Source: Ramlibacter sp. Leaf400
GTDB taxonomy: Bacteria > Pseudomonadota > Gammaproteobacteria > Burkholderiales > Burkholderiaceae_C
DNA length: 64,000 nt
Assembly: GCF_001424545.1 (NCBI RefSeq)
Contig: NZ_LMQL01000005.1
Coordinates: 1 to 64,000, forward strand
Direction of reading: 5' to 3'
The position numbers were made by a program, and so were the translations under genes. Of the stretch, positions 1 to 64,000 are shown in pieces. Every line of letters begins with the position of its first letter. Position 1 is the first letter of the stretch. The notes under the pieces were generated by a model that ran no database searches, was not told the origin of the DNA, and saw only the letters and a list, made by a program, of their open reading frames with translations.

Positions 1-607
1 GCTCGCCTGCGGCTCGCAACGGCCGGGCCGCGGAAAGCCCGGCTCGTCCCACAAATCGCCCGGGCCAGGCACCGCCTGCCGCGTGGGAGCAGGGTGCGAA
101 TGCGAGCAGGAAACCCTCGGCGCCTCGCCGCCGCCAATCGCTTTTTTTGCCACCGTCATCCCCGCGAAGGCGGGGATCCAGGGCTTCCGGCAGTCCGCTG
201 AAGGCGGACGCACTGGATTCCCGCCTCCGCGGGAATGACGGCGTAAGTGAGCGGGCGTGACGGGCAGGGAGAAGCGGAATGACGGCGCGGAGTGATGGAG
301 CGGAGTGACGGTGAGGGCCCTGCCCAGCGACCCACCACTGTGCCCAGCGGCAGGGGGTCCCCGGCGGGGGGCGATTTCTGTGCCGAGCGTCGCGCAGTGG
401 TGCGGGCCCTGCGAGCCCGCGGCCAGCGGGCGCAGCTCGTTGATCAACCACTGACTCGCGGAAGCTGTCTGAACGGAGCGGTGCGCAGCAGCGCGGAGTG
501 AGTTTTTCCGCGAGGGCCCGCACCACTCAAGCGATGCGCGCAGCACTGCGAGCGAAAGCGAAGCAGGCGGAGAGGCACAGCATGAGCCCCCCGCCGGGGA
601 CCCCCTG
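1..607. repeat. Composite repeat, copy A (inverted relative to copy B at 23.2-23.9 kb)
   Basis: Three blocks lie here in order: 1-115, a palindromic REP-like doublet at 150-245, and 339-607. The reverse complement of each block reappears in mirrored order at 23738-23852, 23573-23662 and 23172-23535. Block 1-115 matches its partner almost base for base by eye. No convincing gene is present; the short open frames are by-products of GC-rich repeat DNA. The element runs off the left edge, so its full length is unknown. Confidence 0.8.
150..245. repeat. REP-like palindromic doublet
   Basis: Two inverted units, one starting CGTCATCCCCGCGAAGGCGG and one ending in CCGCGGGAATGACG, enclose a spacer that is itself partly palindromic (GTCCGC...GCGGAC). 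The same family recurs at 23573-23662, 35010-35103, 58234-58381 and, as a half element, at 63516-63560. Confidence 0.8.
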
Positions 608-625
608 CCGCCGCCCCCGCCGCCC

Positions 626-665
626 GACTCGCCGACTCGCCGACTCGCCGACTCGCCGACTCGCC
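626..665. repeat. Five tandem copies of the octamer GACTCGCC
   Basis: The unit GACTCGCC repeats five times without a mismatch directly downstream of the ilvD stop codon at 689. An 8-bp array of this kind is prone to slippage. It lies outside the coding sequence, so copy-number change would affect only the 3' untranslated region of ilvD. Confidence 0.85.
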
Positions 666-688
666 GACGCCCCAAAGCGACCCCCAGC

Positions 689-2383
689 TCAGAAGTGATC
701 CAGCACCGCCCCCTTGCTCGCGCTCGACGCATTGAACGCGAACTTGGCCTGCACGCCACGCGTGTAGCGCGGCTCGGGTGCCTTCCACGCCGACCGCCGC
801 TTGGCCAGCTCGCCGTCCGCCACGTTCAGCTCCAGCTTGAGCTGGTGCGCATCGATGGTGATCGAGTCGCCTTCCTTCACCAGCGCGATGTTGCCGCCCG
901 CCGCCGCCTCCGGCGCCACGTGGCCGACCACCATGCCCCAGGTGCCCCCGGAGAAGCGCCCGTCGGTGATCAGGCCCACGCTCTCGCCCAGGCCGGCGCC
1001 GATCAGCGCGCCGGTCGGCGCGAGCATCTCCGGCATGCCCGGGCCGCCCTTGGGGCCCAGGTAGCGCAGCACCATCACGTCGCCGGCCTTGATCTTGCCG
1101 TCCAGGATGGCCTGCAGCGCCGACTGCTCGTCGTCGAACACGCGGGCCGGGCCGGTGATCACCGGGTTCTTCAGGCCGGTGATCTTGGCCACCGCGCCTT
1201 CGGGCGACAGGTTGCCCTTGAGGATGGCCAGGTGGCCTTCCTTGTAGAGCGGCTTGTCGATGGAGCGGATCACGTCCTGGTCGGCGCGCGGCTGGTCCGG
1301 CACGTCGGCCAGCACTTCGGCAATCGTCTTGCCGGTGATGGTCTGGCAGTCGCCGTGCAGCAGGCCGGCCTTGAGCAGCACCTTCATCACCTGCGGGATG
1401 CCGCCGGCCTGGTGCAGGTCGACCGCCAGGTACTTGCCCGAGGGCTTGAGGTCGCAGATCACCGGCGTGCGCCTGCGGATGCGCTCGAAGTCGTCGATGG
1501 TCCACTCGACGCCGGCCGCGTGCGCGATGGCCAGGAAGTGCAGCACCGCGTTGGTCGAGCCGCCCGTGGCCATGATGACCGCCACCGCGTTCTCCAGCGA
1601 CTTGCGCGTCACGATGTCGCGCGGCTTGATGTCCTTCCTGATCGCCTCCATCAGCACCTTGGCCGATTCCTTGGCCGAGTTCTGCTTCTCGTCGTGCGGG
1701 TTGGCCATGGTGGAGGAGTAGGGCAGGGACATGCCCAGCGCCTCGAAGGCGGAGCTCATGGTGTTGGCGGTGTACATGCCGCCGCACGAGCCGGTGCCGG
1801 GGATGGCGTGCTGCTCGATGTCCTTGAGTTCCTGGTCGCTGATCTTGCCGGCGGAGTTCTGGCCCACGGCCTCGAACACGCTCACGATGTTCAGGTCCTG
1901 TCCCTTCCACTTGCCGGGCAGGATGGTGCCGCCGTAGACGTAGATCGAAGGAACGTTGGCGCGCAGGATGCCCATCAGGCCGCCGGGCATGTTCTTGTCG
2001 CAGCCGCCGATGACCACCACGCCGTCCATCCACTGGCCCTGCACGCAGGTCTCGATGCAGTCGGCGATCACCTCGCGGCTGACCAGCGAATACTTCATGC
2101 CCTCGGTGCCCATGGCCATGCCGTCGCTGATGGTGGGCGTGCCGAAGATCTGCGGGTTGCCGCCGGCTTCCTCGATGCCGGCCACGGCCGCGTCGGCCAG
2201 CTTCTGCAGGCCGCTGTTGCACGGCGTGATGGTGCTGTGGCCGTTGGCCACGCCGACCATGGGCTTGCCGAAGTCGGTCTCCTTGTAGCCCATGCCGTAG
2301 TACATGGACCGGTTGGGCGCGCGCGACTTGCCCTCGGTGATGTTGCTGCTGCGCAGGTGCAGGCGGATCGGTTGGTCGGCCAT
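689..2383 (-). CDS. ilvD: Dihydroxy-acid dehydratase IlvD
   Basis: Converts 2,3-dihydroxy-isovalerate and 2,3-dihydroxy-3-methylvalerate to the 2-keto acids of valine and isoleucine synthesis in the cytosol. The 564-residue protein shows the family hallmarks: Fe-S ligand cysteines at about C55 (TITPCNSG), C128 (GGCDKNMPG) and C200 ([12 protein letters not shown]), and the C-terminal GRFSGGTWG motif. The start at 2383 (MADQPIRLH) is preferred over an in-frame upstream codon because AGGAG lies six bases before it. The gene is divergent from a LysR regulator, with about 97 bp shared between the two starts. Length and motifs are those of intact IlvD; it could also serve in pentonate/hexonate dehydration, a related family, but the IlvD match is better. 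Confidence 0.95.
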
Positions 2384-2462
2384 GGCGTCTCCTGGGGTGT
2401 CTGGCGAAAAGGCAGGAGTATGCGGGCCGGGGCTGATTGCTTCCAATCCATTTTCCGGTGGT

Positions 2463-2487
2463 GATTAATATGCGTTGCATATGAATC
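2463..2487. promoter_or_regulatory. Probable LysR-type operator overlapping the regulator start codon
   Basis: Arms GATTAATATGC and GCATATGAATC form an 11-3-11 inverted repeat with one mismatched position; the inner ATATGC-GTT-GCATAT is perfect. It sits between divergent ilvD and lysR and covers the ATG of the regulator at 2481, a typical place for autoregulation. A LysR-type site is inferred from position and symmetry. Confidence 0.6.
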
Positions 2488-3398
2488 CACCGCTGGTCGA
2501 GTTGCGCCTCTGGCGCCAGTTCGCGGCCGTCGCCGAGACGCTGCACTTCGGCCGCGCGGCCGAGCGCCTCAACATGACCCAGCCGCCGCTCACCCAGGGC
2601 ATCGCCCAGCTCGAGCGCCTGTTGGGCGTGCGCCTGTTCGACCGCACCAAGCGCAGCGTGCAGCTCACCGAGGCGGGCGCCGCGCTGCTGCCCGAAGCCC
2701 AGGCGCTGCTGTCGCGGGCGCTGGCGCTGCCGGCCCAGGCGCGCGCGGCCGCGCAGGGCGAGGCCGGCCACCTGCGGCTGGCCTTCGTCTCCACCGTGGG
2801 CTTCAGCCTGCTGCCGGCGTGGGTGCGGGCCTACCGGGCCGAGCACCCGCACACGAGGCTGGAGCTGGTCGAGGCCACCGGCGACGTGCAGCTGCCCGCC
2901 ATCGAGCGCGGCGAGATCGATGCCGGTTTCCTGCTGCATTCGCCCGGCTTCGCCCCCGCCGGCCTGGCGCACCTGCGCATCGCGCGCGAGCCGCTGGTGC
3001 TGGCGCTGCCGGAACAGCACCCCCTCGCGGTGGCGCGCAACCTCTCGCTGGCCAGGGTGATGGACGAGCCGCTGGTGCTGTTCCCGCGGCGCATCCTGCC
3101 TTCGCTGCACGACGCGCTGTTCGGCCTGTACCACGCCGCCGGCCGCGAGCCCCGGGTGGCGCAGGAGGCGATCCAGATGCAGACCATCGTCAACCTGGTG
3201 TCGGCGGGCCTGGGCCTGGCCTGGGTGCCCGAGAGCGTGCGACAGTTCCAGCGCCCCGGCGTGGCCTACCGAACGCTCGGCGGCGCGCAGGGGCTGAAGG
3301 TGCCGCGCTGCGAGACCAGCCTCGCATGGCGGCCGGAGCCGGGCTCGGCGCTGGCGCGGTTCGTGGCTTTTGCCAGGCGCCAGGTGGCGCCGGGCTGA
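2481..3398 (+). CDS. LysR-family transcriptional regulator
   Basis: This 305-residue protein has an N-terminal winged helix-turn-helix at about residues 5-65 ([20 protein letters not shown], then [16 protein letters not shown] and GVRLFDR), followed by a periplasmic-binding-protein-like effector domain. The ATG at 2481 is chosen over an in-frame TTG two codons upstream because homologs begin just before the LRLWRQF segment. It is divergent from ilvD and is the obvious candidate regulator of that gene. Its own start codon lies inside a palindrome, which suggests negative autoregulation. The effector cannot be read from the sequence. Confidence 0.88.
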
Positions 3399-3421
3399 GC
3401 TCGCGCGGGCACAATGGCTGG

Positions 3422-4270
3422 ATGCTGATCCACCCCAAGATCGACCCCATCGCGATCCAGCTCGGCCCGCTGGCGGTGCACTGGTACGGCCTGACCTACC
3501 TGGCCGCCTTCGGCCTGTTCTTCTTCCTGGCCACGCGCCGCCTGCGGCACGAGCCCTACGCTTCGCTGCAGGGCCTGTGGAGCCGCCAGGACATCGAGGA
3601 CATGCTGTTCCTCGGCGTGGTCGGCGTCATCCTCGGCGGCCGGCTGGGCTATTGCCTGTTCTACAAGCCGGCGTACTACGCCGCGCATCCGCTGGAGGTC
3701 TTCTTCATCTGGCAGGGCGGCATGAGCTTCCATGGCGGCATGCTGGGCGTGATCGTCTCGCAGTGGTGGTATGCGCGCTCGCGCGGCAAGCCGTTCTGGC
3801 AGGTGATGGACTTCGTGGCGCCCTGCGTGCCGCTGGGCCTGGCGGCCGGCCGCGTCGGCAACTTCATCAACGGCGAGCTCTGGGGCCGCGCGGCCGACCC
3901 GTCGCTGCCGTGGGCCATGGTGTTCCCGCAGAGCGGCTCGCTCATCCCGCGTCACCCGTCGCAGGTCTACCAGTTCCTGCTCGAAGGCGTGCTGCTGTTC
4001 GTGCTGCTTTGGCTGTATGCCCGCAAGGAGCGGCGAGAGGCGCAGGTCTCGGCCATGTTCCTGGTGGGCTATGGCGTGTTCCGCTTCATCGCCGAATTCT
4101 TCCGCGAGCCCGATGCGCACCTGCTCTGGCTGAAGGACCAGACCGGCCTGAGCATGGGCCAGTGGCTGTGCGTGCCCATGGTCCTGGCCGGCATCGCGCT
4201 GTGGCTTTGGGCGCAGCGGCGCTCGCCCGCGGCGCGCGAGCCGGATACCCAATCGAGGCGCGCCGCATGA
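3422..4270 (+). CDS. lgt: Phosphatidylglycerol-prolipoprotein diacylglyceryl transferase Lgt
   Basis: Inner-membrane enzyme that transfers diacylglyceryl from phosphatidylglycerol to the lipobox cysteine of prolipoproteins. The 282-residue protein has about seven hydrophobic segments, an HGGM motif at residues 104-107 and the Lgt signature [13 protein letters not shown] at about 143-155. It starts 23 bp after the LysR gene and its stop overlaps the start of the following decarboxylase by 4 bp (ATGA). The coupling to malonate catabolism is positional, with no functional reason evident. Confidence 0.95.
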
Positions 4271-5619
4271 GCGTGGCCGGCGACTGGCTCAGCCGCAGCT
4301 TCGCGCTGCTGCGCACGGGCGATGCCAAGCCCGCACCGAAGACCCCGCCCGACGTGCGCTCTACCAGCGAGCGCCTGCAAGCCACGTTGCGGCGCGAGCC
4401 GGAGGCGCTGACGCCGCGGGCGCTGCGCCGCGCGCTCGCCGAGCTGCAGGCCGTGGTCGACCCGCGCGTGAGCGAGGTCGAAGGCGCGCGCCTGGCCCAT
4501 GCCTTCATGCAGTGGTACGCCGAGGCTTCCCCCGAGGAGCGGCACGACGCCTGGCTGCTGATGAGCGAGCAGTTCGCGCCCGATGCCGGCAAGGTGCGCG
4601 CCGCGCGCGAGCACTACGAGGCCGCGCTGGGCACGCCCGACGAGGGCCACGCCGAGATCCGCCTGCGCCGCGCGTTCACCTCGCCGCGCACGCGGCTGCT
4701 GCAGCGCTTCGCCGGCTCGCCCGACGGCCTGCATTTCCTGGTGCGGATGCGCGCCGACCTGCTGCCGCACCTGAAGGCCGACCGCCGCCTGCTGCCGCTG
4801 GACGCCGAGCTGGAGAACCTGCTCTCCACCTGGTTCGACGTCGCCTTCCTCGAACTGCACCGCATCAGCTGGGACTCGCCGGCGTCGCTGGTGGAGAAGT
4901 TGATCAAGTACGAGGCGGTGCACGACATCCGCAGCTGGGCCGACGTCAAGAACCGCCTGGACAGCGACCGGCGCTGCTACGGCTTCTTCCATCCGCGCAT
5001 GCCCGGCGAGCCGCTGATCTTCGTGGAGGTGGCCCTGATGGACGGCATCGCCGACAGCATCACGCCGCTGCTGGACGAGACCGGTCCCGAGTCGGACCTG
5101 GTGCGCGCGACCACGGCCATCTTCTATTCGATCAGCAACACGCAGCCGGGCCTCAGGGGCGTGAGCTTCGGCGATTCGCTGATCAAGCACGTGGTGGAAA
5201 CGCTCAGGGCCGAATTCCCCCGCTTGAAGACTTTCGCGACGCTCTCGCCCATCCCCGGGCTGCGCCACTGGATGGCCAGGCATGCGCCCCCGGAGCTGAT
5301 GGCGGCGCTGGACGATCCGCTGTCGCTGCCGCCCAAGTCCGGGGCGCGCGCGCAGCTGCTCGCGTGGGCCGCGCGCTACCTGGGGCGCGAGCTGGACGAA
5401 GGCCGGCCCCTGGATCCCGTCGCGCGCTTCCACCTGGGCAACGGCGCGCGGGTGGAAAGGCTCAACTGGGCGGCCGATCCTTCGGCCAAGGGCCTGAAGC
5501 AGTCGTTCGGCCTGATGGTCAATTACCTCTACGATCCCAAGCGCCTGGACAAGCACCGCGCCATGCTCGCGCAGGGACAAATCCCGATTTCCGGCGCCAT
5601 CGAAGACCTGTACGGTTGA
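4267..5619 (+). CDS. Malonyl-CoA decarboxylase
   Basis: Decarboxylates malonyl-CoA to acetyl-CoA. The 450-residue sequence carries the family segments [58 protein letters not shown] and [17 protein letters not shown]; the serine in LSPIPG and the histidine of the C-terminal [14 protein letters not shown] segment are the likely catalytic pair, as in eukaryotic MCD. A helical N-terminal region of about 190 residues precedes them. Together with the Bug receptor and malonyl-CoA synthetase downstream it makes a matA-matB type cassette: malonate is activated, then decarboxylated. The start overlaps the lgt stop. Confidence 0.9.
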
Positions 5620-5654
5620 CCGTTTCGCGAACGAAAAGACAAGGAGACAAGCAA

Positions 5655-6641
5655 ATGAAAGCATTCGGCTTACAGCGCCGCGACGTGCTGCGCGCCGCCG
5701 CCGCGGCGGCCGTGACCCCGATGGCCTTCGCCCAGGGCAATGGCTGGCCCTCGCGACCGGTGACGGTGGTCGTGCCGTTCCCGGCCGGCGGTGGCACCGA
5801 CGCTTTCGCCCGCCCGCTCGCCGCGCAGTTCGCCAAGCAGACCGGCCGCCAGCTGATCATCGACAACCGCGGCGGCGCCGGCGGCACCCTGGGCGCCTCG
5901 GCGGCGGCCAAGCTGGCGCCGGACGGCTACAACCTGTTCATGGGCGCGGTGCACCACACCATCGCCCCGTCCATCTACAGCAAGCTCGATTACGACCTGC
6001 AGAAGGACTTCGTGCCGATCTCGCTGGTGGCCCGCGTGCCGCAGGTGGTGGTGGTCAATCCCAAGCGCATCGACGCCGGCGACTTCAAGGCCTTCCTCGA
6101 CCTGATCAAGCGCAACCCCGGCCGCTACAACTACGCGTCGGCGGGCAACGGCACCTCGCACCACCTGGCCGGCGAGCTGTTCAAGATCCAGACGCGGACC
6201 TTCATCACCCACATCCCGTACCGCGGCGCCGGCCCGGCGCTGCAGGACCTGATCACCGGCAGCGCCGACCTGATGTTCGACGGCCTGGGCTCCTCGGCCG
6301 GCCACATCAAGGGCGGCCGCATCAAGGCGCTGATGGTGTCGGGCAACAAGCGCAACCCCGCGCTGCCCGACGTGCCCAGCGCCGCCGAAGTGGGCCTGCC
6401 CGACTACACGGTCACCACCTGGTATGGCCTGTGGGCGCCGCGCGGCACGCCGCCGGACGTCGCCACCCGCATCGCCGACGAAGTGCGCAAGGCGGTCCAG
6501 AGCGACGAGCTCAAGGCCATCTGGGCCAACCAGGGCGCCGAGTTCCCCAACCTCACGCAGCCGCAGTTCGCCGCCTTCATCGCCGACGAGATCAAGCGCT
6601 GGAACCAGGTGGTCAAGACCGCCAACGTGAAGGCCGACTGA
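5655..6641 (+). CDS. Bug/TctC-family periplasmic receptor, probably for malonate
   Basis: 328-residue tripartite tricarboxylate-type receptor. A twin-arginine-like N-terminus (LQRRDVLRAAAAAA) ends in a likely AFA-Q cleavage site near residue 25. Family motifs follow: PVTVVVPFPAGGGTD, IIDNRGGAGGTLG, YNYASAGNGTSHHLAGE and the proline-rich PDVPSAAE. AGGAGA lies nine bases before the ATG. It sits between malonyl-CoA decarboxylase and malonyl-CoA synthetase, so malonate is the natural guess for its ligand. No TctA or TctB membrane subunit is encoded in the window, so the permease must be elsewhere or the protein acts as a sensor. Confidence 0.85.
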   Translation: MKAFGLQRRDVLRAAAAAAVTPMAFAQGNGWPSRPVTVVVPFPAGGGTDAFARPLAAQFAKQTGRQLIIDNRGGAGGTLGASAAAKLAPDGYNLFMGAVHHTIAPSIYSKLDYDLQKDFVPISLVARVPQVVVVNPKRIDAGDFKAFLDLIKRNPGRYNYASAGNGTSHHLAGELFKIQTRTFITHIPYRGAGPALQDLITGSADLMFDGLGSSAGHIKGGRIKALMVSGNKRNPALPDVPSAAEVGLPDYTVTTWYGLWAPRGTPPDVATRIADEVRKAVQSDELKAIWANQGAEFPNLTQPQFAAFIADEIKRWNQVVKTANVKAD

Positions 6642-6654
6642 CCCTCATTGCCGA

Positions 6655-6693
6655 AAGGCCCGGCCGCCGCGGCTCGCCCGCGCGCCGGGCCTT
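6655..6693 (+). terminator. Intercistronic hairpin between the Bug receptor and matB
   Basis: AAGGCCCGG and CCGGGCCTT form a perfect 9-bp stem around a 21-base loop. No T-tract follows, so this may be a partial terminator or a transcript-stabilising hairpin that lets matB be expressed at a different level from the receptor. Confidence 0.4.
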
Positions 6694-6705
6694 CCCGTTG
6701 AAAGA

Positions 6706-8232
6706 ATGAAGAACCAGAACCTCTTCGCCGCCCTGCGGGCGGCCTTCCCGAAGGACCTCGACCAGGTCGCGGTGGAAACCGACGACGAGCTGGCCTACAG
6801 CTGGCGCGACCTGGACCGGGCCACGGCCATGATGGCCAACCTGCTGGCGTCGCTGAAGCTGCCCGCAGGCTCACGCATCGCGGTGCAGGTGGAGAAGTCG
6901 GTCGAGGCCATGATGCTGTACCTGGCCACGCTGCGGGCCGGCTGCGTCTTCCTGCCGCTCAACACCGCCTACCAGAGCGCGGAGATCGAATACTTCATCG
7001 CCAACGCCGAACCGGCCGTGGTGGTGTGCAGCCCGAAGAACTTCGGCTGGGTGAGCAAGATCGCCTTCCAGGCCGGCACGCAGAACGTGTTCACGCTGGG
7101 CGACGACCGCACCGGCTCGCTGCTCGATCGCGCGGCCCAGCACTCCGACCGGCACGAGGTGGCCGTCCTGGGCGAGGACGACCTCGCGGCCATCCTCTAC
7201 ACCAGCGGGACCACCGGCCGCAGCAAGGGCGCCATGCTCACGCACGGCAACCTGCTGTCCAACGCGCAGGTGCTCAAGGACTACTGGGGATGGGTGCCCG
7301 GCGACGTGCTGATCCACGCGCTGCCCATCTTCCACGTGCACGGCCTGTTCGTCGCCCTGCACGGCGCGCTGCTCAATGGCAGCAAGATGATCTGGCTGGG
7401 CAGGTTCGATCCGAAGAAGGTGATCGCCGCGATGCCGCGCGCCAGCGTCTTCATGGGCGTGCCCACGCTGTACGTGCGCCTGCTGGGCGAGACCGGGCTC
7501 ACGCGCGAAGCGGTGCGCAACATGCGCCTGTTCATCGCCGGCTCGGCGCCCCTGCTGATCGAGACGTTCAACGAATGGCGCGAGCGCACCGGCCACACCA
7601 TCCTGGAGCGCTATGGCATGAGCGAGACCATCATGCTCACCTCCAACCCGTACCGGCCGGAGCAGGGCGATCGGCGCGGCGGCACCGTGGGCTTCCCGCT
7701 GCCGGGCGTGGGCCTGCGCATCCGCGACGAGCAGGGCAACGACCTGCCCGCCGAGGACATCGGCGGCATCCAGGTTCGCGGCCCCAACGTGTTCAAGGGC
7801 TACTGGCGCATGCCGGAGAAGACGGCCGAGGAGTTCACCGCCGACGGCTGGTTCAGGACCGGTGATGTCGGAAAGGTCGACGGGCTGGGCTACGTCCACA
7901 TCGTCGGCCGCAGCAAGGACCTGATCATCAGCGGCGGCTACAACGTCTACCCGGCGGAGATCGAGGGCTTCATCAACGAGCTGCCCGGCGTGGCCGAGAG
8001 CGCGCTGGTGGGCGTGCCGCACCCGGACTTCGGCGAGGTGGGCGTGGCGGTGGTGATCGCCAAGCCCGGTGCGAAGCTGGAGCCCGAAGCGGTGGTGGGC
8101 ACGCTCAAGGCGAAGCTCGCCAACTTCAAGATCCCCAAGCGCTGCTTCGTCGTCGACGAACTGCCGCGCAACACCATGGGCAAGGTGCAGAAGAACCTGC
8201 TGCGGGAGCAGTACAAGGCGCTGTTCGACTAG
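6706..8232 (+). CDS. matB: Malonyl-CoA synthetase (MatB-type AMP-forming ligase)
   Basis: Activates malonate to malonyl-CoA with ATP and CoA. The 508-residue ANL-family enzyme shows the phosphate loop YTSGTTGRSKGA at residues 165-176, the ERYGMSE adenine/substrate segment near residue 300, GWFRTGDVG and the catalytic lysine in PRNTMGKVQ near the C-terminus. Length and the segments ALPIFHVHGLFVAL and PLPGVGLRIRDEQGN match MatB better than medium- or long-chain ligases, and the linked malonyl-CoA decarboxylase supports this. It is the last gene of the cassette; the next gene is convergent. Confidence 0.88.
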   Translation: MKNQNLFAALRAAFPKDLDQVAVETDDELAYSWRDLDRATAMMANLLASLKLPAGSRIAVQVEKSVEAMMLYLATLRAGCVFLPLNTAYQSAEIEYFIANAEPAVVVCSPKNFGWVSKIAFQAGTQNVFTLGDDRTGSLLDRAAQHSDRHEVAVLGEDDLAAILYTSGTTGRSKGAMLTHGNLLSNAQVLKDYWGWVPGDVLIHALPIFHVHGLFVALHGALLNGSKMIWLGRFDPKKVIAAMPRASVFMGVPTLYVRLLGETGLTREAVRNMRLFIAGSAPLLIETFNEWRERTGHTILERYGMSETIMLTSNPYRPEQGDRRGGTVGFPLPGVGLRIRDEQGNDLPAEDIGGIQVRGPNVFKGYWRMPEKTAEEFTADGWFRTGDVGKVDGLGYVHIVGRSKDLIISGGYNVYPAEIEGFINELPGVAESALVGVPHPDFGEVGVAVVIAKPGAKLEPEAVVGTLKAKLANFKIPKRCFVVDELPRNTMGKVQKNLLREQYKALFD

Positions 8233-8335
8233 GCCGTGCCAACCCCGGACCGGTGGACGGCACAGGAAGGCTTGCGCCAGCGCGGCGGATGTCCGCGTCG
8301 GCCAGGAGCCGACGGCAGCCCTGCTCTCACGGTCT

Positions 8336-8848
8336 TCATCCGGTGATCGCGTGAAAGGTCTCGGACTCCGTCACCCTTTGTGCTGAGCCGGGCAGCGGGA
8401 GCGCGGTCTTGTAGCGCACCTGCTTCAGAGCGAAGCTGGTGCGAATCGTCTCGACACCCGGAATGGGCGTGAGCTGATTGAGGATGAATCGCTCGAGCGC
8501 ACCGATGTCGCTTACTACAACGCGAAGGAGGTAATCGCAGTCGCCGGTCATCAGGTAGCACTCCATCACCTCCTCGTGTTCGGCGATGCGCCTCTCGAAG
8601 TTTGTGAGCGAATCGCGGGATTGTTCCTTGAGGCTGATGCTGATGAAAACACTCAAATCCAGTCCGAGCGTCTTCGGGTCCAGCAGCGCGACGTAGCGTT
8701 GAATGACCTTCGCTTCCTGCAGGGCCTTTACTCGGACCAGGCACGGTGACGGCGAAAGGTGGACCCGTCGGGCGAGTTCCACATTCGAAAGCGCCCCGTC
8801 CGCCTGCAATTGCGACAGGATGCGAAGGTCGATGATGTCAAGCTTCAT
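8336..8848 (-). CDS. Lrp/AsnC-family regulator
   Basis: The 170-residue protein has an N-terminal winged HTH at about residues 4-55 (LDIIDLRILSQLQADG, then SNVELARRVHLSPSPCLVRV) and a C-terminal RAM domain at about 68-150 with the motif MECYLMTGDCDYLLRVV. It starts 12 bp after the amidohydrolase gene and is surely co-transcribed with it. The pairing of a DoeB/AstE-like deacylase with an AsnC regulator recalls doeB-doeX of ectoine degradation, but no ectoine hydrolase or aminotransferase gene is here. Its effector is probably an amino acid or the deacylase product. Confidence 0.9.
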   Translation of the reverse strand: MKLDIIDLRILSQLQADGALSNVELARRVHLSPSPCLVRVKALQEAKVIQRYVALLDPKTLGLDLSVFISISLKEQSRDSLTNFERRIAEHEEVMECYLMTGDCDYLLRVVVSDIGALERFILNQLTPIPGVETIRTSFALKQVRYKTALPLPGSAQRVTESETFHAITG

Positions 8849-8860
8849 TCCGTTCCGCCG

Positions 8861-9937
8861 CTAAGCCGACTCCGGATCGAAATCGACGCCGATCTCGAAC
8901 AAGCAGTCGCCGACCTCGACCCAAGCCGCCGCTCGCCTGCACAACACAGTGCCGGCGATAGAACCTGAGACGGTTTGCGGTGCCAACCAGGGTTTTTTGA
9001 GGTTGTAGACGGCTGCGAGCGGCTGGCCGGGGACCACGGCTTCGCCAAGCTCGACCAAGGGCTCCCAGACACCGTCTGAATCGCTATGGACCAGACTTGC
9101 TCCTGCAACCAGGGTCGCTGTGCGGGTCCCGCCACTGGACCGGCGCGCGGATGCGTCCTCAATCATCTCGAGGGCAAGCAGGCATCGCAAGGTGCCCTCG
9201 TGTGCGGCCTGGAGCGCCTTGCGCGCGACCCGTGCGCCACCCCCCGTCTCGGGATTGATGTAGACGACACCCTTGCGTTCACAAGCGGCCGACATGGTTC
9301 GCGGCTCCGCCTTCGCGGGACGAAACAGCACACCAAATTCGGCATCAAAGGCCCGTACCATTTCCAGCGTCTTGTGCCGGATCTGGAGATTCGCGGACAG
9401 CCGCGCCCTGACGCAAGGGAGGTATTCCAGCGAACTGCCCCCCGAATGCAGGTCGATAACGTAGTCGCAGGTCGGCAGAAGCACTTCCTCGATGTAGTGG
9501 GCAATCATCTGTGTCGGCGTGCCGTTCGCGTCCCCGGGGAACGCTCTGTTCAGATTGACGTTGTCTACCGGCGAAAGCCGGTTGTTGGCCACGGCCGCAG
9601 GCAGATTGGTCGATGGCAGCACGATCAGCGTGCCAGCCACGTCCTTCGACTCGAAAGCCCGCACCATCTTGGCCAGTGCGATCTGCCCTTCGTACTCGTC
9701 GCCGTGTACTCCACCCAGCAGGAGCACGGTGGGGCCTGGAGCGGCGCCCCGGATCACAGTCAACGGGAGCGGTATCCAGCCGTACGCCGACGCGTGAGAG
9801 GAATACGGCACGCGCAGGTATCCGGTCTGCTTCCCAACGTTATCGAAACGTATCGATGTTTCAATTTTGGTCACGCTCACACCCGTCGCTCCAGCTGTTT
9901 CAGATCGAAGATCGTCAATGTAGCGCTTGTCGGACAC
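8861..9937 (-). CDS. Succinylglutamate desuccinylase/aspartoacylase-family amidohydrolase, DoeB-like
   Basis: 358-residue zinc carboxypeptidase-fold deacylase. Zinc ligands are visible as H78 and E81 in GGVHGDEYEG and H164 in IDLHSGGSS, with the family segment NLNRAFPG between them; a C-terminal beta-rich lid domain (residues ~265-350) follows. The family removes N-acyl groups from amino acids such as N-acetylaspartate, N-succinylglutamate or N-acetyl-diaminobutyrate. The AsnC gene downstream makes a DoeB-like role plausible but unproven. The gene diverges from the first arsR gene across 114 bp. Codon use is less GC-extreme than in flanking genes, consistent with acquisition. Confidence 0.85.
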   Translation of the reverse strand: MSDKRYIDDLRSETAGATGVSVTKIETSIRFDNVGKQTGYLRVPYSSHASAYGWIPLPLTVIRGAAPGPTVLLLGGVHGDEYEGQIALAKMVRAFESKDVAGTLIVLPSTNLPAAVANNRLSPVDNVNLNRAFPGDANGTPTQMIAHYIEEVLLPTCDYVIDLHSGGSSLEYLPCVRARLSANLQIRHKTLEMVRAFDAEFGVLFRPAKAEPRTMSAACERKGVVYINPETGGGARVARKALQAAHEGTLRCLLALEMIEDASARRSSGGTRTATLVAGASLVHSDSDGVWEPLVELGEAVVPGQPLAAVYNLKKPWLAPQTVSGSIAGTVLCRRAAAWVEVGDCLFEIGVDFDPESA

Positions 9938-9996
9938 GCTTCGCTGGGCAGATTATGCTGGTAGAAACCCCTGGTTTGTTGTTTCGCGATCTGGCG

Positions 9997-10045
9997 TTGA
10001 CACATCGATCAAGATGATGGTGAAATACGATGAATCGATATTGAT
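9997..10045 (+). promoter_or_regulatory. Possible promoter and ArsR-type operator before arsR1
   Basis: A consensus -35 TTGACA lies at 9997-10002, with only a weak -10 (TGAAAT at 10021-10026, 18-bp spacer). An imperfect dyad ATCGATATTGAT at 10034-10045 ends seven bases before the regulator ATG. The short ATCGAT-rich dyad resembles ArsR/SmtB sites. The region also serves the divergent deacylase gene. Confidence 0.35.
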
Positions 10046-10051
10046 AGAAGT

Positions 10052-10465
10052 ATGGCCAGCGATCTCACCGTTGATGAACAACTGAAGGCCCTGGGGGACT
10101 CGGTCCGCATGCGCATCGTCCGCTTGCTTTCGATGCCGCTGCGTTCCCGCTCGGCCGCCGAGGAGACAGGCGGCTTCTGTGCCTGCGACATCGAGTCCGT
10201 CATTGGCATCGGGCAGTCCACCGTCAGTCACCACATGAAGCTGCTGCAGCAGTGCGACCTGGTGCACTCCGAAAAGAAGGGCCGCTGGGTGTACTACCGC
10301 ATCAATCCCGCGGCTTTCGCCAGTCTTTCGCAGGCGCTCGCCCGCTTCGCCGGGGACCAGGCCGCCGCGGGGTCTTGCTGCGACAGCACGGAGGGGGGTG
10401 CCGGCGACGGCTCGCCCTCGAAGAGCTCGCGCTTGCGAGTTATCGCCAAGAACAAGTCCTCCTGA
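10052..10465 (+). CDS. ArsR-family regulator with CxC and C-terminal CC (arsR1)
   Basis: 137-residue winged-helix repressor. The recognition region reads CACDIESVIGIGQSTVSHHM, followed by the wing KKGRWVYYRINP. C43 and C45 align with the first two cysteines of the classic CVCDLC arsenite site, but the third position is not Cys; C68 and a C109-C110 pair in a flexible tail could supply other thiol ligands. The gene is followed almost directly by a methionine-gamma-lyase-like enzyme and a Bug receptor and is the likely regulator of that unit. Ligand could be As(III) or a reactive sulfur species; the sequence does not decide. Confidence 0.88.
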   Translation: MASDLTVDEQLKALGDSVRMRIVRLLSMPLRSRSAAEETGGFCACDIESVIGIGQSTVSHHMKLLQQCDLVHSEKKGRWVYYRINPAAFASLSQALARFAGDQAAAGSCCDSTEGGAGDGSPSKSSRLRVIAKNKSS

Positions 10466-10480
10466 ATGAAGGTCCCAAGC

Positions 10481-11665
10481 ATGAACCCTTCCACGTCCCA
10501 AGCATTCGAGACTACCGTTGTGCACGCGGGTGAAGATCCCGAACGGCACATGGGATCGCTATCCACCCCGATCTATCAGACCGCACTGCACGTCTTTCCC
10601 AATGCAGAGGACGGCCACCTGATCCATGAAGGCCACAAGCCTGGCTACTTCTACGGCCGCATGGGCAACCCAACCCAGGCAGCACTCGAACAGGCGATGT
10701 GCGAGGTCGAAGGAGGCGAAGCCGCTTTGGCTCTGGCTTCCGGAATGGCCGCGATCAGCAACGCCATCCTTTCGATCGTCGAGCCCGGCGATCACATCGT
10801 GGCTCCGGCTTCCCTCTATGCGACCACCGGGGCGTTGTTGGACGGCCTGCTGCCAAAGCTCGGCGTCAAGGTGAGTTATGTCGACGCCACCCACGCGGCC
10901 AACTACCAGGAAGCAGTGACACCGAAGACCAAGCTCTTCTACCTTGAGTCTCCTGCCAATCCGACGATGAAGATGGTGGATATCGAGGCGGTCGTTTCCG
11001 TTGCCCGATCGAAGTCCATCACCACGGTGATGGACAACACGTTCGCGACGCCCTACAACCAGCGCCCGCTGGACCTGGGCGTCGACGTCGTCGTCCACAG
11101 TGCGACGAAGTACTTGGGCGGCCACGGCGACTTGACTGCAGGCGTGATCGTGGGCAGGAAGGACGTCGTCGATCGCGCCCACTGGCAGACGAACAAGGTC
11201 CTGGGCGGGGTCATCGCCCCATGGACGGCCTGGCTCGTCATCCGCGGCCTCCGAACCCTGGCCCTGCGGATGGAGCGGCACAACTCCAACGCGCTCAAGC
11301 TCGCGCGGTTTCTGGCGAACCATCCGAAGGTGCGCGAGGTCCATTACCCAGGGCTTGAGACCCATCCCCAGCACGTCCTCGCACGTCGGCAGATGAAGGG
11401 GTTCGGGGGCATGCTCTCCTTCGACGTGGGCGGGGTCGACGAAGGGCGCCGCCTGGTGGACAACGTGAAGCTTTGCTCGTTGGCGGTCTCGCTGGGCGAC
11501 GTGTCCACCCTCATCCAGCACTCGGCCTCCATGACGCACGCCATCGTCCCGAGGGAACGGCGGCTTGCCGTCGGCATCACCGACGGGCTGCTTCGCCTCA
11601 GCGTGGGCATCGAGGATCCAGACGACCTTGTCGCGGACCTGCGGCAGGCGCTCCAGCACGTCTGA
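10481..11665 (+). CDS. PLP-dependent trans-sulfuration enzyme, methionine gamma-lyase-like
   Basis: 394-residue Cys/Met-metabolism PLP enzyme. Motifs: YGRMGNPTQAALE, ASGMAAISNAIL, VMDNTFATPYNQRPLDLG, the PLP lysine in HSATKYLGGHGD (about K210) and the tail SLGDVSTLIQHSASMTHA. Overall it reads closest to methionine gamma-lyase, which makes methanethiol, ammonia and 2-oxobutyrate from methionine. The residue matching the reactive Cys of characterised MGLs (LYGC) is Thr here (LYAT), so specificity may differ; cystathionine gamma-lyase is the main alternative. The start at 10481 is favoured over 10466 because GAAGG lies eight bases before it. It follows arsR1 and precedes a Bug receptor. Confidence 0.85.
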   Translation: MNPSTSQAFETTVVHAGEDPERHMGSLSTPIYQTALHVFPNAEDGHLIHEGHKPGYFYGRMGNPTQAALEQAMCEVEGGEAALALASGMAAISNAILSIVEPGDHIVAPASLYATTGALLDGLLPKLGVKVSYVDATHAANYQEAVTPKTKLFYLESPANPTMKMVDIEAVVSVARSKSITTVMDNTFATPYNQRPLDLGVDVVVHSATKYLGGHGDLTAGVIVGRKDVVDRAHWQTNKVLGGVIAPWTAWLVIRGLRTLALRMERHNSNALKLARFLANHPKVREVHYPGLETHPQHVLARRQMKGFGGMLSFDVGGVDEGRRLVDNVKLCSLAVSLGDVSTLIQHSASMTHAIVPRERRLAVGITDGLLRLSVGIEDPDDLVADLRQALQHV

Positions 11666-11702
11666 CGCGAAGCAAGGCATAGAAAACTACCAGGAGACAA
11701 GA

Positions 11703-12683
11703 ATGGATCGCAAGCAGTTCATCAAAGCTGGCCTGGCTTTTTCGCTCACTGGCCTCGTGCCGTTCGCGTCTCGCGCGCAGGCCCGCTGGCCTCAGAGTCC
11801 GGTGAAGCTTGTTGTTCCGTTCGCCGCCGGAGGGACCACGGACGCCGTAGCCCGCCTCGTCGGAGCCCGTCTGGGCGAACTCCTGAGCCAGCCCGTTGTC
11901 ATTGACAACCGGGCGGGGGCGGGAGGCGCCATCGGAGCAGATGCCGTCGCAAAGGCTCCGAAGGACGGGTACACGCTGGGTATCGCGACGGTCTCTACCC
12001 ACGCCATTGCGCCTGCCATTGCCAAGGCACTGCCATACAGGGCGGATCAGGACTTTTCCCCTATCGGGCTGATCGCCACCACGCCTATTGCCATCTTCGT
12101 CCACCCGTCTCTTGGTGCCACCAACCTCGCGGACCTTCGCCGGATCCTGAAGGAGAAGCCCGGCCAGTACAACTTCGGCTCTCCCGGGAATGGATCGCTG
12201 GGACATCTCGCAGGTGTCTGGTTCAACCAGTTGATGGGCACCGAGCTGAAGCACGTGCCTTACCGCAGCAGCACGCCTGCCTTGCAGGACCTGCTGGCGG
12301 GGCGTGTGCATGTCATGTTCGAGAACATCCCGACGCCGTTGCCGCACGTTCGTGCCGGCTCCTTGCGGGCGGTGGCGGTCATGGCGCCGGAGCGTGTCGC
12401 AGTCCTGCCGGATGTTCCGACGACGGCTGAGGCGGGCGCCTCTGAGTTCCAGGCACTGACCTGGACGATGCTGATGGCCCCGGCCGGAAGCCCAGCAGAA
12501 GTCGTCACCGCGGCCAACCAGGCGTTGAACCAGGCCCTCAAGGATGAAAAGCTGCGAACGAAGCTGGCCGAAGTCAGCGTGGATGCACGCGGTGGAACTG
12601 CGGAGCAGGCGGCGACGTACCTCAGGGCCGAGATCTCGAAATGGGGCGGGCTGGCGAAGAAGTCTGGCGCCGTGTTTGACTAA
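11703..12683 (+). CDS. Bug/TctC-family periplasmic receptor
   Basis: 326-residue receptor with a signal peptide (MDRKQFIKAGLAFSLTG, cleavage probably after SRA near residue 24) and family motifs VKLVVPFAAGGTTDAVAR, VVIDNRAGAGGAIG, YNFGSPGNGSLGHLAG and LPDVPTTAEAG. AGGAGA lies seven bases before the ATG. It starts 37 bp after the lyase gene, so it is probably in the arsR1 operon, and a hairpin closes that unit behind it. The ligand is unknown; a sulfur-containing or keto acid related to the lyase reaction is the contextual guess. No TctA/TctB genes are nearby. Confidence 0.87.
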   Translation: MDRKQFIKAGLAFSLTGLVPFASRAQARWPQSPVKLVVPFAAGGTTDAVARLVGARLGELLSQPVVIDNRAGAGGAIGADAVAKAPKDGYTLGIATVSTHAIAPAIAKALPYRADQDFSPIGLIATTPIAIFVHPSLGATNLADLRRILKEKPGQYNFGSPGNGSLGHLAGVWFNQLMGTELKHVPYRSSTPALQDLLAGRVHVMFENIPTPLPHVRAGSLRAVAVMAPERVAVLPDVPTTAEAGASEFQALTWTMLMAPAGSPAEVVTAANQALNQALKDEKLRTKLAEVSVDARGGTAEQAATYLRAEISKWGGLAKKSGAVFD

Positions 12684-12689
12684 CCGACT

Positions 12690-12720
12690 CAATGCCCCGC
12701 TGCGCGCATCGGGGGCATTG
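12690..12720 (+). terminator. Hairpin after the arsR1-lyase-Bug unit
   Basis: CAATGCCCC and GGGGCATTG form a perfect 9-bp stem with a 13-base loop, starting seven bases after the receptor stop codon. A T-tract is lacking, but the position fits a transcription end separating this unit from the arsenic operon. Confidence 0.5.
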
Positions 12721-12773
12721 ACCGCCGGCGGTACACGAACCTCGGGCTAAACCCTTTTATTTCGATGTTTCTG

Positions 12774-12790
12774 GAATAATGGGATTATTC
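12774..12790 (+). promoter_or_regulatory. Operator-like palindrome before the ars operon
   Basis: GAATAAT-GGG-ATTATTC is a perfect 7-3-7 inverted repeat ending four bases before the arsR2 ATG. AT-rich DNA around it (CCCTTTTATTTCGATG) stands out against the GC-rich surroundings and probably holds the promoter. An ArsR dimer binding here would block transcription of arsR2-arsI-aqpS-arsC. Confidence 0.6.
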
Positions 12791-12794
12791 AACC

Positions 12795-13121
12795 ATGACT
12801 GAATCCGATGTCGTCAAGGCTCTGGCTGCCTTAGCGCAGCCCGTGCGCCTCCAGGTGTTTCGTGCTCTTGTGATCGCGGGTCAGCAAGGCATGACCCCCT
12901 CCACCATGGCCGAAGGGCTCGCAATGCCGCCGAGCTCGCTCTCGTTCCACCTGAAGGAACTCATGAATGCCGGACTCGTGACCCAGGAGCGCGCCAGCCG
13001 GAACCTGATCTACCGAGCAGCTTTCGACCAGATGAATTCTCTGCTTGGCTACCTCACCGACAACTGCTGCCAAGGCGCCGAGTGCGCAGTCGAAGCCGCG
13101 GCCGCGGATTGCCGTTGCTGA
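12795..13121 (+). CDS. arsR: Arsenical resistance repressor ArsR (arsR2)
   Basis: 108-residue winged-helix repressor (LAALAQPVRLQVFRALV; SSLSFHLKELMNAGLV as recognition helix). It lacks the CVCDLC site and instead carries cysteines near the C-terminus: C91-C92, C97, C106 and C108. That arrangement resembles the group of ArsR proteins, such as the Acidithiobacillus one, that bind As(III) through a C-terminal Cys-Cys...Cys set. It heads an operon with arsI, an aquaglyceroporin and arsC, so arsenite or trivalent organoarsenicals are the likely inducers. The palindrome just upstream is the probable operator. Confidence 0.92.
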   Translation: MTESDVVKALAALAQPVRLQVFRALVIAGQQGMTPSTMAEGLAMPPSSLSFHLKELMNAGLVTQERASRNLIYRAAFDQMNSLLGYLTDNCCQGAECAVEAAAADCRC

Positions 13122-13144
13122 TCCCTTTTCTCAAGGAGCTGACC

Positions 13145-13618
13145 ATGCGATTCCATGTCCATACCCACGTCGAGGACCTGCAGGCGAGCATCGCTTTCTA
13201 CTCGAAGATGTTCGGCACGCAGCCCCTGCGCGTAGAAGGCGACTACGCCAAATGGCACCTCGAGAACCCAAGGCTCAATTTCGCCATTTCCACCCGGGGC
13301 AGCAAGGCTGGCATCGACCATCTGGGCTTCCAGGCTGATACGCCGGAGGAACTGGCGCAGCTCAAGGCGCGCGCCGAGGCTGCCGACGGGGCTCTCCTCG
13401 ACGAGGGCGCAACCACCTGCTGCTACGCACGCAGCGAAAAGCACTGGGTCACCGACCCCCAGGGCATCGCCTGGGAGCATTTCCAGACACTGGGTGACAT
13501 CCCCGTGTTCAGCGAGTCTCAGAAGGCGGCCGCATCGCTGGCCGCCCCCACTGCTTGCTGCCCTCCCCGTGGCAAACCGCTGGGTATTCCGGTCAAGGCC
13601 GGGTCTTCGTGCTGCTAG
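13145..13618 (+). CDS. arsI: ArsI-type C-As lyase (CadI/ArsI family, VOC fold)
   Basis: 157-residue type-I extradiol-like dioxygenase. ArsI splits the carbon-arsenic bond of trivalent methyl- and aryl-arsenicals, giving arsenite. The vicinal thiols that hold the organoarsenical are present in TTCCYARSEKHWVTDP (C92-C93), and probable Fe(II) ligands are an N-terminal His (residues 4-8), H59 in IDHLGFQ and E111 in AWEHF. CadI itself shares the fold, so a purely metal-induced protein is the alternative, but operon context with arsR and arsC favours ArsI. The C-terminus adds CC pairs (CCPPRG and a terminal SCC) that may bind further As(III). AAGGAG lies about eight bases before the ATG. Confidence 0.88.
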   Translation: MRFHVHTHVEDLQASIAFYSKMFGTQPLRVEGDYAKWHLENPRLNFAISTRGSKAGIDHLGFQADTPEELAQLKARAEAADGALLDEGATTCCYARSEKHWVTDPQGIAWEHFQTLGDIPVFSESQKAAASLAAPTACCPPRGKPLGIPVKAGSSCC

Positions 13619-13706
13619 GAGCGCCCATGGCCCAATCCGTTCATGGTGCTCCTTCTTTGCACCGGCAACTCTGCGCCGGCACTGACCGCAATCTCCAAGA
13701 CCTGAC

Positions 13707-14387
13707 ATGAGCATCCCACAGAAGCTGTTCTCCGAGTTCCTGGGCACGGCGCTGCTCTTGGCCATCGTCATCGGCTCCGGGATCATGGGTGAGCGCCTGG
13801 CCGGCGCCAACGAGGCGATCGCCCTGGTCGTGAACACGCTGTCCACCATTGGCGGTCTGTACATCCTGATCGAGGTTTTTGGCCCCATCAGTGGTGCCCA
13901 CTTCAATCCGGTCGTCTCCGCAGTCATGGCGTACAGGGGCCTGCTGCCTCGTGCTTCGCTCCCGGCCTACGTCGTCGCGCAACTTGCCGGCGCCGTGGTG
14001 GGGGCGTGGATTGCCCATGCGATGTTCGACGTGAGCATCCTGCAGCTCTCCATGAAGGTTCGCAGCGGTACCGGTCAGTGGTTCGCGGAGGTTGTGGCCA
14101 CCGCGGGCCTGCTCCTGGTCATCCTGCGCGCACCGGCAGCACGCGTGGCTGCAATGGTGGCGGCCTACATCGGCAGCGCGTACTTCTTCACCGCGTCAAC
14201 CTCGTTCGCCAATCCGGCGGCCGCCGTCGGGCGGATGTTCACGGAGAGCTTCGCCGGAATCGCACCGGCGAGCGTTCCTGGCTTCGTTGGCGCGCAACTC
14301 GTGGGTGCTGCTCTGGCGGTCGCCATCTCCAGCGTCTTCGCCGGCGCGCCGGTCGCAACCGAAATCGAGCCAAAACCAAATGTCTGA
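13707..14387 (+). CDS. aqpS: MIP-family channel, AqpS-like arsenite channel
   Basis: 226-residue membrane protein with six predicted transmembrane segments and the two pore half-helix motifs, N67-P-V in GAHFNPVVS and N169-P-A in SFANPAAAVGR. Aquaglyceroporins in ars operons conduct As(OH)3; in rhizobial operons AqpS replaces an arsenite pump, so arsenate reduced by ArsC leaves down its gradient. No arsB or acr3 gene is present here, so this channel is the only visible exit for arsenite. Its stop overlaps the arsC start by 8 bp. Confidence 0.9.
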   Translation: MSIPQKLFSEFLGTALLLAIVIGSGIMGERLAGANEAIALVVNTLSTIGGLYILIEVFGPISGAHFNPVVSAVMAYRGLLPRASLPAYVVAQLAGAVVGAWIAHAMFDVSILQLSMKVRSGTGQWFAEVVATAGLLLVILRAPAARVAAMVAAYIGSAYFFTASTSFANPAAAVGRMFTESFAGIAPASVPGFVGAQLVGAALAVAISSVFAGAPVATEIEPKPNV

Positions 14388-14802
14388 CGTCACCATCTTC
14401 CACAACCCGGACTGCGGAACGAGTCGCAACACATTGGCGCTCATCCGGCATGCCGGCCTTGAGCCCCTTGTCGTCGAGTACCTGAAAACGCCGCCCTCCA
14501 AGGAGCAGGTTCGCCAGCTCCTGGCGGAAATGAAGATGCCGCTGCGGCAGCTTCTGCGTGAGAAAGGAACCCCGTACGCAGAGCTTGGCCTGGCGGACCC
14601 GAAGTGGGCCGACGAGCAGCTGCTGGACTTCATCCAGCAGCATCCCCTCCTGATGAATCGCCCCGTTGTACGCACCTCCCTGGGGACCAAGCTATGCCGG
14701 CCCTCCGAGGCCGTGCTTGAGCTACTTCCTGTCGGCAAGCTCACGCCGTTTAGGAAGGAGGACGGTGAACTGGTTGTCGACGACGGAGTGCGCCGTGCTT
14801 GA
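14380..14802 (+). CDS. arsC: Arsenate reductase ArsC (glutaredoxin-dependent class)
   Basis: Reduces arsenate to arsenite with glutathione and glutaredoxin. The 140-residue protein has the nucleophile C12 in NPDCGTSRN, and arginines R60, R94 and R107 fall at exactly the numbers known for the E. coli plasmid enzyme. It overlaps aqpS and is the last gene of the ars operon; the DNA behind it is degraded. The product arsenite is expected to leave through the neighbouring channel. Confidence 0.95.
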   Translation: MSDVTIFHNPDCGTSRNTLALIRHAGLEPLVVEYLKTPPSKEQVRQLLAEMKMPLRQLLREKGTPYAELGLADPKWADEQLLDFIQQHPLLMNRPVVRTSLGTKLCRPSEAVLELLPVGKLTPFRKEDGELVVDDGVRRA

Positions 14803-14807
14803 ACCGG

Positions 14808-14890
14808 CAGCGAACTCGAGACCTCCGCGATCTCGGACGTGCTGGACGGCCTCGGCTTTCCGGGCCAGGTCCTGTCCGAACACCGTGGTC
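14808..14890 (+). pseudogene. Possible N-terminal remnant of an RraA-like gene
   Basis: Right behind arsC one frame reads TSAISDVLDGLGFPGQVL, which resembles the N-terminus of RraA-like (HMG aldolase-type) proteins, where a TxxxSDALDxLG segment is typical. The similarity stops at about 14890 and the frame continues as low-complexity sequence. No start codon or ribosome site precedes it. It is best read as gene debris at the edge of an acquired segment. Confidence 0.35.
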
Positions 14891-15037
14891 ATGCAGGCGA
14901 CGATCGTGCTTGCCGGCATGGAACGGGCCATCACTCAGACCATGGCGGACGGCCGGACGCGCATCGAGGCGATGCGCGCGCACAACCGCCTTGCGCACCT
15001 GGCGGCCTTGCGCGCTTCGCTGGAGCCTGGCAAGTGA
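14891..15037 (+). CDS. Short hypothetical frame, possible gene fragment
   Basis: Forty-eight codons starting MQATIVLAGMERAITQTM and ending with a helical, Arg/Ala-rich tail. Amino-acid composition looks protein-like, but no ribosome-binding site is evident and the start is arbitrary. It may be the tail of a decayed gene continuing from the preceding remnant in another frame. Function unknown. Confidence 0.25.
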   Translation: MQATIVLAGMERAITQTMADGRTRIEAMRAHNRLAHLAALRASLEPGK

Positions 15038-15160
15038 TCGGCGCGCCGCAAGGGCATCCTGCTTGAAACTCCTTCCCCGCGAATAGGCGGCCGTGGCGAC
15101 TTCTCGGTAGCTCTCTCACCTCCTGCAAAAGGCGCTATGCGGTGGAGCTGGTCCAGTCCT

Positions 15161-15388
15161 TCAGGCCGGCTCCGGCGGCACCAGCGTCACCGGCGTGCTC
15201 GCGGCCAGCTCCCGCAGGGCGAGCCAGGTCTCGGACGACACCAGCAGCTCGGTCTGCTCCACGGGGTGGACCAGGCGGCCCTCGTCGCGCGTGGCATACC
15301 AGCCGGCCGCGAACAGGCCGCGGGCCTCGGAACTCAGATGTTCCGGGCCCGGCCGGGCGTCGGGGGGGAGTTGCCAGCGTGCGTCCAT
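15161..15388 (-). CDS. Small hypothetical protein
   Basis: A 75-residue frame beginning MDARWQLPPDARPGPEHLS and containing the balanced segment GLFAAGWYATRDEGRLVHP and a terminal LVSSETWLALRELAAS stretch. The mix of aromatic, acidic and aliphatic residues looks like a real small soluble protein. No clear Shine-Dalgarno sequence precedes the ATG. No family recognised; it stands alone between the ars segment and the next hypothetical gene. Confidence 0.5.
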   Translation of the reverse strand: MDARWQLPPDARPGPEHLSSEARGLFAAGWYATRDEGRLVHPVEQTELLVSSETWLALRELAASTPVTLVPPEPA

Positions 15389-15619
15389 GGCGTGGAACTT
15401 AGCGGGGAACCGCTGGCTTGCTGCCGGTGACGAGGCACAAGCGTTGTCGGCGCGCTCCCACGTCAGACACGCGCTGCGCGCGGACGCGGAATGGTCGGAT
15501 TTCCCACTGATGCACCCGCTGAGCTGCACTTCTTGCGCTTGCATACCCCTGGACCATTTCGCGCTGGACATCATGGGTGCTCGCCGCCCGGAGTCATGAG
15601 GCGGCTGTTTCGAGGAACC

Positions 15620-15967
15620 ATGTCGAGCCTGCTTCACCCGCCCCTCCCCGAACTCGCGTCCCTGCTCGACGATTACGCGAGCGATTTCGAGTGGTACAGC
15701 TTCTGCCTGGTGTGCGGCCATTCGCCGCCGCGTGGGCAGGACCGATTGCAGTCGCTCTACCAGTCCCAGGCCCGCTGGCGGGGCAGCCGCATGCAGGAGC
15801 TCTATCCCCTGGTGTGCGCGCACTGGGACGTGGTGAACCTGGCGCACGACCTGTCGCAGACGCGCAACCAGCTGGAGCGGCGGCCGCTCGAAGGCCTGCT
15901 GCGCCGGGCCCAGGCCCACCACCGCCTGCAGGTTCAGGCCTTGCGGGCCCTGTGGGAAGCGGCCTGA
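15620..15967 (+). CDS. Hypothetical protein
   Basis: 115 residues with acidic and aromatic character at the N-terminus (LASLLDDYASDFEWYSFCLV), a CLVCGH motif, and helical Arg/Gln-rich segments in the second half, consistent with a small helical cytosolic protein. The start could also be an in-frame ATG at 15596; GAGGA lies only three bases before the chosen ATG. It ends 10 bp before the convergent DsbA-family gene. No family recognised. Confidence 0.55.
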   Translation: MSSLLHPPLPELASLLDDYASDFEWYSFCLVCGHSPPRGQDRLQSLYQSQARWRGSRMQELYPLVCAHWDVVNLAHDLSQTRNQLERRPLEGLLRRAQAHHRLQVQALRALWEAA

Positions 15968-15977
15968 AGGCGCGACG

Positions 15978-16637
15978 CTAGCCGGCATCCCGGCCGGCGA
16001 TCTGCCGCAGCGCCTGCTCGAACACTTCCGGCGGCTGGCCGCCCTGGATCAGGTGGCGGTCGTTGACGATCACGGACGGCACGGCGTGGATGCCGTGCTG
16101 CGTGTAGAAACCCTCTTCCTCTCGCACCTCGCGGGCGTAGGTGTCCGACGAGAGCACCGTCTGCGCGGCCTGGCGGTCCAGGCCCGCGGCTTCCACGGCA
16201 CCCAGCAGCACCTGCGGATCGGACACGTTGCGCGCCTCGGTGAAGTACACCCCCAGCAGGGACTTCTTGAGCGCCAGTTGCGCCTGCGGGGACTGCAGGC
16301 CGGCCCAGTGCAGCAGCCGGTGCGCGTCGAAGGTGTTCCAGACCCGGCCGCGGCCCTGCGCGCGGAACTCGAAACCCAGGTCGGCGCCGCGCTGGCGGAT
16401 CGACTCCCAGTTGTGCGCCTGCTGCTCGGCCGTGGAGCCGTACTTCTGCGCCAGGTGCTCGCCGATGTCCTGGCCGTCGGGGCCCATCTGCGGATTGAGC
16501 TCGAACGGCTTGAAGTGCACCTCGGCGGGCACCTCGCCGTCCAGCCGGCGCAGCGCCTGTTCGAGCGAGGCCAGCCCGACGGCGCACCAGGGGCAGGCCA
16601 CGTCCGAGACGAAATCGATCTTGAGCGGGGTGGTCAT
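15978..16637 (-). CDS. DsbA-family oxidoreductase, FrnE-like
   Basis: 219-residue thioredoxin-fold protein with a C15-P-W-C18 redox motif just after the first strand (IDFVSDVACPWC), a helical insertion domain, and cis-proline segment HGIHAVPSVIVNDRHLIQGG. It has no signal peptide, which places it in the cytoplasm, as for FrnE-type and 2-hydroxychromene-2-carboxylate isomerase-like members. FrnE homologs handle disulfide exchange or polyketide/aromatic isomerisation; the substrate here is unknown. It is transcribed toward the hypothetical gene and away from the LysE-family gene. Confidence 0.9.
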   Translation of the reverse strand: MTTPLKIDFVSDVACPWCAVGLASLEQALRRLDGEVPAEVHFKPFELNPQMGPDGQDIGEHLAQKYGSTAEQQAHNWESIRQRGADLGFEFRAQGRGRVWNTFDAHRLLHWAGLQSPQAQLALKKSLLGVYFTEARNVSDPQVLLGAVEAAGLDRQAAQTVLSSDTYAREVREEEGFYTQHGIHAVPSVIVNDRHLIQGGQPPEVFEQALRQIAGRDAG

Positions 16638-16698
16638 GGCCGCATGCTAGCGGCCGGGTGTTTCCTTGGCCGCGGGCAGGCCTTTGCCGCGCAGGCGG

Positions 16699-17313
16699 TC
16701 AGCGGTCGCTGACGGCCAGCCTGGCCCCCAGGCCGGCGAAGGCCGCGGCGAAGCCGTAGCGCAGCCAGCGCTGCACGCGCGCCGACTCGATCACCAGCGT
16801 GCGGAAGGCATGCGCGACGAAGCCGTACGCCACGAACACCACGAACGTCATCAGCATGAAGACCGCGCTGAGCACCAGCAGCTGCGCGAGCGGCTGTCCC
16901 GCGGCCGGATCGACGAACTGCGGCAGGAAGGCCAGGAAGAAGATGGTGAGCTTGGGGTTGAGGATGTTCAGCAGGAAGGCCTTCACCACCAGCCCCAGGG
17001 CCGACACGCGCGACACGCTGCCGTCCACCGCGAACGCCGAGCGGTCCCGCCAGGTCGCCACCGCCACGTAGAGCAGGTAGGCCACGCCCGCGTACTTGAG
17101 CAGCTGGAAGGCCAGGGCGCTGGTGTGCATCACGGCGGCCAGCCCGAGCACCGTGGCCAGCAGGTGCGGCACGATGCCCGCCGTGCAGCCCAGCGCGGCG
17201 TACACGCTGGCGGCGCGCCCCTGCACCATGCCGGTGGAGACGGTGTAGAGCACGCCGGTGCCGGGGATCAGCACCACGACGAGGGACGTGACCAGGAATT
17301 CGGGCGAGATCAT
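16699..17313 (-). CDS. LysE/RhtB-family amino-acid exporter
   Basis: 204-residue inner-membrane protein with about six hydrophobic segments. Family marks are the N-terminal IPGTGVLYTVSTGMVQGR, the central NILNPKLTIFFLAFLPQF segment and a Gly-rich turn after TM1. RhtB-type proteins export homoserine, threonine or related small amino acids. Its start codon overlaps the stop of the upstream VOC gene (ATGA), so the two are translationally coupled. The exact cargo cannot be told from sequence. Confidence 0.9.
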   Translation of the reverse strand: MISPEFLVTSLVVVLIPGTGVLYTVSTGMVQGRAASVYAALGCTAGIVPHLLATVLGLAAVMHTSALAFQLLKYAGVAYLLYVAVATWRDRSAFAVDGSVSRVSALGLVVKAFLLNILNPKLTIFFLAFLPQFVDPAAGQPLAQLLVLSAVFMLMTFVVFVAYGFVAHAFRTLVIESARVQRWLRYGFAAAFAGLGARLAVSDR

Positions 17314-17723
17314 CGCGGGGCTCCTCCAGGGGTCGAGGGTGGGCGGGCGTAGCTGACCGTGAGCGCTTCCCAGACGTGGCCGTCCGGTTCGCTCCAGTAC
17401 ACGATGCGGCCGCCGTGGTCGGTGTTGATGCGGCCGTCGAAGGGGCCGTGCGGCGTGCCGCGGTAGGGCAGGCCGGCCGCCCGCAGCCGGCCGACGAGGG
17501 CGTCGAACTCCGCCTCCGACACGCGGAAGCAGTAGTGCTGCTTCGGCAGCGCACCGTCATCCCACTGGTCGAAGTCCAGCGTCAGGCCGTCGCTCACGTA
17601 CACCGGCGAGAAGGGCCCGATGCCGGTCGGCGACCAGGGCACGCCCAGGAGGCGGGCGAGCAACGCCGCCGACGCGTTGCGGTCGCGGGCGGGAACGATC
17701 AGGTGGTCGAGCTCGATGGACAT
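17310..17723 (-). CDS. VOC-family (glyoxalase/bleomycin resistance) protein
   Basis: 137 residues with a babbabb VOC fold: N-terminal ELDHLIVPARDRNASAALLA, centre SPVYVSDGLTLDFDQWD, C-terminal HGGRIVYWSEPDGHVWEALT. H6 and the C-terminal Glu of VWEALT are at the usual metal-ligand positions. It lies 8 bp behind a second VOC gene and overlaps the exporter gene downstream. Substrate unknown; family members include lyases, isomerases and antibiotic-binding proteins. Confidence 0.85.
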   Translation of the reverse strand: MSIELDHLIVPARDRNASAALLARLLGVPWSPTGIGPFSPVYVSDGLTLDFDQWDDGALPKQHYCFRVSEAEFDALVGRLRAAGLPYRGTPHGPFDGRINTDHGGRIVYWSEPDGHVWEALTVSYARPPSTPGGAPR

Positions 17724-17731
17724 GGGCGCAC

Positions 17732-18154
17732 TCAGTCGGGCGGCAGCATGTCCGGGTTCCACGCCACTTCCCAGAGGTGGCCGTCGGGGTCCTGGAAGTA
17801 GCCGGCGTACCCGCCCCAGAAGGTCTTGGCGGCCGGCTTCACGAGGGTCGCTCCCGCGCTCCCGGCCTGCGCCATCACCTCGTCGACCTCGGCTTGCGAG
17901 CGCACGTTGTGCGCCAGCGCGAATTCGGTGGCGCTGCGCGGGCCGACCGCGATCCCCACGTCGTGCGCCAGGCTCTCGCGCGGCCACACCGCCAGGCGCA
18001 GGCCGCCGTCCAGCTCGAAGAAGGCGACGGCGCCATGCTCGAACTGCTCGCCGACGATGCCGGGCGTGCTCAGGCCCAGGCCGTCGCGGTAGAACGCCAC
18101 CGCGCGCGCCAGGTCGTCGACCGCCAGGGTGATCAGGGTGATGCGTGGGTTCAT
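17732..18154 (-). CDS. VOC-family protein
   Basis: 140 residues: RITLITLAVDDLARAVAFYR at the N-terminus, then FEHGAVAFFELDGGLRLAVW and a C-terminal GYAGYFQDPDGHLWEVAWNP, all typical of glyoxalase-like VOC proteins. It is only distantly similar to the VOC protein encoded immediately downstream, so the pair is not a fresh duplication. It precedes that gene and the RhtB exporter in a probable three-gene operon. No specific substrate is indicated. Confidence 0.87.
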   Translation of the reverse strand: MNPRITLITLAVDDLARAVAFYRDGLGLSTPGIVGEQFEHGAVAFFELDGGLRLAVWPRESLAHDVGIAVGPRSATEFALAHNVRSQAEVDEVMAQAGSAGATLVKPAAKTFWGGYAGYFQDPDGHLWEVAWNPDMLPPD

Positions 18155-18252
18155 GGTGCTTTGCGCGGCCCGGCGGGCGCGTGGCGACACGAAGGAGGCC
18201 GCCATCTTGTCACGGAGCGTCCACCCGAACCAGCTTCGGCCGCCCGGTCGGG

Positions 18253-20208
18253 CTACGACGCCGCCGCCGGAGCCTCCAGCTCCACCACGACGCGCCCGGC
18301 CTGCACCTGGTCGCCGGCGCGGGCATGCACCGCCTTCACGATTCCCGCGCTCGCCGCGCTGTGGACGTGCTCCATCTTCATCGCCTCCAGCGTCAGCACG
18401 GCCTGCCCGGCGGTGACGTTCTGGCCGGGCTCGACCAGCACCGCGACGACACGGCCGTTCATGGAGGCGCGCACGCGGCCGTCGCCGTTGGAGGCGGTGC
18501 CGCGCACCAGCGGCTCCAGGCTGCGGTCGCGCACGTGGTGCGGCTGCGCGCCCGCGACGTGGAAGCGCAACTCGCGGCCGTCGCGCACGAAGGCCAGCCG
18601 TTGCGCGATGCCGTCCAGCACGAGCTGTGCGCCGTCCGGTCGCAGCCCGGTGCATTCCAGCGCGTGCACGTCCGCACCGATGCGCACTTCGAAGGTGGTG
18701 GCGCGGGTCCGCACGACCTCGGCGGCCACCGTTTCGCCGTCGAGGTCGAAGCGCAGGCCGATCGGCAGGGCCGGCGCCAGCGTTCCCGCCGGCCACGCGG
18801 GACCGGCCACCAGCAGCCACGCCGCGAGGGCGCGCGCCCGCGAGCGTTCGGCGGGCGTGGAGGCGGTGAGTTCCTGCTCGTGTTCCCCGATGAACGCCGT
18901 CGTGGCCTCACCGCGTGCGAAGGCCGGGTGCAGCAGGCAGCGCGCCAGGAAGGCCTGGTTGGTGGTCACGCCCAGCGCCACCAGCTCGCGCAGCCCGCGC
19001 GCGAGCCGGCGCCGCGCTTCGTCTCGCGTGCGTCCGTGCGCCACCAGCTTGGCGATCATGGAGTCGTAGTAGGGCGGGATGACCGCGCCCGGCGCGAGCG
19101 CGTGCTCGACGCGCAGGCCCTGCGGCGGCTGCCACGCGGCCAGCGTGCCGCTCTGCGGCAGGAAGCCCTGCGCCGCGTCCTCGGCGCACAGGCGCACCTC
19201 GATCGCATGGCCCTGGAAGCGGATCTCGTCCTGGCGCAGCGGCAGCGCTTCGCCGGCGGCCACGCGCAGCTGCCACTCGACCAGGTCCAGCCCGGTCAGC
19301 GCCTCGGTGACGGGGTGTTCCACCTGCAGCCGCGTGTTCATCTCCATGAACCAGAAGCGGCCCTCGCGGTCCAGCAGGAACTCCAGCGTGCCGGCGCCTT
19401 CGTAGGCGATGGCTTTGGCGGCCGCCACGGCGGCGGCGCCCATGCGTTCGCGCAGCGCGGCGTCGACGGCGGGGGAGGGCGCTTCCTCCACCAGCTTCTG
19501 GTGGCGCCGCTGCACCGAGCAGTCGCGCTCGCCCAGGTGGACGGCGTTGCCCTGGCGGTCCGCGAACACCTGGATCTCGACGTGGCGCGGCGCCTCGATG
19601 GCCCGCTCCAGGATCACGGTGGCGTCGCCGAAGGCATGCAGGGCTTCCGACTGCGCGCTGCGCAGCAGCCCGTCGAACGCCTCGGCGGTGCGCACCAGCC
19701 GCATGCCGCGCCCGCCGCCGCCGGCCGTGGCCTTGACCATCACCGGCCAGTCGATGCCCTCGGCTTCCTGGCGCAGCCGCCCGGGGGACTGGTCGTCGCC
19801 CTGGTAGCCGGGGATGCAGGGCACGCCCGCCTGCGCCATCAGGCGCTTGGCACCGGCCTTGTCGGCCATCGCGCGGATGGCCTCGGGCGAGGGGCCGATG
19901 AAGACGAGGCCCGCGTCGCGGCAGGCCTGCGCGAAGCCGGCGTTCTCGGCCAGGAAGCCGTAGCCGGGATGGACCGCGTCGGCCCCCGTGCGGCGGGCGG
20001 CTTCGAGGATGGCGTGGATGTCCAGGTACGACTGCGCGGGCAGCGGCCCGCCGATGCACACCGCTTCGTCCGCGGCCGATACGTGCGGCGAGCCGGCGTC
20101 GGCGCTGGAGTAGACGGCGACGGTCGCGTAGCCGAGCCGGTGCGCGGTGCGCAGGATGCGCAGCGCGATTTCGCCGCGGTTGGCGATGAGGAGCTTGTGG
20201 AACCCCAC
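18253..20208 (-). CDS. Acyl-CoA carboxylase biotin carboxylase/biotinyl subunit (AtuF/LiuD-like)
   Basis: 651-residue alpha subunit: biotin carboxylase domain at about 1-450 (KLLIANRGEIALRILRTA, ATP-grasp loop KATAGGGGRGMR, NTRLQVEHPVTE), a linker BT-like region, and a C-terminal biotinyl domain with the carrier lysine K611 in LEAMKMEH. It loads CO2 on biotin for transfer by the beta subunit encoded upstream. The start is GTG, one base after the acyl-CoA dehydrogenase stop. The AtuA- and AtuC-like neighbours suggest geranyl-CoA- or methylcrotonyl-CoA-type substrates rather than propionyl-CoA. Confidence 0.88.
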   Translation of the reverse strand: MGFHKLLIANRGEIALRILRTAHRLGYATVAVYSSADAGSPHVSAADEAVCIGGPLPAQSYLDIHAILEAARRTGADAVHPGYGFLAENAGFAQACRDAGLVFIGPSPEAIRAMADKAGAKRLMAQAGVPCIPGYQGDDQSPGRLRQEAEGIDWPVMVKATAGGGGRGMRLVRTAEAFDGLLRSAQSEALHAFGDATVILERAIEAPRHVEIQVFADRQGNAVHLGERDCSVQRRHQKLVEEAPSPAVDAALRERMGAAAVAAAKAIAYEGAGTLEFLLDREGRFWFMEMNTRLQVEHPVTEALTGLDLVEWQLRVAAGEALPLRQDEIRFQGHAIEVRLCAEDAAQGFLPQSGTLAAWQPPQGLRVEHALAPGAVIPPYYDSMIAKLVAHGRTRDEARRRLARGLRELVALGVTTNQAFLARCLLHPAFARGEATTAFIGEHEQELTASTPAERSRARALAAWLLVAGPAWPAGTLAPALPIGLRFDLDGETVAAEVVRTRATTFEVRIGADVHALECTGLRPDGAQLVLDGIAQRLAFVRDGRELRFHVAGAQPHHVRDRSLEPLVRGTASNGDGRVRASMNGRVVAVLVEPGQNVTAGQAVLTLEAMKMEHVHSAASAGIVKAVHARAGDQVQAGRVVVELEAPAAAS

Positions 20209-20209
20209 G

Positions 20210-21364
<1,155 letters not shown>

Positions 21365-21378
21365 CTTTCCGGTCTCCT

Positions 21379-22995
21379 TCAGGGGCGCGCCACCGAGAAC
21401 TGCATCGCGCGCGGTTGCCGCGCTTCGGCTTCGCGGCAGACGGCGAACACTTCGGCGAGCACGGCGCGCGTGTCGCGCGGGTCGATCACGCCGTCGTCCA
21501 GCAGGCGGGCGCTGGTGGTGAAGACGCTCATCTGCCCGTCGAAGTGCTCGACGATGCGCCGGCTCATCTCGTCCAGCCGGGCCACGTCGACCTCGCCTTT
21601 GCGCTTCATGGCCGCTTCGCTGACGATGCGCATGGTCTGCGCCGCCTGCTCGCCGCCCATGACGGCGGTGCGCGCGTTGGGCCAGCTGAAGCAGAAGCGC
21701 GGATGAAAGCCCCGCCCGCACATGCCGTAGTTGCCCGCGCCGTACGACGCGCCGCAGTAGACCGTCACCTGCGGCACGCTGGCGTTGGTGACGGCCTGGA
21801 TCATCCTGGAGCCGTGCTTGATCATCCCGGCCTGCTCGTAGGCCTTGCCCACCATGAAGCCGGTCGTGTTGTTCAGGTAGAGCAGGGGCGTGCCCGACTG
21901 GCAGCAGGCCTGGATGAAGTGGGTGGCCTTGTTGGCGCCGGCCACGTCGATCGGGCCGTTGTTGGTGATCACGCCCACCGGCCAGCCCTCCAGCCGGATG
22001 TGGCCGCAGACGGTGGCGCTGCCGTAGTCGCGTCCGAACTCCAGGAAGTCGGAGTCGTCGGCGATGCGCGCGATCACCTGCTTCATGTCGACCGGCCGCT
22101 TGAGGTCGGCCGGCATCAGGCCCAGCAGCTCTTCCGCGTCCAGGCGGGGGGGACGGGGCTCGCGCGGCGCCGACCGCGCGCTGCGGTCCCAGTCGATCTG
22201 CGCCAGGATGTCGCGGGCGATTCGCAGCGCGTCGCGGTCGTCCTCGGCCAGGTAGTCGCCCAGGCCCGAAATGCTGGTGTGCATCTCGGCGCCGCCCAGC
22301 TCCTCCTCGGTGGCGACTTCGCCGGTGGCGGCCATGAGCAGCGGCGGCCCGGCCAGGAAGGCGCGCGAGCGGCCGCGCACCAGGATGATGTAGTCCGACA
22401 GGCCCGTCTGGTAGGCGCCGCCCGCGGTGGAGGAGCCGTGCGTGACGGTCACCACCGGCAGCCCCGCGGCCGACAGGCGCGCCAGGTTGCGGAAGGTGCT
22501 GCCGCCGCGGATGAAGTCCTCGACCCGGTAGGTCATGAGGTTGGCGCCGGCCGATTCGACCAGCTGCACGTAGGGCAGCCTGTTCTCCAGCGCGAGCTCC
22601 TGCACGCGCAGCAGCTTGTCCAGGCCCATGGGCTGCAGCGCGCCGGCGTCGATGCCCGAGTCGGACACCAGCACCATGCAGCGCACGCCGCTGACGAAGC
22701 CGATGCCGGCGACCATCCCGCCGCCCGGCACGCTGCGGTCCAGGTCATCCGTGTCCAGGCCCAGGCCGGCCAGCGAGGCCAGCTCCAGGAAGGGCGCGCC
22801 CGGGTCCAGCAGCAGGGACAGGCGCTGGCGCGGCAGCAGCTGGCCGCGCTGCTCGAACCGCTCGCGCGCGGCGGTCGACTTGGCGCGCGTGCGCTGTTCG
22901 TACGTGCGCACCCGCTGCAGCAGGCCGAGCATGTGCTCGCGGTTCGCGGCGAAGGCTTCGCTGCCGGGGGCGACGGTGGTTTCGATCTGGGGCAT
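21379..22995 (-). CDS. Acyl-CoA carboxylase carboxyltransferase subunit (AtuC/LiuB-like)
   Basis: 538-residue beta subunit with the tandem crotonase-like carboxyltransferase halves; segments HGSSTAGGAYQTGLSDYII, FLAGPPLLMAATGE, NNTTGFMVGKAYEQAGMIKHG and GASYGAGNYGMCGRGFHPRF match the methylcrotonyl-/geranyl-CoA carboxylase group. It heads a minus-strand operon with the dehydrogenase and biotin subunit. A 1 kb repeat block separates it from the AtuA-like gene on the other strand. Methylcrotonyl-CoA (leucine breakdown) is the alternative to a terpenoid substrate; absence of LiuA, LiuC and LiuE genes here argues for the former assignment being open. Confidence 0.87.
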   Translation of the reverse strand: MPQIETTVAPGSEAFAANREHMLGLLQRVRTYEQRTRAKSTAARERFEQRGQLLPRQRLSLLLDPGAPFLELASLAGLGLDTDDLDRSVPGGGMVAGIGFVSGVRCMVLVSDSGIDAGALQPMGLDKLLRVQELALENRLPYVQLVESAGANLMTYRVEDFIRGGSTFRNLARLSAAGLPVVTVTHGSSTAGGAYQTGLSDYIILVRGRSRAFLAGPPLLMAATGEVATEEELGGAEMHTSISGLGDYLAEDDRDALRIARDILAQIDWDRSARSAPREPRPPRLDAEELLGLMPADLKRPVDMKQVIARIADDSDFLEFGRDYGSATVCGHIRLEGWPVGVITNNGPIDVAGANKATHFIQACCQSGTPLLYLNNTTGFMVGKAYEQAGMIKHGSRMIQAVTNASVPQVTVYCGASYGAGNYGMCGRGFHPRFCFSWPNARTAVMGGEQAAQTMRIVSEAAMKRKGEVDVARLDEMSRRIVEHFDGQMSVFTTSARLLDDGVIDPRDTRAVLAEVFAVCREAEARQPRAMQFSVARP

Positions 22996-23346
22996 GCGGC
23001 GGGGTTGGCGGTCGGGCGGCGTTCGACTCTAGCGGTGGGGGGCGGCGGGGGCTATTCGGGTATTGCCGACGGGGGCCCGTCGTTCCTGGGGGGCCGACTT
23101 GGGCCGGTGGGTGGGGATCGATGGGAGCCTTCTTGCGGGTCTTTGGCTAATGCTCATTGGTGTTCGTGGCCTGCGGCAGGGGGTCCCCGGCGGGGGGCTC
23201 ATGCTGTGCCTCTTCGCCTGCTTCGCTGGCGCTCGCAGTGCTGCGCGCATCGCTTGAGTGGTGCGGGCCCTCGCGGAAAAACTCACTTCGCGCTGCTGCG
23301 CACCGCTCCGTTCAGACAGTTTCCGCGAGTCAGTGGTTCATCAACG

Positions 23347-23530
23347 AGCTGCGCCCGCTTGCCGCGGGCTCGCAGGGCCCGCACCACTGCGCGACGCTCG
23401 GCACAGAAATCGCCCCCCGCCGGGGACCCCCTGCAACGAGCTGCGCCCGCTTGCCGCGGGCTCGCAGGGCCCGCACCACTGCGCGACGCTCGGCACAGAA
23501 ATCGCCCCCCGCCGGGGACCCCCTGCCGCT
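23347..23530. repeat. Tandem duplication of a ~90-bp unit inside copy B
   Basis: A segment beginning ACGAGCTGCGCCCGCTTGCC and ending GGGGACCCCCTGC occurs twice in direct succession (about 23347-23437 and 23438-23527) with no mismatch noticed. Copy A has only one counterpart, so the duplication is specific to this copy and probably recent. Confidence 0.8.
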
Positions 23531-23572
23531 GGGCACAGCGGTGGCCGACCAGGCAGGGCTCCTGCTAGGCCC

Positions 23573-23662
23573 CCGTCATTCCCGCGAAGGCGGGAATCCA
23601 GTGCGTCCGCCTTCGGCGGGCTTCAGGGAAGCACTGGATCCCCGCCTTCGCGGGGATGACGT
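23573..23662. repeat. REP-like palindromic doublet
   Basis: CGTCATTCCCGCGAAGGCGG at the left and CCTTCGCGGGGATGACG at the right, with an internal GTCCGCC...GGCGGGC spacer. It belongs to the family seen at 150-245 and elsewhere and lies at the centre of composite copy B. Confidence 0.8.
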
Positions 23663-23859
23663 GGCAAAGAAAAGCGGAGCGCAGTGGCGAGGGAGTCGGC
23701 GGAGCGCAGTGGCGAGGCAGGCGGCGGGGCGCAGAGGGTTTCCTGCTCGCACTCGCACCCTGCTCCCACGCGGCAGGCGGTGCCTGGCCCGGGCGATTTG
23801 TGGGACGAGCCGGGCTTTCCGCGGCCCGGCCGTTGCGAGCCGAAGGCGAGCTTGAAATG

Positions 23860-23930
23860 AACAACTGACTCGCGGCAGCTGTCTGAACGGAGCGCTGCAC
23901 CGCAGCGCGCAGTGAGTTCTGCCGCGCAGG
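23860..23930. repeat. Partial third copy of a composite-repeat block, direct orientation to copy A
   Basis: ACTGACTCGCGGCAGCTG followed by TCTGAACGGAGCG and a GTGAGTT tail corresponds to 450-513 of copy A with scattered changes. The order of pieces here shows that the block was rearranged more than once. Confidence 0.65.
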
Positions 23931-24053
23931 CCGGGCCGCGGAATGCCCTGCGAGTTGCGAGTGCGAAGCGCGAGCAACCGGCCCACCATGAGCCCGGGCC
24001 AGGCACCGCCTGCCGCGCGGGCGCACGGCCCCAACAAGCGCTACCCTCCTGCC

Positions 24054-25847
24054 ATGGCCAATCGCAAAACCGTCCGCATAGGAGGCGCCTCCGGCTTCTG
24101 GGGCGACAGCCGGGTCGGGCCGGCGCAGCTGGTGCAGTCCGGCGCGATCGACTACCTGGTGTTCGACTACCTGGCCGAGACCACCATGGCCGTGCTGGCC
24201 GGCGCGCGGGCGAAGAAGCCGGAGCTGGGCTGGGCCACGGACTTCGTCGACACCGCCCTGCAGCAGGTGCTGCCCGAGGCGATGCGGCGCGGCATCAAGG
24301 TCGTGGCCAACGCCGGCGGCATCAACCCGCAAGGCTGCGCGCAGGCGGTGAAGGCGCTCGCCGCATCCATGGGCCTGTCGCCGCGCATCGCGGTGGTGGA
24401 GGGCGACGACGTGGCCGCCCGGATGCCGTCGCTGCGCCAGCAGGGCGCCACCGACATGTTCACCGGCGAGGCGCTGCCCGCGCGCGTGCTCAGCGCCAAC
24501 GCCTACCTCGGCGCCTTCCCCATCGCGAAGGCCCTGGCCGCCGGCGCCGACATCGTGATCACCGGGCGCGTGGTGGACAGCGCCGTCACGCTCGGTCCGC
24601 TGATCCACGAATTCGGCTGGGGCGCGGACGACCACGACCACCTGGCGGGCGGCAGCCTGGCCGGCCACATCATCGAATGCGGCTGCCAGGCCACCGGCGG
24701 GCTCTTCACCGACTGGGCCGAGGTGCCGGACTGGGCCCACATCGGCTACCCCATCGCCGAATGCGCCGACGACGGCAGCTTCGAGATCACCAAGCCGCCC
24801 GCCACCGGCGGCCTGGTGCGCGCCGCCTGCGTGGCCGAACAGCTGCTGTACGAGATCGGCGACCCGGGCGCCTACCTGCTGCCCGACGTGGCCTGCGATT
24901 TCCGCCAGGTGCGCATCGAGCCCTCGGGGCCGGAACGCGTGCGCGTCTCGGGCGCGCAGGGCCGCGCGCCGGGTCCGCGCTACAAGGTCTCGGCCACGCA
25001 GCTCGCCGGGTACCGCTGCGCCGGCTCGATGGTGCTGGTGGGGCGCGAGGCCGCGGCCAAGGCGCGCCGCACGGCCGAAGCGATCCTGGAGCGCACGCGC
25101 GAACTGCTGGCGCAGGCGGGGCTGGCCGATTTCAGCTCGGCGCAGGTCGAGCTGCTCGGCTGCGAGGGCCTGTACGGCCCGCATTCGCGTGCGGCGCAAG
25201 CGCGCGAGGTGATGGTGCGCATCGTCGTGGACCACCCCGACAAGCGGGCACTGGAACTGTTCGCACGCGAGATCGCGCCCGCAGGCACCTCCTGGTCGCC
25301 GGGCACCACCATGCCGGCGGGCGGCCGGCCGTCGCCTTCGCCGCTGGTCAAGCCGTTCGCCTTCCTGCTGGACAAGGCGGGCGTGCCGGTGCGGGTGAGC
25401 GTCGACGGCGGCCAGGCCATGGTGGTGGACATCGCCCCTGGCGGTGAACTGCAGCCCCCCGAGCCGCTGCCGCTCCCGCCTTCCTGGGCCGCCGCGCCGG
25501 ATGAGCCGGAGGTCGAAGTGCCCCTGGTCCGCCTGGCCTGGGCGCGCAGCGGCGACAAGGGCGACATGGCCAACATCGGCGTGATCGCGCGCCGGCCCGA
25601 GTGGGCGCCGCTGCTGTGGGACCGGCTCACGCCCGAAGTGGTCGGCGCGTACTTCGCGCACCTGGCGCAAGGGCCGGTGGAGCGCTTCCACCTGCCGGGG
25701 ATCCACGCGATCAACTTCGTGCTGCACCGCGCGCTGGCCGGCGGCGGGCCGGCTTCGCCGCGCTTCGATCCGCTGGGCAAGGGCTTCGCGCAGATGCTGC
25801 TGGACCTGCCGGTGAAGGTGCCGCGCTCGCTGGCGCAGGCGCTCTGA
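24054..25847 (+). CDS. AtuA-like protein (acyclic terpene utilization family, DUF1446)
   Basis: 597-residue protein, the usual AtuA length. The N-terminal DUF1446 domain (about residues 5-450) opens with VRIGGASGFWGDS and includes DYLVFDYLAETTMAVLAG, VVANAGGINPQG and GADIVITGRVVDSAVTLGPL. A C-terminal ferredoxin-fold AtuA-like domain (about 490-590) has LAWARSGDKGDMANIGV. In Pseudomonas AtuA is needed for growth on citronellol/geraniol, though its reaction is not established. It is convergent with a crotonase gene whose stop codon directly abuts its own (TGA then TCA). Carboxylase and dehydrogenase genes across the repeat block complete the set. Confidence 0.88.
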   Translation: MANRKTVRIGGASGFWGDSRVGPAQLVQSGAIDYLVFDYLAETTMAVLAGARAKKPELGWATDFVDTALQQVLPEAMRRGIKVVANAGGINPQGCAQAVKALAASMGLSPRIAVVEGDDVAARMPSLRQQGATDMFTGEALPARVLSANAYLGAFPIAKALAAGADIVITGRVVDSAVTLGPLIHEFGWGADDHDHLAGGSLAGHIIECGCQATGGLFTDWAEVPDWAHIGYPIAECADDGSFEITKPPATGGLVRAACVAEQLLYEIGDPGAYLLPDVACDFRQVRIEPSGPERVRVSGAQGRAPGPRYKVSATQLAGYRCAGSMVLVGREAAAKARRTAEAILERTRELLAQAGLADFSSAQVELLGCEGLYGPHSRAAQAREVMVRIVVDHPDKRALELFAREIAPAGTSWSPGTTMPAGGRPSPSPLVKPFAFLLDKAGVPVRVSVDGGQAMVVDIAPGGELQPPEPLPLPPSWAAAPDEPEVEVPLVRLAWARSGDKGDMANIGVIARRPEWAPLLWDRLTPEVVGAYFAHLAQGPVERFHLPGIHAINFVLHRALAGGGPASPRFDPLGKGFAQMLLDLPVKVPRSLAQAL

Positions 25848-26651
25848 TCAGAACTTGCCGTGCCGCCCTTCGCCGGCGGCGAAGCGCGCGGCGCCCTCGA
25901 GGCCGTCGGCCATGCAGGGGTGGCCACCGCACCACTCCTGGTGCAGCGCCTCCTCCAGCGACAGCCCCCATTGCCGATAGGCGCTCAGGCGGTCGGCGCG
26001 CAGCGTGCGCTGCGGGAAGGCCGCGAGCTGTCCGGCCAGCGCGATCGCCGCTTCGCGCGCCTGGCCCGCGGGCACCACGCGGTTGCACAGGCCCATCTGC
26101 AGCGCTTCGGCGCTGCGCACCTGGCGGCCGGTGAGGATCAGGTCCATGGCATGGCCCATGCCGATCAGGCGCGGCAGGCGCACGGTGCCGCCGTCGATCA
26201 GCGGCACGCCGAAGCGGCGGCAGTAGACGCCGAAGTACGCGTCCTCCTCCATCACCCGCAGGTCGCACCACAGCGCCAGCTCCATGCCGCCGGCCACGGC
26301 CGCGCCGCTGACCGCGGCGATCACCGGCTTGGAGAGCAGCAGGCGCGAAGGGCCCATCGGGCCCTGCGGCTGCGGCGTGCCCGGCTGGAAGTCGAGCTCG
26401 GCGAACACGTCCTGCGCCTGGCCGGCCAGGCGGGCGCCGGTCTGCAGGTCCCAGCCCGCGCAGAAGTGGCCGTGCGCGCCGTGGAACACCGCGACCGAAG
26501 CCGCGTCGTCGGCGTCGAAGGCCAGGAACGCCTCGTACAACTGCCGCGCGGTGTCGCGGTCGACCGCGTTGCGCACCTCGCGCCGGTCCAGCGTGACGAT
26601 CGTGACCGGGCCCTGCTTCTCGGTTCTCACGGGGGTCTGCATGGAGGGCAT
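25848..26651 (-). CDS. Enoyl-CoA hydratase/isomerase-family protein (crotonase)
   Basis: 267-residue crotonase: oxyanion-hole segments HGHFCAGWDLQTG and AAVSGAAVAGGMELALWCDL, then RRFGVPLIDGGTVRLPRLIG, where the usual catalytic Glu position carries Ile-Asp, and a C-terminal helical region. It may hydrate or isomerise an unsaturated acyl-CoA in the terpene-like/branched-chain pathway encoded around it. The start is uncertain: MPSM at 26651 or the internal MQTP three codons on; neither has a good ribosome site. Divergent from livH with a 100-bp gap. Confidence 0.87.
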   Translation of the reverse strand: MPSMQTPVRTEKQGPVTIVTLDRREVRNAVDRDTARQLYEAFLAFDADDAASVAVFHGAHGHFCAGWDLQTGARLAGQAQDVFAELDFQPGTPQPQGPMGPSRLLLSKPVIAAVSGAAVAGGMELALWCDLRVMEEDAYFGVYCRRFGVPLIDGGTVRLPRLIGMGHAMDLILTGRQVRSAEALQMGLCNRVVPAGQAREAAIALAGQLAAFPQRTLRADRLSAYRQWGLSLEEALHQEWCGGHPCMADGLEGAARFAAGEGRHGKF

Positions 26652-26751
26652 TACACCGGCGCGCGTTGGCGACCCCCTCGGGGCGAACCCTGTAACGGGC
26701 GGCAGGGGCCACGGCTATAACCGGACCCCACACAACAAAGGCGCACGCGCG

Positions 26752-27627
26752 GTGCAATTCCTCCAACTGGTGATCAGCGGCATCGCGCAGGGATGCATCT
26801 ACGGCCTGATCGCCCTGGGCTTCGTGCTCATCTACAAGGCGACCGAGACCGTGAGCTTCGCCCAGGGCGAGCTGATGATGCTGGGCGCCTTCTGCGGGCT
26901 GGCGGTGATGGTGCTGATGGGCCTGCCGTACTGGGTGGCGGTGCTGTCGGCCATCGCGGCCATGGCGCTGTTCGGCGTGCTGCTCGAGCGCGTGGCGCTG
27001 CGTCCCATCCTCGGCCAGCCGGCCTTCTCCATCGTGATGCTCACGATCGGCATCGGCTACGTGGCGCGCGGCGGCATCACCATGATCCCGGCCATCGGCA
27101 CCGAGACCCACGCGCTGCCCGTGCCCTACAAGGACGTGATCTGGCGACTGGGCGGCCTGGTGGTCAACGCGGAGCAGGTGGTGGTGATCGCCGCCACCGC
27201 CGGCCTGTGCGCGCTGCTCTACGCCGCCTTCCGCTACAGCAAGGTGGGCATCGCCATGCAGGCGGCATCGCAGAACCAGCTGGCCGCCTACTACATGGGC
27301 ATCCCGGTGCGCCGGCTCAACAGCCTGGTGTGGGGTCTGGCGTCGGCGGTGGCGGCCATCGCCGGGCTGCTGCTGGCGCCCATCACCTTCGTGCACGCCA
27401 ACATGGGCTTCATCGGCCTCAAGGCCTTCCCGGCCGCGGTGGTGGGCGGCTTCGGCAGCCTGCCGGGCGCCATCGTCGGCGGCCTGATCATCGGCGTGGT
27501 GGAGTCGCTGGCCGGCTTCTACCTGCCCGAGGGCTTCAAGGACATCGCCGCCTACATCGTGGTGCTGGTGATGCTGGTGGTGCTGCCGAACGGGCTGTTC
27601 GGCGAGAAGCTGCGCAAGAAGGTCTAG
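26752..27627 (+). CDS. livH: Branched-chain-type ABC transporter permease LivH
   Basis: 291-residue inner-membrane permease starting with GTG. It shows the family N-terminus LQLVISGIAQGCIYGLIALG, SFAQGELMMLGAF, and the EAA-like region LAAYYMGIPVRRLNSLVWG, with about eight hydrophobic segments. First gene of livH-M-G-F-acs-livK; it forms the membrane channel with LivM. The ligase gene in the operon suggests that aromatic or fatty carboxylates, not only amino acids, are imported. Confidence 0.93.
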   Translation: MQFLQLVISGIAQGCIYGLIALGFVLIYKATETVSFAQGELMMLGAFCGLAVMVLMGLPYWVAVLSAIAAMALFGVLLERVALRPILGQPAFSIVMLTIGIGYVARGGITMIPAIGTETHALPVPYKDVIWRLGGLVVNAEQVVVIAATAGLCALLYAAFRYSKVGIAMQAASQNQLAAYYMGIPVRRLNSLVWGLASAVAAIAGLLLAPITFVHANMGFIGLKAFPAAVVGGFGSLPGAIVGGLIIGVVESLAGFYLPEGFKDIAAYIVVLVMLVVLPNGLFGEKLRKKV

Positions 27628-27629
27628 CC

Positions 27630-28706
27630 ATGCGCTTCATCTTCAAGACCCACTACGACCAGGACATCCGCCTGGCCAAGCATGGCGGCCACGTGTTCTG
27701 GTACGGCGCGCTGGCGCTGGTGATGGTCGCCGCGCCCTGGCTGCTGTCCGAGTACCTGCTGGCGCAGCTCACGTTCATCCTGATCTACGGCATCGTCGGC
27801 CTCGGGCTGATGATGCTGGCGGGCTTCACCGGCCTGTTCTCCATCGGCCATGCGGCGTTCTTCGGCGCGGGTGCCTACACCCAGGCCGTGCTCACCAACA
27901 TGGGCTGGCCGTTCCCGCTGGCGATGGCCGTCGCGGGCGCGCTGTCGGCGGTGGTGGGCGTGGTGGTCGGGCTGCCGGCGCTGCGGGTCAAGGGCATCTA
28001 CCTGGGCATCGCCACGCTGTCGTTCGGCTTCATCGTGGAGGAGGTGTTCGCCCGCTGGGAGAAGGTGACGGGCGGCAACGCCGGCCTGATGGTGGGCACG
28101 CCCAAGGCGTTCGGCTGGGCGGCCGACACCGGCGACTCGTTCTACTACGTGTGCCTGGTGACGGCGGCCATCGCCACGCTGGCCTGCGTGAACCTGCTGC
28201 GCTCGCCCACCGGCCGCGCCTTCGTGGCCATCCGCGACTCCGAGATCTCGGCCCAGAGCATGGGCATCCACCTGGCCTGGTACAAGACGCAGAGCTTCGC
28301 CTTCTCGGCGGCGCTGGCGGGTATCGGCGGCGCGCTGTACGCCCACCAGATCCGCTTCCTCTCGCCCGACCAGTTCAACATCATCCAGTCGATCGACCTG
28401 CTGCTGATGGTGGTGATCGGCGGCCTGGGCTCGCTGCACGGCGCCTTCCTCGGCGCCATCTTCCTGATCGGGCTGCCGCAGGCCATCGCGGCGGTGAAGG
28501 ACGTGCTGCCGCCGTCCATCGGCCAGGCGCCCGGCCTGAAGGCGGTGGTCTACGGCCTGGTGCTGATCGCCTTCGTGCTGTTCGAGCCGCTCGGGCTGTA
28601 CGGCCGCTGGCTCAAGGTGCGCGCCTGGTTCCAGCTGTTCCCGTTCTACCGCAAGGGCATGTTCCGGCGGCAGAAGTCCTTCCAGAAGTCGGAGCGGCTG
28701 CGGTGA
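27630..28706 (+). CDS. livM: Branched-chain-type ABC transporter permease LivM
   Basis: 358-residue permease starting 2 bp after livH. Hydrophobic core with MLAGFTGLFSIGHAAFFGAGAY, LPALRVKGIYLGIATL and the loop VAIRDSEISAQSMGIHLAWYKT, all standard for LivM. An N-terminal hydrophilic extension of about 25 residues and a basic C-terminal tail (RKGMFRRQKSFQKSERLR) are longer than in E. coli LivM relatives. Its stop overlaps the GTG of livG by 4 bp. Confidence 0.93.
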   Translation: MRFIFKTHYDQDIRLAKHGGHVFWYGALALVMVAAPWLLSEYLLAQLTFILIYGIVGLGLMMLAGFTGLFSIGHAAFFGAGAYTQAVLTNMGWPFPLAMAVAGALSAVVGVVVGLPALRVKGIYLGIATLSFGFIVEEVFARWEKVTGGNAGLMVGTPKAFGWAADTGDSFYYVCLVTAAIATLACVNLLRSPTGRAFVAIRDSEISAQSMGIHLAWYKTQSFAFSAALAGIGGALYAHQIRFLSPDQFNIIQSIDLLLMVVIGGLGSLHGAFLGAIFLIGLPQAIAAVKDVLPPSIGQAPGLKAVVYGLVLIAFVLFEPLGLYGRWLKVRAWFQLFPFYRKGMFRRQKSFQKSERLR

Positions 28707-29512
28707 ACGGCCCCGGGATCCTGCTCTCGGCGAAGAACCTGTCGGTGCGCTTCGGCGGCGTGCTGGCCGTCAACAACGTGAGCTTCGACGTGCGGCGCGG
28801 CGAGGTGTTCACGCTGATCGGGCCCAACGGCGCGGGCAAGACCACGGTGTTCAACCTGATCAGCCGCATCTACAACCCCACCACCGGCACCATCGACTAC
28901 GAGGGCCAGCCGCTCACGCGCCAGCCGCCGCACCGCGTGGCCGGGCTGGGCATCGCTCGCACCTTCCAGAACATCGAGCTGTTCGAGCATGCGACGGTGC
29001 TGCACAACCTGCTGATCGGCCGCCACACCCACCGCAGCACCGGCATGTGGAACGAGCTGTTCTTCACCAGCCGCGTGCGCGCCGCCGAGATCCAGGCGCG
29101 CGAGAAGGTCGAGCAGGTGATCGAGCTGCTGGACCTGCAGCACTACCGCGACACCATGGTCGCCGGGCTGCCGTACGGCGTGCGCAAGGTGGTGGAGCTG
29201 GCCCGTGCGCTGTGCACCGAGCCGCGCCTGCTGCTGCTGGACGAACCGTCCTCGGGCCTGAACGTGGAGGAGACCGAGGACATGGCGTTCTGGATCCAGG
29301 ACATCCAGCAGGAGCTGGGCACCACCGTGCTGATGGTCGAGCACGACATGACGCTGGTGTCCAAGGTGTCCGACCGGGTGCTGGCCATGAACCAGGGCGA
29401 GGTGCTGGCGGTGGGCACGCCGGCCGAGGTGCAGGCGCACCCGGGCGTGATCGAGGCCTACCTGGGCGCGGCCGAGGACGTGGCCATGCTGCGGCGGGAG
29501 GCGGCGCGATGA
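28703..29512 (+). CDS. livG: ABC transporter ATP-binding protein LivG
   Basis: 269-residue ATPase with Walker A GPNGAGKTTVFN, LivG-specific GIARTFQNIELFEHATVLHN, a divergent signature region (LPYGVRKVVELARAL in place of LSGGQ), Walker B LLLLDEPSSGLN and switch His in MVEHDM. GTG start overlaps livM. It powers transport with LivF. The YGVRK replacement of the canonical signature is common in LivG proteins of this ligase-linked operon type. Confidence 0.92.
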   Translation: MNGPGILLSAKNLSVRFGGVLAVNNVSFDVRRGEVFTLIGPNGAGKTTVFNLISRIYNPTTGTIDYEGQPLTRQPPHRVAGLGIARTFQNIELFEHATVLHNLLIGRHTHRSTGMWNELFFTSRVRAAEIQAREKVEQVIELLDLQHYRDTMVAGLPYGVRKVVELARALCTEPRLLLLDEPSSGLNVEETEDMAFWIQDIQQELGTTVLMVEHDMTLVSKVSDRVLAMNQGEVLAVGTPAEVQAHPGVIEAYLGAAEDVAMLRREAAR

Positions 29513-30318
29513 CCGCCGCGCCGGCCGTTACCTCCGCGCGCGGCGGCGACCAGCCGGTGCTGCGGCTGGCCAACGTGGAATCGGCCTACGGGCCGGTCAA
29601 GGCCATCCGCGGCGTGAGCCTGCAGGTGCGGCGCGGCGAGATCGCCACCGTGCTGGGCTCCAACGGCGCGGGCAAGTCCACCATCCTCAAGACCATCTCC
29701 GGGATCATCGATCCGCTCAAGGGCCACATCGAGTTCAAGGGCGAGGACATCACCGCACGCGACCCGGCCCACATCGTGCAGCAGGGCCTGTCGCACGTGC
29801 CCGAGGGCCGCGAGGTGTTCCCGCTGCTGTCGGTGCACGACAACCTGGCGATGGGCGCGTACACGCGCAAGGACCGCGACGCGGTGGCGCGCGACATGGA
29901 GGCGGTGTTCGCCTACTTCCCCATCCTGCGCGAGCGCGCGTCGCAGGACGCCGGCCTGCTCTCCGGCGGCCAGCAGCAGATGCTGGCGATCTCGCGCGCC
30001 ATCATGGCGGCGCCCGAGCTGATCCTGCTGGACGAGCCCAGCCTGGGCCTGTCGCCCAAGCTGACCAAGGAAATCTTCGAGATCGTGGTGCGCATCAACC
30101 GCGAGCGCGGCACCACCCTGCTGCTGGTGGAGCAGAACGCCAACATGGCCCTGAACGCCGCCGACTACGGCTACGTGCTGGAGAACGGCCGCATCGTGAT
30201 GGAGGACACCTGCGCGCGCCTGCGCGAGAAGGAGGACATCCGCGAGTTCTACCTGGGCATGAAGGAAGCGGGCGTGCGCGGCGAGCGGCGCTGGAAGAAG
30301 AAGAAGACCTGGAGATGA
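29509..30318 (+). CDS. livF: ABC transporter ATP-binding protein LivF
   Basis: 269-residue ATPase: Walker A GSNGAGKSTILK, Q-loop region LSHVPEGREVFPLLSVHDNL, signature LLSGGQQQMLAISRA, Walker B LILLDEPSLGLSP and LLLVEQNANMAL. ATG overlaps the livG stop by 4 bp. The C-terminus ends in a basic run (RRWKKKKTWR) not usual for LivF. The acyl-CoA synthetase gene starts 4 bp downstream. Confidence 0.93.
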   Translation: MTAAPAVTSARGGDQPVLRLANVESAYGPVKAIRGVSLQVRRGEIATVLGSNGAGKSTILKTISGIIDPLKGHIEFKGEDITARDPAHIVQQGLSHVPEGREVFPLLSVHDNLAMGAYTRKDRDAVARDMEAVFAYFPILRERASQDAGLLSGGQQQMLAISRAIMAAPELILLDEPSLGLSPKLTKEIFEIVVRINRERGTTLLLVEQNANMALNAADYGYVLENGRIVMEDTCARLREKEDIREFYLGMKEAGVRGERRWKKKKTWR

Positions 30319-30322
30319 CCGC

Positions 30323-32179
30323 ATGAGCAACCTCTGGGAAGCCATCGACATCGAGCCGCGCCACGACGTGGTGGTGGAGGGCGAGACGCTGCCGGTGATC
30401 TTCTGGAACGCCGTGCGCCAGCGCGGGCCCGGCGTCTGGATGCGGCAGAAGGAGCTGGGCCTGTGGCGCAGCTGGACCTGGGACGACGCCGGCCGCATCG
30501 TGCGCGAGCTCGCCGGTGGCCTGATGGCGCTGGGCTTCCAGCCGCGCGACACCGCCTCCATCCTGGCCAACACCCGGGCCGAGTGGGTGTGGGCCGACCT
30601 GGCGGTGTTGTCGGCCGGCGGCGTCTCCAACGGCATCTACCCGACGGACGCGCCCGCCCAGGTGCAGTACCTGTGCGAGGACTCGGGCACCAGCATCCTG
30701 TTCGTCGAGGACGAGGAGCAGCTGGACAAGGCACTGGAGGTGCGCGCGCAGCTGCCGCGCCTGCGCAAGATCGTGGTCATGGACATGGAAGGCCTGCGCG
30801 ACCTGGACGACCCCATGGTCCTGGGCCTGGACGCGCTGCGCGAGCTGGGACGCGTGCACGACGCGCAGCACCCCGAGGCGCTGCAGCACCGCGTGCAGGC
30901 CTGCCGGCCCGAGGAACTGGCCATCCTGGTCTACACCTCCGGCACCACGGGCAAGCCCAAGGGCGCGATGCACAGCCACGGCGCGCTGGTCTATATCACG
31001 CGCGCCTACGGCCCGATGCTGCCGCAGGCCGAGGGCGACGAGCGCATGTGCTTCCTGCCCCTGTGCCACATCGCCGAGCGCATCGCGGGCGAGTACTTCC
31101 CGCTCTACACCGGCTCGCGCATCAACTTCGTGGAGAACCCGGAGACGGTGCCGGAGAACATCCGCGAGATCCAGCCCACGGTGTTCTTCGCCGTGCCGCG
31201 GGTGTGGGAGAAGTTCTATTCGGCCGTGATGATCGCGCTGCGCGAATCCACGCGGCTGCAGCAGGCCGTGTACGCGTGGAGCATCGGGGTGGGGGGCCGC
31301 ATCGCCGACCACGTGCTGGCGGGCCGGCCGGTGCCGGCCGCGCTGAAGTTCCAGTTCCGCATCGCGCGCGCCCTGGCGCTGGACAACGTGCGCAAGCTGA
31401 TCGGTATCCACAAGGCGCGCTTCCTGCTCACCGGCGCGGCGCCGATCTCGCCGGACCTGATCCGCTGGTACCTCTCGCTCGGGCTGCCGATGCTGGAGGC
31501 CTGGGGCATGACCGAGACCTGCGGCGCCTCGTCCTGCGTGCCGCCCGGCCGCATCAAGCCGGGCAGCATCGGCCCCGCGGGCGCGCACAACCAGATGCGC
31601 ATCGATCCGGCCACCGGCGAGATCCAGGTCAAGGGACCCAACGTCTTCATGGGCTACCTCAACCAGCCGCGGAAGACGGCCGAGTCCTTCACGGCCGACG
31701 GGTGGTTCCGCACCGGCGACGTGGGATCGGTGGACGACGACGGCTACTTCCGCATCACCGACCGGATGAAGGACATCATCATCACGGCCGGCGGCAAGAA
31801 CATCACGCCCAGCGAGCTGGAGAACGAGCTGAAGTTCTCGCCCTACATCACCGACGCCGTGGTCATCGGCGACAAGCGGCCCTACCTCACGGTGATCGTG
31901 ATGATCGACCAGGAGAACGTCGAGAAGTACGCGCAGGACCACGACGTTCCCTTCAGCAACTACGCCAGCCTGACCCGCTCACGCGAGGTGCAGGACCTGA
32001 TCCAGGGCGAGATCGACCGCGTGAACGGCAAGTTCGCGCGCGTGGAGCAGATCAAGCGCTTCTTCCTGCTGGACACGCAGCTGACCGCGGAGGACGAGGA
32101 GCTCACCCCCACCATGAAGCTCAAGCGCAAGCTGGTGGAGAACAAGTACTCGCCGCAGATCGAGGCGATGTACCGCTGA
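30323..32179 (+). CDS. AMP-forming acyl-CoA synthetase (long-chain/FAA1 type)
   Basis: 618-residue ANL ligase: phosphate loop VYTSGTTGKPKGAM near residue 203, the FAA1-group segments RIAGEYFPLYTGSRINFVE and VFFAVPRVWEKFYS, LLTGAAPISPDLIRWY, AWGMTETCG, GWFRTGDVG and the C-terminal MKDIIITAGGKNITPSE. It lies between livF and the receptor gene, so it probably traps the imported acid as its CoA ester. The family covers fatty and aryl-aliphatic acids; chain length is not readable. A bile-acid-like or terpenoid carboxylate would link it with the carboxylase cluster next door. Confidence 0.9.
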   Translation: MSNLWEAIDIEPRHDVVVEGETLPVIFWNAVRQRGPGVWMRQKELGLWRSWTWDDAGRIVRELAGGLMALGFQPRDTASILANTRAEWVWADLAVLSAGGVSNGIYPTDAPAQVQYLCEDSGTSILFVEDEEQLDKALEVRAQLPRLRKIVVMDMEGLRDLDDPMVLGLDALRELGRVHDAQHPEALQHRVQACRPEELAILVYTSGTTGKPKGAMHSHGALVYITRAYGPMLPQAEGDERMCFLPLCHIAERIAGEYFPLYTGSRINFVENPETVPENIREIQPTVFFAVPRVWEKFYSAVMIALRESTRLQQAVYAWSIGVGGRIADHVLAGRPVPAALKFQFRIARALALDNVRKLIGIHKARFLLTGAAPISPDLIRWYLSLGLPMLEAWGMTETCGASSCVPPGRIKPGSIGPAGAHNQMRIDPATGEIQVKGPNVFMGYLNQPRKTAESFTADGWFRTGDVGSVDDDGYFRITDRMKDIIITAGGKNITPSELENELKFSPYITDAVVIGDKRPYLTVIVMIDQENVEKYAQDHDVPFSNYASLTRSREVQDLIQGEIDRVNGKFARVEQIKRFFLLDTQLTAEDEELTPTMKLKRKLVENKYSPQIEAMYR

Positions 32180-32284
32180 ACGCGGCTCGTCTGCGGGATT
32201 ACGCCAGCTTGACACCCCGGGGGCCGGGGGAAGAATCGCGCCGTTCACCCAGGGCGTTTGCCTTCCATTTCAGGAGACGAGGAC

Positions 32285-33454
32285 ATGCCAAGAAACTTCC
32301 GACTGCTCGCGGCCTGCGCGGCCCTGTCCCTGGCCGGCGGCGCCGCGCTCGCGCAGCAGCAGGGCGTGAGCAAGAACGAGATCGTGATCGGCACCATCCA
32401 GGACCTTTCGGGCCCGCTGGCGGGATTCGGCAAGCAGGCGCGCATGGGCATGCAGCTGCGGGTGGACGAGCTCAACGAGCAGGGGTCCGTGCACGGCCGC
32501 AAGCTGAAGCTGCTGGTGGAGGACGACGGCTACGACCCGCGCAAGGCGGTGCTGGCCGCGCAGAAGCTGGTCAACCAGGACAAGATCTTCATCATGGCCG
32601 GCCACCTGGGCACCGCGCAGAACATGGCGGCCATGCCGGTGCAGTTCGAGAAGGGCGTGATCAACTTCATGCCCATCACCGCCGCGCGCGAGATGTTCGA
32701 GCCCTTCCACAAGCTCAAGTTCGCTTTTGCCGCGACGTACTACGACCAGATGCGCACCAGCCTGCCCAAGCTGGTGAAGGACAAGAACGCCAAGAAGGTC
32801 TGCACCATCTACCAGGACGACGAGTTCGGCCTGGAGGTGCTGCGCGGGGCCGAAGCGGGCCTCAAGACCATCAACATGGAACTGGCCGAGAAGACCTCGT
32901 TCAAGCGCGGCGCCACCGATTTTTCCTCGCAGGTGGCGCGCATGAAGGGCGCGGGCTGCGACATGGTGGTGCTGGGCACCATCATCCGCGAGACCATCGG
33001 CACCATCGGGGAGTCGCGCAAGACCGGCTTCAGCCCCACCTTCATCGGCAGCAGCGCCAGCTACACCGACCTGATCCACAAGCTGGGCGGGCCCGCCATG
33101 AACGGCCTGTACGCCACGATGCAGGTGCAGCACCCGTACCTGGACGAGTCCTCGGACAAGATCCGCTTCTGGGCCAACAAGTACAAGACCAAGTTCAACG
33201 AGGACCCGACCGTGTTCTCGGTCTATGGCTACAACATCATCGACTGGTTCATCCAGGCCGCGCAGAAGAACGGCCCCAACCTCACCAGCGACAGCCTGGT
33301 CAAGACCATGGACGGCATGACGATGGCGCCCGACATCTTCGGCGGCGCCGTCCAGTCCTTCGGCGCGCAGAAGCGCCTGGGCAGCAACGAGTCCCGGCTC
33401 TCGATGATCGAGAACGGGAAGTGGAAGGTGATCTCCGATTACGTGAAGCCCTGA
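32285..33454 (+). CDS. livK: LivK-like periplasmic substrate-binding protein
   Basis: 389-residue receptor of the branched-chain ABC type. Signal peptide MPRNFRLLAACAALSLAGG with cleavage after ALA near residue 23; mature part starts QQQGVSKNEIVIGTIQDLSGPLAG in the usual Peripla_BP_6 manner, and contains LAAQKLVNQDKIFIMAGHLG and VFSVYGYNIIDWF. AGGAGA precedes the ATG at 32285 by six bases. A 105-bp gap separates it from the ligase gene, so it may have an extra promoter, which would give the molar excess usual for receptors. Tandem terminators follow. Confidence 0.93.
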   Translation: MPRNFRLLAACAALSLAGGAALAQQQGVSKNEIVIGTIQDLSGPLAGFGKQARMGMQLRVDELNEQGSVHGRKLKLLVEDDGYDPRKAVLAAQKLVNQDKIFIMAGHLGTAQNMAAMPVQFEKGVINFMPITAAREMFEPFHKLKFAFAATYYDQMRTSLPKLVKDKNAKKVCTIYQDDEFGLEVLRGAEAGLKTINMELAEKTSFKRGATDFSSQVARMKGAGCDMVVLGTIIRETIGTIGESRKTGFSPTFIGSSASYTDLIHKLGGPAMNGLYATMQVQHPYLDESSDKIRFWANKYKTKFNEDPTVFSVYGYNIIDWFIQAAQKNGPNLTSDSLVKTMDGMTMAPDIFGGAVQSFGAQKRLGSNESRLSMIENGKWKVISDYVKP

Positions 33455-33479
33455 CGGGATCCAGTCCTCGAGGAGGAGG

Positions 33480-33527
33480 GCCGGGCCCGCGCCCGGCTTT
33501 TCAGCCGGGCCGGGTGCCCGGCTTTTT
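33480..33527 (+). terminator. Two tandem rho-independent terminators after livK
   Basis: First hairpin GCCGGGC-CCGC-GCCCGGC with TTTT (33480-33501); second GCCGGGC-CGGGT-GCCCGGC with TTTTT (33504-33527). Both stems are perfect 7 bp. The second runs into the stop codon of the convergent TrpE/PhzE-like gene. Confidence 0.85.
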
Positions 33528-35482
33528 CATGGGCGCGGCAGGGCGGCCAACTGCTCGATGACGGAACGCAGCAGCTGCCGCGCGGCCTCGTCGCAGAGCA
33601 GGGAGTCGGGGCGGTACAGCAGGCACGCCAGACGATCCCGGGTGAGCACCACCGGTCGGCCGTCGGCATCGGTGGCGAGCACCTGCCAGTCCGGCGGCGG
33701 CTGCACCAGCTCCAGCGTGGCGTAGCGGCCGGCGCCGAAAGTCTCGCCGGTGTCGGTGCGGGTGCAGCGCAGGGCGCGGCCGTGTTCGCCGGCGACCGGC
33801 CGGATCTGCGCGCCGGCCTGCGCGAGCAGGCGGTAGGCCGCGTCACCGATGGCGACGAGGGCCGGACCTTCCGGTGTGGGGGCCGTCCCGGCGAGCAGGT
33901 GGACCGCATCGACGTCGCCCTCGGTGTCGATGCCGAGCGACGCCAGCGTGTCGGCAAGCGCGGCCTCGAAGGGATCGCCTTGCGCCAGCAGGCGTACCGC
34001 CAACGGGGCGAGCGGGCCGGAGGCGACGCGGGTCGTACCGGGCGCATCCTCCAGGCCGAACGCGCGCCAGAGCGAACGCGTCTTCAGCCGCGACTCCGCT
34101 TCCTCCCGGCCGGGCGACGAGTCGGCCAGCAGGTCGCCGCCGGTGCGCACCTCGGCGACGTCGCCGTGCACGGCGGCGGCGCGCAGCAGCGTGCCCACCA
34201 GCGCATCGCCGTCCGCCGACACCTGGACCACCAGGCCGCCGTACCAGCCGCGCGGGCTGGCCTCCAGGTCGGCGATGGCGCGCAGGGCTTCGGCGCGCGG
34301 CGCGCCGGTGAGCATCACGGGCGCCGCGGTCGCGACGATCGCGTCCCAGGCGTCGCAGCCCTGGCGCAACTTGCCGCCCAGGCGATCGACGGCATGCACC
34401 ACCGTCGCCAGCGACATCGGCCGGCGCCGGTCGAGCAGGCGCAGGCTGCCCGGTTCGCACAGCGGCGCCAGGTCGTTGCGCAGAGCGTCGCTGCACACGG
34501 CCAGCGCCGCGGCATCGACCTCTTCGTTGAACAGCTCGCGCAGCGACTCGGCCTCGCCCTGGGCACCGGGGCGGCGGGCCACCGTGCCGCAGACGGGGAG
34601 CGATTGCACCTCGCCGCCGCGCACCACCAGCTGCAGGTCGGGCGAAGCGCCCAGCAGGCGCAGGCCGCTGCCGTCGTTGAGGAAGAAACTCGCCGGCGCG
34701 GGGTTGGCCGCACGGAGCCGCGCGAAGGCCTTTGACGGCGGCATCGCCACGCGGCGGCGGTAGCTCTGGCTGAGGGTGAGCGAAACCAGCGGGCGCTCGC
34801 GCAGGACCGTGAGGGCGCGGCCTACCATCTCGGCGTAGCCGCCGGGGGCGAAGTCGTCGCCGGGTGCGGGAACGCCGGGCGAAGTGGGGGTTGCGTCCAC
34901 CGGTTCGCTGGCCGCTTCGACGCCCGGGAGGCTAAGTTGCACGAAGGACCATCGCCCGTCGGCATCGCGCCGCAGCAGGCGCTCGGGGAAGTAGAAGACG
35001 CCGAGTTCTGGATTGCCGCCTCCGCGGGGATGACGGGAAGGGGGGCCGTCACCACCGGCATGAATGCCGTCACCCCCGCGGAGGCGGGGGTCCAGTGCTT
35101 CCGTCTTCCTGGCCAGCCGATGCGCCTCGAACCGCAACGCCCCCAGCAACAGGACATCCGGCGAAGGCTGGAAGCAGCGCAGCAACCCCCGCAACTGCGC
35201 GACCGGTGAAACGCCAGCGCCGCGTCGCAATCCCGAACGCCAGCCCTGCAGCGCCTGCGACCCGAACAAGGCCGCCCCGAACCCCGTCAGCGCCCGGACC
35301 TCCACCCCGTCCTCGAACACCCCGATCCGCAGCGCCGGCCGCGCGACCAGCGTGGCCTGCAGCGGGTGCAGCCCCGCGATGCCGGCGTCGACGCCGAAGT
35401 ACAGGCCTTCGCAAGCATCGAGCGCGGCGAGCGCCCGTTCGGCCTCTTCCGGCGAACAGGCGCCGCGCTCGATGCGCATCAT
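33527..35482 (-). CDS. TrpE/PabB/PhzE-like chorismate-binding protein fused to a degenerate glutaminase-like domain
   Basis: 651 residues. The central part is a chorismate-utilizing domain (LLGASPDLQLVVRGGEV; RNDLAPLCEPGS; TVVHAVDRL; VMLTGAPRAEALRAI; ADSSPGREEAES). The Glu-His pair that normally precedes the RND motif, including an Mg-binding Glu, aligns with Ala-Leu. The last ~140 residues follow a class-I glutamine amidotransferase pattern (as in PhzE) but the nucleophile elbow GVCLGHQ reads GDAAYRL, RYHS reads RYAT, and FHPES reads YRPDS: all three catalytic residues are gone. Residues ~127-157 are translated from a REP-like repeat. ATG overlaps the Bug gene stop. Product unknown; an ADIC/anthranilate-type enzyme or a non-catalytic relative. 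Confidence 0.75.
   Translation of the reverse strand: MMRIERGACSPEEAERALAALDACEGLYFGVDAGIAGLHPLQATLVARPALRIGVFEDGVEVRALTGFGAALFGSQALQGWRSGLRRGAGVSPVAQLRGLLRCFQPSPDVLLLGALRFEAHRLARKTEALDPRLRGGDGIHAGGDGPPSRHPRGGGNPELGVFYFPERLLRRDADGRWSFVQLSLPGVEAASEPVDATPTSPGVPAPGDDFAPGGYAEMVGRALTVLRERPLVSLTLSQSYRRRVAMPPSKAFARLRAANPAPASFFLNDGSGLRLLGASPDLQLVVRGGEVQSLPVCGTVARRPGAQGEAESLRELFNEEVDAAALAVCSDALRNDLAPLCEPGSLRLLDRRRPMSLATVVHAVDRLGGKLRQGCDAWDAIVATAAPVMLTGAPRAEALRAIADLEASPRGWYGGLVVQVSADGDALVGTLLRAAAVHGDVAEVRTGGDLLADSSPGREEAESRLKTRSLWRAFGLEDAPGTTRVASGPLAPLAVRLLAQGDPFEAALADTLASLGIDTEGDVDAVHLLAGTAPTPEGPALVAIGDAAYRLLAQAGAQIRPVAGEHGRALRCTRTDTGETFGAGRYATLELVQPPPDWQVLATDADGRPVVLTRDRLACLLYRPDSLLCDEAARQLLRSVIEQLAALPRP
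35010..35103. repeat. REP-like doublet inserted in frame in the TrpE/PhzE-like gene
   Basis: Left unit ATTGCCGCCTCCGCGGGGAT and right unit CACCCCCGCGGAGGCGGGGG flank a spacer, as in the intergenic copies. On the minus strand it is read as LDPRLRGGDGIHAGGDG and SRHPRGGGNPEL, with no stop codon or frame change, between ordinary-looking protein segments. Confidence 0.8.
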
Positions 35483-36486
35483 TCCATCTTGATGCCGGTG
35501 CGCTTGATGACAGGCGTCATCGTGCGCAGTTCCTGCTGCATGAAGCGCGCAAGGTCCTGGGGCGATCCGCCGATGGGCTCCATGTACTGCGCGTGCATCT
35601 TCTCCTTGGTCTCGGGCATGGCGAGCACCGCGTTGATCTCCTGGTTCATGCGCCGCACGATGTCGTCGGGCGTGCTGGCCGGCGCCATGATGGCCATCCA
35701 GGCCAGGTTCTCGATCTCGGGCAGGCCGGCTTCCTTCATGGTCGGGATGTCGGGCGTCAGCGCGCTGCGCTTGGCGGTGGAGACGGCCAGCGTGCGCAGC
35801 TTGCCGGCCTTGACCTGGGGCAGCACGGCGACGGCCGGCACGCAGGCGAACTGCACGTCGCCCTGCAGGATGGCCAGGACCGCCAGCGGCGACGACGCGT
35901 AGGGGATGTGCACCGCGTAGGTGTCGGTCTTGACCTTGAGCAGCTCGATGCCCAGGTGCGACAGGCTGCCCACGCCGGTGGAGGAGAAGTTGAACTTGCC
36001 CGGGTTCTGCTTCATGGCACCGACCAGGCCGCGCAGGTCGTTGATGCCCGAGTCGCTGCGCACCGTGCAGACGTTGGCCTGGCCGCCGGCCAGCACCACC
36101 GGCTTGAGCTCGGTGAACGGGTTGTACGGCAGGTTCTTGTAGAGCACCGTGTTGTAGACCAGCGGACCGTTGGTGCTGATCACGTAGGTGTAGCCGTCGC
36201 CGGGCGACTTGGCCACGGCGCCGGTGCCGTTGTTGCCCCCGGCGCCGGGGCGGTTCTCCACCACCACCGGCTGGCCCAGGCGCGGCGAGAGGCGCTCGGC
36301 GACGATGCGCGCCGCGACGTCGGGCGAGGAGCCCGGGCCGTAGGGCACGACGATGCGCACCGGCTTGTTCGGCCAGCCCGAGCTGGATGCAGCGGCCTGC
36401 TGGGCGCCCGCGTTGAGCGAGAAACTGGCCAGGCCGGCGGCGGCCAGGGCGGTGGTGAAGAGGCGGCGGGACAAGAGCGTTTTCAT
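35479..36486 (-). CDS. Bug/TctC-family periplasmic receptor
   Basis: 335-residue receptor; signal peptide with double Arg (SRRLFTTALAAAGLASFSLN) and cleavage after AGA near residue 28. Motifs VRIVVPYGPGSSPDVAARI, VVENRPGAGGNNG, FNFSSTGVGSLSHLG and TPDIPTMKEAG. Its start overlaps the chorismate-mutase-like gene and its stop overlaps the TrpE/PhzE-like gene, both by 4 bp, so the three proteins are made together. A solute receptor between two chorismate-family enzymes is unusual; its ligand may be an aromatic or cyclohexadienyl acid. No TctAB partner nearby. Confidence 0.87.
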   Translation of the reverse strand: MKTLLSRRLFTTALAAAGLASFSLNAGAQQAAASSSGWPNKPVRIVVPYGPGSSPDVAARIVAERLSPRLGQPVVVENRPGAGGNNGTGAVAKSPGDGYTYVISTNGPLVYNTVLYKNLPYNPFTELKPVVLAGGQANVCTVRSDSGINDLRGLVGAMKQNPGKFNFSSTGVGSLSHLGIELLKVKTDTYAVHIPYASSPLAVLAILQGDVQFACVPAVAVLPQVKAGKLRTLAVSTAKRSALTPDIPTMKEAGLPEIENLAWMAIMAPASTPDDIVRRMNQEINAVLAMPETKEKMHAQYMEPIGGSPQDLARFMQQELRTMTPVIKRTGIKME

Positions 36487-36863
36487 GGTTCGATCGGTTC
36501 GGTCTGCTGGAACAAGTCGCCTTCGGCGGCCACGAAGCCGGCCACGAGCGTGCGGTAGGTCGATTCCACGATGGCCGGCAGGCCCGGGAACGAGGCTTCG
36601 TGCTCAGCCGCCAATCCTCGCACACGTTCGAACACCTGGGCCTGGCGGGCAGGGGCCTGCACCTGGAAGGCGTCGCGCTTGAAGCGGGTGGCATCGCGCA
36701 CGCACTGCGCGCGCTGCGCGAGCAGCGCGACGATCTGCTCGTCGAGCGAATCGATGCGCTGGCGCAGGTCGGCCAGGGTCGGGGCCACGGGCTGGTAGGC
36801 CGGGTCCTTGAAGCGGCGCACCGGCGGCGTGGTGGTGGAAGGTTCGCTGGAGGAAGAGGGCAT
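36483..36863 (-). CDS. Chorismate mutase / isochorismate-pyruvate lyase (PchB-like)
   Basis: 126-residue AroQ-fold protein. After a Ser/Thr/Pro-rich leader, helix 1 reads LADLRQRIDSLDEQIVALLAQR, followed by CVRDATRFKRD and APARQAQVFERVRGLA; the RFK...AP.R pattern and loop are those of PchB, which splits isochorismate to salicylate and pyruvate and also has weak mutase activity. Catalytic Arg and Lys positions (first-helix Arg, loop Lys) are retained. It heads the three-gene overlap with Bug receptor and TrpE/PhzE-like genes, 69 bp after an MFS gene on the same strand. Confidence 0.82.
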   Translation of the reverse strand: MPSSSSEPSTTTPPVRRFKDPAYQPVAPTLADLRQRIDSLDEQIVALLAQRAQCVRDATRFKRDAFQVQAPARQAQVFERVRGLAAEHEASFPGLPAIVESTYRTLVAGFVAAEGDLFQQTEPIEP

Positions 36864-36932
36864 CCGTCGCTCGAGGCAAAACCACGAGCGTACCGCGATG
36901 CCCGCGAAGCAGACGAAAGGATGAACCCGGGG

Positions 36933-38522
36933 TCAGGCGCGCGGCGCGCCCTGGCCGCGGCCGACCCACAGCGCCGCGACGCCCGCGCTGGCCACCGCCA
37001 GCACCACGCTCAGCACCATGATCCAGCGGTAGCCGGCGACGAAGGCGGAATGCACGGCGTCGCGCACCACGGCCGCGGCCGGGCCGCCGGCGTTCGCGGG
37101 CACCTCGATGCCGGCCAGCCGCGCGCGCTGCTCCCACACCGCGTCCAGCACCGGCGCCGGCAGGGCGCCCGAGCGCAGGCGGCCCAGCAGCGCGGGTTCG
37201 AACACCAGCGCCATCACCCAGCCGAACACCGCGATCGCCAGCAGGCCGGCCACGCGCGACATCGCGTTGTTGACGCCCGAGGCGGTGCCGGCGTCCGCCG
37301 GGCCGACGGCGTTCATCACCGCCGTGGTCAGGGGTGCGATGGCGATCGCCATGCCCAGGCCCAGCACCGCGATGCCGGGCAGGAAGTGCAGCCAGTAGCT
37401 CGCGCCGGTGCCGGGCAGCAGCAGCAGCGCGAAGCCGGCGCCCGCGATGAGCGGCCCGACGATCAGCGGCTTGCGCGCGCCGTGCCGGTCGACCAGCCCG
37501 CCGGCCCAGCGCGAGAGCAGGAACAGGATGGCCACGAAGGGCAGGAGCGCCGCACCCGCCGCCGTGGCCGACAGGCCCTGCACCTGGATCAGGTTGAGCG
37601 GCACGTAGAACAGCCCGCCGCCCAGCGCCGCGTACAGCAGCAGGGTGAGCAGGTTGGCGCCGGCGAAGTCCGCCTGCCGCAGCAGGCGCAGCGGCAGCAT
37701 GGGGTTGGGGTGCCGCTGCTCCGCGAACACGAAGGCCACCAGCGCCGCGAGGCCCAGCACCATCGCCGCCAGCACCTCGGGCGCGGCCCAGCCGCGCGTG
37801 GGCGCCTCGATGAAGGCGAACACCACGCCGCCCAGGCCCAGCGTAGCGAGCAGGGCGCCGCGCAGGTCCAGCCGGCCGGCCGCGCCCTGCGCGCGGCGGC
37901 TCTCGGGCACGCGCGTCCAGGCGATGGCCAGCACCAGCGCCACCAGCGGCAGGTTGACCGCGAAGGCCCAGGCCCAGGAGAAGCGGTCGACCAGCCAGCC
38001 GCCCAGCAGCGGGCCGACGGCGGACGTCACGCCGCTGAACGCGGCCCAGGTGCCGAAGGCGCGGCCGCGTTCCTGCTCGGGGAAGGTGGCGCTGATCAGG
38101 GCCAGGCTGCCGGGCACCAGCAGCGCGCCGCCCAAGCCCTGCACCGCGCGCGCCACGATCAGCTGCTGCACCGTCTGCGACAGGGCGCAGGCCAGCGAAG
38201 CGACGCCGAACAGGGCCACGCCCAGCGCGAAGACGCGGCGGCGGCCGTAGCGGTCGCCCAGTGCGCCGCCCACCAGCAGCAGCGCCGCCAGGAAGAGCGC
38301 GTACGACTCCACCACCCACTGCGCCTGGTAGACCGAGGCGTCGAGCGAGCGCTGGATCGCCGGCAGCGCCACGTTGACCACGGTGCCGTCGACGAAGGCC
38401 AGGCTGGAGCCCAGCACCGAGGCCGCCAGCACCCAGCGCTTGCAGCTCTCGTCCGCGCCCGGCGCCGCCTCGCCGTGCCGCATCGCGCCTTCTTCGCAGG
38501 GCAGCCGGGCGGTCTGGGTCAT
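36933..38522 (-). CDS. MFS transporter, DHA2 (14-TMS drug:H+ antiporter) type
   Basis: 529-residue membrane protein with about fourteen hydrophobic segments. Family marks: SSLAFVDGTVVNVALPAIQ (motif D1), GGALGDRYGRRRVF (motif A) and ARAVQGLGGALLVPGSLALI (motif C region). Members export drugs, dyes or secondary metabolites. It starts 19 bp after the upstream MFS gene and lies 69 bp before the PchB-like gene, so it could export a product of that operon. The cargo is not readable from sequence. Confidence 0.9.
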   Translation of the reverse strand: MTQTARLPCEEGAMRHGEAAPGADESCKRWVLAASVLGSSLAFVDGTVVNVALPAIQRSLDASVYQAQWVVESYALFLAALLLVGGALGDRYGRRRVFALGVALFGVASLACALSQTVQQLIVARAVQGLGGALLVPGSLALISATFPEQERGRAFGTWAAFSGVTSAVGPLLGGWLVDRFSWAWAFAVNLPLVALVLAIAWTRVPESRRAQGAAGRLDLRGALLATLGLGGVVFAFIEAPTRGWAAPEVLAAMVLGLAALVAFVFAEQRHPNPMLPLRLLRQADFAGANLLTLLLYAALGGGLFYVPLNLIQVQGLSATAAGAALLPFVAILFLLSRWAGGLVDRHGARKPLIVGPLIAGAGFALLLLPGTGASYWLHFLPGIAVLGLGMAIAIAPLTTAVMNAVGPADAGTASGVNNAMSRVAGLLAIAVFGWVMALVFEPALLGRLRSGALPAPVLDAVWEQRARLAGIEVPANAGGPAAAVVRDAVHSAFVAGYRWIMVLSVVLAVASAGVAALWVGRGQGAPRA

Positions 38523-38541
38523 GGCAGGGGGCCGGAAAGGG

Positions 38542-39762
38542 CTACGCCGGCTTCTTGGCCAGCAGGAAGAGCGCCGACCCCGACCCGGCCACCAGGGCCA
38601 GCAGGGTGAAGCCCAGGCGGTAGTCGCCGGTGAGGTCCTTCAGGCCGCCGGCCACCAGCGGCCCGGCCACCTGGCCGGCCGCGATGATGAAGGCCGACAG
38701 CCCCAGGATCATGCCGATCGCCTGCAGGCCGAAATAGTCGGCGCGCATCGCCTGCATGAAGGGCCCGCGCAGGCCCCAGGCGAAGCCGTGCAGCACGGCG
38801 AAGGCGACCAGCAGCGCCGGGTGCGTGGCGAAGGTGAGCAGCAAGAGGCCGACCATGTGGGCCAGCATGCACCCGGCCGCGACGTAGCGCTTCTCCCAGC
38901 GGTCGCCCACGGCGGCGCCCGACAGCACGCCCAGCACCTGGAACACCGTCATCAGCGTGATCACCAGCGAGGCCTGCGCGACCGAGTAGCCCAGGCCTTC
39001 CTTCAGGTGCGAGATCGCGTGCACGTTCACCGCCGTCACCACCAGCAGCGCGAAGCCGTGGCCCAGGCCCAGCAGCCAGAAGGCGCGGGTGCGCAGCGCC
39101 TCGGCCGCGGTGAACTGGCGCTCGGGTTCGGCGGCCCCAGGGCCCTGGGCGGGATCGGGCGCGTCGGGCGGCAGGCCGTCCTCGGTCTCGCCGATCTCCG
39201 CGGGCGAGCGCCGCAGCATGCGCGCCAGCGGCAGGCCGATCACGATCGCCGCGATGCCGGAAGCCATCGCGGTCGTGCGCCAGCCCCACACCTGCATCAT
39301 CCAGGCCAGCAGCGGGACGGCCACGCCGCCCAGGGCCAGGCCCAGGCTCATGATGGACAGCGCACGCGCGCGCTTGCGGCGGAACCAGTGCACCAGCGTC
39401 ACCGTCAGCGGGAAGTACCCCGCCAGGCTGGAGCCCAGCGCCAGCAGGAAGATGGCGGAGTAGAAGCCGGTGAGGGTGTCGATCTGGCTGAGGACCATGA
39501 AGCCCAGGCCGAACAGCACAAGGCCCACCTGCACGGACGACCGCGCGCCGAAGCGGTCGATCACCCAGCCCAGCAGCGGCCCGAGCAGGGCGCCTTCCAG
39601 CGACTGGATCGCCGCGCCGGCGGACAACGCCGTCTTGCTCCAGCCGAACTCGTCGGACAGGACCGCCACGTAGGCGCCGAAGGCCTGCATCAGCAGGCCG
39701 CCGTGCAGGAACTGGATGATGCAGGCCGCGGCGACCAGCCGCCAGCCGTAGAAGATCTTCAA
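38542..39762 (-). CDS. MFS transporter, monocarboxylate/oxalate-formate antiporter-like
   Basis: 406 residues, twelve predicted transmembrane helices with a central hydrophilic loop (PAEIGETEDGLPPDAPDPAQ). N-terminus IFYGWRLVAAACIIQFLHGG and the motif-A-like GWVIDRFGARS fit the MCT/OFA group that carries organic acids. Together with the DHA2 protein downstream it may move aromatic or carboxylic acids connected with the chorismate-type operon. No regulator gene is adjacent. Confidence 0.88.
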   Translation of the reverse strand: MKIFYGWRLVAAACIIQFLHGGLLMQAFGAYVAVLSDEFGWSKTALSAGAAIQSLEGALLGPLLGWVIDRFGARSSVQVGLVLFGLGFMVLSQIDTLTGFYSAIFLLALGSSLAGYFPLTVTLVHWFRRKRARALSIMSLGLALGGVAVPLLAWMMQVWGWRTTAMASGIAAIVIGLPLARMLRRSPAEIGETEDGLPPDAPDPAQGPGAAEPERQFTAAEALRTRAFWLLGLGHGFALLVVTAVNVHAISHLKEGLGYSVAQASLVITLMTVFQVLGVLSGAAVGDRWEKRYVAAGCMLAHMVGLLLLTFATHPALLVAFAVLHGFAWGLRGPFMQAMRADYFGLQAIGMILGLSAFIIAAGQVAGPLVAGGLKDLTGDYRLGFTLLALVAGSGSALFLLAKKPA

Positions 39763-39811
39763 GGGGGGAGGGGACGAAGCAGAGCGGCAAGTCTAGCCGC
39801 CCGCTCGCTCC

Positions 39812-42800
39812 TCAGGCCGCCGCCTGCGTGGACACCCGCGCCAGCAGCGCCTCCAGCGCCTCCAGCTCGGCCGGCTTGACCAGGTGCTCGTCGAAGCCCG
39901 CCTCGCGCGTGCGCTGGCGGTCCTCGGCCTGGCCCCAGCCGGTTAGCGCGACGACGTACATGCGCGAGCGCTGCGGGTGGTCGGCCAGGCGGCGCACCAC
40001 CTGGTAGCCGTCCATGCCCGGCATGCCCAGGTCCAGCAGCACCAGCGCGGGCGCTTCGGCGTCGATGGCCGCCAGCGCGTCGTGGCCGCCGTACACGACC
40101 CGGGTGCGCGCGCCCATCATCTCCAGCATGTAGCCCAGGCTGTCGGCGGCGTCGCGGTTGTCGTCCACCACCAGCACCGACGGCCCCTGCGGCGCGGCCA
40201 TGCGCAGGCCCGCGCCCGGCCCCGGTCCCTGCGGCGGGGGCTGCGAGCCCTGCGCCAGCGGCAGGCGCACCTCGAACGTGCTGCCCCGGCCCAGGCCGTC
40301 GCTGCGCGCGCGAACGCGGCCGCCGTGCAGCTCGACCAGGCTGCGCACGATCGACAGGCCGATGCCCAGCCCGCCCTGCGCGCGCGAGGCCGAACGGTCC
40401 ACCTGCACGAAGGGCTGGAACACTTCCTCCAGCATGTCGGCCGTCAGGCCCATGCCGTTGTCCTGGACCTGCACGACGGCGTCGTTGCCCTCGTGCCAGG
40501 CGCTCAGCGCGATGTGGCCGCCGGGCTCGGTGTACTTGGCCGAGTTGTTGAGCAGGTTGGCGAACACCTGCCCCAGGCGCATGGCGTCGCCGTCCACGTA
40601 GAGGCCGGCGGTGCCGTCCACGTCCACGTGCAGCGAATGGCGCGCCGCCTCCACCACCGGCCGGCTCGATTCGGCCGCGGCGCTCAGCGTCTCGTGCAGC
40701 GACAGCCGCGCGCGCTGCAGCACCACCTTGCCGGACGTGATGCGCGAGACCTCCAGCAGGTCGTCGACCAGCCGCACCAGCTGGTCGATCTGGCGGCGCA
40801 TCATGGCCTGCACGCGGGTGCCGCCGTCGGGCCCGCCGCCCAGCGCCAGCAGCTGCACGCCGTTGCGCAGCGGCGCCAGCGGGTTGCGCAGCTCGTGCGC
40901 CAGGGTGGCGATGAACTGGTCCTTGCGCCGCTCCACCTGCTGCAGTGCCGCGTGCGCCTGGGCCAGCGCCTCGGCGTCCTCGCGCTGGCGGCGCTGCACC
41001 TGGGCCCGCTCGAAGGCTTCCCAGCAGCGCAGCGCCGCGGCCTGCACCAGCTGCACCTCGGACTCGATCCAGTGGCGCGGCCGGCGCTGGTGGACGCCGA
41101 GCGCCGCCACGATGCGGTCGCCGCGCAGGATGCCCACCGAGATGAGCGACTGCGTGGCGGCGTAGCGGTAGTGCGAGCGGCCGGGCGCGATGCGGTCGTC
41201 GGACTCGGCGTCGTGCACCACGAGCGGCCGGCCCGCGCGGTACAGCCGCTCGTGCTCGGGGCCCAGGTCGCTCAGTCGGAAGCGGCCCGGCAGGGTCGGC
41301 ATGCTGTCGCGCCGGAACTCGCCGCAGATGTCGGTCGTGTCCTCGTCCTCGCCGATCAGCGCCCAGACGCAGCGGTCCGCCTCCAGGTGGCCGGCCAGGG
41401 CCCGCACCGCCTCGTCGAGCACCTGCTCGGGGTCCTCGATGCGCTGCATCAGGTTGGCGAACTCCGACAGGAAGCGCTGCTGCGACTCGCTGTCGCGGAT
41501 GCTGCGCTCCATCAGCCGGGTCTGAAGCACGTCGTGGAAGTAGAACGCCAGGCCGCCCGAGGCCACCGGGTAGATGTTGACCTCGAACCAGCCCGAGAGC
41601 GCGTTGTACGGTCCCTCGGCGGTGACCGAGATGCGCTCGCGCATGGCGCGCCGGAAGGGTTCCTGGAACACCGAGCTGGCCACCTCGGGGAACACCTCCC
41701 ACAGGTCGCGGCCCAGCAGCTGCTCGCGCGAGCGGCCGTAGATGGCCTCGGCGGCGCGGTTGACGTAGGTGAAGCGCCAGTCGGCGTCCACCGCGATGAA
41801 GCCCTCGGTGATGCTCTCCAGCACGTCCTGGACCTCGGAGCGCAGCTCCTGCTCGCGCCGCATCGCCTCGCGCCGCACCTGCGCCAGCCGCATGGTGCCG
41901 GCCACGCGGGCCAGCAGCTCGCGGGCGGGGAAGGGCTTGACCAGGAAGTCGTCGGCGCCGCCTTCCAGCGCGCGCACCCGGGCGTCCTCGGCGGCGTTGG
42001 CCGACACCATGATCACCGGCAGCGTGGCCGTGGCCGCTGTCTCGCGCAGGCGGCGCAGCAGCTGGAAGCCGTCCATGCGGGCCATCATCACGTCGGTGAC
42101 CACCAGGTCCGGCATCCGTTCGCCGATGCGCTGCAGCGCCTGCCAGCCATCGGAAGCGATGCACACCTCGTGCTCGCGGCCGAGCAGGCGCGCCAGGTAG
42201 GAGCGCATGTCGGGGTTGTCGTCCACCAGCAGCACCAGGCCGCGCGCGCCGGCGGGGCGCGGCGCGGGGAGGGCGGGCGGCTCCGGCAGGCCGGCGCCGG
42301 CCAGGGCCATCGCCGCGTTCTCGTCGGGCGAATCCGCCTCCAGCCAGCCGTCGACCTCGTCCAGCCATCCGGCCGGCGCGGCCGGGCCTTCGGCCGGCTC
42401 GTGCACCACGTGGCTGGCCGGCAGGTGCTCGAACCCGTGGCGAAGCTGCACCGAGAACACGCTGCCTTCGCCCAGCCGGCTGTCCACGTGCACGGTGGCG
42501 CCGTGCATGCGCACGAGTTCGGCCACCAGCGCCAGGCCGATGCCGGTGCCCTCGATGCTGCGGCCCGGCGCGCCGTCCACCCGGTAGAAGCGCTCGAACA
42601 CGTGGTCGATCGCGTCCGGCGGGATGCCCACGCCGGTGTCGGACACTTCCAGCCGCGCGCCGGCCGGGGTGGACCGCAGCCGCACGCTGATGCGGCCGGC
42701 CAGCGTGTACTTGACTGCGTTGGACACCAGGTTGAAGACGATGCGCTCCCACATCCCCCGGTCCACGTACACCGGCGCGTCCAGCGGCTCGCAGCGGATG

Positions 42801-44194
42801 GCCAGCTCCAGCCCGGCCTTGCGCGCGGCCGAGTCGAAGAAGGCGGCCAGCTCGGCCGTGTAGGCCGACAGGTCCATCGGCTGGAAGCAGGCCTGCATGC
42901 GGCCGGCCTCGATGCGCGAGAAGTCCAGCAGCGTGTTGACCAGCCGCTGCAGCCGCCGCCCGTTGCGCTGGGCCAGCGTGAGGGCGTGGCGCGCCTGCTC
43001 GTCCAGGACGGGGTCCTGGAGCACTTCGCCCACCGGGCCGAGCATCAGCGCCAGCGGGGTGCGCAGCTCGTGGCTGACGTTGGAGAAGAAAGCCGTCTTG
43101 GCGCGGTCGAGCTCGGCCAGCGCGCGCGCCCGCTGCCGCTCTTCCTCGAAAGTTCGCGCGTCGGCGATGGCGCTGGCCACCCGCTGCGCGACCAGCGCCA
43201 GCCAGTCGCGGTACTCGGCGTCCAGCGGCCGGCGCGGATTGAGGCCGGCGACCATGAAGCCGCCCGGGCCGCCCGGCGTGGGCGAGGGCAGGGCCATGAC
43301 CAGCGCGTCCTGCACCGGCTCGGGCCAGGGCCCGGCCGGCACGTGGCTGCGCAGCTCGATGCCGTTGACGAGCTGGGGGTCGCGGGTGGCCGCCGCGGCC
43401 TGCAGCGGCCAGTCGGCGCCGGAGTCCAGCAGCGAGACCTCGGGCACGGCCAGCTGCGGATCGCCGACCCCGGCGCACGCCGCCAGGCGGGCGGAGTGGG
43501 GCGTGTCCTGCAGGTAGAACAGCACGAAGGGCAGGTCGTGGGCATTGCCCGCCAGCGCGTGGGCGGCGCTGGTGCAGGCGTCCTGCGCGTCGCGCGACTC
43601 GAGCACGGCCGCGGACAGCTCGCCCAGGGTCTTGAGCCGGCGCTCGCCCAGCACGCGGCCGGTCTCCTCGGTGCAGGTGCAGAACACGCCGCCGACTTCG
43701 CCCTGGTCGTTGAAGCAGGGGCTGTACGAGAAGGTGAAGTAGGTTTCCTCGACGTAGCCGCGGCGCTCCATGTTGAGCAGGACGCGGTCGTTCCAGGTCG
43801 ACGCGCCGTGCTGCATCACCGCCTCGGCCTGCGGGCCGATGACGTCCCACAGCTCGGCCCAGGTCTCGCGCGCGCCGCGGCCCAGGGCCCAGGGGTGGCG
43901 CGGGCCGAGCACGTCGACGTAGGCGTCGTTGTAGAGGGCCACCAGCTGCGGACCCCACCAGAGGAACATCGGGTAGCGCGAGCCCAGCAGCAGGCGCACG
44001 GTGCTCTTGAGGCTGAGCGGCCAGTCCTCGGCCGGGCCCAGCGGCGTGGAGGTCCAGTCGTGCTCGGACACCATGGCGGCCATGTCGCTGCCGGCCAGCG
44101 CTTCGGCCTTGGCGGTGGGTCCGGCCAGCAGCGCACCGCTGGACGGCACGCGAACCGCGCCACGGGCTTGGGGCAGTCGGAGGGGTTCGCTCAT
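39812..44194 (-). CDS. Hybrid sensor histidine kinase with two kinase cores
   Basis: About 1460 residues, no transmembrane segment. Order: PAS-like (~45-180), GAF-like (~190-350), HisKA with H near 374 in SNVSHELRTPL and HATPase, receiver domain with Asp near 700 (TDVMMARMDGF), PAS (~790-900), GAF (~920-1050), second HisKA with H near 1100 in LAHELRNPLAPL and HATPase, and a C-terminal receiver with Asp near 1388 (LDLGMPGMDGY). Two complete kinase-receiver modules in one chain are uncommon. ATG at 44194 is chosen over an in-frame GTG at 44215; neither has a clear ribosome site. No response regulator with an output domain is encoded next to it. Confidence 0.9.
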   Translation of the reverse strand: MSEPLRLPQARGAVRVPSSGALLAGPTAKAEALAGSDMAAMVSEHDWTSTPLGPAEDWPLSLKSTVRLLLGSRYPMFLWWGPQLVALYNDAYVDVLGPRHPWALGRGARETWAELWDVIGPQAEAVMQHGASTWNDRVLLNMERRGYVEETYFTFSYSPCFNDQGEVGGVFCTCTEETGRVLGERRLKTLGELSAAVLESRDAQDACTSAAHALAGNAHDLPFVLFYLQDTPHSARLAACAGVGDPQLAVPEVSLLDSGADWPLQAAAATRDPQLVNGIELRSHVPAGPWPEPVQDALVMALPSPTPGGPGGFMVAGLNPRRPLDAEYRDWLALVAQRVASAIADARTFEEERQRARALAELDRAKTAFFSNVSHELRTPLALMLGPVGEVLQDPVLDEQARHALTLAQRNGRRLQRLVNTLLDFSRIEAGRMQACFQPMDLSAYTAELAAFFDSAARKAGLELAIRCEPLDAPVYVDRGMWERIVFNLVSNAVKYTLAGRISVRLRSTPAGARLEVSDTGVGIPPDAIDHVFERFYRVDGAPGRSIEGTGIGLALVAELVRMHGATVHVDSRLGEGSVFSVQLRHGFEHLPASHVVHEPAEGPAAPAGWLDEVDGWLEADSPDENAAMALAGAGLPEPPALPAPRPAGARGLVLLVDDNPDMRSYLARLLGREHEVCIASDGWQALQRIGERMPDLVVTDVMMARMDGFQLLRRLRETAATATLPVIMVSANAAEDARVRALEGGADDFLVKPFPARELLARVAGTMRLAQVRREAMRREQELRSEVQDVLESITEGFIAVDADWRFTYVNRAAEAIYGRSREQLLGRDLWEVFPEVASSVFQEPFRRAMRERISVTAEGPYNALSGWFEVNIYPVASGGLAFYFHDVLQTRLMERSIRDSESQQRFLSEFANLMQRIEDPEQVLDEAVRALAGHLEADRCVWALIGEDEDTTDICGEFRRDSMPTLPGRFRLSDLGPEHERLYRAGRPLVVHDAESDDRIAPGRSHYRYAATQSLISVGILRGDRIVAALGVHQRRPRHWIESEVQLVQAAALRCWEAFERAQVQRRQREDAEALAQAHAALQQVERRKDQFIATLAHELRNPLAPLRNGVQLLALGGGPDGGTRVQAMMRRQIDQLVRLVDDLLEVSRITSGKVVLQRARLSLHETLSAAAESSRPVVEAARHSLHVDVDGTAGLYVDGDAMRLGQVFANLLNNSAKYTEPGGHIALSAWHEGNDAVVQVQDNGMGLTADMLEEVFQPFVQVDRSASRAQGGLGIGLSIVRSLVELHGGRVRARSDGLGRGSTFEVRLPLAQGSQPPPQGPGPGAGLRMAAPQGPSVLVVDDNRDAADSLGYMLEMMGARTRVVYGGHDALAAIDAEAPALVLLDLGMPGMDGYQVVRRLADHPQRSRMYVVALTGWGQAEDRQRTREAGFDEHLVKPAELEALEALLARVSTQAAA

Positions 44195-44329
44195 GGCAAA
44201 GGAAGGGGATGGCACGGTCGGTGCGGTCGTGTTCGCGGGGCGGGCAGGCGCGTCTTTTTGGCCTGATCCCGGCCGCTTGTCAAATGCCGAGCTTGCGCGC
44301 CGGGGCGGCGTGGATGAGCTGAAGGTGTT

Positions 44330-44695
44330 TCAGTTCAGGCCCGGCTTGCGCGGCGGCAGGGCGCCGGCGGCGCCGATCGCGAACCAGGCATTGGCGATGT
44401 CGGTGCTGCACTGGATCGAGTGCTGCCAGCCGGCCATCAGCAGCGCGGCGTGCACGGTCATGAGCTCGGCCGGGTTGGTGGCCAGGCGCAGCTGGTGCAC
44501 GGCCTCCTGCTGCAGCTCATCCGTGTGCCGGACGACCGATTGCTGGAGTTCGCCGGTGGCCTTGACCACGGCCGAGGTGGCGCGCGAGAAGGCTTCCTGC
44601 TGCAGGCGCACCGGCTCGGCGGCGACCGCCGCGGCGGCGGTTCCTTCCTTGCCGGGATTCCGGTGGGAGCGGGGGGTCGCTGTGGGTCGGCTCAT
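44330..44695 (-). CDS. Phasin-like small protein
   Basis: 121 residues; a basic Pro-rich leader, then an amphipathic helical region (EPVRLQQEAFSRATSAVVKA and ELQQEAVHQLRLATNPAEL) and LLMAGWQHSIQCSTDIANAW, resembling phasin-family proteins that coat polyhydroxyalkanoate granules. GAAGGAG lies about nine bases before the ATG. It sits between the two hybrid kinases. Assignment is by helical pattern only; a general helical hypothetical protein remains possible. Confidence 0.6.
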   Translation of the reverse strand: MSRPTATPRSHRNPGKEGTAAAAVAAEPVRLQQEAFSRATSAVVKATGELQQSVVRHTDELQQEAVHQLRLATNPAELMTVHAALLMAGWQHSIQCSTDIANAWFAIGAAGALPPRKPGLN

Positions 44696-44779
44696 GCTCT
44701 CTCTCCTTCGGCACAGGGCTGCGAAGTCTAGGCGGGGCCGAGCCCGGCAATGACGTATCGGTGTGCAACGGAGGAGCGC

Positions 44780-47074
44780 TCAGCGCCCGGCCAGTCTGTC
44801 CAGCAGGGCCAGCAGGGCGTCGACGTCCACCGGCTTGGTCATGTGGGCGTCGAAACCGTTGTCGCGGGCCCGCTGGACGTCGCTTTCCTGGCCGTAGCCG
44901 GTCAGCGCGACGAGGCGTATGCGCGGTCCCCGCGGCCCCCCGCGGATGGCGCGCGCCAGCTGGTAGCCGTCCATGCCCGGCAGGCCGATGTCGAGCAGGG
45001 CCACGTCGGCCTCGAAGGCCTCGAGCCGGCGCAGTGCCTCATCGGGCGCGTACGCCACCGCGACCTCGAAGCCGCAGGCCTCCAGCAGGGCGCCGCCGGA
45101 ATCGGCCGCATCGAGGTTGTCGTCCACCACCAGGATGCGAACGCCGCCGGTCGCGGACATCGGGGCGGCCACGGGTTCGACCGGGCTCGTCGCCGCCGGT
45201 GCCGGCGCCGGCACGCAGGGCAGGCGCACCGTGAACCGGCTGCCCCGGCCGCGGCCGTCGCTGTCCACGTGGACCGACCCCGAGTGCATCTCCACCAGGC
45301 TGCGCACGATCGCCAGGCCCAGCCCCAGTCCGGCGCTGGGCCGGTGCAGGTCCTGCGGTGCCTGGTAGAACAGGTCGAACACGCGGCTGAGTTCCTCGTC
45401 GTCCAGGCCGATGCCGTCGTCCGCCACCTCGACCGCCACGTCGCCGCCGTCCAGCCGCGCCGAGACGGCGAGCCGTCCGCTGTCCTGCGTGAACTTGATC
45501 GCGTTGCCCAGCAGGTTGCCCAGCACCTGCGCCAGCCGCACCGCGTCGGCCTGCACCCAGGCCTGGGCGACGTCGTCCGGCAGGTCCACCTGCAGCGTGC
45601 GGCCGCCCAGGGAGCCGCGCACGGTCTCGACCACCTGCTCGATCCAGGGGCCGACGCGCATGGGTTCGCGGCGGATGAGCAGCTTGCCGCCCGTGATGCG
45701 CGAGACGTCCAGCAGGTCGTCGACCAGCCGCGTCATGTGGCCCAGCTGGCGCTCGACGATGCGCCGCTCGGCCCGCGTGGACCCGTCGCCCTTGAGCGCC
45801 ATCAGCTGCAGCGCACTGGAGATCGGCGCCAGCGGGTTGCGCAGCTCGTGGCCCAGCACGGCCAGGAACTCGTCCTTGCTGCGCGCCGCGGCTTCGGCCT
45901 GGCTCAGCGCCGCCGTGGCCTGGGCCAGCAGGCGCTCGCGCTCGGCCTCGGCCGCCAGCCGGTCGCGCCCGGCGGCCTCGCGCTCGCGCGACGCCTGCAC
46001 CAGGGCCCGGGCGACTTCGTCCAGTTCCTCGATGTCCAGGTGCAGCGGCGGCAGCGCCTCGCCGCGGCCGAGCGCGGCGGCCGCCGACTTGAGCTGCCCG
46101 ATCGGCTGCCCGAGGCGCCGCGCCAGCACCCAGGCCAGCCACGCCGACACCCCCAGCGAGGCCAGCAGGCCCAGCGCCGCAAGCGCCGTCGAGGCCAGGA
46201 CCGTCCGGTTGGCCTCGGCCACCGGGATGCCGACCGCCACGGTCCAGCCCAGCCCGGCGACCCGATGGAAGGCGGAGTGCACGGGCGTGCCCTCCAGCGT
46301 GACGGTGCGACCCATGCCCTCGTCGCCGCCACGCTCGATCAGGGCGCCCAACGTCGGCGAGGCGCGGCGTTCCGAATGCTCGACGGTGCGCGCGATGCGC
46401 ACGCCCGACGGATCGAAGATGGCCACCACGTGGCCGGGCGGCAGGTTCTGCTCGCGCACGAGTTCCAGCACCGCGTCGCTGCCGAGCACGGCGCTGGCCA
46501 CGTACCGCACCTCGCCGTTGCGCACGATGGGGTAGCGCACCGCGAAAGCGGGGGAGCGCCGCATCGGTCCGACGAACAGGGAGCCGACCACCGGCGCGCG
46601 GGACTGGATGGCCTGCTCCAGGCTCGCGGTGTCCACCGGCGCGGGCAGCCCCGGGGTGCTGGTGCTGATCAGCAGGCGCCCGCGCGCGTCGGCCAGCGTG
46701 AGGTTGCGCCAGCCGCGGGTCTCGACCAGCTGGCGGGCGCGCTCCTCGAAGCGGACCAGCCGCCCGTCCACCAGCGACTCCGAAGTGGCCAGGGCTTCCA
46801 GCGCGCCCATGGCGCCATCGATCTCGGCCCGCAGCGCCACGCTGATGGCGCGCGCCGTGTGCAGGGCGGTGCGCTGCACCTCGCGCTCGAGCTCGCGCAT
46901 CGCGTACAGGAGCGAGGCGGTGGCGGCCAGCAGCACGGGCAGGAGCACGGCCAGCGCCAGCAGCAGCAGGCGGCGCTGCAGAGGCCGGCGGGTCGGACCC
47001 GCCGGCGCGCCCTGGCCCCGGGGCGGCTCGCGCGGGATCGCGGGGGCGAGGGCGTCCAAGGAAGCTCCGTCCAC
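44780..47074 (-). CDS. Membrane-bound hybrid sensor histidine kinase
   Basis: 764 residues: TM1 at about 35-58, a periplasmic sensing domain (dCACHE-like, ~60-285), TM2 at ~292-318, a HAMP-like/coiled segment, HisKA with H near 409 in LGHELRNPLAPI, HATPase (~515-630) and a C-terminal receiver with Asp near 695 (LLDIGLPGMDGY). The kinase-receiver half resembles the second module of the 1460-residue kinase encoded downstream. It begins 4 bp after the acetyltransferase stop. Signal and output partner are unknown. Confidence 0.92.
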   Translation of the reverse strand: MDGASLDALAPAIPREPPRGQGAPAGPTRRPLQRRLLLLALAVLLPVLLAATASLLYAMRELEREVQRTALHTARAISVALRAEIDGAMGALEALATSESLVDGRLVRFEERARQLVETRGWRNLTLADARGRLLISTSTPGLPAPVDTASLEQAIQSRAPVVGSLFVGPMRRSPAFAVRYPIVRNGEVRYVASAVLGSDAVLELVREQNLPPGHVVAIFDPSGVRIARTVEHSERRASPTLGALIERGGDEGMGRTVTLEGTPVHSAFHRVAGLGWTVAVGIPVAEANRTVLASTALAALGLLASLGVSAWLAWVLARRLGQPIGQLKSAAAALGRGEALPPLHLDIEELDEVARALVQASREREAAGRDRLAAEAERERLLAQATAALSQAEAAARSKDEFLAVLGHELRNPLAPISSALQLMALKGDGSTRAERRIVERQLGHMTRLVDDLLDVSRITGGKLLIRREPMRVGPWIEQVVETVRGSLGGRTLQVDLPDDVAQAWVQADAVRLAQVLGNLLGNAIKFTQDSGRLAVSARLDGGDVAVEVADDGIGLDDEELSRVFDLFYQAPQDLHRPSAGLGLGLAIVRSLVEMHSGSVHVDSDGRGRGSRFTVRLPCVPAPAPAATSPVEPVAAPMSATGGVRILVVDDNLDAADSGGALLEACGFEVAVAYAPDEALRRLEAFEADVALLDIGLPGMDGYQLARAIRGGPRGPRIRLVALTGYGQESDVQRARDNGFDAHMTKPVDVDALLALLDRLAGR

Positions 47075-47078
47075 GCCG

Positions 47079-47534
47079 CTAGTCGCGCCGGATCACGTAG
47101 CGCACGAAGTCGTCGGCTTCGGTGAAGCGGTCGTACAGCGCGCGGGCCGTGGCGTTGTCGCGCCGGGTCATCCAGTACAGGCGAGCCCAGCCTTCTGCGC
47201 GCATCGAATTGCGAAGCCACTCGATCAGGGCGGTGCCCAGACCGTGGCCGCGTGCGGCGGGAGCGACGAACAGGTCTTCCAGGTAGCACACGGGCTGCGT
47301 CTCCCATGTGTTTTCGTGCACCACGCAATGTGCGAAGCCATAGACCTGGCGATCGACTTCGGCCACCAGGCACATCACCGCCGAATCGGGGTCGAGGATG
47401 CGTTTCCAGGTGCGCTGGGTGACCTCTTCGGGCAGGGTCGTCTCGTAGAACTCGCAGTAGCTCGTCCAGAGCTTGCGCCAGGCAGATTCGTCGCTGGGCA
47501 GCGCGGAACGGATGTGGGCGGGCATGGCGGCCAT
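47079..47534 (-). CDS. GNAT-family N-acetyltransferase
   Basis: 151 residues with the GNAT core: CYLEDLFVAPAARGHGLGTAL (acetyl-CoA pyrophosphate loop R-G-x-G-x-G/A) and the C-terminal LYWMTRRDNATARALYDRF. The start at 47534 (MAAMPAH) is chosen because GGAGG lies ten bases before it; 47525 is the alternative. It lies between the dehydrogenase gene (17 bp upstream) and the kinase gene. The acceptor (amino acid, polyamine or antibiotic) cannot be told. Confidence 0.88.
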   Translation of the reverse strand: MAAMPAHIRSALPSDESAWRKLWTSYCEFYETTLPEEVTQRTWKRILDPDSAVMCLVAEVDRQVYGFAHCVVHENTWETQPVCYLEDLFVAPAARGHGLGTALIEWLRNSMRAEGWARLYWMTRRDNATARALYDRFTEADDFVRYVIRRD

Positions 47535-47551
47535 TGTGCCGCCGCCTCCGC

Positions 47552-50500
47552 TCAAGCGAGCTGCCGCGCCAGCAATGCCACCGCGTGCACCGCCTCGCGG
47601 CCGGCGCCGTCGTGGATCTGGTGGCGGCAGCTGGTGCCGTCGGCCACCACGATCGCGTCGGCCGAGGCGCGCACGGCCGGCAGCAGGCTCAGTTCCGCCA
47701 TGCGCATCGACACCTCGTAGTGCCCGGCCTCGTAGCCGAAGGCGCCCGCCATGCCGCAGCAGCTGCTCTCGATCAACTCCGGCTTCGCGCCGGGAATGAG
47801 CTTGAGCAACCGCAGCACCGGCGACACCGCATCGAAGGCCTTCTGGTGGCAGTGGCCGTGCACCAGCAGCGGCCGGTCCACCGGCTTGAGGCGCCCGCGC
47901 AAGGTGTCCAGGCGTCCCGCATCGAGTTCGCGCGCGAGGAATTCCTCCAGCAGGAAGGCGTTCGCGGCGATGCGTTGCGCCGGCTCGCCCAGGCCCAGCG
48001 ACAGGTGCTCGTCGCGCAGCGTGAGCAGGCACGAGGGCTCCAGGCCGACGATGGCGATGCCGCGTTCGGCGAAGGGCGAGAGCGCCTGCACCACCTCGCG
48101 GGCCTTGCGGCGCGCCTCGTCCACCTGGCCGGTCGCCAGGTAGGTGCGGCCGCAGCACAGGTGGCCATCGCCGCCGTCCTTGGCGGCCAGGTGCACGGTG
48201 TAGCCGGCGGCCTGCAGCACCTTGAGCGCGGCCTGCGCGTTCTCCGACTCGAAGAAGCCGTTGAAGGTGTCGACGAACAGCACGACCGGGCGCGCCGCCG
48301 CCAGCACCTCGTCGCGCGTCGCGGTGCCGTGCGCGCCGCGGAAGAAGTGGTCGCCGCGCCATTCGGGCAGGCTGCGGCGCGCCGAGAAACCGAACAGCTT
48401 TTCACCGAGTTGGGCGAGCAGGGGAACGCGGTTGCGCAGGTTCAGGAGCGGCGCGAAGCGGGCGGCATGGCGCGCGTAATCGGGCAGCTTCGCCACCAGC
48501 CGGTCCTTCCAGCGCCAGCCGTGCTTCTGGTGCCAGTGGTGCAGGAACTCCACCTTCATCTTGGCCATGTCCACGCCGGTGGGGCAGTCGCGTTTGCAGC
48601 CCTTGCAGCTGACGCACAGGTCCAGCGCGTCGCGCACTTCGGTGCTCGCCAGGCCTTCGGGGCCGAGCTGGCCGGACAGCGCCAGCCGCAGCGTGTTGGC
48701 GCGCCCGCGCGTGAGGTGCTTCTCGTCGCGCGTGGCCCGGTAGCTGGGGCACATGGTGCCGGCGTCGAACTTGCGGCAGTGCCCATTGTTGTTGCACATC
48801 TCCACGGCCTTGGCGAAGCCGCCGGCCGGGTCGCCGCCGGTGCCGGGCGCGGTGGTGCGCTCGGTGGCCGGGTCGTTCTGCACGTCCCATGCGCGCCAGT
48901 CGAGGACGGGCTGCAGCGGGATGACGCGGTAGCCGGGCGGGAAGCGCATCAGGCGCGTGTCGTCCATGCGCGGCGCGTCGACGATGCGGCGCGGGCAGAG
49001 CAGCTGCTGCGGATCGAACAGCTGCTTGATGCGGCCGAAGGCCTCGGTGATGCGGGGGCCGAACTGCCACTGGATCCACTCGCCGCGGCACAGGCCGTCG
49101 CCGTGCTCGCCGCTGTAGGCGCCGCGGTACTGGCGCACCAGGGCGGCGGCTTCCTCCGCGATGGCCCGCATCCTGGGCGCGCCTTCGCGCCGCATGTCCA
49201 GGATGGGCCGCACGTGCAGCGTGCCGACCGAGGCGTGGGCGTACCAGGTGCCGCGCGAGCCGTGCCGGCGGAACACCTGGGTGAGCGCGTCGGTGTACTC
49301 GGCCAGGTGCTCCAGCGGCACCGCGCAGTCCTCGATGAAGCTGACCGGCTTGCCGTCGCCCTTGAGGCTCATCATGATGTTGAGGCCGGCCTTGCGCACC
49401 TCCCACAGGTTCTTCTGCGCGGCGTCGTCCTCCAGGCGGACCACCGAGCCGGGCAGGCCCAGGTCGCCCATCAGCTCCACCAGGCGGTCCAGGTGCCGCA
49501 CCAACGCGGACTTGTCCTCGCCCGAGAACTCCACCAGCAGCACCGCGTCGGGCTGGCCGATCACGGCGGTGCGCACCACCGGCGCGAAGGCCGGGTTCTG
49601 CAGCGACAGCTCGATCATGGTGCGGTCCACCAGTTCGACCGCGGTCAGCGTGCCTTCGCCCAGGCGCACGATGTGCTGCGCACTGTCCATCGCCTTGTAG
49701 AAGGTCGGGAAGTTCACCACGCCCAGCACCTTGGCGCGCGGCAGCGGCGACAGCTGCAGCTTCAGGCTGCGCGTGACGGCCAGCGTGCCTTCGCTGCCCA
49801 CCAGCAGGTGGGCCAGGTTCACCGAGCCGTCGGCCGTGTACGGCCTGGGGTTCTGGTTGCGAAAGACGTCCAGGTTGTAGCCGGCGACGCGGCGCAGCAC
49901 CTTGGGCCACATCGCGTCGATCTCGGGCGCCAGGTCGGTGGCCATGGCGCGCACCTGCTCGCCGATGTCGCGCACGCGGCCGGTGGCCGCATCGAAGCGG
50001 CCGAAGCTCAGCAGCTCGCCGTCGGCCGTCCAGGCGTCCATGCCCAGCACGTTGTGGACCATGTTGCCCCAGGCGATGCTGCGGCTGCCGCAGGAGTTGT
50101 TGCCGGCCATGCCGCCCAGCGTGGCCTGCGCGCTGGTGGACACGTCCACCGGGTACCACAGGCCGTGCTTCTTCAGCGACGCGTTCAGGTGGTCCAGCAC
50201 CAGGCCGGGCTCCACCACCGCGGTGCGGTTGGCGGCGTCCACCTCCAGCACGTTGCGCACGTGCTTGGAGCAGTCGATGACGAGGCCGGCGCCCACGGTC
50301 TGGCCGCACTGGCTGGTGCCCCCGCCGCGCGGGACGACGGGCACCTTCAGGTCGCGGCAGATGTCGATGGCCAGGCGGATGTCCTCGGCCGAGCGCGGCA
50401 CGAAGACGCCGACCGGCATCTCCTGGTAGATCGAGGCGTCGGTGGCGTAGCGGCCGCAGTCGCCGGGGGCGAACAGGACTTCGCCGTGCGTTTCGTGCGC

Positions 50501-50605
50501 CAGGCGTTCGGCCAGCTTGCCGGCCACTTCGTTGGTGGCGCCGGCGACGCGGTCGTAGGCACCCGCGGCCTCGCGGGCGACGGTGATGGGGAGGGGGGCG
50601 TTCAT
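47552..50605 (-). CDS. ydiJ: FAD/4Fe-4S D-2-hydroxyacid dehydrogenase, YdiJ-type
   Basis: 1017 residues, the same size as E. coli YdiJ (D-2-hydroxyglutarate dehydrogenase). N-terminal PCMH FAD domain (~40-270) with VPVVPRGGGTSQCGQTVGAG and MAGNNSCGSRSIAWG; a GlcD-like C-terminal FAD lobe with AYSGEHGDGLCRGEW; Fe-S cluster motifs CNNNGHCRKFDAGTMCPSY and LCVSCKGCKRDCPTG near residue 665; then two CCG-type modules (HLCCGRTY, ESSCCGMAGAFG). It oxidises D-2-hydroxyacids at the membrane or cytosol and passes electrons to the respiratory chain. Its ATG overlaps the GntR stop, so the regulator and enzyme are coupled. Confidence 0.92.
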   Translation of the reverse strand: MNAPLPITVAREAAGAYDRVAGATNEVAGKLAERLAHETHGEVLFAPGDCGRYATDASIYQEMPVGVFVPRSAEDIRLAIDICRDLKVPVVPRGGGTSQCGQTVGAGLVIDCSKHVRNVLEVDAANRTAVVEPGLVLDHLNASLKKHGLWYPVDVSTSAQATLGGMAGNNSCGSRSIAWGNMVHNVLGMDAWTADGELLSFGRFDAATGRVRDIGEQVRAMATDLAPEIDAMWPKVLRRVAGYNLDVFRNQNPRPYTADGSVNLAHLLVGSEGTLAVTRSLKLQLSPLPRAKVLGVVNFPTFYKAMDSAQHIVRLGEGTLTAVELVDRTMIELSLQNPAFAPVVRTAVIGQPDAVLLVEFSGEDKSALVRHLDRLVELMGDLGLPGSVVRLEDDAAQKNLWEVRKAGLNIMMSLKGDGKPVSFIEDCAVPLEHLAEYTDALTQVFRRHGSRGTWYAHASVGTLHVRPILDMRREGAPRMRAIAEEAAALVRQYRGAYSGEHGDGLCRGEWIQWQFGPRITEAFGRIKQLFDPQQLLCPRRIVDAPRMDDTRLMRFPPGYRVIPLQPVLDWRAWDVQNDPATERTTAPGTGGDPAGGFAKAVEMCNNNGHCRKFDAGTMCPSYRATRDEKHLTRGRANTLRLALSGQLGPEGLASTEVRDALDLCVSCKGCKRDCPTGVDMAKMKVEFLHHWHQKHGWRWKDRLVAKLPDYARHAARFAPLLNLRNRVPLLAQLGEKLFGFSARRSLPEWRGDHFFRGAHGTATRDEVLAAARPVVLFVDTFNGFFESENAQAALKVLQAAGYTVHLAAKDGGDGHLCCGRTYLATGQVDEARRKAREVVQALSPFAERGIAIVGLEPSCLLTLRDEHLSLGLGEPAQRIAANAFLLEEFLARELDAGRLDTLRGRLKPVDRPLLVHGHCHQKAFDAVSPVLRLLKLIPGAKPELIESSCCGMAGAFGYEAGHYEVSMRMAELSLLPAVRASADAIVVADGTSCRHQIHDGAGREAVHAVALLARQLA

Positions 50606-51300
50606 CGGCGGGCCTTGCTGGGGGTTTTCGCGGTGACGTCTTCTCGCAGCAGTTCGAGCACGGCGTCGCGCTTGTGGGTCAGGTGCGCGAGCAGCACGTC
50701 GCGCATGGCGGCGGGGTCGCGCTCGGAGAGGGCTTCGATCATCTTCTCGTGTTCGCCGACGGCGTGCTTCCACTTGGCGCCGTCCTGGTTGGAGCGGAAC
50801 CGCAAGGCCTGCAGCCGGGCGTTGACCTGGTTGTAGGTGGTGGTGAGCACCGGGTTCTTGGCCGCGGCGTTGATGGCGCGGTGGATGCGCGAGTTCAGGC
50901 TGTAGTAGGCCGAGAGGTCGCGCCGGGTGTAGGCGGCCATCATCTCGAAGTGCAGGGCGCGGATCTCGGCCAGCTCCTCGTCGGTGACGCGCCTGGCGGC
51001 CAGTTCGCCCGACAGCGCCTCCAGCCCCGCCATCACCTCGAAGGTGTTGGCCACGTCGTGCTCGGTCAGCGCCAGTGCGATGGCGCCCCGGTTGGGCACC
51101 AGCTCCACCAGCCCCTCGGCGGCCAGCATCTTGATGGCCTCGCGCAGCGGCGTGCGCGAGACGTTCAGCGCCGCGCACAGCTCGCGTTCATTGAGCTTGG
51201 CGCCGGGCGGGATGCGGTTTTCCACCAGCATCTGGCGCAGGCGCTGCGCGACCTGCTCGTGCAGCGCGGCGCGCGGGATGGTGATCACTTCGGCGGCCAT
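50602..51300 (-). CDS. GntR-family regulator (FCD/FadR subfamily)
   Basis: 232 residues: winged HTH at about 8-75 (LHEQVAQRLRQMLVENRIPPG, LNVSRTPLREAIKMLAAEGL) and a C-terminal FCD effector domain with likely metal-binding His residues in NSRIHRAINAAA and HLTHKR. It lies back-to-back with the aminotransferase gene across 112 bp that contain two identical TTGTATGCAAAA boxes, and overlaps ydiJ by 4 bp. It is therefore the likely regulator of both directions; a 2-hydroxyacid or its keto acid is the natural effector. Confidence 0.92.
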   Translation of the reverse strand: MAAEVITIPRAALHEQVAQRLRQMLVENRIPPGAKLNERELCAALNVSRTPLREAIKMLAAEGLVELVPNRGAIALALTEHDVANTFEVMAGLEALSGELAARRVTDEELAEIRALHFEMMAAYTRRDLSAYYSLNSRIHRAINAAAKNPVLTTTYNQVNARLQALRFRSNQDGAKWKHAVGEHEKMIEALSERDPAAMRDVLLAHLTHKRDAVLELLREDVTAKTPSKARR

Positions 51301-51308
51301 GAGCGAAA

Positions 51309-51384
51309 TTGTATGCAAAAAACCGAAGGCAAACGATGAGCTGTCGTGGGAAACCCGGTTGACACCCGCATTTTGTATGCAAAA
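51309..51384. promoter_or_regulatory. Two GntR boxes and a promoter between gntR and the aminotransferase gene
   Basis: TTGTATGCAAAA occurs at 51309-51320, nine bases from the gntR start, and again at 51373-51384, where GCATTTTG and CAAAAATGC extend the symmetry. A consensus -35 TTGACA lies at 51359-51364 in front of the second box, so a bound regulator would cover the core promoter of the plus-strand genes; the first box would give autorepression. Confidence 0.75.
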
Positions 51385-51412
51385 ATGCGGCGCAACTTCC
51401 GAGCGACACCGA

Positions 51413-52642
51413 ATGCTGACCCTCGACTTCCACCCCACCGGCCGCCACTTCCTGCAGATCCCCGGGCCCTCGCCGGTGCCCGACCGCATCCTGCGGGCGA
51501 TGAGCCTGCCCACCATCGACCACCGCGGGCCCGAGTTCGCGCTGCTGGGCAAGCGCGTGCTGTCCGGCATGCAGCAGATCTTCCTGACCAAGCACCCGGT
51601 GGTGATCTACCCGGCGTCCGGCACCGGCGCCTGGGAAGCCGCGCTCGCCAACACCCTGTCGCCCGGCGACTCGGTGCTGATGTACGAGACCGGCCACTTC
51701 GCGGCGCTGTGGAACAAGATGGCCACGCGCCTGGACCTGAAGACCGAGTTCCTGGGCCTGCCCGGCGCGGAAGGCTGGCGCCGCGGCGTGCAGGCCGACC
51801 TGATCGAGAAGCGCCTGCGCGCCGACACGCAGCACCAGATCAAGGCCGTGTGCGTGGTGCACAACGAGACCTCCACCGGCGTCACCAGCGACATCCGGGC
51901 GGTGCGCAAGGCCATCGATTCGGCCAGGCATCCCGCGCTGCTGATGGTCGACAGCATCTCCGGCCTGGCCTCGGCCGAGTACCGGCACGACGACTGGGGC
52001 GTGGACGTCTGCATCAGCGGATCGCAAAAAGGCCTGATGCTGCCCCCGGGCATCAGCTTCAACGCGCTCTCGCCCAAGGCGCTGGAGGTCAGCAAGACCG
52101 CCAGGCTGCCCAAGTCGTTCTGGGCCTGGGACGAGATGGTGGACCTGAACCGCAGCGGCTACTTCCCCTACACGCCCAACACCAACCTGCTGTACGGCCT
52201 GGCCGAAGCCTGCGACATGCTGCTGGACCCGCAGCACGGCGGGCTGGAGGCGGTGTTCGCGCGGCACCGCCGCTGGGGCGAGGGCGTGCGCGCCGCCGTC
52301 AAGGCCTGGGGCCTGGAGATCCAGTGCGCCGACCCGGCCGTGTACTCGCCCGTGCTCACCGGCGTGATGACGCCCGAGGGCGTGGATGCCGACGCGGTGC
52401 GCAAGCTGATCTACGAACGCTTCGACCTTTCGCTGGGCATGGGCCTGGGCAAGGTCAAGGGCCGCATGTTCCGCATCGGCCACCTGGGCGACTGCAACGA
52501 CCTGACCCTGATGGCCGCCCTCTCGGGCTGCGAGATGGGCCTTAAGCTGTCCGGCGTGAAGCTCGCCGGCTCGGGCGTGCAGGCCGCGATGGACTTTTTT
52601 GCTTCGCACCCGTCGCCGGTCGCGCTGGCGCGCGCGGCTTAG
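51413..52642 (+). CDS. Serine-glyoxylate-type aminotransferase (class V)
   Basis: 409-residue PLP enzyme. N-terminus HFLQIPGPSPVPDRILRAM, YPASGTGAWEAAL, VHNETSTGVTSDI, DSISGLASAEYRHDDWGVDV, and the PLP lysine in SGSQKGLMLPPG near residue 205 place it with serine-glyoxylate and alanine-glyoxylate aminotransferases. It interconverts amino and 2-keto acids such as glyoxylate/glycine with serine/hydroxypyruvate. First gene after the GntR operators; Bug receptor, CoA-transferase and crotonase genes follow. Other class-V transaminations cannot be excluded. Confidence 0.88.
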   Translation: MLTLDFHPTGRHFLQIPGPSPVPDRILRAMSLPTIDHRGPEFALLGKRVLSGMQQIFLTKHPVVIYPASGTGAWEAALANTLSPGDSVLMYETGHFAALWNKMATRLDLKTEFLGLPGAEGWRRGVQADLIEKRLRADTQHQIKAVCVVHNETSTGVTSDIRAVRKAIDSARHPALLMVDSISGLASAEYRHDDWGVDVCISGSQKGLMLPPGISFNALSPKALEVSKTARLPKSFWAWDEMVDLNRSGYFPYTPNTNLLYGLAEACDMLLDPQHGGLEAVFARHRRWGEGVRAAVKAWGLEIQCADPAVYSPVLTGVMTPEGVDADAVRKLIYERFDLSLGMGLGKVKGRMFRIGHLGDCNDLTLMAALSGCEMGLKLSGVKLAGSGVQAAMDFFASHPSPVALARAA

Positions 52643-52653
52643 GGTGCTTCGCA

Positions 52654-52734
52654 GGGGCTAGGGACTGGGGGCTAGGGGCTAGGGAAACAGCCGAATGGTC
52701 TCCCCCTAGTCCCCAGCCCCTAGCCTCTAGCCCC
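52654..52734. repeat. Imperfect inverted repeat of GGGGCTAGG units
   Basis: The left arm (52654-52684) is built of GGGGCTAGGGACT/GGGGGCTAGGGGCT units and the right arm (52702-52734) of CCCCTAGTCCCC/CCCTAGCCTCTAG units. Arms can pair over about 30 bases with several mismatches. It lies between the aminotransferase and Bug genes, so the transcript carries a strong hairpin there. Confidence 0.7.
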
Positions 52735-52759
52735 TTCTTCAATCAACTCAGGAGACAAC

Positions 52760-53737
52760 ATGAAGATCCAGCGTAGAACCTTCACCGCCGGCGTCGCCGC
52801 CACCCTGGCCGCGCCGCTCGTGCGCGCGCAGGGCAGCAACCTGCCCACCGGCCCGATCCGCATCATCGTCGGCTTCGCGCCCGGCGGCGGCACCGACATC
52901 CTGTCGCGCGTCATCGGCCAGAAGCTGGGCGAGATGTGGAAGACGCAGATCATCGTGGAGAACCGCGCGGGCGCCTCGGGCACCATCGCGGCGGACCTGG
53001 TGGCCAAGTCGCCCGGCGACGGCACGGTGCTGCACATGGCCCACATCAACAGCCACGCCATCGTGCCGGGGCTGCAGAAGCTCAACTACGACGCCGAGAA
53101 GGACTTCCAGCCGATCACGCTGGTGGGCGTCACGCCCAACCTGCTGATCTGCAACGAGCAGCAGCCGGCCAAGACCGTGAAGGACCTGGTCGAGCTGTGC
53201 AAGAAGAACCCCGGCAAGATCAGCTTCGGCTCGGCCGGCAACGGCTCGGCCCAGCACCTGGCGCTGGAGATGTTCATGCTGCAGGCCGGCGTCAAGGCGA
53301 TCCACGTGCCCTACAAGGGCTCCGGCCCGATGCTCACCGACCTGATCGGCGGCCAGATCCAGTACAGCTTCGACACCATGACGGCCGCCACTCCGCACGT
53401 GAAGAGCGGCAAGGCGATCCCGCTCGCGCAGACCCGCCAGGCCCGCGTGAAGGGCTACCCCAACGTGCCCACCATGGCCGAGTCGGGCTTCCCCGGCTTC
53501 GAGGCCACCACCTGGTACGGCCTGGTCGGCCCCGGCCGGATGCCCGTGGCCATGGCCAAGCGCATGAACGAGGACGTCAACAAGGTCCTGCGCATGCCCG
53601 ACGTGATGGAGAAGCTCGAAGCCTCCGGCGCCGAGGACGGCGGCGGCAGCACCGAGAAATTCGCCCAGTTCATGAAGACCGAGCAGGCCAAGTGGGCCAA
53701 GGTGATCAAGGACGCCGGGGTCAAGGCGGAGATCTGA
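52760..53737 (+). CDS. Bug/TctC-family periplasmic receptor
   Basis: 325-residue receptor; signal peptide MKIQRRTFTAGVAATLAAP with likely cleavage after VRA near residue 23. Motifs IRIIVGFAPGGGTDILSRV, IIVENRAGASGTIAAD, ISFGSAGNGSAQHLALE and YPNVPTMAESGFPGF. AGGAGA lies seven bases before the ATG. It is flanked by the aminotransferase and CoA-transferase genes, so a hydroxy- or keto-carboxylic acid is the contextual ligand. Fourth such receptor of the window and again without TctA/TctB. Confidence 0.88.
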   Translation: MKIQRRTFTAGVAATLAAPLVRAQGSNLPTGPIRIIVGFAPGGGTDILSRVIGQKLGEMWKTQIIVENRAGASGTIAADLVAKSPGDGTVLHMAHINSHAIVPGLQKLNYDAEKDFQPITLVGVTPNLLICNEQQPAKTVKDLVELCKKNPGKISFGSAGNGSAQHLALEMFMLQAGVKAIHVPYKGSGPMLTDLIGGQIQYSFDTMTAATPHVKSGKAIPLAQTRQARVKGYPNVPTMAESGFPGFEATTWYGLVGPGRMPVAMAKRMNEDVNKVLRMPDVMEKLEASGAEDGGGSTEKFAQFMKTEQAKWAKVIKDAGVKAEI

Positions 53738-53744
53738 AACCGCA

Positions 53745-53844
53745 GAACAGAACACGGAGGCACAGAGGCACAGAGGCAAGAGGAGGAATTTCTTCCAGGA
53801 AGCCTCTGTATTCCTCTGTGCCTCTGTGCCTCTGTGTTCTGTTC
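53745..53844. repeat. Long near-perfect inverted repeat of CACAGAGG units
   Basis: Arms of 32 bases (53745-53776 and 53813-53844) differ at one position only and contain tandem GCACAGAG octamers. The 36-base centre is itself partly complementary. It occupies nearly the whole gap between the receptor and CoA-transferase genes and would form a very stable RNA hairpin ending 16 bases before the next ATG. Confidence 0.85.
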
Positions 53845-53860
53845 CTAGAGCAGTAATCAC

Positions 53861-55060
53861 ATGACAAATCTTCCCCTCGAAGGCGTGCGCGTCCTCGACA
53901 TCAGCCAGGTCATGGCCGGCCCGTTCGCCTGCATGCTGCTGGGCGACCTGGGCGCGGACGTGATCAAGATCGAGCCGCCCGGCACGGGCGACCAGACCCG
54001 CGGGTCGATGGGCTTCAAGATGAAGGGGCCCGACAGCCTGGGCTTCCTGAACATGAACCGCAACAAGCGCAGCGTCACGCTGGACCTCAAGTCCCCGGCG
54101 GGAAAGGAAGTGCTGCTGCGGCTGGTGAAGGACGCCGACATCCTGCTGGAGAACTACCGGCCCGGCGCGATGAAGCGCCTGGGGCTGGGCTACGAGCAGC
54201 TGCGCGAAGTCAACCCGCGGCTGGTCTACACCAGCATCTCGGGCTTCGGCCAGAACGGCCCCTGGGCCGACCGGCCCGGCTTCGACCTGATGGCGCAGGC
54301 CATGTCGGGCGTGATGAGCGTGACCGGCTATCCCGACAGCCCGCCGGTCAAGGCCGGCGTGCCGGTGGCCGACATCGGCTGCGCGCTGTTCGCGGTGTAC
54401 GCCACGCTCTCGGCCTACATCGGCGCGAAGAACACCGGGCAGGGCCAGTACGTGGACGCCGCGCTGTTCGATGCGGCCATGGCCTTCTCGGTCTGGGACA
54501 TCTGCGACTACTGGGGCACCGGCAAGCCGCCGCAGCCGCTGGGCACGTCCAACAAGATGACGGCGCCCTACCAGGCGATGGCTTCGTCCGACGGCTGGTT
54601 CGTGATGGGCGCCAACAACCAGAAGCTGTGGGAGAAGCTCTGCACGCTGATGGGCCGGGGCGAACTGCTGCGTGACGAGCGCTTCTCCACCATCGCGCAG
54701 CGCCTGGCGCACCGCGCCGAGCTGCAGGACGAGCTGGAGAAGACGTTCAAGCAGAAGCCCAAGGACTACTGGGTCGAGACGCTGCTGGACCAGGGCATCC
54801 CCGCGGGGCCCATCCTGTCGTACCCCGAGGCCTTCGGCAGCGAGCACGCGAAGGCGCGCGGCATGCGCATGGAGATCGACCATCCCAACGAGGGCACGGT
54901 GCCCAACATCGGCTTCCCGGTGAAGCTGTCCGGCACGCCGCAGCAGGTGCGCCGGCATCCGCCGCTGCTGGGCGAGCATACGGACGAAGTGCTCGCCGAG
55001 CTGGGCATCGGCGACGAGGAGAGGGCGCGGCTGCGGGAGCAGGGCGCGTTCGGCGCATGA
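53861..55060 (+). CDS. CaiB/BaiF-family (class III) CoA-transferase
   Basis: 399 residues, usual family length. Motifs: VRVLDISQVMAGPFACMLLGDLGADVIKIEPPG, NMNRNKRSVTLDLKSPAGKE, and GFGQNGPWADRPGFDLMAQA with the catalytic Asp near residue 142. It moves CoA between carboxylic acids such as succinyl-CoA and a hydroxy- or dicarboxylate. Its stop overlaps the crotonase start by 4 bp, so acid activation and double-bond chemistry are coupled. No good ribosome site precedes the ATG; the long hairpin ends just upstream. Confidence 0.92.
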   Translation: MTNLPLEGVRVLDISQVMAGPFACMLLGDLGADVIKIEPPGTGDQTRGSMGFKMKGPDSLGFLNMNRNKRSVTLDLKSPAGKEVLLRLVKDADILLENYRPGAMKRLGLGYEQLREVNPRLVYTSISGFGQNGPWADRPGFDLMAQAMSGVMSVTGYPDSPPVKAGVPVADIGCALFAVYATLSAYIGAKNTGQGQYVDAALFDAAMAFSVWDICDYWGTGKPPQPLGTSNKMTAPYQAMASSDGWFVMGANNQKLWEKLCTLMGRGELLRDERFSTIAQRLAHRAELQDELEKTFKQKPKDYWVETLLDQGIPAGPILSYPEAFGSEHAKARGMRMEIDHPNEGTVPNIGFPVKLSGTPQQVRRHPPLLGEHTDEVLAELGIGDEERARLREQGAFGA

Positions 55061-55833
55061 ACGACGGCGCGGTCCACCTCCACGTCGACGGCGCGGTCGC
55101 CTCGGTCACCTTCGACCGGCCCGAGGCGCGCAACGCGATGACCTGGGCGATGTACGAAGCCCTGGAGCGCATCTGCCTGCAGCTGCGCGACGACGCCGGC
55201 GTGCGCGTGGTGCGTTTCCGCGGTGCCGGCGGCCAGGCCTTCGTGGCCGGCACCGACATCGCCCAGTTCCAGGATTTCAAGGGCGGCGAGGACGGCGTGG
55301 CCTACGAGCAGCGCATCGACGCCTGCGTCGCCCTGGTCGAAGACCTGCCCATGCCCACGGTGGCCGTGCTCGAAGGCTGGGCCATCGGTGGCGGCCTCGC
55401 GATCGCCACGGCCTGCGACTTCCGCATCGCCACGCCGGGCACGAAATTGGGCGTGCCGATCGCGCGCACGCTGGGCAACTGCCTGTCGGTGGCCAACGTG
55501 GCGCGGCTGGTGGCCGCGGTCGGCCGGCCGCGCGCCGAACGCCTGCTGCTGCTGGCCGACCTGCTGGTGGCCGAGGAGGCGCTGGCCGCCGGCTACCTGC
55601 TGGAGATCGCGCCGCCCGAGCAGGTGGACGCGGTCGCCGACCGGCTGTGCAAGAAGCTCGCTTCGCTGGCGCCGGTCACCCAGAAGGTCAGCAAGCAGGC
55701 GATGAACCGGCTGCTGCGCTCGAACCTGCCGCAGGCCGAGGACCTGATCCGCGCCGCCTACGGCAGCGCGGATTTCCGCGAGGGCGTCACCGCTTTCGTG
55801 GCCAAGCGCCCGCCCGCCTGGCAGGGCCGCTGA
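55057..55833 (+). CDS. Enoyl-CoA hydratase/isomerase-family protein (crotonase)
   Basis: 258 residues: VTFDRPEARNAMTWAMYEAL, oxyanion-hole segment GGQAFVAGTDIAQFQDF, AVLEGWAIGGGLAIATACDF, then KLGVPIARTLGNCLSVANVA, which replaces the more usual GTQRL region. Co-translated with the CoA-transferase gene. It probably hydrates, dehydrates or cleaves the CoA ester formed there. It is not closely similar to the crotonase at 25.8-26.7 kb. Confidence 0.9.
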   Translation: MNDGAVHLHVDGAVASVTFDRPEARNAMTWAMYEALERICLQLRDDAGVRVVRFRGAGGQAFVAGTDIAQFQDFKGGEDGVAYEQRIDACVALVEDLPMPTVAVLEGWAIGGGLAIATACDFRIATPGTKLGVPIARTLGNCLSVANVARLVAAVGRPRAERLLLLADLLVAEEALAAGYLLEIAPPEQVDAVADRLCKKLASLAPVTQKVSKQAMNRLLRSNLPQAEDLIRAAYGSADFREGVTAFVAKRPPAWQGR

Positions 55834-55909
55834 GCCGCGCCTTCGGTGCCGTCCTACGGCGCCGGCCGGGGGCGCTTCCTACCATGGACCCAACTGAACG
55901 AGGTGCGCC

Positions 55910-56218
55910 ATGGCCGACGAACGATCCCATCCCCCCGAGCCCATCGACCTGGGCGAATCGGTCGCGGGCGAGGAGGACCCCGGCGCCTCGCTGGACCTGC
56001 CCGTGCGCAGCGCCGCATCCCGCGACACGTCGAAGCCGCCCGCGGGCGGGACCGGCGCGCCCAAGCCCATGGCACCGGGCGACGAAGCCCCGCCCGGCAC
56101 GCCCAGCACCGGCGAGGACATCTGCCGCGCCTGCGGCGGCACCGGCAAGCTCAATGGCGGCGCGTGCCCCGAATGCGAGGGCACGGGCAAGGTGAACGTC
56201 GGCATCGGGGGGGCCTGA
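55910..56218 (+). CDS. Small protein with a DnaJ-type zinc ribbon
   Basis: 102 residues. The first ~70 are acidic and Pro/Gly-rich, probably disordered (EPIDLGESVAGEEDPG, PPAGGTGAPKPMAPGDEAPP). The C-terminus holds two CxxCxGxG repeats, CRACGGTGKLNG and CPECEGTGKV, half of the DnaJ cysteine-rich domain and enough for one zinc ion. No J domain is present. It may act as a small zinc-binding chaperone accessory or scaffold; function unknown. It starts 76 bp after the crotonase and ends 6 bp before the hydrolase gene. Confidence 0.75.
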   Translation: MADERSHPPEPIDLGESVAGEEDPGASLDLPVRSAASRDTSKPPAGGTGAPKPMAPGDEAPPGTPSTGEDICRACGGTGKLNGGACPECEGTGKVNVGIGGA

Positions 56219-56224
56219 GCGCCG

Positions 56225-57358
56225 GTGTCGCTCGGGCCGCTGCCGCGCAAGACCCGGCACGCCACGCAGGCCGGCACGATCGAGTACGTGCTGTCGGGCG
56301 CGGGCGCGGGCGCGCCCACCCTGGTGCTGCTCAATGGCGCCGGCGTGACGCTGGAAGGCTGGGGGCGGCTGCATCCCGACATCCAGCGCATCGGCCGCGT
56401 GTTCGCATGGAACCGCTTCGGCGTGGGCCGCAGCAGCAAGCCGCTGCTGCCGCAGACCGGCACGGTGGTGGTGGACAGCCTGCGCGAGCTGCTGGCGGCG
56501 CTGGAGCTCGCGCCACCCTACCTGCTGGTCGGGCACTCGCTGGGCGGTCTGTACGCGCAGCTGTTCGCGCGGCGCTTCCCCGGGGAGGTGGCGGGGATGG
56601 TGCTGCTGGAGTCCACGCACCCGCGCGACCGCGAGCTGCTCAAGGGCCATGAGGGCCGGCTGGCGCAGGTGCTGGGGCGCGTGCTGTCGGTGCCGCAGAA
56701 GATCTTCCGCGCCAACCTGCATTCGGAGATGGACTGGATCGACTCGACGGCCCGCGAGGTCGAGGCGGCCGGGCCTTTCCCGTCCGTGCCGCTGGCGGTG
56801 GTCACCGGCGGCAACGAGCCGCCGCGCTGGCTGGTGCCGCCCGAGGCGCTGCGCATCAAGCGCGCGCACCAGCAGGCGCTGGCGAAGCTGTCGCCGCGCG
56901 GCCGGCAGGTGGTGGCGCGCCGCAGCGGGCATTTCCCGCAGCTGACGCAGCCCGAGCTGGTGCTGGAGGTGTTGCGTGAGATCGCGCACCAGGCCCGCGC
57001 GGGGCCGTCAGGCGGTCAGGCCCTTGTAGAGCATGTAGGCGGCCAGCAGGTACAGGATGCTGGCGAAGATGCGCTTGAGCCGGGCGACGGGCAGGGCGTG
57101 GGCGGCGCGCGCGCCCAGAGGCGCGGTGAAGACGCTGCACAGCGCGATGACCACCAGGCCCGGCAGCCAGATGTAGCCGAACGAGGCGGGCGGCAGGTTC
57201 TCCACCCGCAGGCCGCTGGCGATGTAGCCGGCGACGTTGGTCACGGCGATCGGGAACCCCAGGGCCGCGGAGGTGGCGACGGCGCTGTGGATGGCGACGT
57301 TGCACCAGGTCATGAACGGCACGCTGATGAAGCCGCCGCCGGCGCCCACCAGGCCTGA
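56225..57358 (+). CDS. Alpha/beta hydrolase with a 3' end reading through the opposing gene
   Basis: GTG start six bases after the zinc-ribbon gene. The fold-typical part spans about residues 1-260: LVLLNGAGVTLEGWGRLHPD, FAWNRFGVGRSSKP, nucleophile serine near 105 in LLVGHSLGGLYAQLF, and the histidine in RRSGHFPQLTQPEL. Homologous sequence ends near position 57005, but no stop follows in this frame until 57358, so about 115 residues of Gly/Ala/Gln/Asp-rich sequence antisense to the TauE-type gene would be added. Either the natural stop was lost or the start/frame call hides one. Substrate unknown; esterase or peptidase-like. Confidence 0.75.
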   Translation: MSLGPLPRKTRHATQAGTIEYVLSGAGAGAPTLVLLNGAGVTLEGWGRLHPDIQRIGRVFAWNRFGVGRSSKPLLPQTGTVVVDSLRELLAALELAPPYLLVGHSLGGLYAQLFARRFPGEVAGMVLLESTHPRDRELLKGHEGRLAQVLGRVLSVPQKIFRANLHSEMDWIDSTAREVEAAGPFPSVPLAVVTGGNEPPRWLVPPEALRIKRAHQQALAKLSPRGRQVVARRSGHFPQLTQPELVLEVLREIAHQARAGPSGGQALVEHVGGQQVQDAGEDALEPGDGQGVGGARAQRRGEDAAQRDDHQARQPDVAERGGRQVLHPQAAGDVAGDVGHGDREPQGRGGGDGAVDGDVAPGHERHADEAAAGAHQA

Positions 57359-57823
57359 GATGAAGCCGATCACGCCGCCGGCGGCCACCGTGCCGGCCGT
57401 GCCCGGCAGCTGGCGGGTCGGCTTGGGCTTCTTGTCCAGGAACATCTGCGTGGCCGAGAAGCCGACGAACAGGCCGAAGAAGATGGCCAGCAGGCTGCCC
57501 TTGATCACCGCGAACACGCCCAGGCTGCCGACCAGGCTGCCGATGACGATGCCGGGCGCGAGCCGCCGCACGATGTCCCAGCGCACCGCGCCGCGCTTGT
57601 GGTGCGCGCGCACGCTGGACACCGAGGTGAAGATGATGGTGGCCATCGACGTCGCGATCGCCATCTTGACCGTGAGGTCGGGCGCCACGCCGCGCGCGGT
57701 GAGGATCAGCGTGAGGAACGGCACCATGATCATCCCGCCCCCGATGCCCAGCAGCCCGGCGAGGAAGCCCGTGCCGATGCCCAGCGCGGCGAGTTCGAGG
57801 ATGAGGGGCAGGCCGAGGTCCAT
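57008..57823 (-). CDS. TauE/SafE-family anion permease
   Basis: 271 residues with about eight hydrophobic segments and the internal repeat typical of the family: GFLAGLLGIGGGMIMVPFL in the first half and GFISGLVGAGGGFISVPFM in the second. Members export sulfite, sulfoacetate or related organosulfur anions. The start at 57823 (MDLGLPLI) is chosen because the upstream in-frame extension would run through the 6S RNA gene. It overlaps the convergent hydrolase frame by 351 bp. Confidence 0.9.
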   Translation of the reverse strand: MDLGLPLILELAALGIGTGFLAGLLGIGGGMIMVPFLTLILTARGVAPDLTVKMAIATSMATIIFTSVSSVRAHHKRGAVRWDIVRRLAPGIVIGSLVGSLGVFAVIKGSLLAIFFGLFVGFSATQMFLDKKPKPTRQLPGTAGTVAAGGVIGFISGLVGAGGGFISVPFMTWCNVAIHSAVATSAALGFPIAVTNVAGYIASGLRVENLPPASFGYIWLPGLVVIALCSVFTAPLGARAAHALPVARLKRIFASILYLLAAYMLYKGLTA

Positions 57824-57915
57824 CTTGCTTTTTTCTTGGCACGCCGTTGGGGCGCGGAGCCCTCGATTGTCGCCCAGCTGAACTGGCCGATCAGATGCAG
57901 CGGGGCCCGCAAATG

Positions 57916-57943
57916 ATGAAGGCCGGATCGCTCCGGCCTTCAT
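57916..57943 (-). terminator. Hairpin behind 6S RNA
   Basis: ATGAAGGCCGGA and its exact complement form a perfect 12-bp stem with a TCGC loop, a few bases beyond the closing stem of the 6S RNA gene. Only a weak T-run follows on the minus strand. It is the likely transcription end of ssrS. Confidence 0.65.
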
Positions 57944-57947
57944 GTCG

Positions 57948-58127
57948 AATAGGCGTCTGCAGTTGCCACCGGACCGGCATCCTGAACCGGGGTTCAGGTG
58001 GGCGAGGTCAACCATGCGTTGGGATCATCTGACGCGAGACGTTCACGCTAGCAAGGTGTATTCCAAGCCCGGGCTCATATGAGCATTGGTTCAAGGAAAT
58101 ATAAAGCCCGGCACGCACTGCAGACGG
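57948..58127 (-). ncRNA. ssrS: 6S RNA
   Basis: About 180 nt on the minus strand, downstream of zapA as in many proteobacteria. The ends close perfectly: GTCTGCAGT at the 5' side (58117-58125) and ACTGCAGAC at the 3' side (57955-57963). The 3' half holds the hairpin CCTGAAC-CCC-GGTTCAGG (57980-57997), matching the CCTTGAACC...GGTTCAAGG arm of E. coli 6S. A -10 TAGAAT lies at 58133-58138, seven bases before the inferred 5' end. 6S RNA binds sigma70-RNA polymerase and mimics an open promoter in stationary phase. Exact ends are inferred. Confidence 0.85.
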
Positions 58128-58233
58128 AGACCATTCTAGGCCCGTGCGCGTTGGCGTGGGGCTGTTCCGGTCGCAAAAGCATATGGTCGCGACGTGAACG
58201 AATCGAGGGCTTGACAACCCCGCGCCGCGAATC

Positions 58234-58381
58234 CGTCATCCCCGCGGAGGCGGGGATGCAGGGCTTCCCGGCAGCACGCGAAGGCGGGCGCACTGGATTC
58301 CCACGTACGCTTCGCTCCTCACGCGGGAATGACGTGGTATCTCCGCGGGAATGACGTGGAATCTCCGCGGGAATGGCGGGG
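58234..58381. repeat. REP-like cluster between zapA and ssrS
   Basis: A doublet starts CGTCATCCCCGCGGAGGCGG and ends in CGCGGGAATGACGTGG (58234-58335), followed by two further half units each containing TCTCCGCGGGAATG. The cluster fills most of the gap between the 6S promoter and the zapA stop codon and contains no gene. Confidence 0.8.
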
Positions 58382-58388
58382 AAATCTA

Positions 58389-58721
58389 GATGAGCCGGCC
58401 GTCGTCGCCCAGCGCGCCGTCCAGCCGCTGCAGCAGCAAGGCCAAGCGGGGATCGTCCGCACCGGAGGCAGCAGGGGCAGGGGCGGGCGCGGGTGCCGCG
58501 CGCGAAGGCGCGGCCTGTCGATCGGCGACGTCGAAGGCGAGGTTCAGCGCGGCCAGCACGGCAATGCGGTCGCGGGCCTTGACCTTGCCCGCATCGCGGA
58601 TGCGGCACATGGCGGTGTCGACCTTCTCGACGGCCTCGAGCAGCCGGCCTTCGCCGCCCTCGGGGCAGCCGAGCAGGTAGCTCTGGCCCATGATCTGGAC
58701 TTCGATCTGCTTGGTGGCCAT
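58389..58721 (-). CDS. zapA: Cell division protein ZapA
   Basis: 110 residues: the conserved N-terminus KQIEVQIMGQSYLLGCPEGGE, LLEAVEKVDTAMCRIRDAGKVKARDRIAVLAALNLAFD (long helix), then an unusually Ala/Pro-rich linker (APSRAAPAPAPAPAASGAD) before the last helix. ZapA bundles FtsZ protofilaments at the division ring. It lies 14 bp after the ZapB-like gene and upstream of ssrS, the standard arrangement. Confidence 0.93.
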
Positions 58722-58735
58722 GGGGGCGTTGGGGT

Positions 58736-58948
58736 TCAGGCGGCCGACCGGATGTCCGGCAGGCGCTCGAGCAGCGCGTCGACGCGCGAGCGCGCCGCCG
58801 ACAGCCGCGAGCGCAGCGAATCGCGCTCGGTCGTGAGCAGTTCGACCTGCTGCACCAGCAGTGCGTTGGTGCGCTGCAGTTCCTCGTAACGCACGAGCAG
58901 GCGCTCGACGCGTTCGGCGATCTGATCGACCTGGGGGGCACTGGCCAT
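58736..58948 (-). CDS. Small coiled-coil protein, ZapB-like (TIGR02449 type)
   Basis: 70 residues forming one uninterrupted heptad-rich coiled coil: IAERVERLLVRYEELQRTN, LLVQQVELLTTERDSLRSRL, SRVDALLERLPDI. Placed directly upstream of zapA, as are the small coiled-coil partners in beta- and gammaproteobacteria. A role with ZapA at the Z ring is inferred from position and structure. Divergent from the cobalamin riboswitch. Confidence 0.85.
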   Translation of the reverse strand: MASAPQVDQIAERVERLLVRYEELQRTNALLVQQVELLTTERDSLRSRLSAARSRVDALLERLPDIRSAA

Positions 58949-59000
58949 AGGTCGAAATTGTAGGCGGCCCGCTTTGCGTTTACATCTAGAATCGTCTTCG

Positions 59001-59242
59001 TTGGTGCTCGCGGTGTGGTTCGCATGCCGCAGTTCAACGGGAAGCAGGGAGCCCGATCCGCCCGCGCGAAACCAAGGTCTCGCGCGCGGCATTGAAGGCC
59101 AACCTGCGCTGCCCCCGCAACGGTAAGCGGAAGGCGTCCTGGAAAGAAGGACGCCCCTCCATCCCCCCGCCACTGGCGCCCTTCACGGCGCGCTGGGAAG
59201 GCCGATGGAGCGTCATTCCGCCAGCCCGGATACCGGCCAACA
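59001..59242 (+). ncRNA. Cobalamin (AdoCbl) riboswitch
   Basis: Conserved pieces appear in the right order: TTGGTGCTCGCGGTG at the 5' end, GGGAAGCAGGGAG, the B12-box region GCCAACCTGCGCTGCCCCCGCAACGGTAAG, CCACTGGCGCC...GGGAAGGC, and the closing GCCAGCCCGGATACCGGCC. A -10-like TAGAAT sits at 58987-58992. It precedes btuB by about 85 bp and is expected to shut off the cobalamin uptake operon when adenosylcobalamin is plentiful. Confidence 0.95.
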
Positions 59243-59328
59243 CGGTGGCCGCGCCTCGTGCGCGGCCGTGTTCGCCCATCCGCCGGCGGGGAAGCCGGCG
59301 CGGGCACTAGCACTGTGTCTGTTCCAAC

Positions 59329-61269
59329 ATGAAGGTTTCCTCCACCCCGGGCCGTCTCGCGCGACTTCCGCTTGCGCTGGCTGCCCTCCTTCCGCTCGTC
59401 CTGTCCGCGCAGCCCGCGGCCCTCAAGGAAACGGTGGTCACCGCCACCCGCTTTCCGGAGCCGGCCAGGTCGCTGCCCTACGGCGTGAGCGTCGTCACCG
59501 CGCAGGAGATCGAGCGCTCCGGCGCATCGACCGTCAACGAGGCGCTGGTCCGCATCCTGGGCCTGCCCGGCCGCCAGGACCTGTTCGGCGGCGGCGAGTA
59601 CAACGTCGACCTGCGCGGCTTCGGCATCACCGCCGACAGCAACCAGGTGATCGTGCTCGATGGCGTGCGCCTGACCGAGGCCGACCTGGGCGGCACCCGC
59701 CTGTCGGGCATCCCGATCGAGTCGGTCGACCGCATCGAGGTGCTGCGCGGCAGCGGCGCCGTGCTGTACGGCGAGGGCGCCACCGGCGGCGTGGTCGTCA
59801 TCACCACCAAGGCCGGCGCGGGCCGCGACCGTCCCACGGGCGGCTCGGTCTACGGCGGCATCGGCAGCTGGGGCCTGCGCGACCTGCGCGCCAACGCGCA
59901 CCTGGGCGCCGGCGGCTTCTCGCTGGATGCCAGCGGCCAGAAGCGCCGGGCCGACAACCACCGCGACAACTTCAAGTCCGACTACGACGCGGCCGCCGTC
60001 ACCGGCCAGTGGGCCGGCGACAACCTGCGCATCGGCGCGCGCCTCTCGCGCGACGACCTGGACACCGGCCTGCCCGGCGGGCTCACCCCCGGCCAGTACG
60101 CGGCCAACCCGCGCCAGACCCTCACGCCCGACGACTTCGCCGCGATCGACAACGAACGCGTGGGCGTGTTCGCCGAAGCCCAGCTCGGAAGCTGGCAGCT
60201 CGGCCTGGACGCCGCCCGCCGCGACAAGCGCCTGCGCAGCTCCACCGGCGGCTTCCCGTTCGACTACGACATCGACGCGACCAACGCCTCGCTGCGCGCC
60301 CGCCATGCGTCCACAATCGCAGGCATCGCCAACAGCCTGGTGCTGGGCATGGACACGGCCCACTGGAACCGCGAACGCCTCGGAGCCTTCGGCTCCACCG
60401 CCAAGCAGACCTCGCGCGGCTTCTATGCGCGCGACGAGGTCACGCTGCCGGCCGGCACGCGCCTGTCCGCCGGCGCGCGCACCGAGCGCTTCGACAAGGA
60501 GAACGACGCGTTCCCGCCGACCGAACTGGACGACCGCCTCAACGCCTGGGAACTGGGCGCCAGCCACCCGGTCACGCCGGACGTGACGGTGTATGCGCGC
60601 GTGGGCCGCAGCTTTCGCCTGGCCAACGTCGACGAGTTCAGCTTCACCACGCCCGGCGTGCAACTGCGCCCGCAGACCTCGCGCGATGCCGAGGTGGGCG
60701 CGCGCTGGGGCCGCGAGGCCTCCCGCGTCGAGGTCCGGCTGTTCCGCAACGCGCTGGAGAACGAGATCGGCTTCGATCCGACAGGCGCCGGGCCGTTCGG
60801 CCCCTTCGGCGCCAACGTCAACCTGGACCCGACGCGCCGCGTCGGGCTGGAGATCGACGCGTCCCATGCCTTCACGTCCGCTTTCGCGGTGCGGGTGAAC
60901 GGCAGCGTGCGCCGCGCGACCTTCCGCTCCGGCCCCTTCGAGGGCAACGACCTCGCGCTGGTGCCGCGCCGCACGCTGGCCGTGCGCGCCGACTGGACAC
61001 CGCTGGCCGGCCACCGTGTCACGGGCGGCGTGAACTGGGTGTCGTCGCAGCACCCGGAATTGGGCAACACCTGCACCATGCCTTCGTACACCACGGCCGA
61101 CCTGCGCTATGCGTACGAGTGGCGCAACGCCGAGTTCTCGCTGGGCGCCACCAACCTGTTCGACCGCCAGTACTTCACACAGGCCTTCGCCTGCGCGGGC
61201 ACCCAGCCCTCGGCCATCTTCCCGGAGCCCGGCCGGGCGGTGACGGCGGCCGTGCGGGTGAAGTTCTAG
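59329..61269 (+). CDS. btuB: TonB-dependent vitamin B12 receptor BtuB
   Basis: 646-residue outer-membrane receptor. Signal peptide with cleavage after LSA near residue 26; TonB box-like ETVVTATRF at the mature start; plug domain at about 35-160 (SVVTAQEIERSGASTVNEAL, VIVLDGVRL, IEVLRGSGAVLYGEGATGGVV); 22-strand barrel ending in the aromatic VKF at the C-terminus. Imports cobalamins/cobinamides with TonB-ExbBD energy. Under the riboswitch and first of five cobalamin genes. Confidence 0.95.
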   Translation: MKVSSTPGRLARLPLALAALLPLVLSAQPAALKETVVTATRFPEPARSLPYGVSVVTAQEIERSGASTVNEALVRILGLPGRQDLFGGGEYNVDLRGFGITADSNQVIVLDGVRLTEADLGGTRLSGIPIESVDRIEVLRGSGAVLYGEGATGGVVVITTKAGAGRDRPTGGSVYGGIGSWGLRDLRANAHLGAGGFSLDASGQKRRADNHRDNFKSDYDAAAVTGQWAGDNLRIGARLSRDDLDTGLPGGLTPGQYAANPRQTLTPDDFAAIDNERVGVFAEAQLGSWQLGLDAARRDKRLRSSTGGFPFDYDIDATNASLRARHASTIAGIANSLVLGMDTAHWNRERLGAFGSTAKQTSRGFYARDEVTLPAGTRLSAGARTERFDKENDAFPPTELDDRLNAWELGASHPVTPDVTVYARVGRSFRLANVDEFSFTTPGVQLRPQTSRDAEVGARWGREASRVEVRLFRNALENEIGFDPTGAGPFGPFGANVNLDPTRRVGLEIDASHAFTSAFAVRVNGSVRRATFRSGPFEGNDLALVPRRTLAVRADWTPLAGHRVTGGVNWVSSQHPELGNTCTMPSYTTADLRYAYEWRNAEFSLGATNLFDRQYFTQAFACAGTQPSAIFPEPGRAVTAAVRVKF

Positions 61270-61277
61270 GAGACCGC

Positions 61278-62093
61278 TTGACCTTCGATGCCGCTTCCCT
61301 CGCGCCCCGGCGCATCGTCTGCCTCACCGAGGAGACCACCGAGTGGCTTTACCTGCTCGGCGAGGAGGCGCGCATCGTCGGCATCTCCGGCTACACCGTC
61401 CGGCCGCCGCGCGCGCGGCAGGACAAGCCCAGGGTGAGCGCATTCCTGTCCGCCAAGATCGACAAGATCCTGGCGCTGGAGCCGGACTGCGTGTTCGGCT
61501 TCTCCGACCTGCAGGCCGACATCGCGGCCGAGCTGGTGCGCAAGGGCGTGCAGGTCACCGTGTTCAACCAGCGCAGCGTGGAGGAGATCTTCTCCATGCT
61601 GTACCAGGTCGCGGCCATCGTGGGCCGGCCTGAGCGCGGCCTCGAGCTGCTGCGCGGGTTCCGCGCGCGGCTGGACGCCATCCGCGCCGCGGCCGCCGCG
61701 CTGCCGCGCCGGCCGCGCGTGTTCTTCGAGGAGTGGGACGAGCCGCCGATCAGCTGCATCCGCTGGGTGAGCGAGCTGGTCGGCATCGCCGGCGGCGACG
61801 ACTGCTTCCCCGAGCTGGCGCGGCAGGCGCTGGGCAAGGACCGCATCGTCGTCGACCCCATGGAGATCGTGCGCCGCGATCCGGACATCGTGGTGGGGTC
61901 GTGGTGCGGCAAGAAATTCAGGCCCGAGCGCGTGGCGGCCCGTCCCGGCTGGCAGGACGTGGGCGCGGTGCGCGACGGCCAGCTGTTCGAGGTCAAGTCC
62001 GCCGACATCCTGCAGCCGGGGCCGGCGGCGCTGACCGACGGCGTGGAGCAGCTGCACCGCATCGTGCTGCAGTGGAGCCAGCGCCATGGCTGA
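61278..62093 (+). CDS. BtuF-like cobalamin-binding protein lacking a signal peptide
   Basis: About 271 residues, started with TTG after AGGAGA; no ATG is available near the 5' end. It has the periplasmic-binding fold of the BtuF/FecB class III group (RIVCLTEETTEWLYLLGEEARIVGISGYT, KIDKILALEPDCVFGFSDLQ, FFEEWDEPPISCIRWVSELV) yet begins directly in the fold with no export signal, so it appears cytosolic. Position between btuB and cobU ties it to corrinoid handling, perhaps as an intracellular carrier. Its stop overlaps cobU by 8 bp. Confidence 0.82.
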   Translation: MTFDAASLAPRRIVCLTEETTEWLYLLGEEARIVGISGYTVRPPRARQDKPRVSAFLSAKIDKILALEPDCVFGFSDLQADIAAELVRKGVQVTVFNQRSVEEIFSMLYQVAAIVGRPERGLELLRGFRARLDAIRAAAAALPRRPRVFFEEWDEPPISCIRWVSELVGIAGGDDCFPELARQALGKDRIVVDPMEIVRRDPDIVVGSWCGKKFRPERVAARPGWQDVGAVRDGQLFEVKSADILQPGPAALTDGVEQLHRIVLQWSQRHG

Positions 62094-62673
62094 AGAGCGT
62101 CGGCTGCGCGTGGCCCGCAGCGAGTTGATCCTGGGCGGCCAGAAGAGCGGCAAGACCACGCGCGCCGAGGCGCTGGCGGCGGCCTGGCTGGAAGAAGCGC
62201 CCGGCCACGAGGCGGTCTACATCGCCACCGCGCAGGCCTGGGACGAGGAAATGCGCGAGCGCATCGCAAGGCACCGGCGCGACCGCGCGCAGCGCGTGCC
62301 GCGCATGCGCACCGTGGAGGAGCCGCTCGCGCTGGCCAAGGCGATCGGCGCGCACAGCCAGCCCGGGACCCTGGTGGTGGTCGACTGCCTGACGCTGTGG
62401 CTGACGGCGCTCCTGATGCCGGCCGTGGGCGGGGAGGGCACGCCGCTGGCGCCGGAAGGCGGCCCGGCCTCGCTGGCCACGGCCATCGCCGCCTGCGCCG
62501 GGCCGCTGGTGCTGATCAGCAACGAGATCGGGCTGGGCATCATCCCGCTGGGGCGCGACGTGCGCCAGTTCGTGGATTCGCTGGGCACGCTCAACCAGCA
62601 GGCGGCCGGGGCTTGCGAGCGCGTCACGCTCATGTCGGCGGGGCTGCCGCTGACGCTGAAGGGATCGGCATGA
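62086..62673 (+). CDS. cobU: Adenosylcobinamide kinase / adenosylcobinamide-phosphate guanylyltransferase
   Basis: 195 residues. P-loop GGQKSGKT at about 17-24, YIATAQAWDEEM, the catalytic-His region RIARHRRDRA, CLTLWLTALL and SNEIGLGIIPLGRDVRQFVDSLGTLNQQAA are all CobU/CobP landmarks. It phosphorylates adenosylcobinamide and attaches GMP for nucleotide-loop assembly, which implies salvage of cobinamide taken up by BtuB. Stop and next start overlap by 4 bp. Confidence 0.94.
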   Translation: MAEERRLRVARSELILGGQKSGKTTRAEALAAAWLEEAPGHEAVYIATAQAWDEEMRERIARHRRDRAQRVPRMRTVEEPLALAKAIGAHSQPGTLVVVDCLTLWLTALLMPAVGGEGTPLAPEGGPASLATAIAACAGPLVLISNEIGLGIIPLGRDVRQFVDSLGTLNQQAAGACERVTLMSAGLPLTLKGSA

Positions 62674-63578
62674 AGCGCCTGCTGGCCGTCGCCTTCGCAC
62701 TGGCCTCCGCCTGCGCGGCCGCCGCGCCCGTCACGGTCACCGACGACCGCGGCGCCACCGTCACGCTGCGCGAGCCGCCGCGCCGAATCGTCACGCTGCT
62801 GCCATCGCTGGGCGAGACGGTGTGCGAGCTGGGCGCCTGCGACCGGCTGGTGGCCGTGGACGACTACGCCAACTGGCCGCCCCAGGTGCGCAAGCTGCCG
62901 CAGGTGGGCGGGCTGGACGACGCCAGCATCGAGCGCATCGTCGCGCTCAAGCCCGACGTGGTGATGCTGTCGTCGACCGCGCGTGCGCTCGGGCGGCTGG
63001 AGTCGCTGGGCGTGCCGGTGCTGGGCTTCGACCTCAAGACACTGGCCGACGTGCGCCGCGTCTTCGGCCGCGTCGCCCATGTGCTGCAGGTGCCGGGCGA
63101 GGAGGCGGTGTGGAACCGCATCCAGGCCGGCGTGGACGCTGCCGCGCGCTCGCTGCCGGCATCCGCGCGCGGCACCAGCGTGTACTTCGAGGTGAGCGCG
63201 GGGCCGTATGCGGCCAGCGAGGCCTCGCACATCGGCGAGATCCTGGCGCGCCTGGGCGCCGCCAACGTGGTGCCCGCGCGCCTGGGCTCGGTGCCGCTGC
63301 TCAATCCGGAGTTCGTGGTGCGGGCCGACCCGCAGGTGATCATGATCTCCGAGCGCGACGCCGGCGCGCTGGCCACCCGGCCCGGCTGGTCGCGCATCCG
63401 CGCCATGCGCGAGGGCCGCGTGTGCAGCTTCACGCTGGCGCAGGGCGACGTGATCGTGCGGCCCGGGCCGCGGCTGGCCGAAGCCGCGCAGTTGATGGCC
63501 GATTGCCTGGCCCAGTCCCGTCATTCCCGCGGAGGCGGGAATCCAGTGCTTCCGCCTTCACGCCAGGACCGCCCATGA
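62670..63578 (+). CDS. btuF: Periplasmic cobalamin-binding protein BtuF
   Basis: 302 residues with a signal peptide (MKRLLAVAFALASACAAAA) and the class III binding fold: VTVTDDRGATVTLREPPRRIVTLLPSLGETVCELG, GGLDDASIERIVALKPDVVM, SVYFEVSAGPYAASEASHIGEIL. It delivers cobalamin to BtuCD. The last ~18 residues (SRHSRGGGNPVLPPSRQDRP) are translated from a REP-like half element, so the original C-terminus was probably near AQ. It overlaps btuC by 4 bp. Confidence 0.92.
   Translation: MKRLLAVAFALASACAAAAPVTVTDDRGATVTLREPPRRIVTLLPSLGETVCELGACDRLVAVDDYANWPPQVRKLPQVGGLDDASIERIVALKPDVVMLSSTARALGRLESLGVPVLGFDLKTLADVRRVFGRVAHVLQVPGEEAVWNRIQAGVDAAARSLPASARGTSVYFEVSAGPYAASEASHIGEILARLGAANVVPARLGSVPLLNPEFVVRADPQVIMISERDAGALATRPGWSRIRAMREGRVCSFTLAQGDVIVRPGPRLAEAAQLMADCLAQSRHSRGGGNPVLPPSRQDRP
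63516..63560. repeat. REP-like half element forming the 3' end of btuF
   Basis: CGTCATTCCCGCGGAGGCGG followed by GAATCCAGTGCTTCCGCC is one half of the dispersed doublet. It lies inside the btuF frame and encodes the C-terminal SRHSRGGGNPVLPP. Confidence 0.8.
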
Positions 63579-64000
63579 GCGCCGTCGCCTCGCCCGCGTT
63601 CGACACGGCCCTGGCCCGCCAGGGCCGCCGCGTGGCCGGCCTGGCCGCCATCCTGACGACGGCCACGCTCCTCCTCCTCGCCGCCGGCGCCGCCGTCGGC
63701 TCCCTCGGTTGGGAACCGCTCTGGTCCGCCTCCGAAACCTCCCGCGCCATCCTCTGGGACATCCGCCTGCCGCGCAGCCTCGGCGCCTGGCTCGCCGGCG
63801 CGCTGCTCGGCCTGGCAGGCGCCGTGGCGCAGGGCCTCTTCCGCAACCCCCTCGCCGATCCCTACCTGATGGGCAGCGCCACCGGCGCGGCCTTCGGCGT
63901 GGCCGTGCTGCTGGTGGCCGTCGGCGCGGTGCCCGGCGCCACGGCCGGCGCCATCGCCCACCTCGGGCTCGCGGGCGCGGGCTTCCTGGGCGCGATGGCC
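63575..64000 (+). CDS. btuC: Cobalamin ABC transporter permease BtuC (FecCD family), cut by window end
   Basis: First 142 codons of a FecCD-type permease: TM1 near residues 20-45, then WDIRLPRSLGAWLAGALLGLAGAVAQGLFRNPLADPYLMGSATGAAFG, which carries the family signature R-x-P-R-x-x-x-A...G...Q...NPLA.P...G. The rest, and presumably btuD, lie beyond the edge. ATG overlaps the btuF stop. Confidence 0.92.
   Translation, partial: MSAVASPAFDTALARQGRRVAGLAAILTTATLLLLAAGAAVGSLGWEPLWSASETSRAILWDIRLPRSLGAWLAGALLGLAGAVAQGLFRNPLADPYLMGSATGAAFGVAVLLVAVGAVPGATAGAIAHLGLAGAGFLGAMA

Follow-up and report, generated by a model that had tools for sequence, protein, structure and literature searches.

A disarmed anthranilate synthase-like gene has joined a PchB-like/Bug receptor gene pair in one clade of Burkholderiales

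Why a periplasmic solute receptor should be encoded between two proteins with chorismate-type folds is the question raised by a three-gene operon of Ramlibacter sp. Leaf400, which we analysed within a 64,000-nucleotide stretch of DNA (henceforth ‘the window’, meaning the whole stretch). An earlier note had described, from the letters of the DNA, a PchB-like mutase, a Bug receptor and a TrpE/PhzE-like protein with eroded catalytic motifs, encoded by genes that overlap by 4 bp each. The three-gene operon and the erosion of its large protein are confirmed: the junctions each carry ATGA on the minus strand, and the Pfam families CM_2, TctC and Chorismate_bind bear out the three assignments (Table 1). 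The same Pfam profile search matched no DNA-binding domain in the three proteins.

Table 1. Features of the operon, in window coordinates.
Feature	Position	Strand	Evidence
PchB-like (AroQ fold) 126-aa protein, derived type	36483..36863	-	CM_2 1.4e-15 (Pfam)
Periplasmic receptor (Bug/TctC) of the PchB-linked group	35479..36486	-	TctC 1.1e-67 (Pfam)
651-aa TrpE-clade-3/PhzE-like protein, synthase and glutaminase domains disarmed	33527..35482	-	Chorismate_bind 1e-43 (Pfam)
Synthase (MST) domain, the large protein's most conserved part	34082..34840	-	sequence comparison
Class I glutaminase domain, degenerate, with Gly for Cys and Arg for the HPE His	33530..34012	-	alignment; Foldseek versus PhzE 3r75
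Copy, in frame, of a palindromic repeat dispersed across the genome, residues ~127-155 of the large protein	35018..35104	-	

Judged by profile matches and alignment, the large protein is a side branch of the fused anthranilate synthases (TrpE clade 3). Its best NCBIfam model is TrpE-clade3 TIGR01815 (1.9e-66), on which it scores 224.5 bits and so falls below the cut-off of 739.15, and both Pfam and Foldseek (to TrpE and PhzE) recover the chorismate-binding fold. It has the layout of TrpE clade 3 and PhzE (PDB 3r74, 3r75 and 3r76), a synthase domain followed by a class I glutaminase domain, and Foldseek aligns it along both PhzE domains at 16-17% identity; at 651 residues it is shorter than its clade-3 relatives, mostly 725-783. 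MST-family enzymes are known to be Mg-dependent and to act on chorismate. The Mg-ligand Glu before the RND motif is replaced by Ala or Ser (Ala326 in the window) in all eight members of the large-protein family that were found, whereas it is Glu in 14/14 aligned clade-3 proteins (L031, L033 and L067, which had been translated in the wrong frame, and other clade-3 and PabB-size rows were left out of this alignment). The SPE acid Glu has become Asp and the nucleophile-side Gln/Glu has become Ser in 8/8 members, two changes that the earlier reader did not list. Glu463, on the second Mg side, is retained, leaving one of the two Mg-binding Glu residues, and it is invariant in 8/8 together with His363, Arg434 and Lys467. 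In the glutaminase domain the Cys and the HPE His are missing from 8/8 members, and no GATase match to the 651-aa protein was obtained in Pfam up to E=1. The catalytic columns, when inspected, are thus not intact, and the earlier reading of both domains stands.

Erosion of the catalytic residues does not amount to decay of the gene. Across seven sequences the synthase domain is 75% identical, compared with 48% and 47% elsewhere in the large protein, and since it is still the best-conserved part we do not regard the protein as decaying. In the L019-L021 pair, dN/dS was 0.29 for the large protein, 0.17 for the Bug and 0.13 for the PchB-like protein. The predicted structure of the large protein has a pLDDT of 85, dropping under 50 at residues 127-155, where the repeat (arms at 35023 with one mismatch and at 35069 with two) forms an insert that is gapped in all seven other members. 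A codon-score gene caller began the large gene only past the repeat, at 34828; in the other members the alignment begins near residue 9.

All eight members of the large-protein family that were found come from the window's bacterial family, probably the Comamonadaceae. The three-gene order, surveyed by genome neighbourhood as the earlier note had proposed, is kept in 6/8 of their loci, amid four or more different flanks. The large gene occurs with the PchB-like gene in 6/7 versus 13/292 genomes (Fisher 1.9e-7). Seven weak PchB matches (E 3e-16 to 4e-19) were excluded before the 19-genome counts; six further weak matches (E 3e-21 to 5e-29) were excluded and six strong ones kept, with the weak L169 still among the 27 PchB-like loci. 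Among 399 genomes of the order, at E<=1e-90 (a threshold that weaker relatives may escape), the only match to the large protein was the window itself. One of the 21 matches in the phylum search is likewise the window, and of the other 20 the 14 that were aligned are intact clade-3 proteins; 603 plasmid records match the large protein, none over more than 80% of the query and all at less than 60% identity. Counting the window, 25/27 PchB-like loci, spread over three families of the order, carry the PchB-like and Bug genes as a pair; in genome G272 the derived pair stands on its own, the large gene being absent. The pair is thus the wider core of the system, which is new here, and a disarmed large gene has joined it in one clade. 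Among the literature matches listed, titles and opening lines of abstracts describe neither the pair nor the three-gene operon. The two MFS genes that the earlier note placed ahead of the operon are present in the window, but they had no counterpart (at 38% identity over 60% of length) in 21 related loci, and were rejected as operon partners. Housekeeping roles were likewise rejected: 19/19 genomes have a strong match of TrpE size and 14/14 have another, stronger CM_2 match (open frame of 362-620 codons), both named by size and score only.

The best PDB matches of the PchB-like protein are to PchB, the Pseudomonas isochorismate-pyruvate lyase (2h9d and 3rem, 3.2e-6), and on the NCBIfam isochorismate lyase model it scores 52.4 bits, below the cut-off of 126. 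The AroQ fold and the catalytic Arg/Arg/Lys, presumably Arg14, Arg31 and Lys42 in PchB numbering, are retained in 27/27 PchB-like proteins, the window's included. The latter differs from PchB in an N-terminal tail (EP...RRFxDPxYxP) that lies outside the fold and in an active-site Gln, which we take to be the equivalent of PchB Gln90, that has become Gly. This Gln is present in 5/6 PchB-like proteins linked to a hydroxylase (Leu in L107) and in 2/2 linked to gentisate genes; besides L107, it is also lost outside the window's clade in L110 and L166 (Gly), L168 (Glu) and L169 (His). At the site where, according to PMC12329711, PchB has Val and chorismate mutases have Glu, 26/27 PchB-like proteins have Gln.

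The window's Bug has the TctC domain by Pfam and a signal-like N-terminus (read by eye in seven sequences), as do the Bug/TctC receptors 2dvz, 5oei, the terephthalate-binding 8hka and Bug27 2qpq. It differs from these in belonging to a separate group: 23 PchB-linked Bugs from the fetched loci are 44-84% identical to it and 22 other Bugs only 26-37%, the exception being one Bug that is not PchB-linked (61%; L024, beside a large gene). As far as identity indicates, PchB-linked Bugs are separate from other Bugs. The opinion that such a receptor is not a normal partner of these enzymes did not survive, as a Bug gene follows the PchB-like gene in nearly all of the loci counted above.

To what pathway the pair belongs is suggested by its neighbours. 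In six loci it lies inside a salicylate 5-hydroxylase (nag) operon, between the beta subunit and the ferredoxin; the alpha and beta subunits of one of these, L106, match NagGH (7c8z_A at 2.9e-236 and 7c8z_B at 1.6e-63 in a PDB search), and the five remaining alphas are 79-97% identical to that of L106. Anthranilate dioxygenase was rejected as the identity of the linked oxygenase, AndAc scoring 382 bits against a cut-off of 750 and salicylate 5-hydroxylase 788 (PDB search, L106 only). The pair is not general to nag operons: among 30 hydroxylase loci checked it was present in 5, and 23 of the other 25 have beta subunit and ferredoxin without it. In two further loci (L165 and L167) the pair lies inside gentisate operons; the gentisate dioxygenase, maleylacetoacetate-type isomerase and 3-hydroxybenzoate 6-monooxygenase of L165 exceed their NCBIfam cut-offs, and the same clusters are represented in L167. 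No aromatic operon was recognised around 16/24 pair loci other than the window, and neither the neighbours of the L166 pair in family f3 (AIM24, M48 peptidase, RNB and an ammonium transporter) nor those of the solo loci gave a functional hint. No nagG/nagH-type genes stand beside the window's own pair. In its genome the only oxygenase match at E<=1e-170 is a 66% relative, without the pair, on contig C9, and the only gentisate dioxygenase found lies on another contig than the window. At the genome level, outside the six adjacent loci, the pair was not significantly associated with a salicylate 5-hydroxylase of at least 70% identity (5/13 versus 63/280, p=0.16); a looser test was significant (12/13 versus 74/280, p=2.3e-6), counting oxygenases of 64-68% identity whose substrate is unknown. 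The large gene was associated with an oxygenase match (6/7 versus 86/292, p=0.004), a result set aside as evidence since two oxygenase types are mixed in it. A gentisate 1,2-dioxygenase exceeded the cut-off in 5/5 genomes examined (the window's own included) and 0/14 controls.

Overall, the reading we favour, at a probability of roughly 45%, is that the operon is a derived member of the order's aromatic-acid cassette, with the PchB-like/Bug pair as its core and the large protein added: a cassette that would take up and process an aromatic acid to feed gentisate, together with a repurposed, probably metal-free MST-fold protein. Bug would capture a hydroxybenzoate or isochorismate-type acid for uptake; the PchB-like protein would act on or bind it, and a hydroxybenzoate would enter the gentisate route. 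The large protein may still bind a chorismate- or salicylate-like ligand through its conserved His/Arg/Lys/Thr-Gly pocket, and would partner the PchB-like protein without a metal instead of serving as an anthranilate, aminodeoxychorismate or isochorismate synthase. Against this reading stand the 16 pair loci in which no aromatic operon was recognised, the non-significant association at 70% identity, the position of the own genome's gentisate dioxygenase and oxygenase relative on other contigs, the G272 pair and the loss of the Gln outside the window's clade. The earlier note had imagined uptake, remodelling and export of an aromatic acid, of which the handling is supported by the embedding of the pair in six hydroxylase and two gentisate operons; export is not, as the MFS genes are not conserved. 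Its other suggestion, a chorismate-binding regulator, is conceivable. A bolder form, for which we hold out little hope, is an undescribed route in which Bug imports an isochorismate-type (enolpyruvyl) or related acid, the PchB-like lyase cleaves it, the hydroxybenzoate goes to gentisate and, in the window's clade, an anthranilate-synthase fold remade without its metal site adds a new step; the large protein would then be, to our knowledge, the first metal-free member of the MST fold.

It is possible, if on the unlikely side, that the large protein is instead a neofunctionalised enzyme whose new reaction needs no metal and acts on a chorismate-derived or hydroxybenzoate ligand, with the PchB-like protein acting next, as PchB does after PchA for salicylate. 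Two of the three lost positions always carry the same replacement (Ser and Asp; the third is Ala or Ser), the remaining pocket is invariant, the synthase domain is highly conserved and the operon coupling parallels that of an MST enzyme with a PchB-type lyase. However, MbtI binds Mg through Glu297 and Glu434 (PMC8008425). We take these to be the Mg positions of TrpE; one such Glu is gone from the large protein, and the PchB-like partner is also without its Gln.

These same losses, in two folds for chorismate-type ligands accompanied by a receptor, would suit a non-enzymatic, ligand-responsive module of all three proteins that tunes uptake or regulation, in which the tail outside the PchB-like fold could dock a partner. 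We consider this rather improbable: PchB-like proteins of the hydroxylase and gentisate operons retain Arg, Arg, Lys and mostly Gln (7/8), which suggests chemistry in the parent system.

That the large protein substitutes for the aminodeoxychorismate synthase PabB in folate synthesis is very unlikely. In 8/8 carrier genomes there is no Chorismate_bind match beyond the TrpE-size one, and 4/11 chosen non-carriers have one further gene (of PabB size in three, a fragment in the fourth), a weak pattern from a small chosen sample. In the other 7/11, the three genus-mates among them, the TrpE-size gene stands alone, so relatives manage with neither PabB nor the large gene; moreover, the glutaminase residues and a Mg ligand are gone, and the large gene travels with the PchB-like and Bug genes. 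That the three are chance neighbours in a decaying region is scarcely credible, since, despite the in-frame repeat and the late start called after it, the gene order persists amid differing flanks, other members align almost from their start, dN/dS is well below 1 and the synthase domain is strongly conserved.

The favoured reading, of an aromatic-acid cassette to which a repurposed protein was added, bears on two questions. A conserved family that keeps its pocket and loses a metal ligand offers a clean test of fold repurposing. That the pair is linked to operons for salicylate and gentisate hints at a step or a transport component still missing from the degradation of salicylate and related acids, and names the ligands to try first.

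The earlier note had described an operon whose neighbouring genes overlap by 4 bp, and the coordinates of its PchB-like gene (AroQ fold, 126 residues), Bug/TctC periplasmic receptor gene and large TrpE-clade-3/PhzE-like gene (651 residues) bear this out at both junctions. The curated model nearest to the PchB-like protein is isochorismate lyase (52 bits, cut-off 126), and PchB tops its sequence matches in the PDB. For the large protein the nearest curated model is TrpE-clade3 (224.5 bits, cut-off 739), and no glutaminase Pfam match was found on it. The gene caller picked a start codon for the large gene at 34828, past a dispersed palindromic repeat of the GTCATTCCCGCG type inserted in frame, but we retained the full frame because the alignment of the other members starts near residue 9. 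This repeat, with 213 forward matches genome-wide (at most one mismatch) against 9 for the reversed control, adds about 27 residues to the protein and is absent from every other member. Elsewhere in the window lies a cobalamin riboswitch that appears ordinary, with genes downstream that by eye resemble those for a TonB receptor and for cobalamin uptake or salvage.

Features of the window and of related loci (G, genome; C, contig; L, locus in a relative)
Feature	Location	Strand	Match
PchB-like gene	36483-36863	minus	Pfam CM_2, 1.4e-15
Bug gene	35479-36486	minus	Pfam TctC, 1.1e-67
Large gene	33527-35482	minus	Pfam Chorismate_bind, 1e-43
N-terminal tail of PchB-like protein	36780-36863
Palindromic repeat in large gene	35018-35104
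Cobalamin riboswitch	58985-59255	plus	65 bits
Genus-mate locus	G198:C1:519779-520872		weak PchB-profile match
RidA/YjgF-like gene	L106:8961-9452		by eye
Oxygenase, own genome	G000:C9:74912-76204		64-68% identical type

Members of the large-protein family were found in 7 of 299 family genomes (E<=1e-40, own genome included) and in Ramlibacter rhizophilus, giving eight; from the Comamonadaceae label of this relative, the family is presumably Comamonadaceae and the order Burkholderiales. Beyond the window, no match was found in 399 order genomes at E<=1e-90, and a search of 398 phylum genomes returned 20 matches other than the window, of which the 14 aligned were all intact fused anthranilate synthases. 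Alignment upheld the proposed loss of the Glu before the RND motif and added two further changes: three classical positions, whose columns come from the alignment and whose TrpE residue names we assume, are Ser, Asp and Ala/Ser in the eight members versus Glu in 14/14 clade 3 proteins. The glutaminase residues are likewise lost in all eight, with Gly in the Cys column (L024 has Asn there) and Arg in place of the HPE His, while His363, Thr392-Gly393, Tyr414, Arg434, Glu460, Glu463 and Lys467 are kept throughout. We take Glu297 and Glu434 of MbtI to correspond to the TrpE residues. According to one report, these two hold the Mg in MbtI (PMC8008425). An AlphaFold model of the large protein from a 23-row alignment (pLDDT 85) resembles TrpE, PabB and salicylate synthases, and its structural match to PhzE spans both domains. 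Across the 21 pairs of seven full-length members, the synthase domain averages 75% identity, against 48% for the part preceding it and 47% for the part following it; between L019 and L021, dN/dS is about 0.29 for the large protein, 0.17 for Bug and 0.13 for the PchB-like protein.

The neighbourhood survey recovered the order PchB-like gene, Bug, large gene in six of eight loci (the window, L019, L021, L022, L023 and L025). In L020 the large gene stands by itself and the PchB-like/Bug pair sits on another contig of the same genome (L098); in L024 Bug comes after the large gene, a contig end truncates the upstream side, and the search of its genome yielded no PchB-like gene. The PchB/Bug ATGA overlap is retained in all five three-gene loci besides the window, whereas the Bug/large-gene junction is looser: in L019 and L021 the two genes overlap at a TTG, in L022 and L025 a few bases separate them, and L023 lacks a usual start codon near the junction. 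Flanks are common to L019, L021 and L022; the window, L023 and L025 have different ones. The two MFS genes preceding the operon, previously proposed as partners, are not supported in that role, as neither has a counterpart among 21 related loci compared. Flanking genes of the window recur in the genus-mate G272 (L097), where the large gene is absent. Genomes with the large gene carry the PchB-like gene in 6/7 cases versus 13/292 (p=1.9e-7, a value that relatedness makes optimistic). In another genus-mate, G198, the weak PchB-profile match adjoins a TrpE-size gene. Of 11 selected family genomes that lack the large gene, seven have a TrpE-size protein as their only Chorismate_bind match.

The pair forms a wider core. 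At E<=1e-15 the PchB-like profile finds matches in 26 of 299 family genomes (19 strong), and a wider profile matches 13 of 265 order genomes (six strongly besides the window). Among 27 PchB-like loci read (the window, L019, L021, L022, L023, L025, L097-L110 and L163-L169), Bug follows in 25, matching in two pieces in L109; L110 and L169 have no Bug. In fetched loci, 23 linked Bugs are 44-84% identical to the window Bug and 22 unlinked Bugs 26-37%, the sole exception to this split being L024 (61%), which adjoins the large gene. No description of the pair or the three-gene operon was found among the open-licence literature matches listed.

Active-site Arg, Arg and Lys are kept in all 27 PchB-like proteins. 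The aligned active-site Gln, which we take to be PchB Gln90, is kept in 5/6 hydroxylase-linked and 2/2 gentisate-linked proteins and in L102, L108, L163 and L164; its column is Gly, Glu or Asp in 11/11 of the window's clade (support 100/99). Since it is also Leu in L107, Gly in L110 and L166, Glu in L168 and His in L169, Gln loss is not unique to that clade. In genomes with the large gene, all seven PchB-like genes read fall in the window's clade, without Gln. A position described in PMC12329711 as Val in PchB and Glu in chorismate mutases is instead Gln in 26/27 of this family. The N-terminal tail (EP...RRFxDPxYxP) lies outside the AroQ fold, and most members retain it. Its E-P, R-R and P are invariant in 16 aligned rows; the tail varies in L110 and L165-L168 and is missing from L169. 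It could be a docking site for a partner.

In 8 of the 24 pair loci besides the window, the pair is placed in salicylate and gentisate operons. It lies between the oxygenase beta subunit and Rieske ferredoxin in L103, L104, L105, L106, L107 and L109, with a LysR-type gene beside each ring-hydroxylating oxygenase operon. The L106 subunits match salicylate 5-hydroxylase (alpha, 7c8z_A, 2.9e-236; beta, 7c8z_B, 1.6e-63), and the other five pair-linked alphas are 79-97% identical to L106 alpha. The RidA/YjgF-like gene follows the ferredoxin in L106 and has a relative in L104. Alpha matches (E<=1e-170) occur in 92/299 family genomes; among the best 30 alpha loci checked, five have the pair, and 23 of the other 25 have beta and ferredoxin but no pair within about 1.5 kb. 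Both states, with and without the pair, occur within one genus (L113 and L112). Co-occurrence p-values, optimistic because the genomes are related, were 2.5e-9 for PchB-like genes with any oxygenase match (18/19 versus 74/280), 2.3e-6 with the six adjacent loci excluded (12/13), 0.0015 for oxygenases >=70% identical (11/19 versus 63/280) and 0.16, not significant, for the latter with adjacent loci excluded (5/13). The 64-68% identical type occurs in 18 genomes (7/19 versus 11/280, p=2.7e-5, likewise optimistic), and the own genome's copy has no pair or ferredoxin there.

In L165 and L167 (search family f4) the pair lies within a gentisate operon. Three L165 products exceed their cut-offs: gentisate 1,2-dioxygenase (567 versus 442 bits), a maleylacetoacetate-type isomerase (290 versus 171) and 3-hydroxybenzoate 6-monooxygenase (726 versus 459). 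A FAH-family hydrolase encoded there scores under its model cut-offs; the L167 operon has members of the same gene clusters. No such aromatic genes were recognised among the neighbours annotated in 16 pair loci besides the window (five three-gene loci, seven others in the window's family and four in f3). Gentisate 1,2-dioxygenase exceeds its cut-off in 5/5 chosen genomes (own included) versus 0/14 controls. For the cassette we infer a hydroxybenzoate or isochorismate-type ligand class, with Bug possibly acting in uptake and the large protein possibly in metal-free ligand binding.
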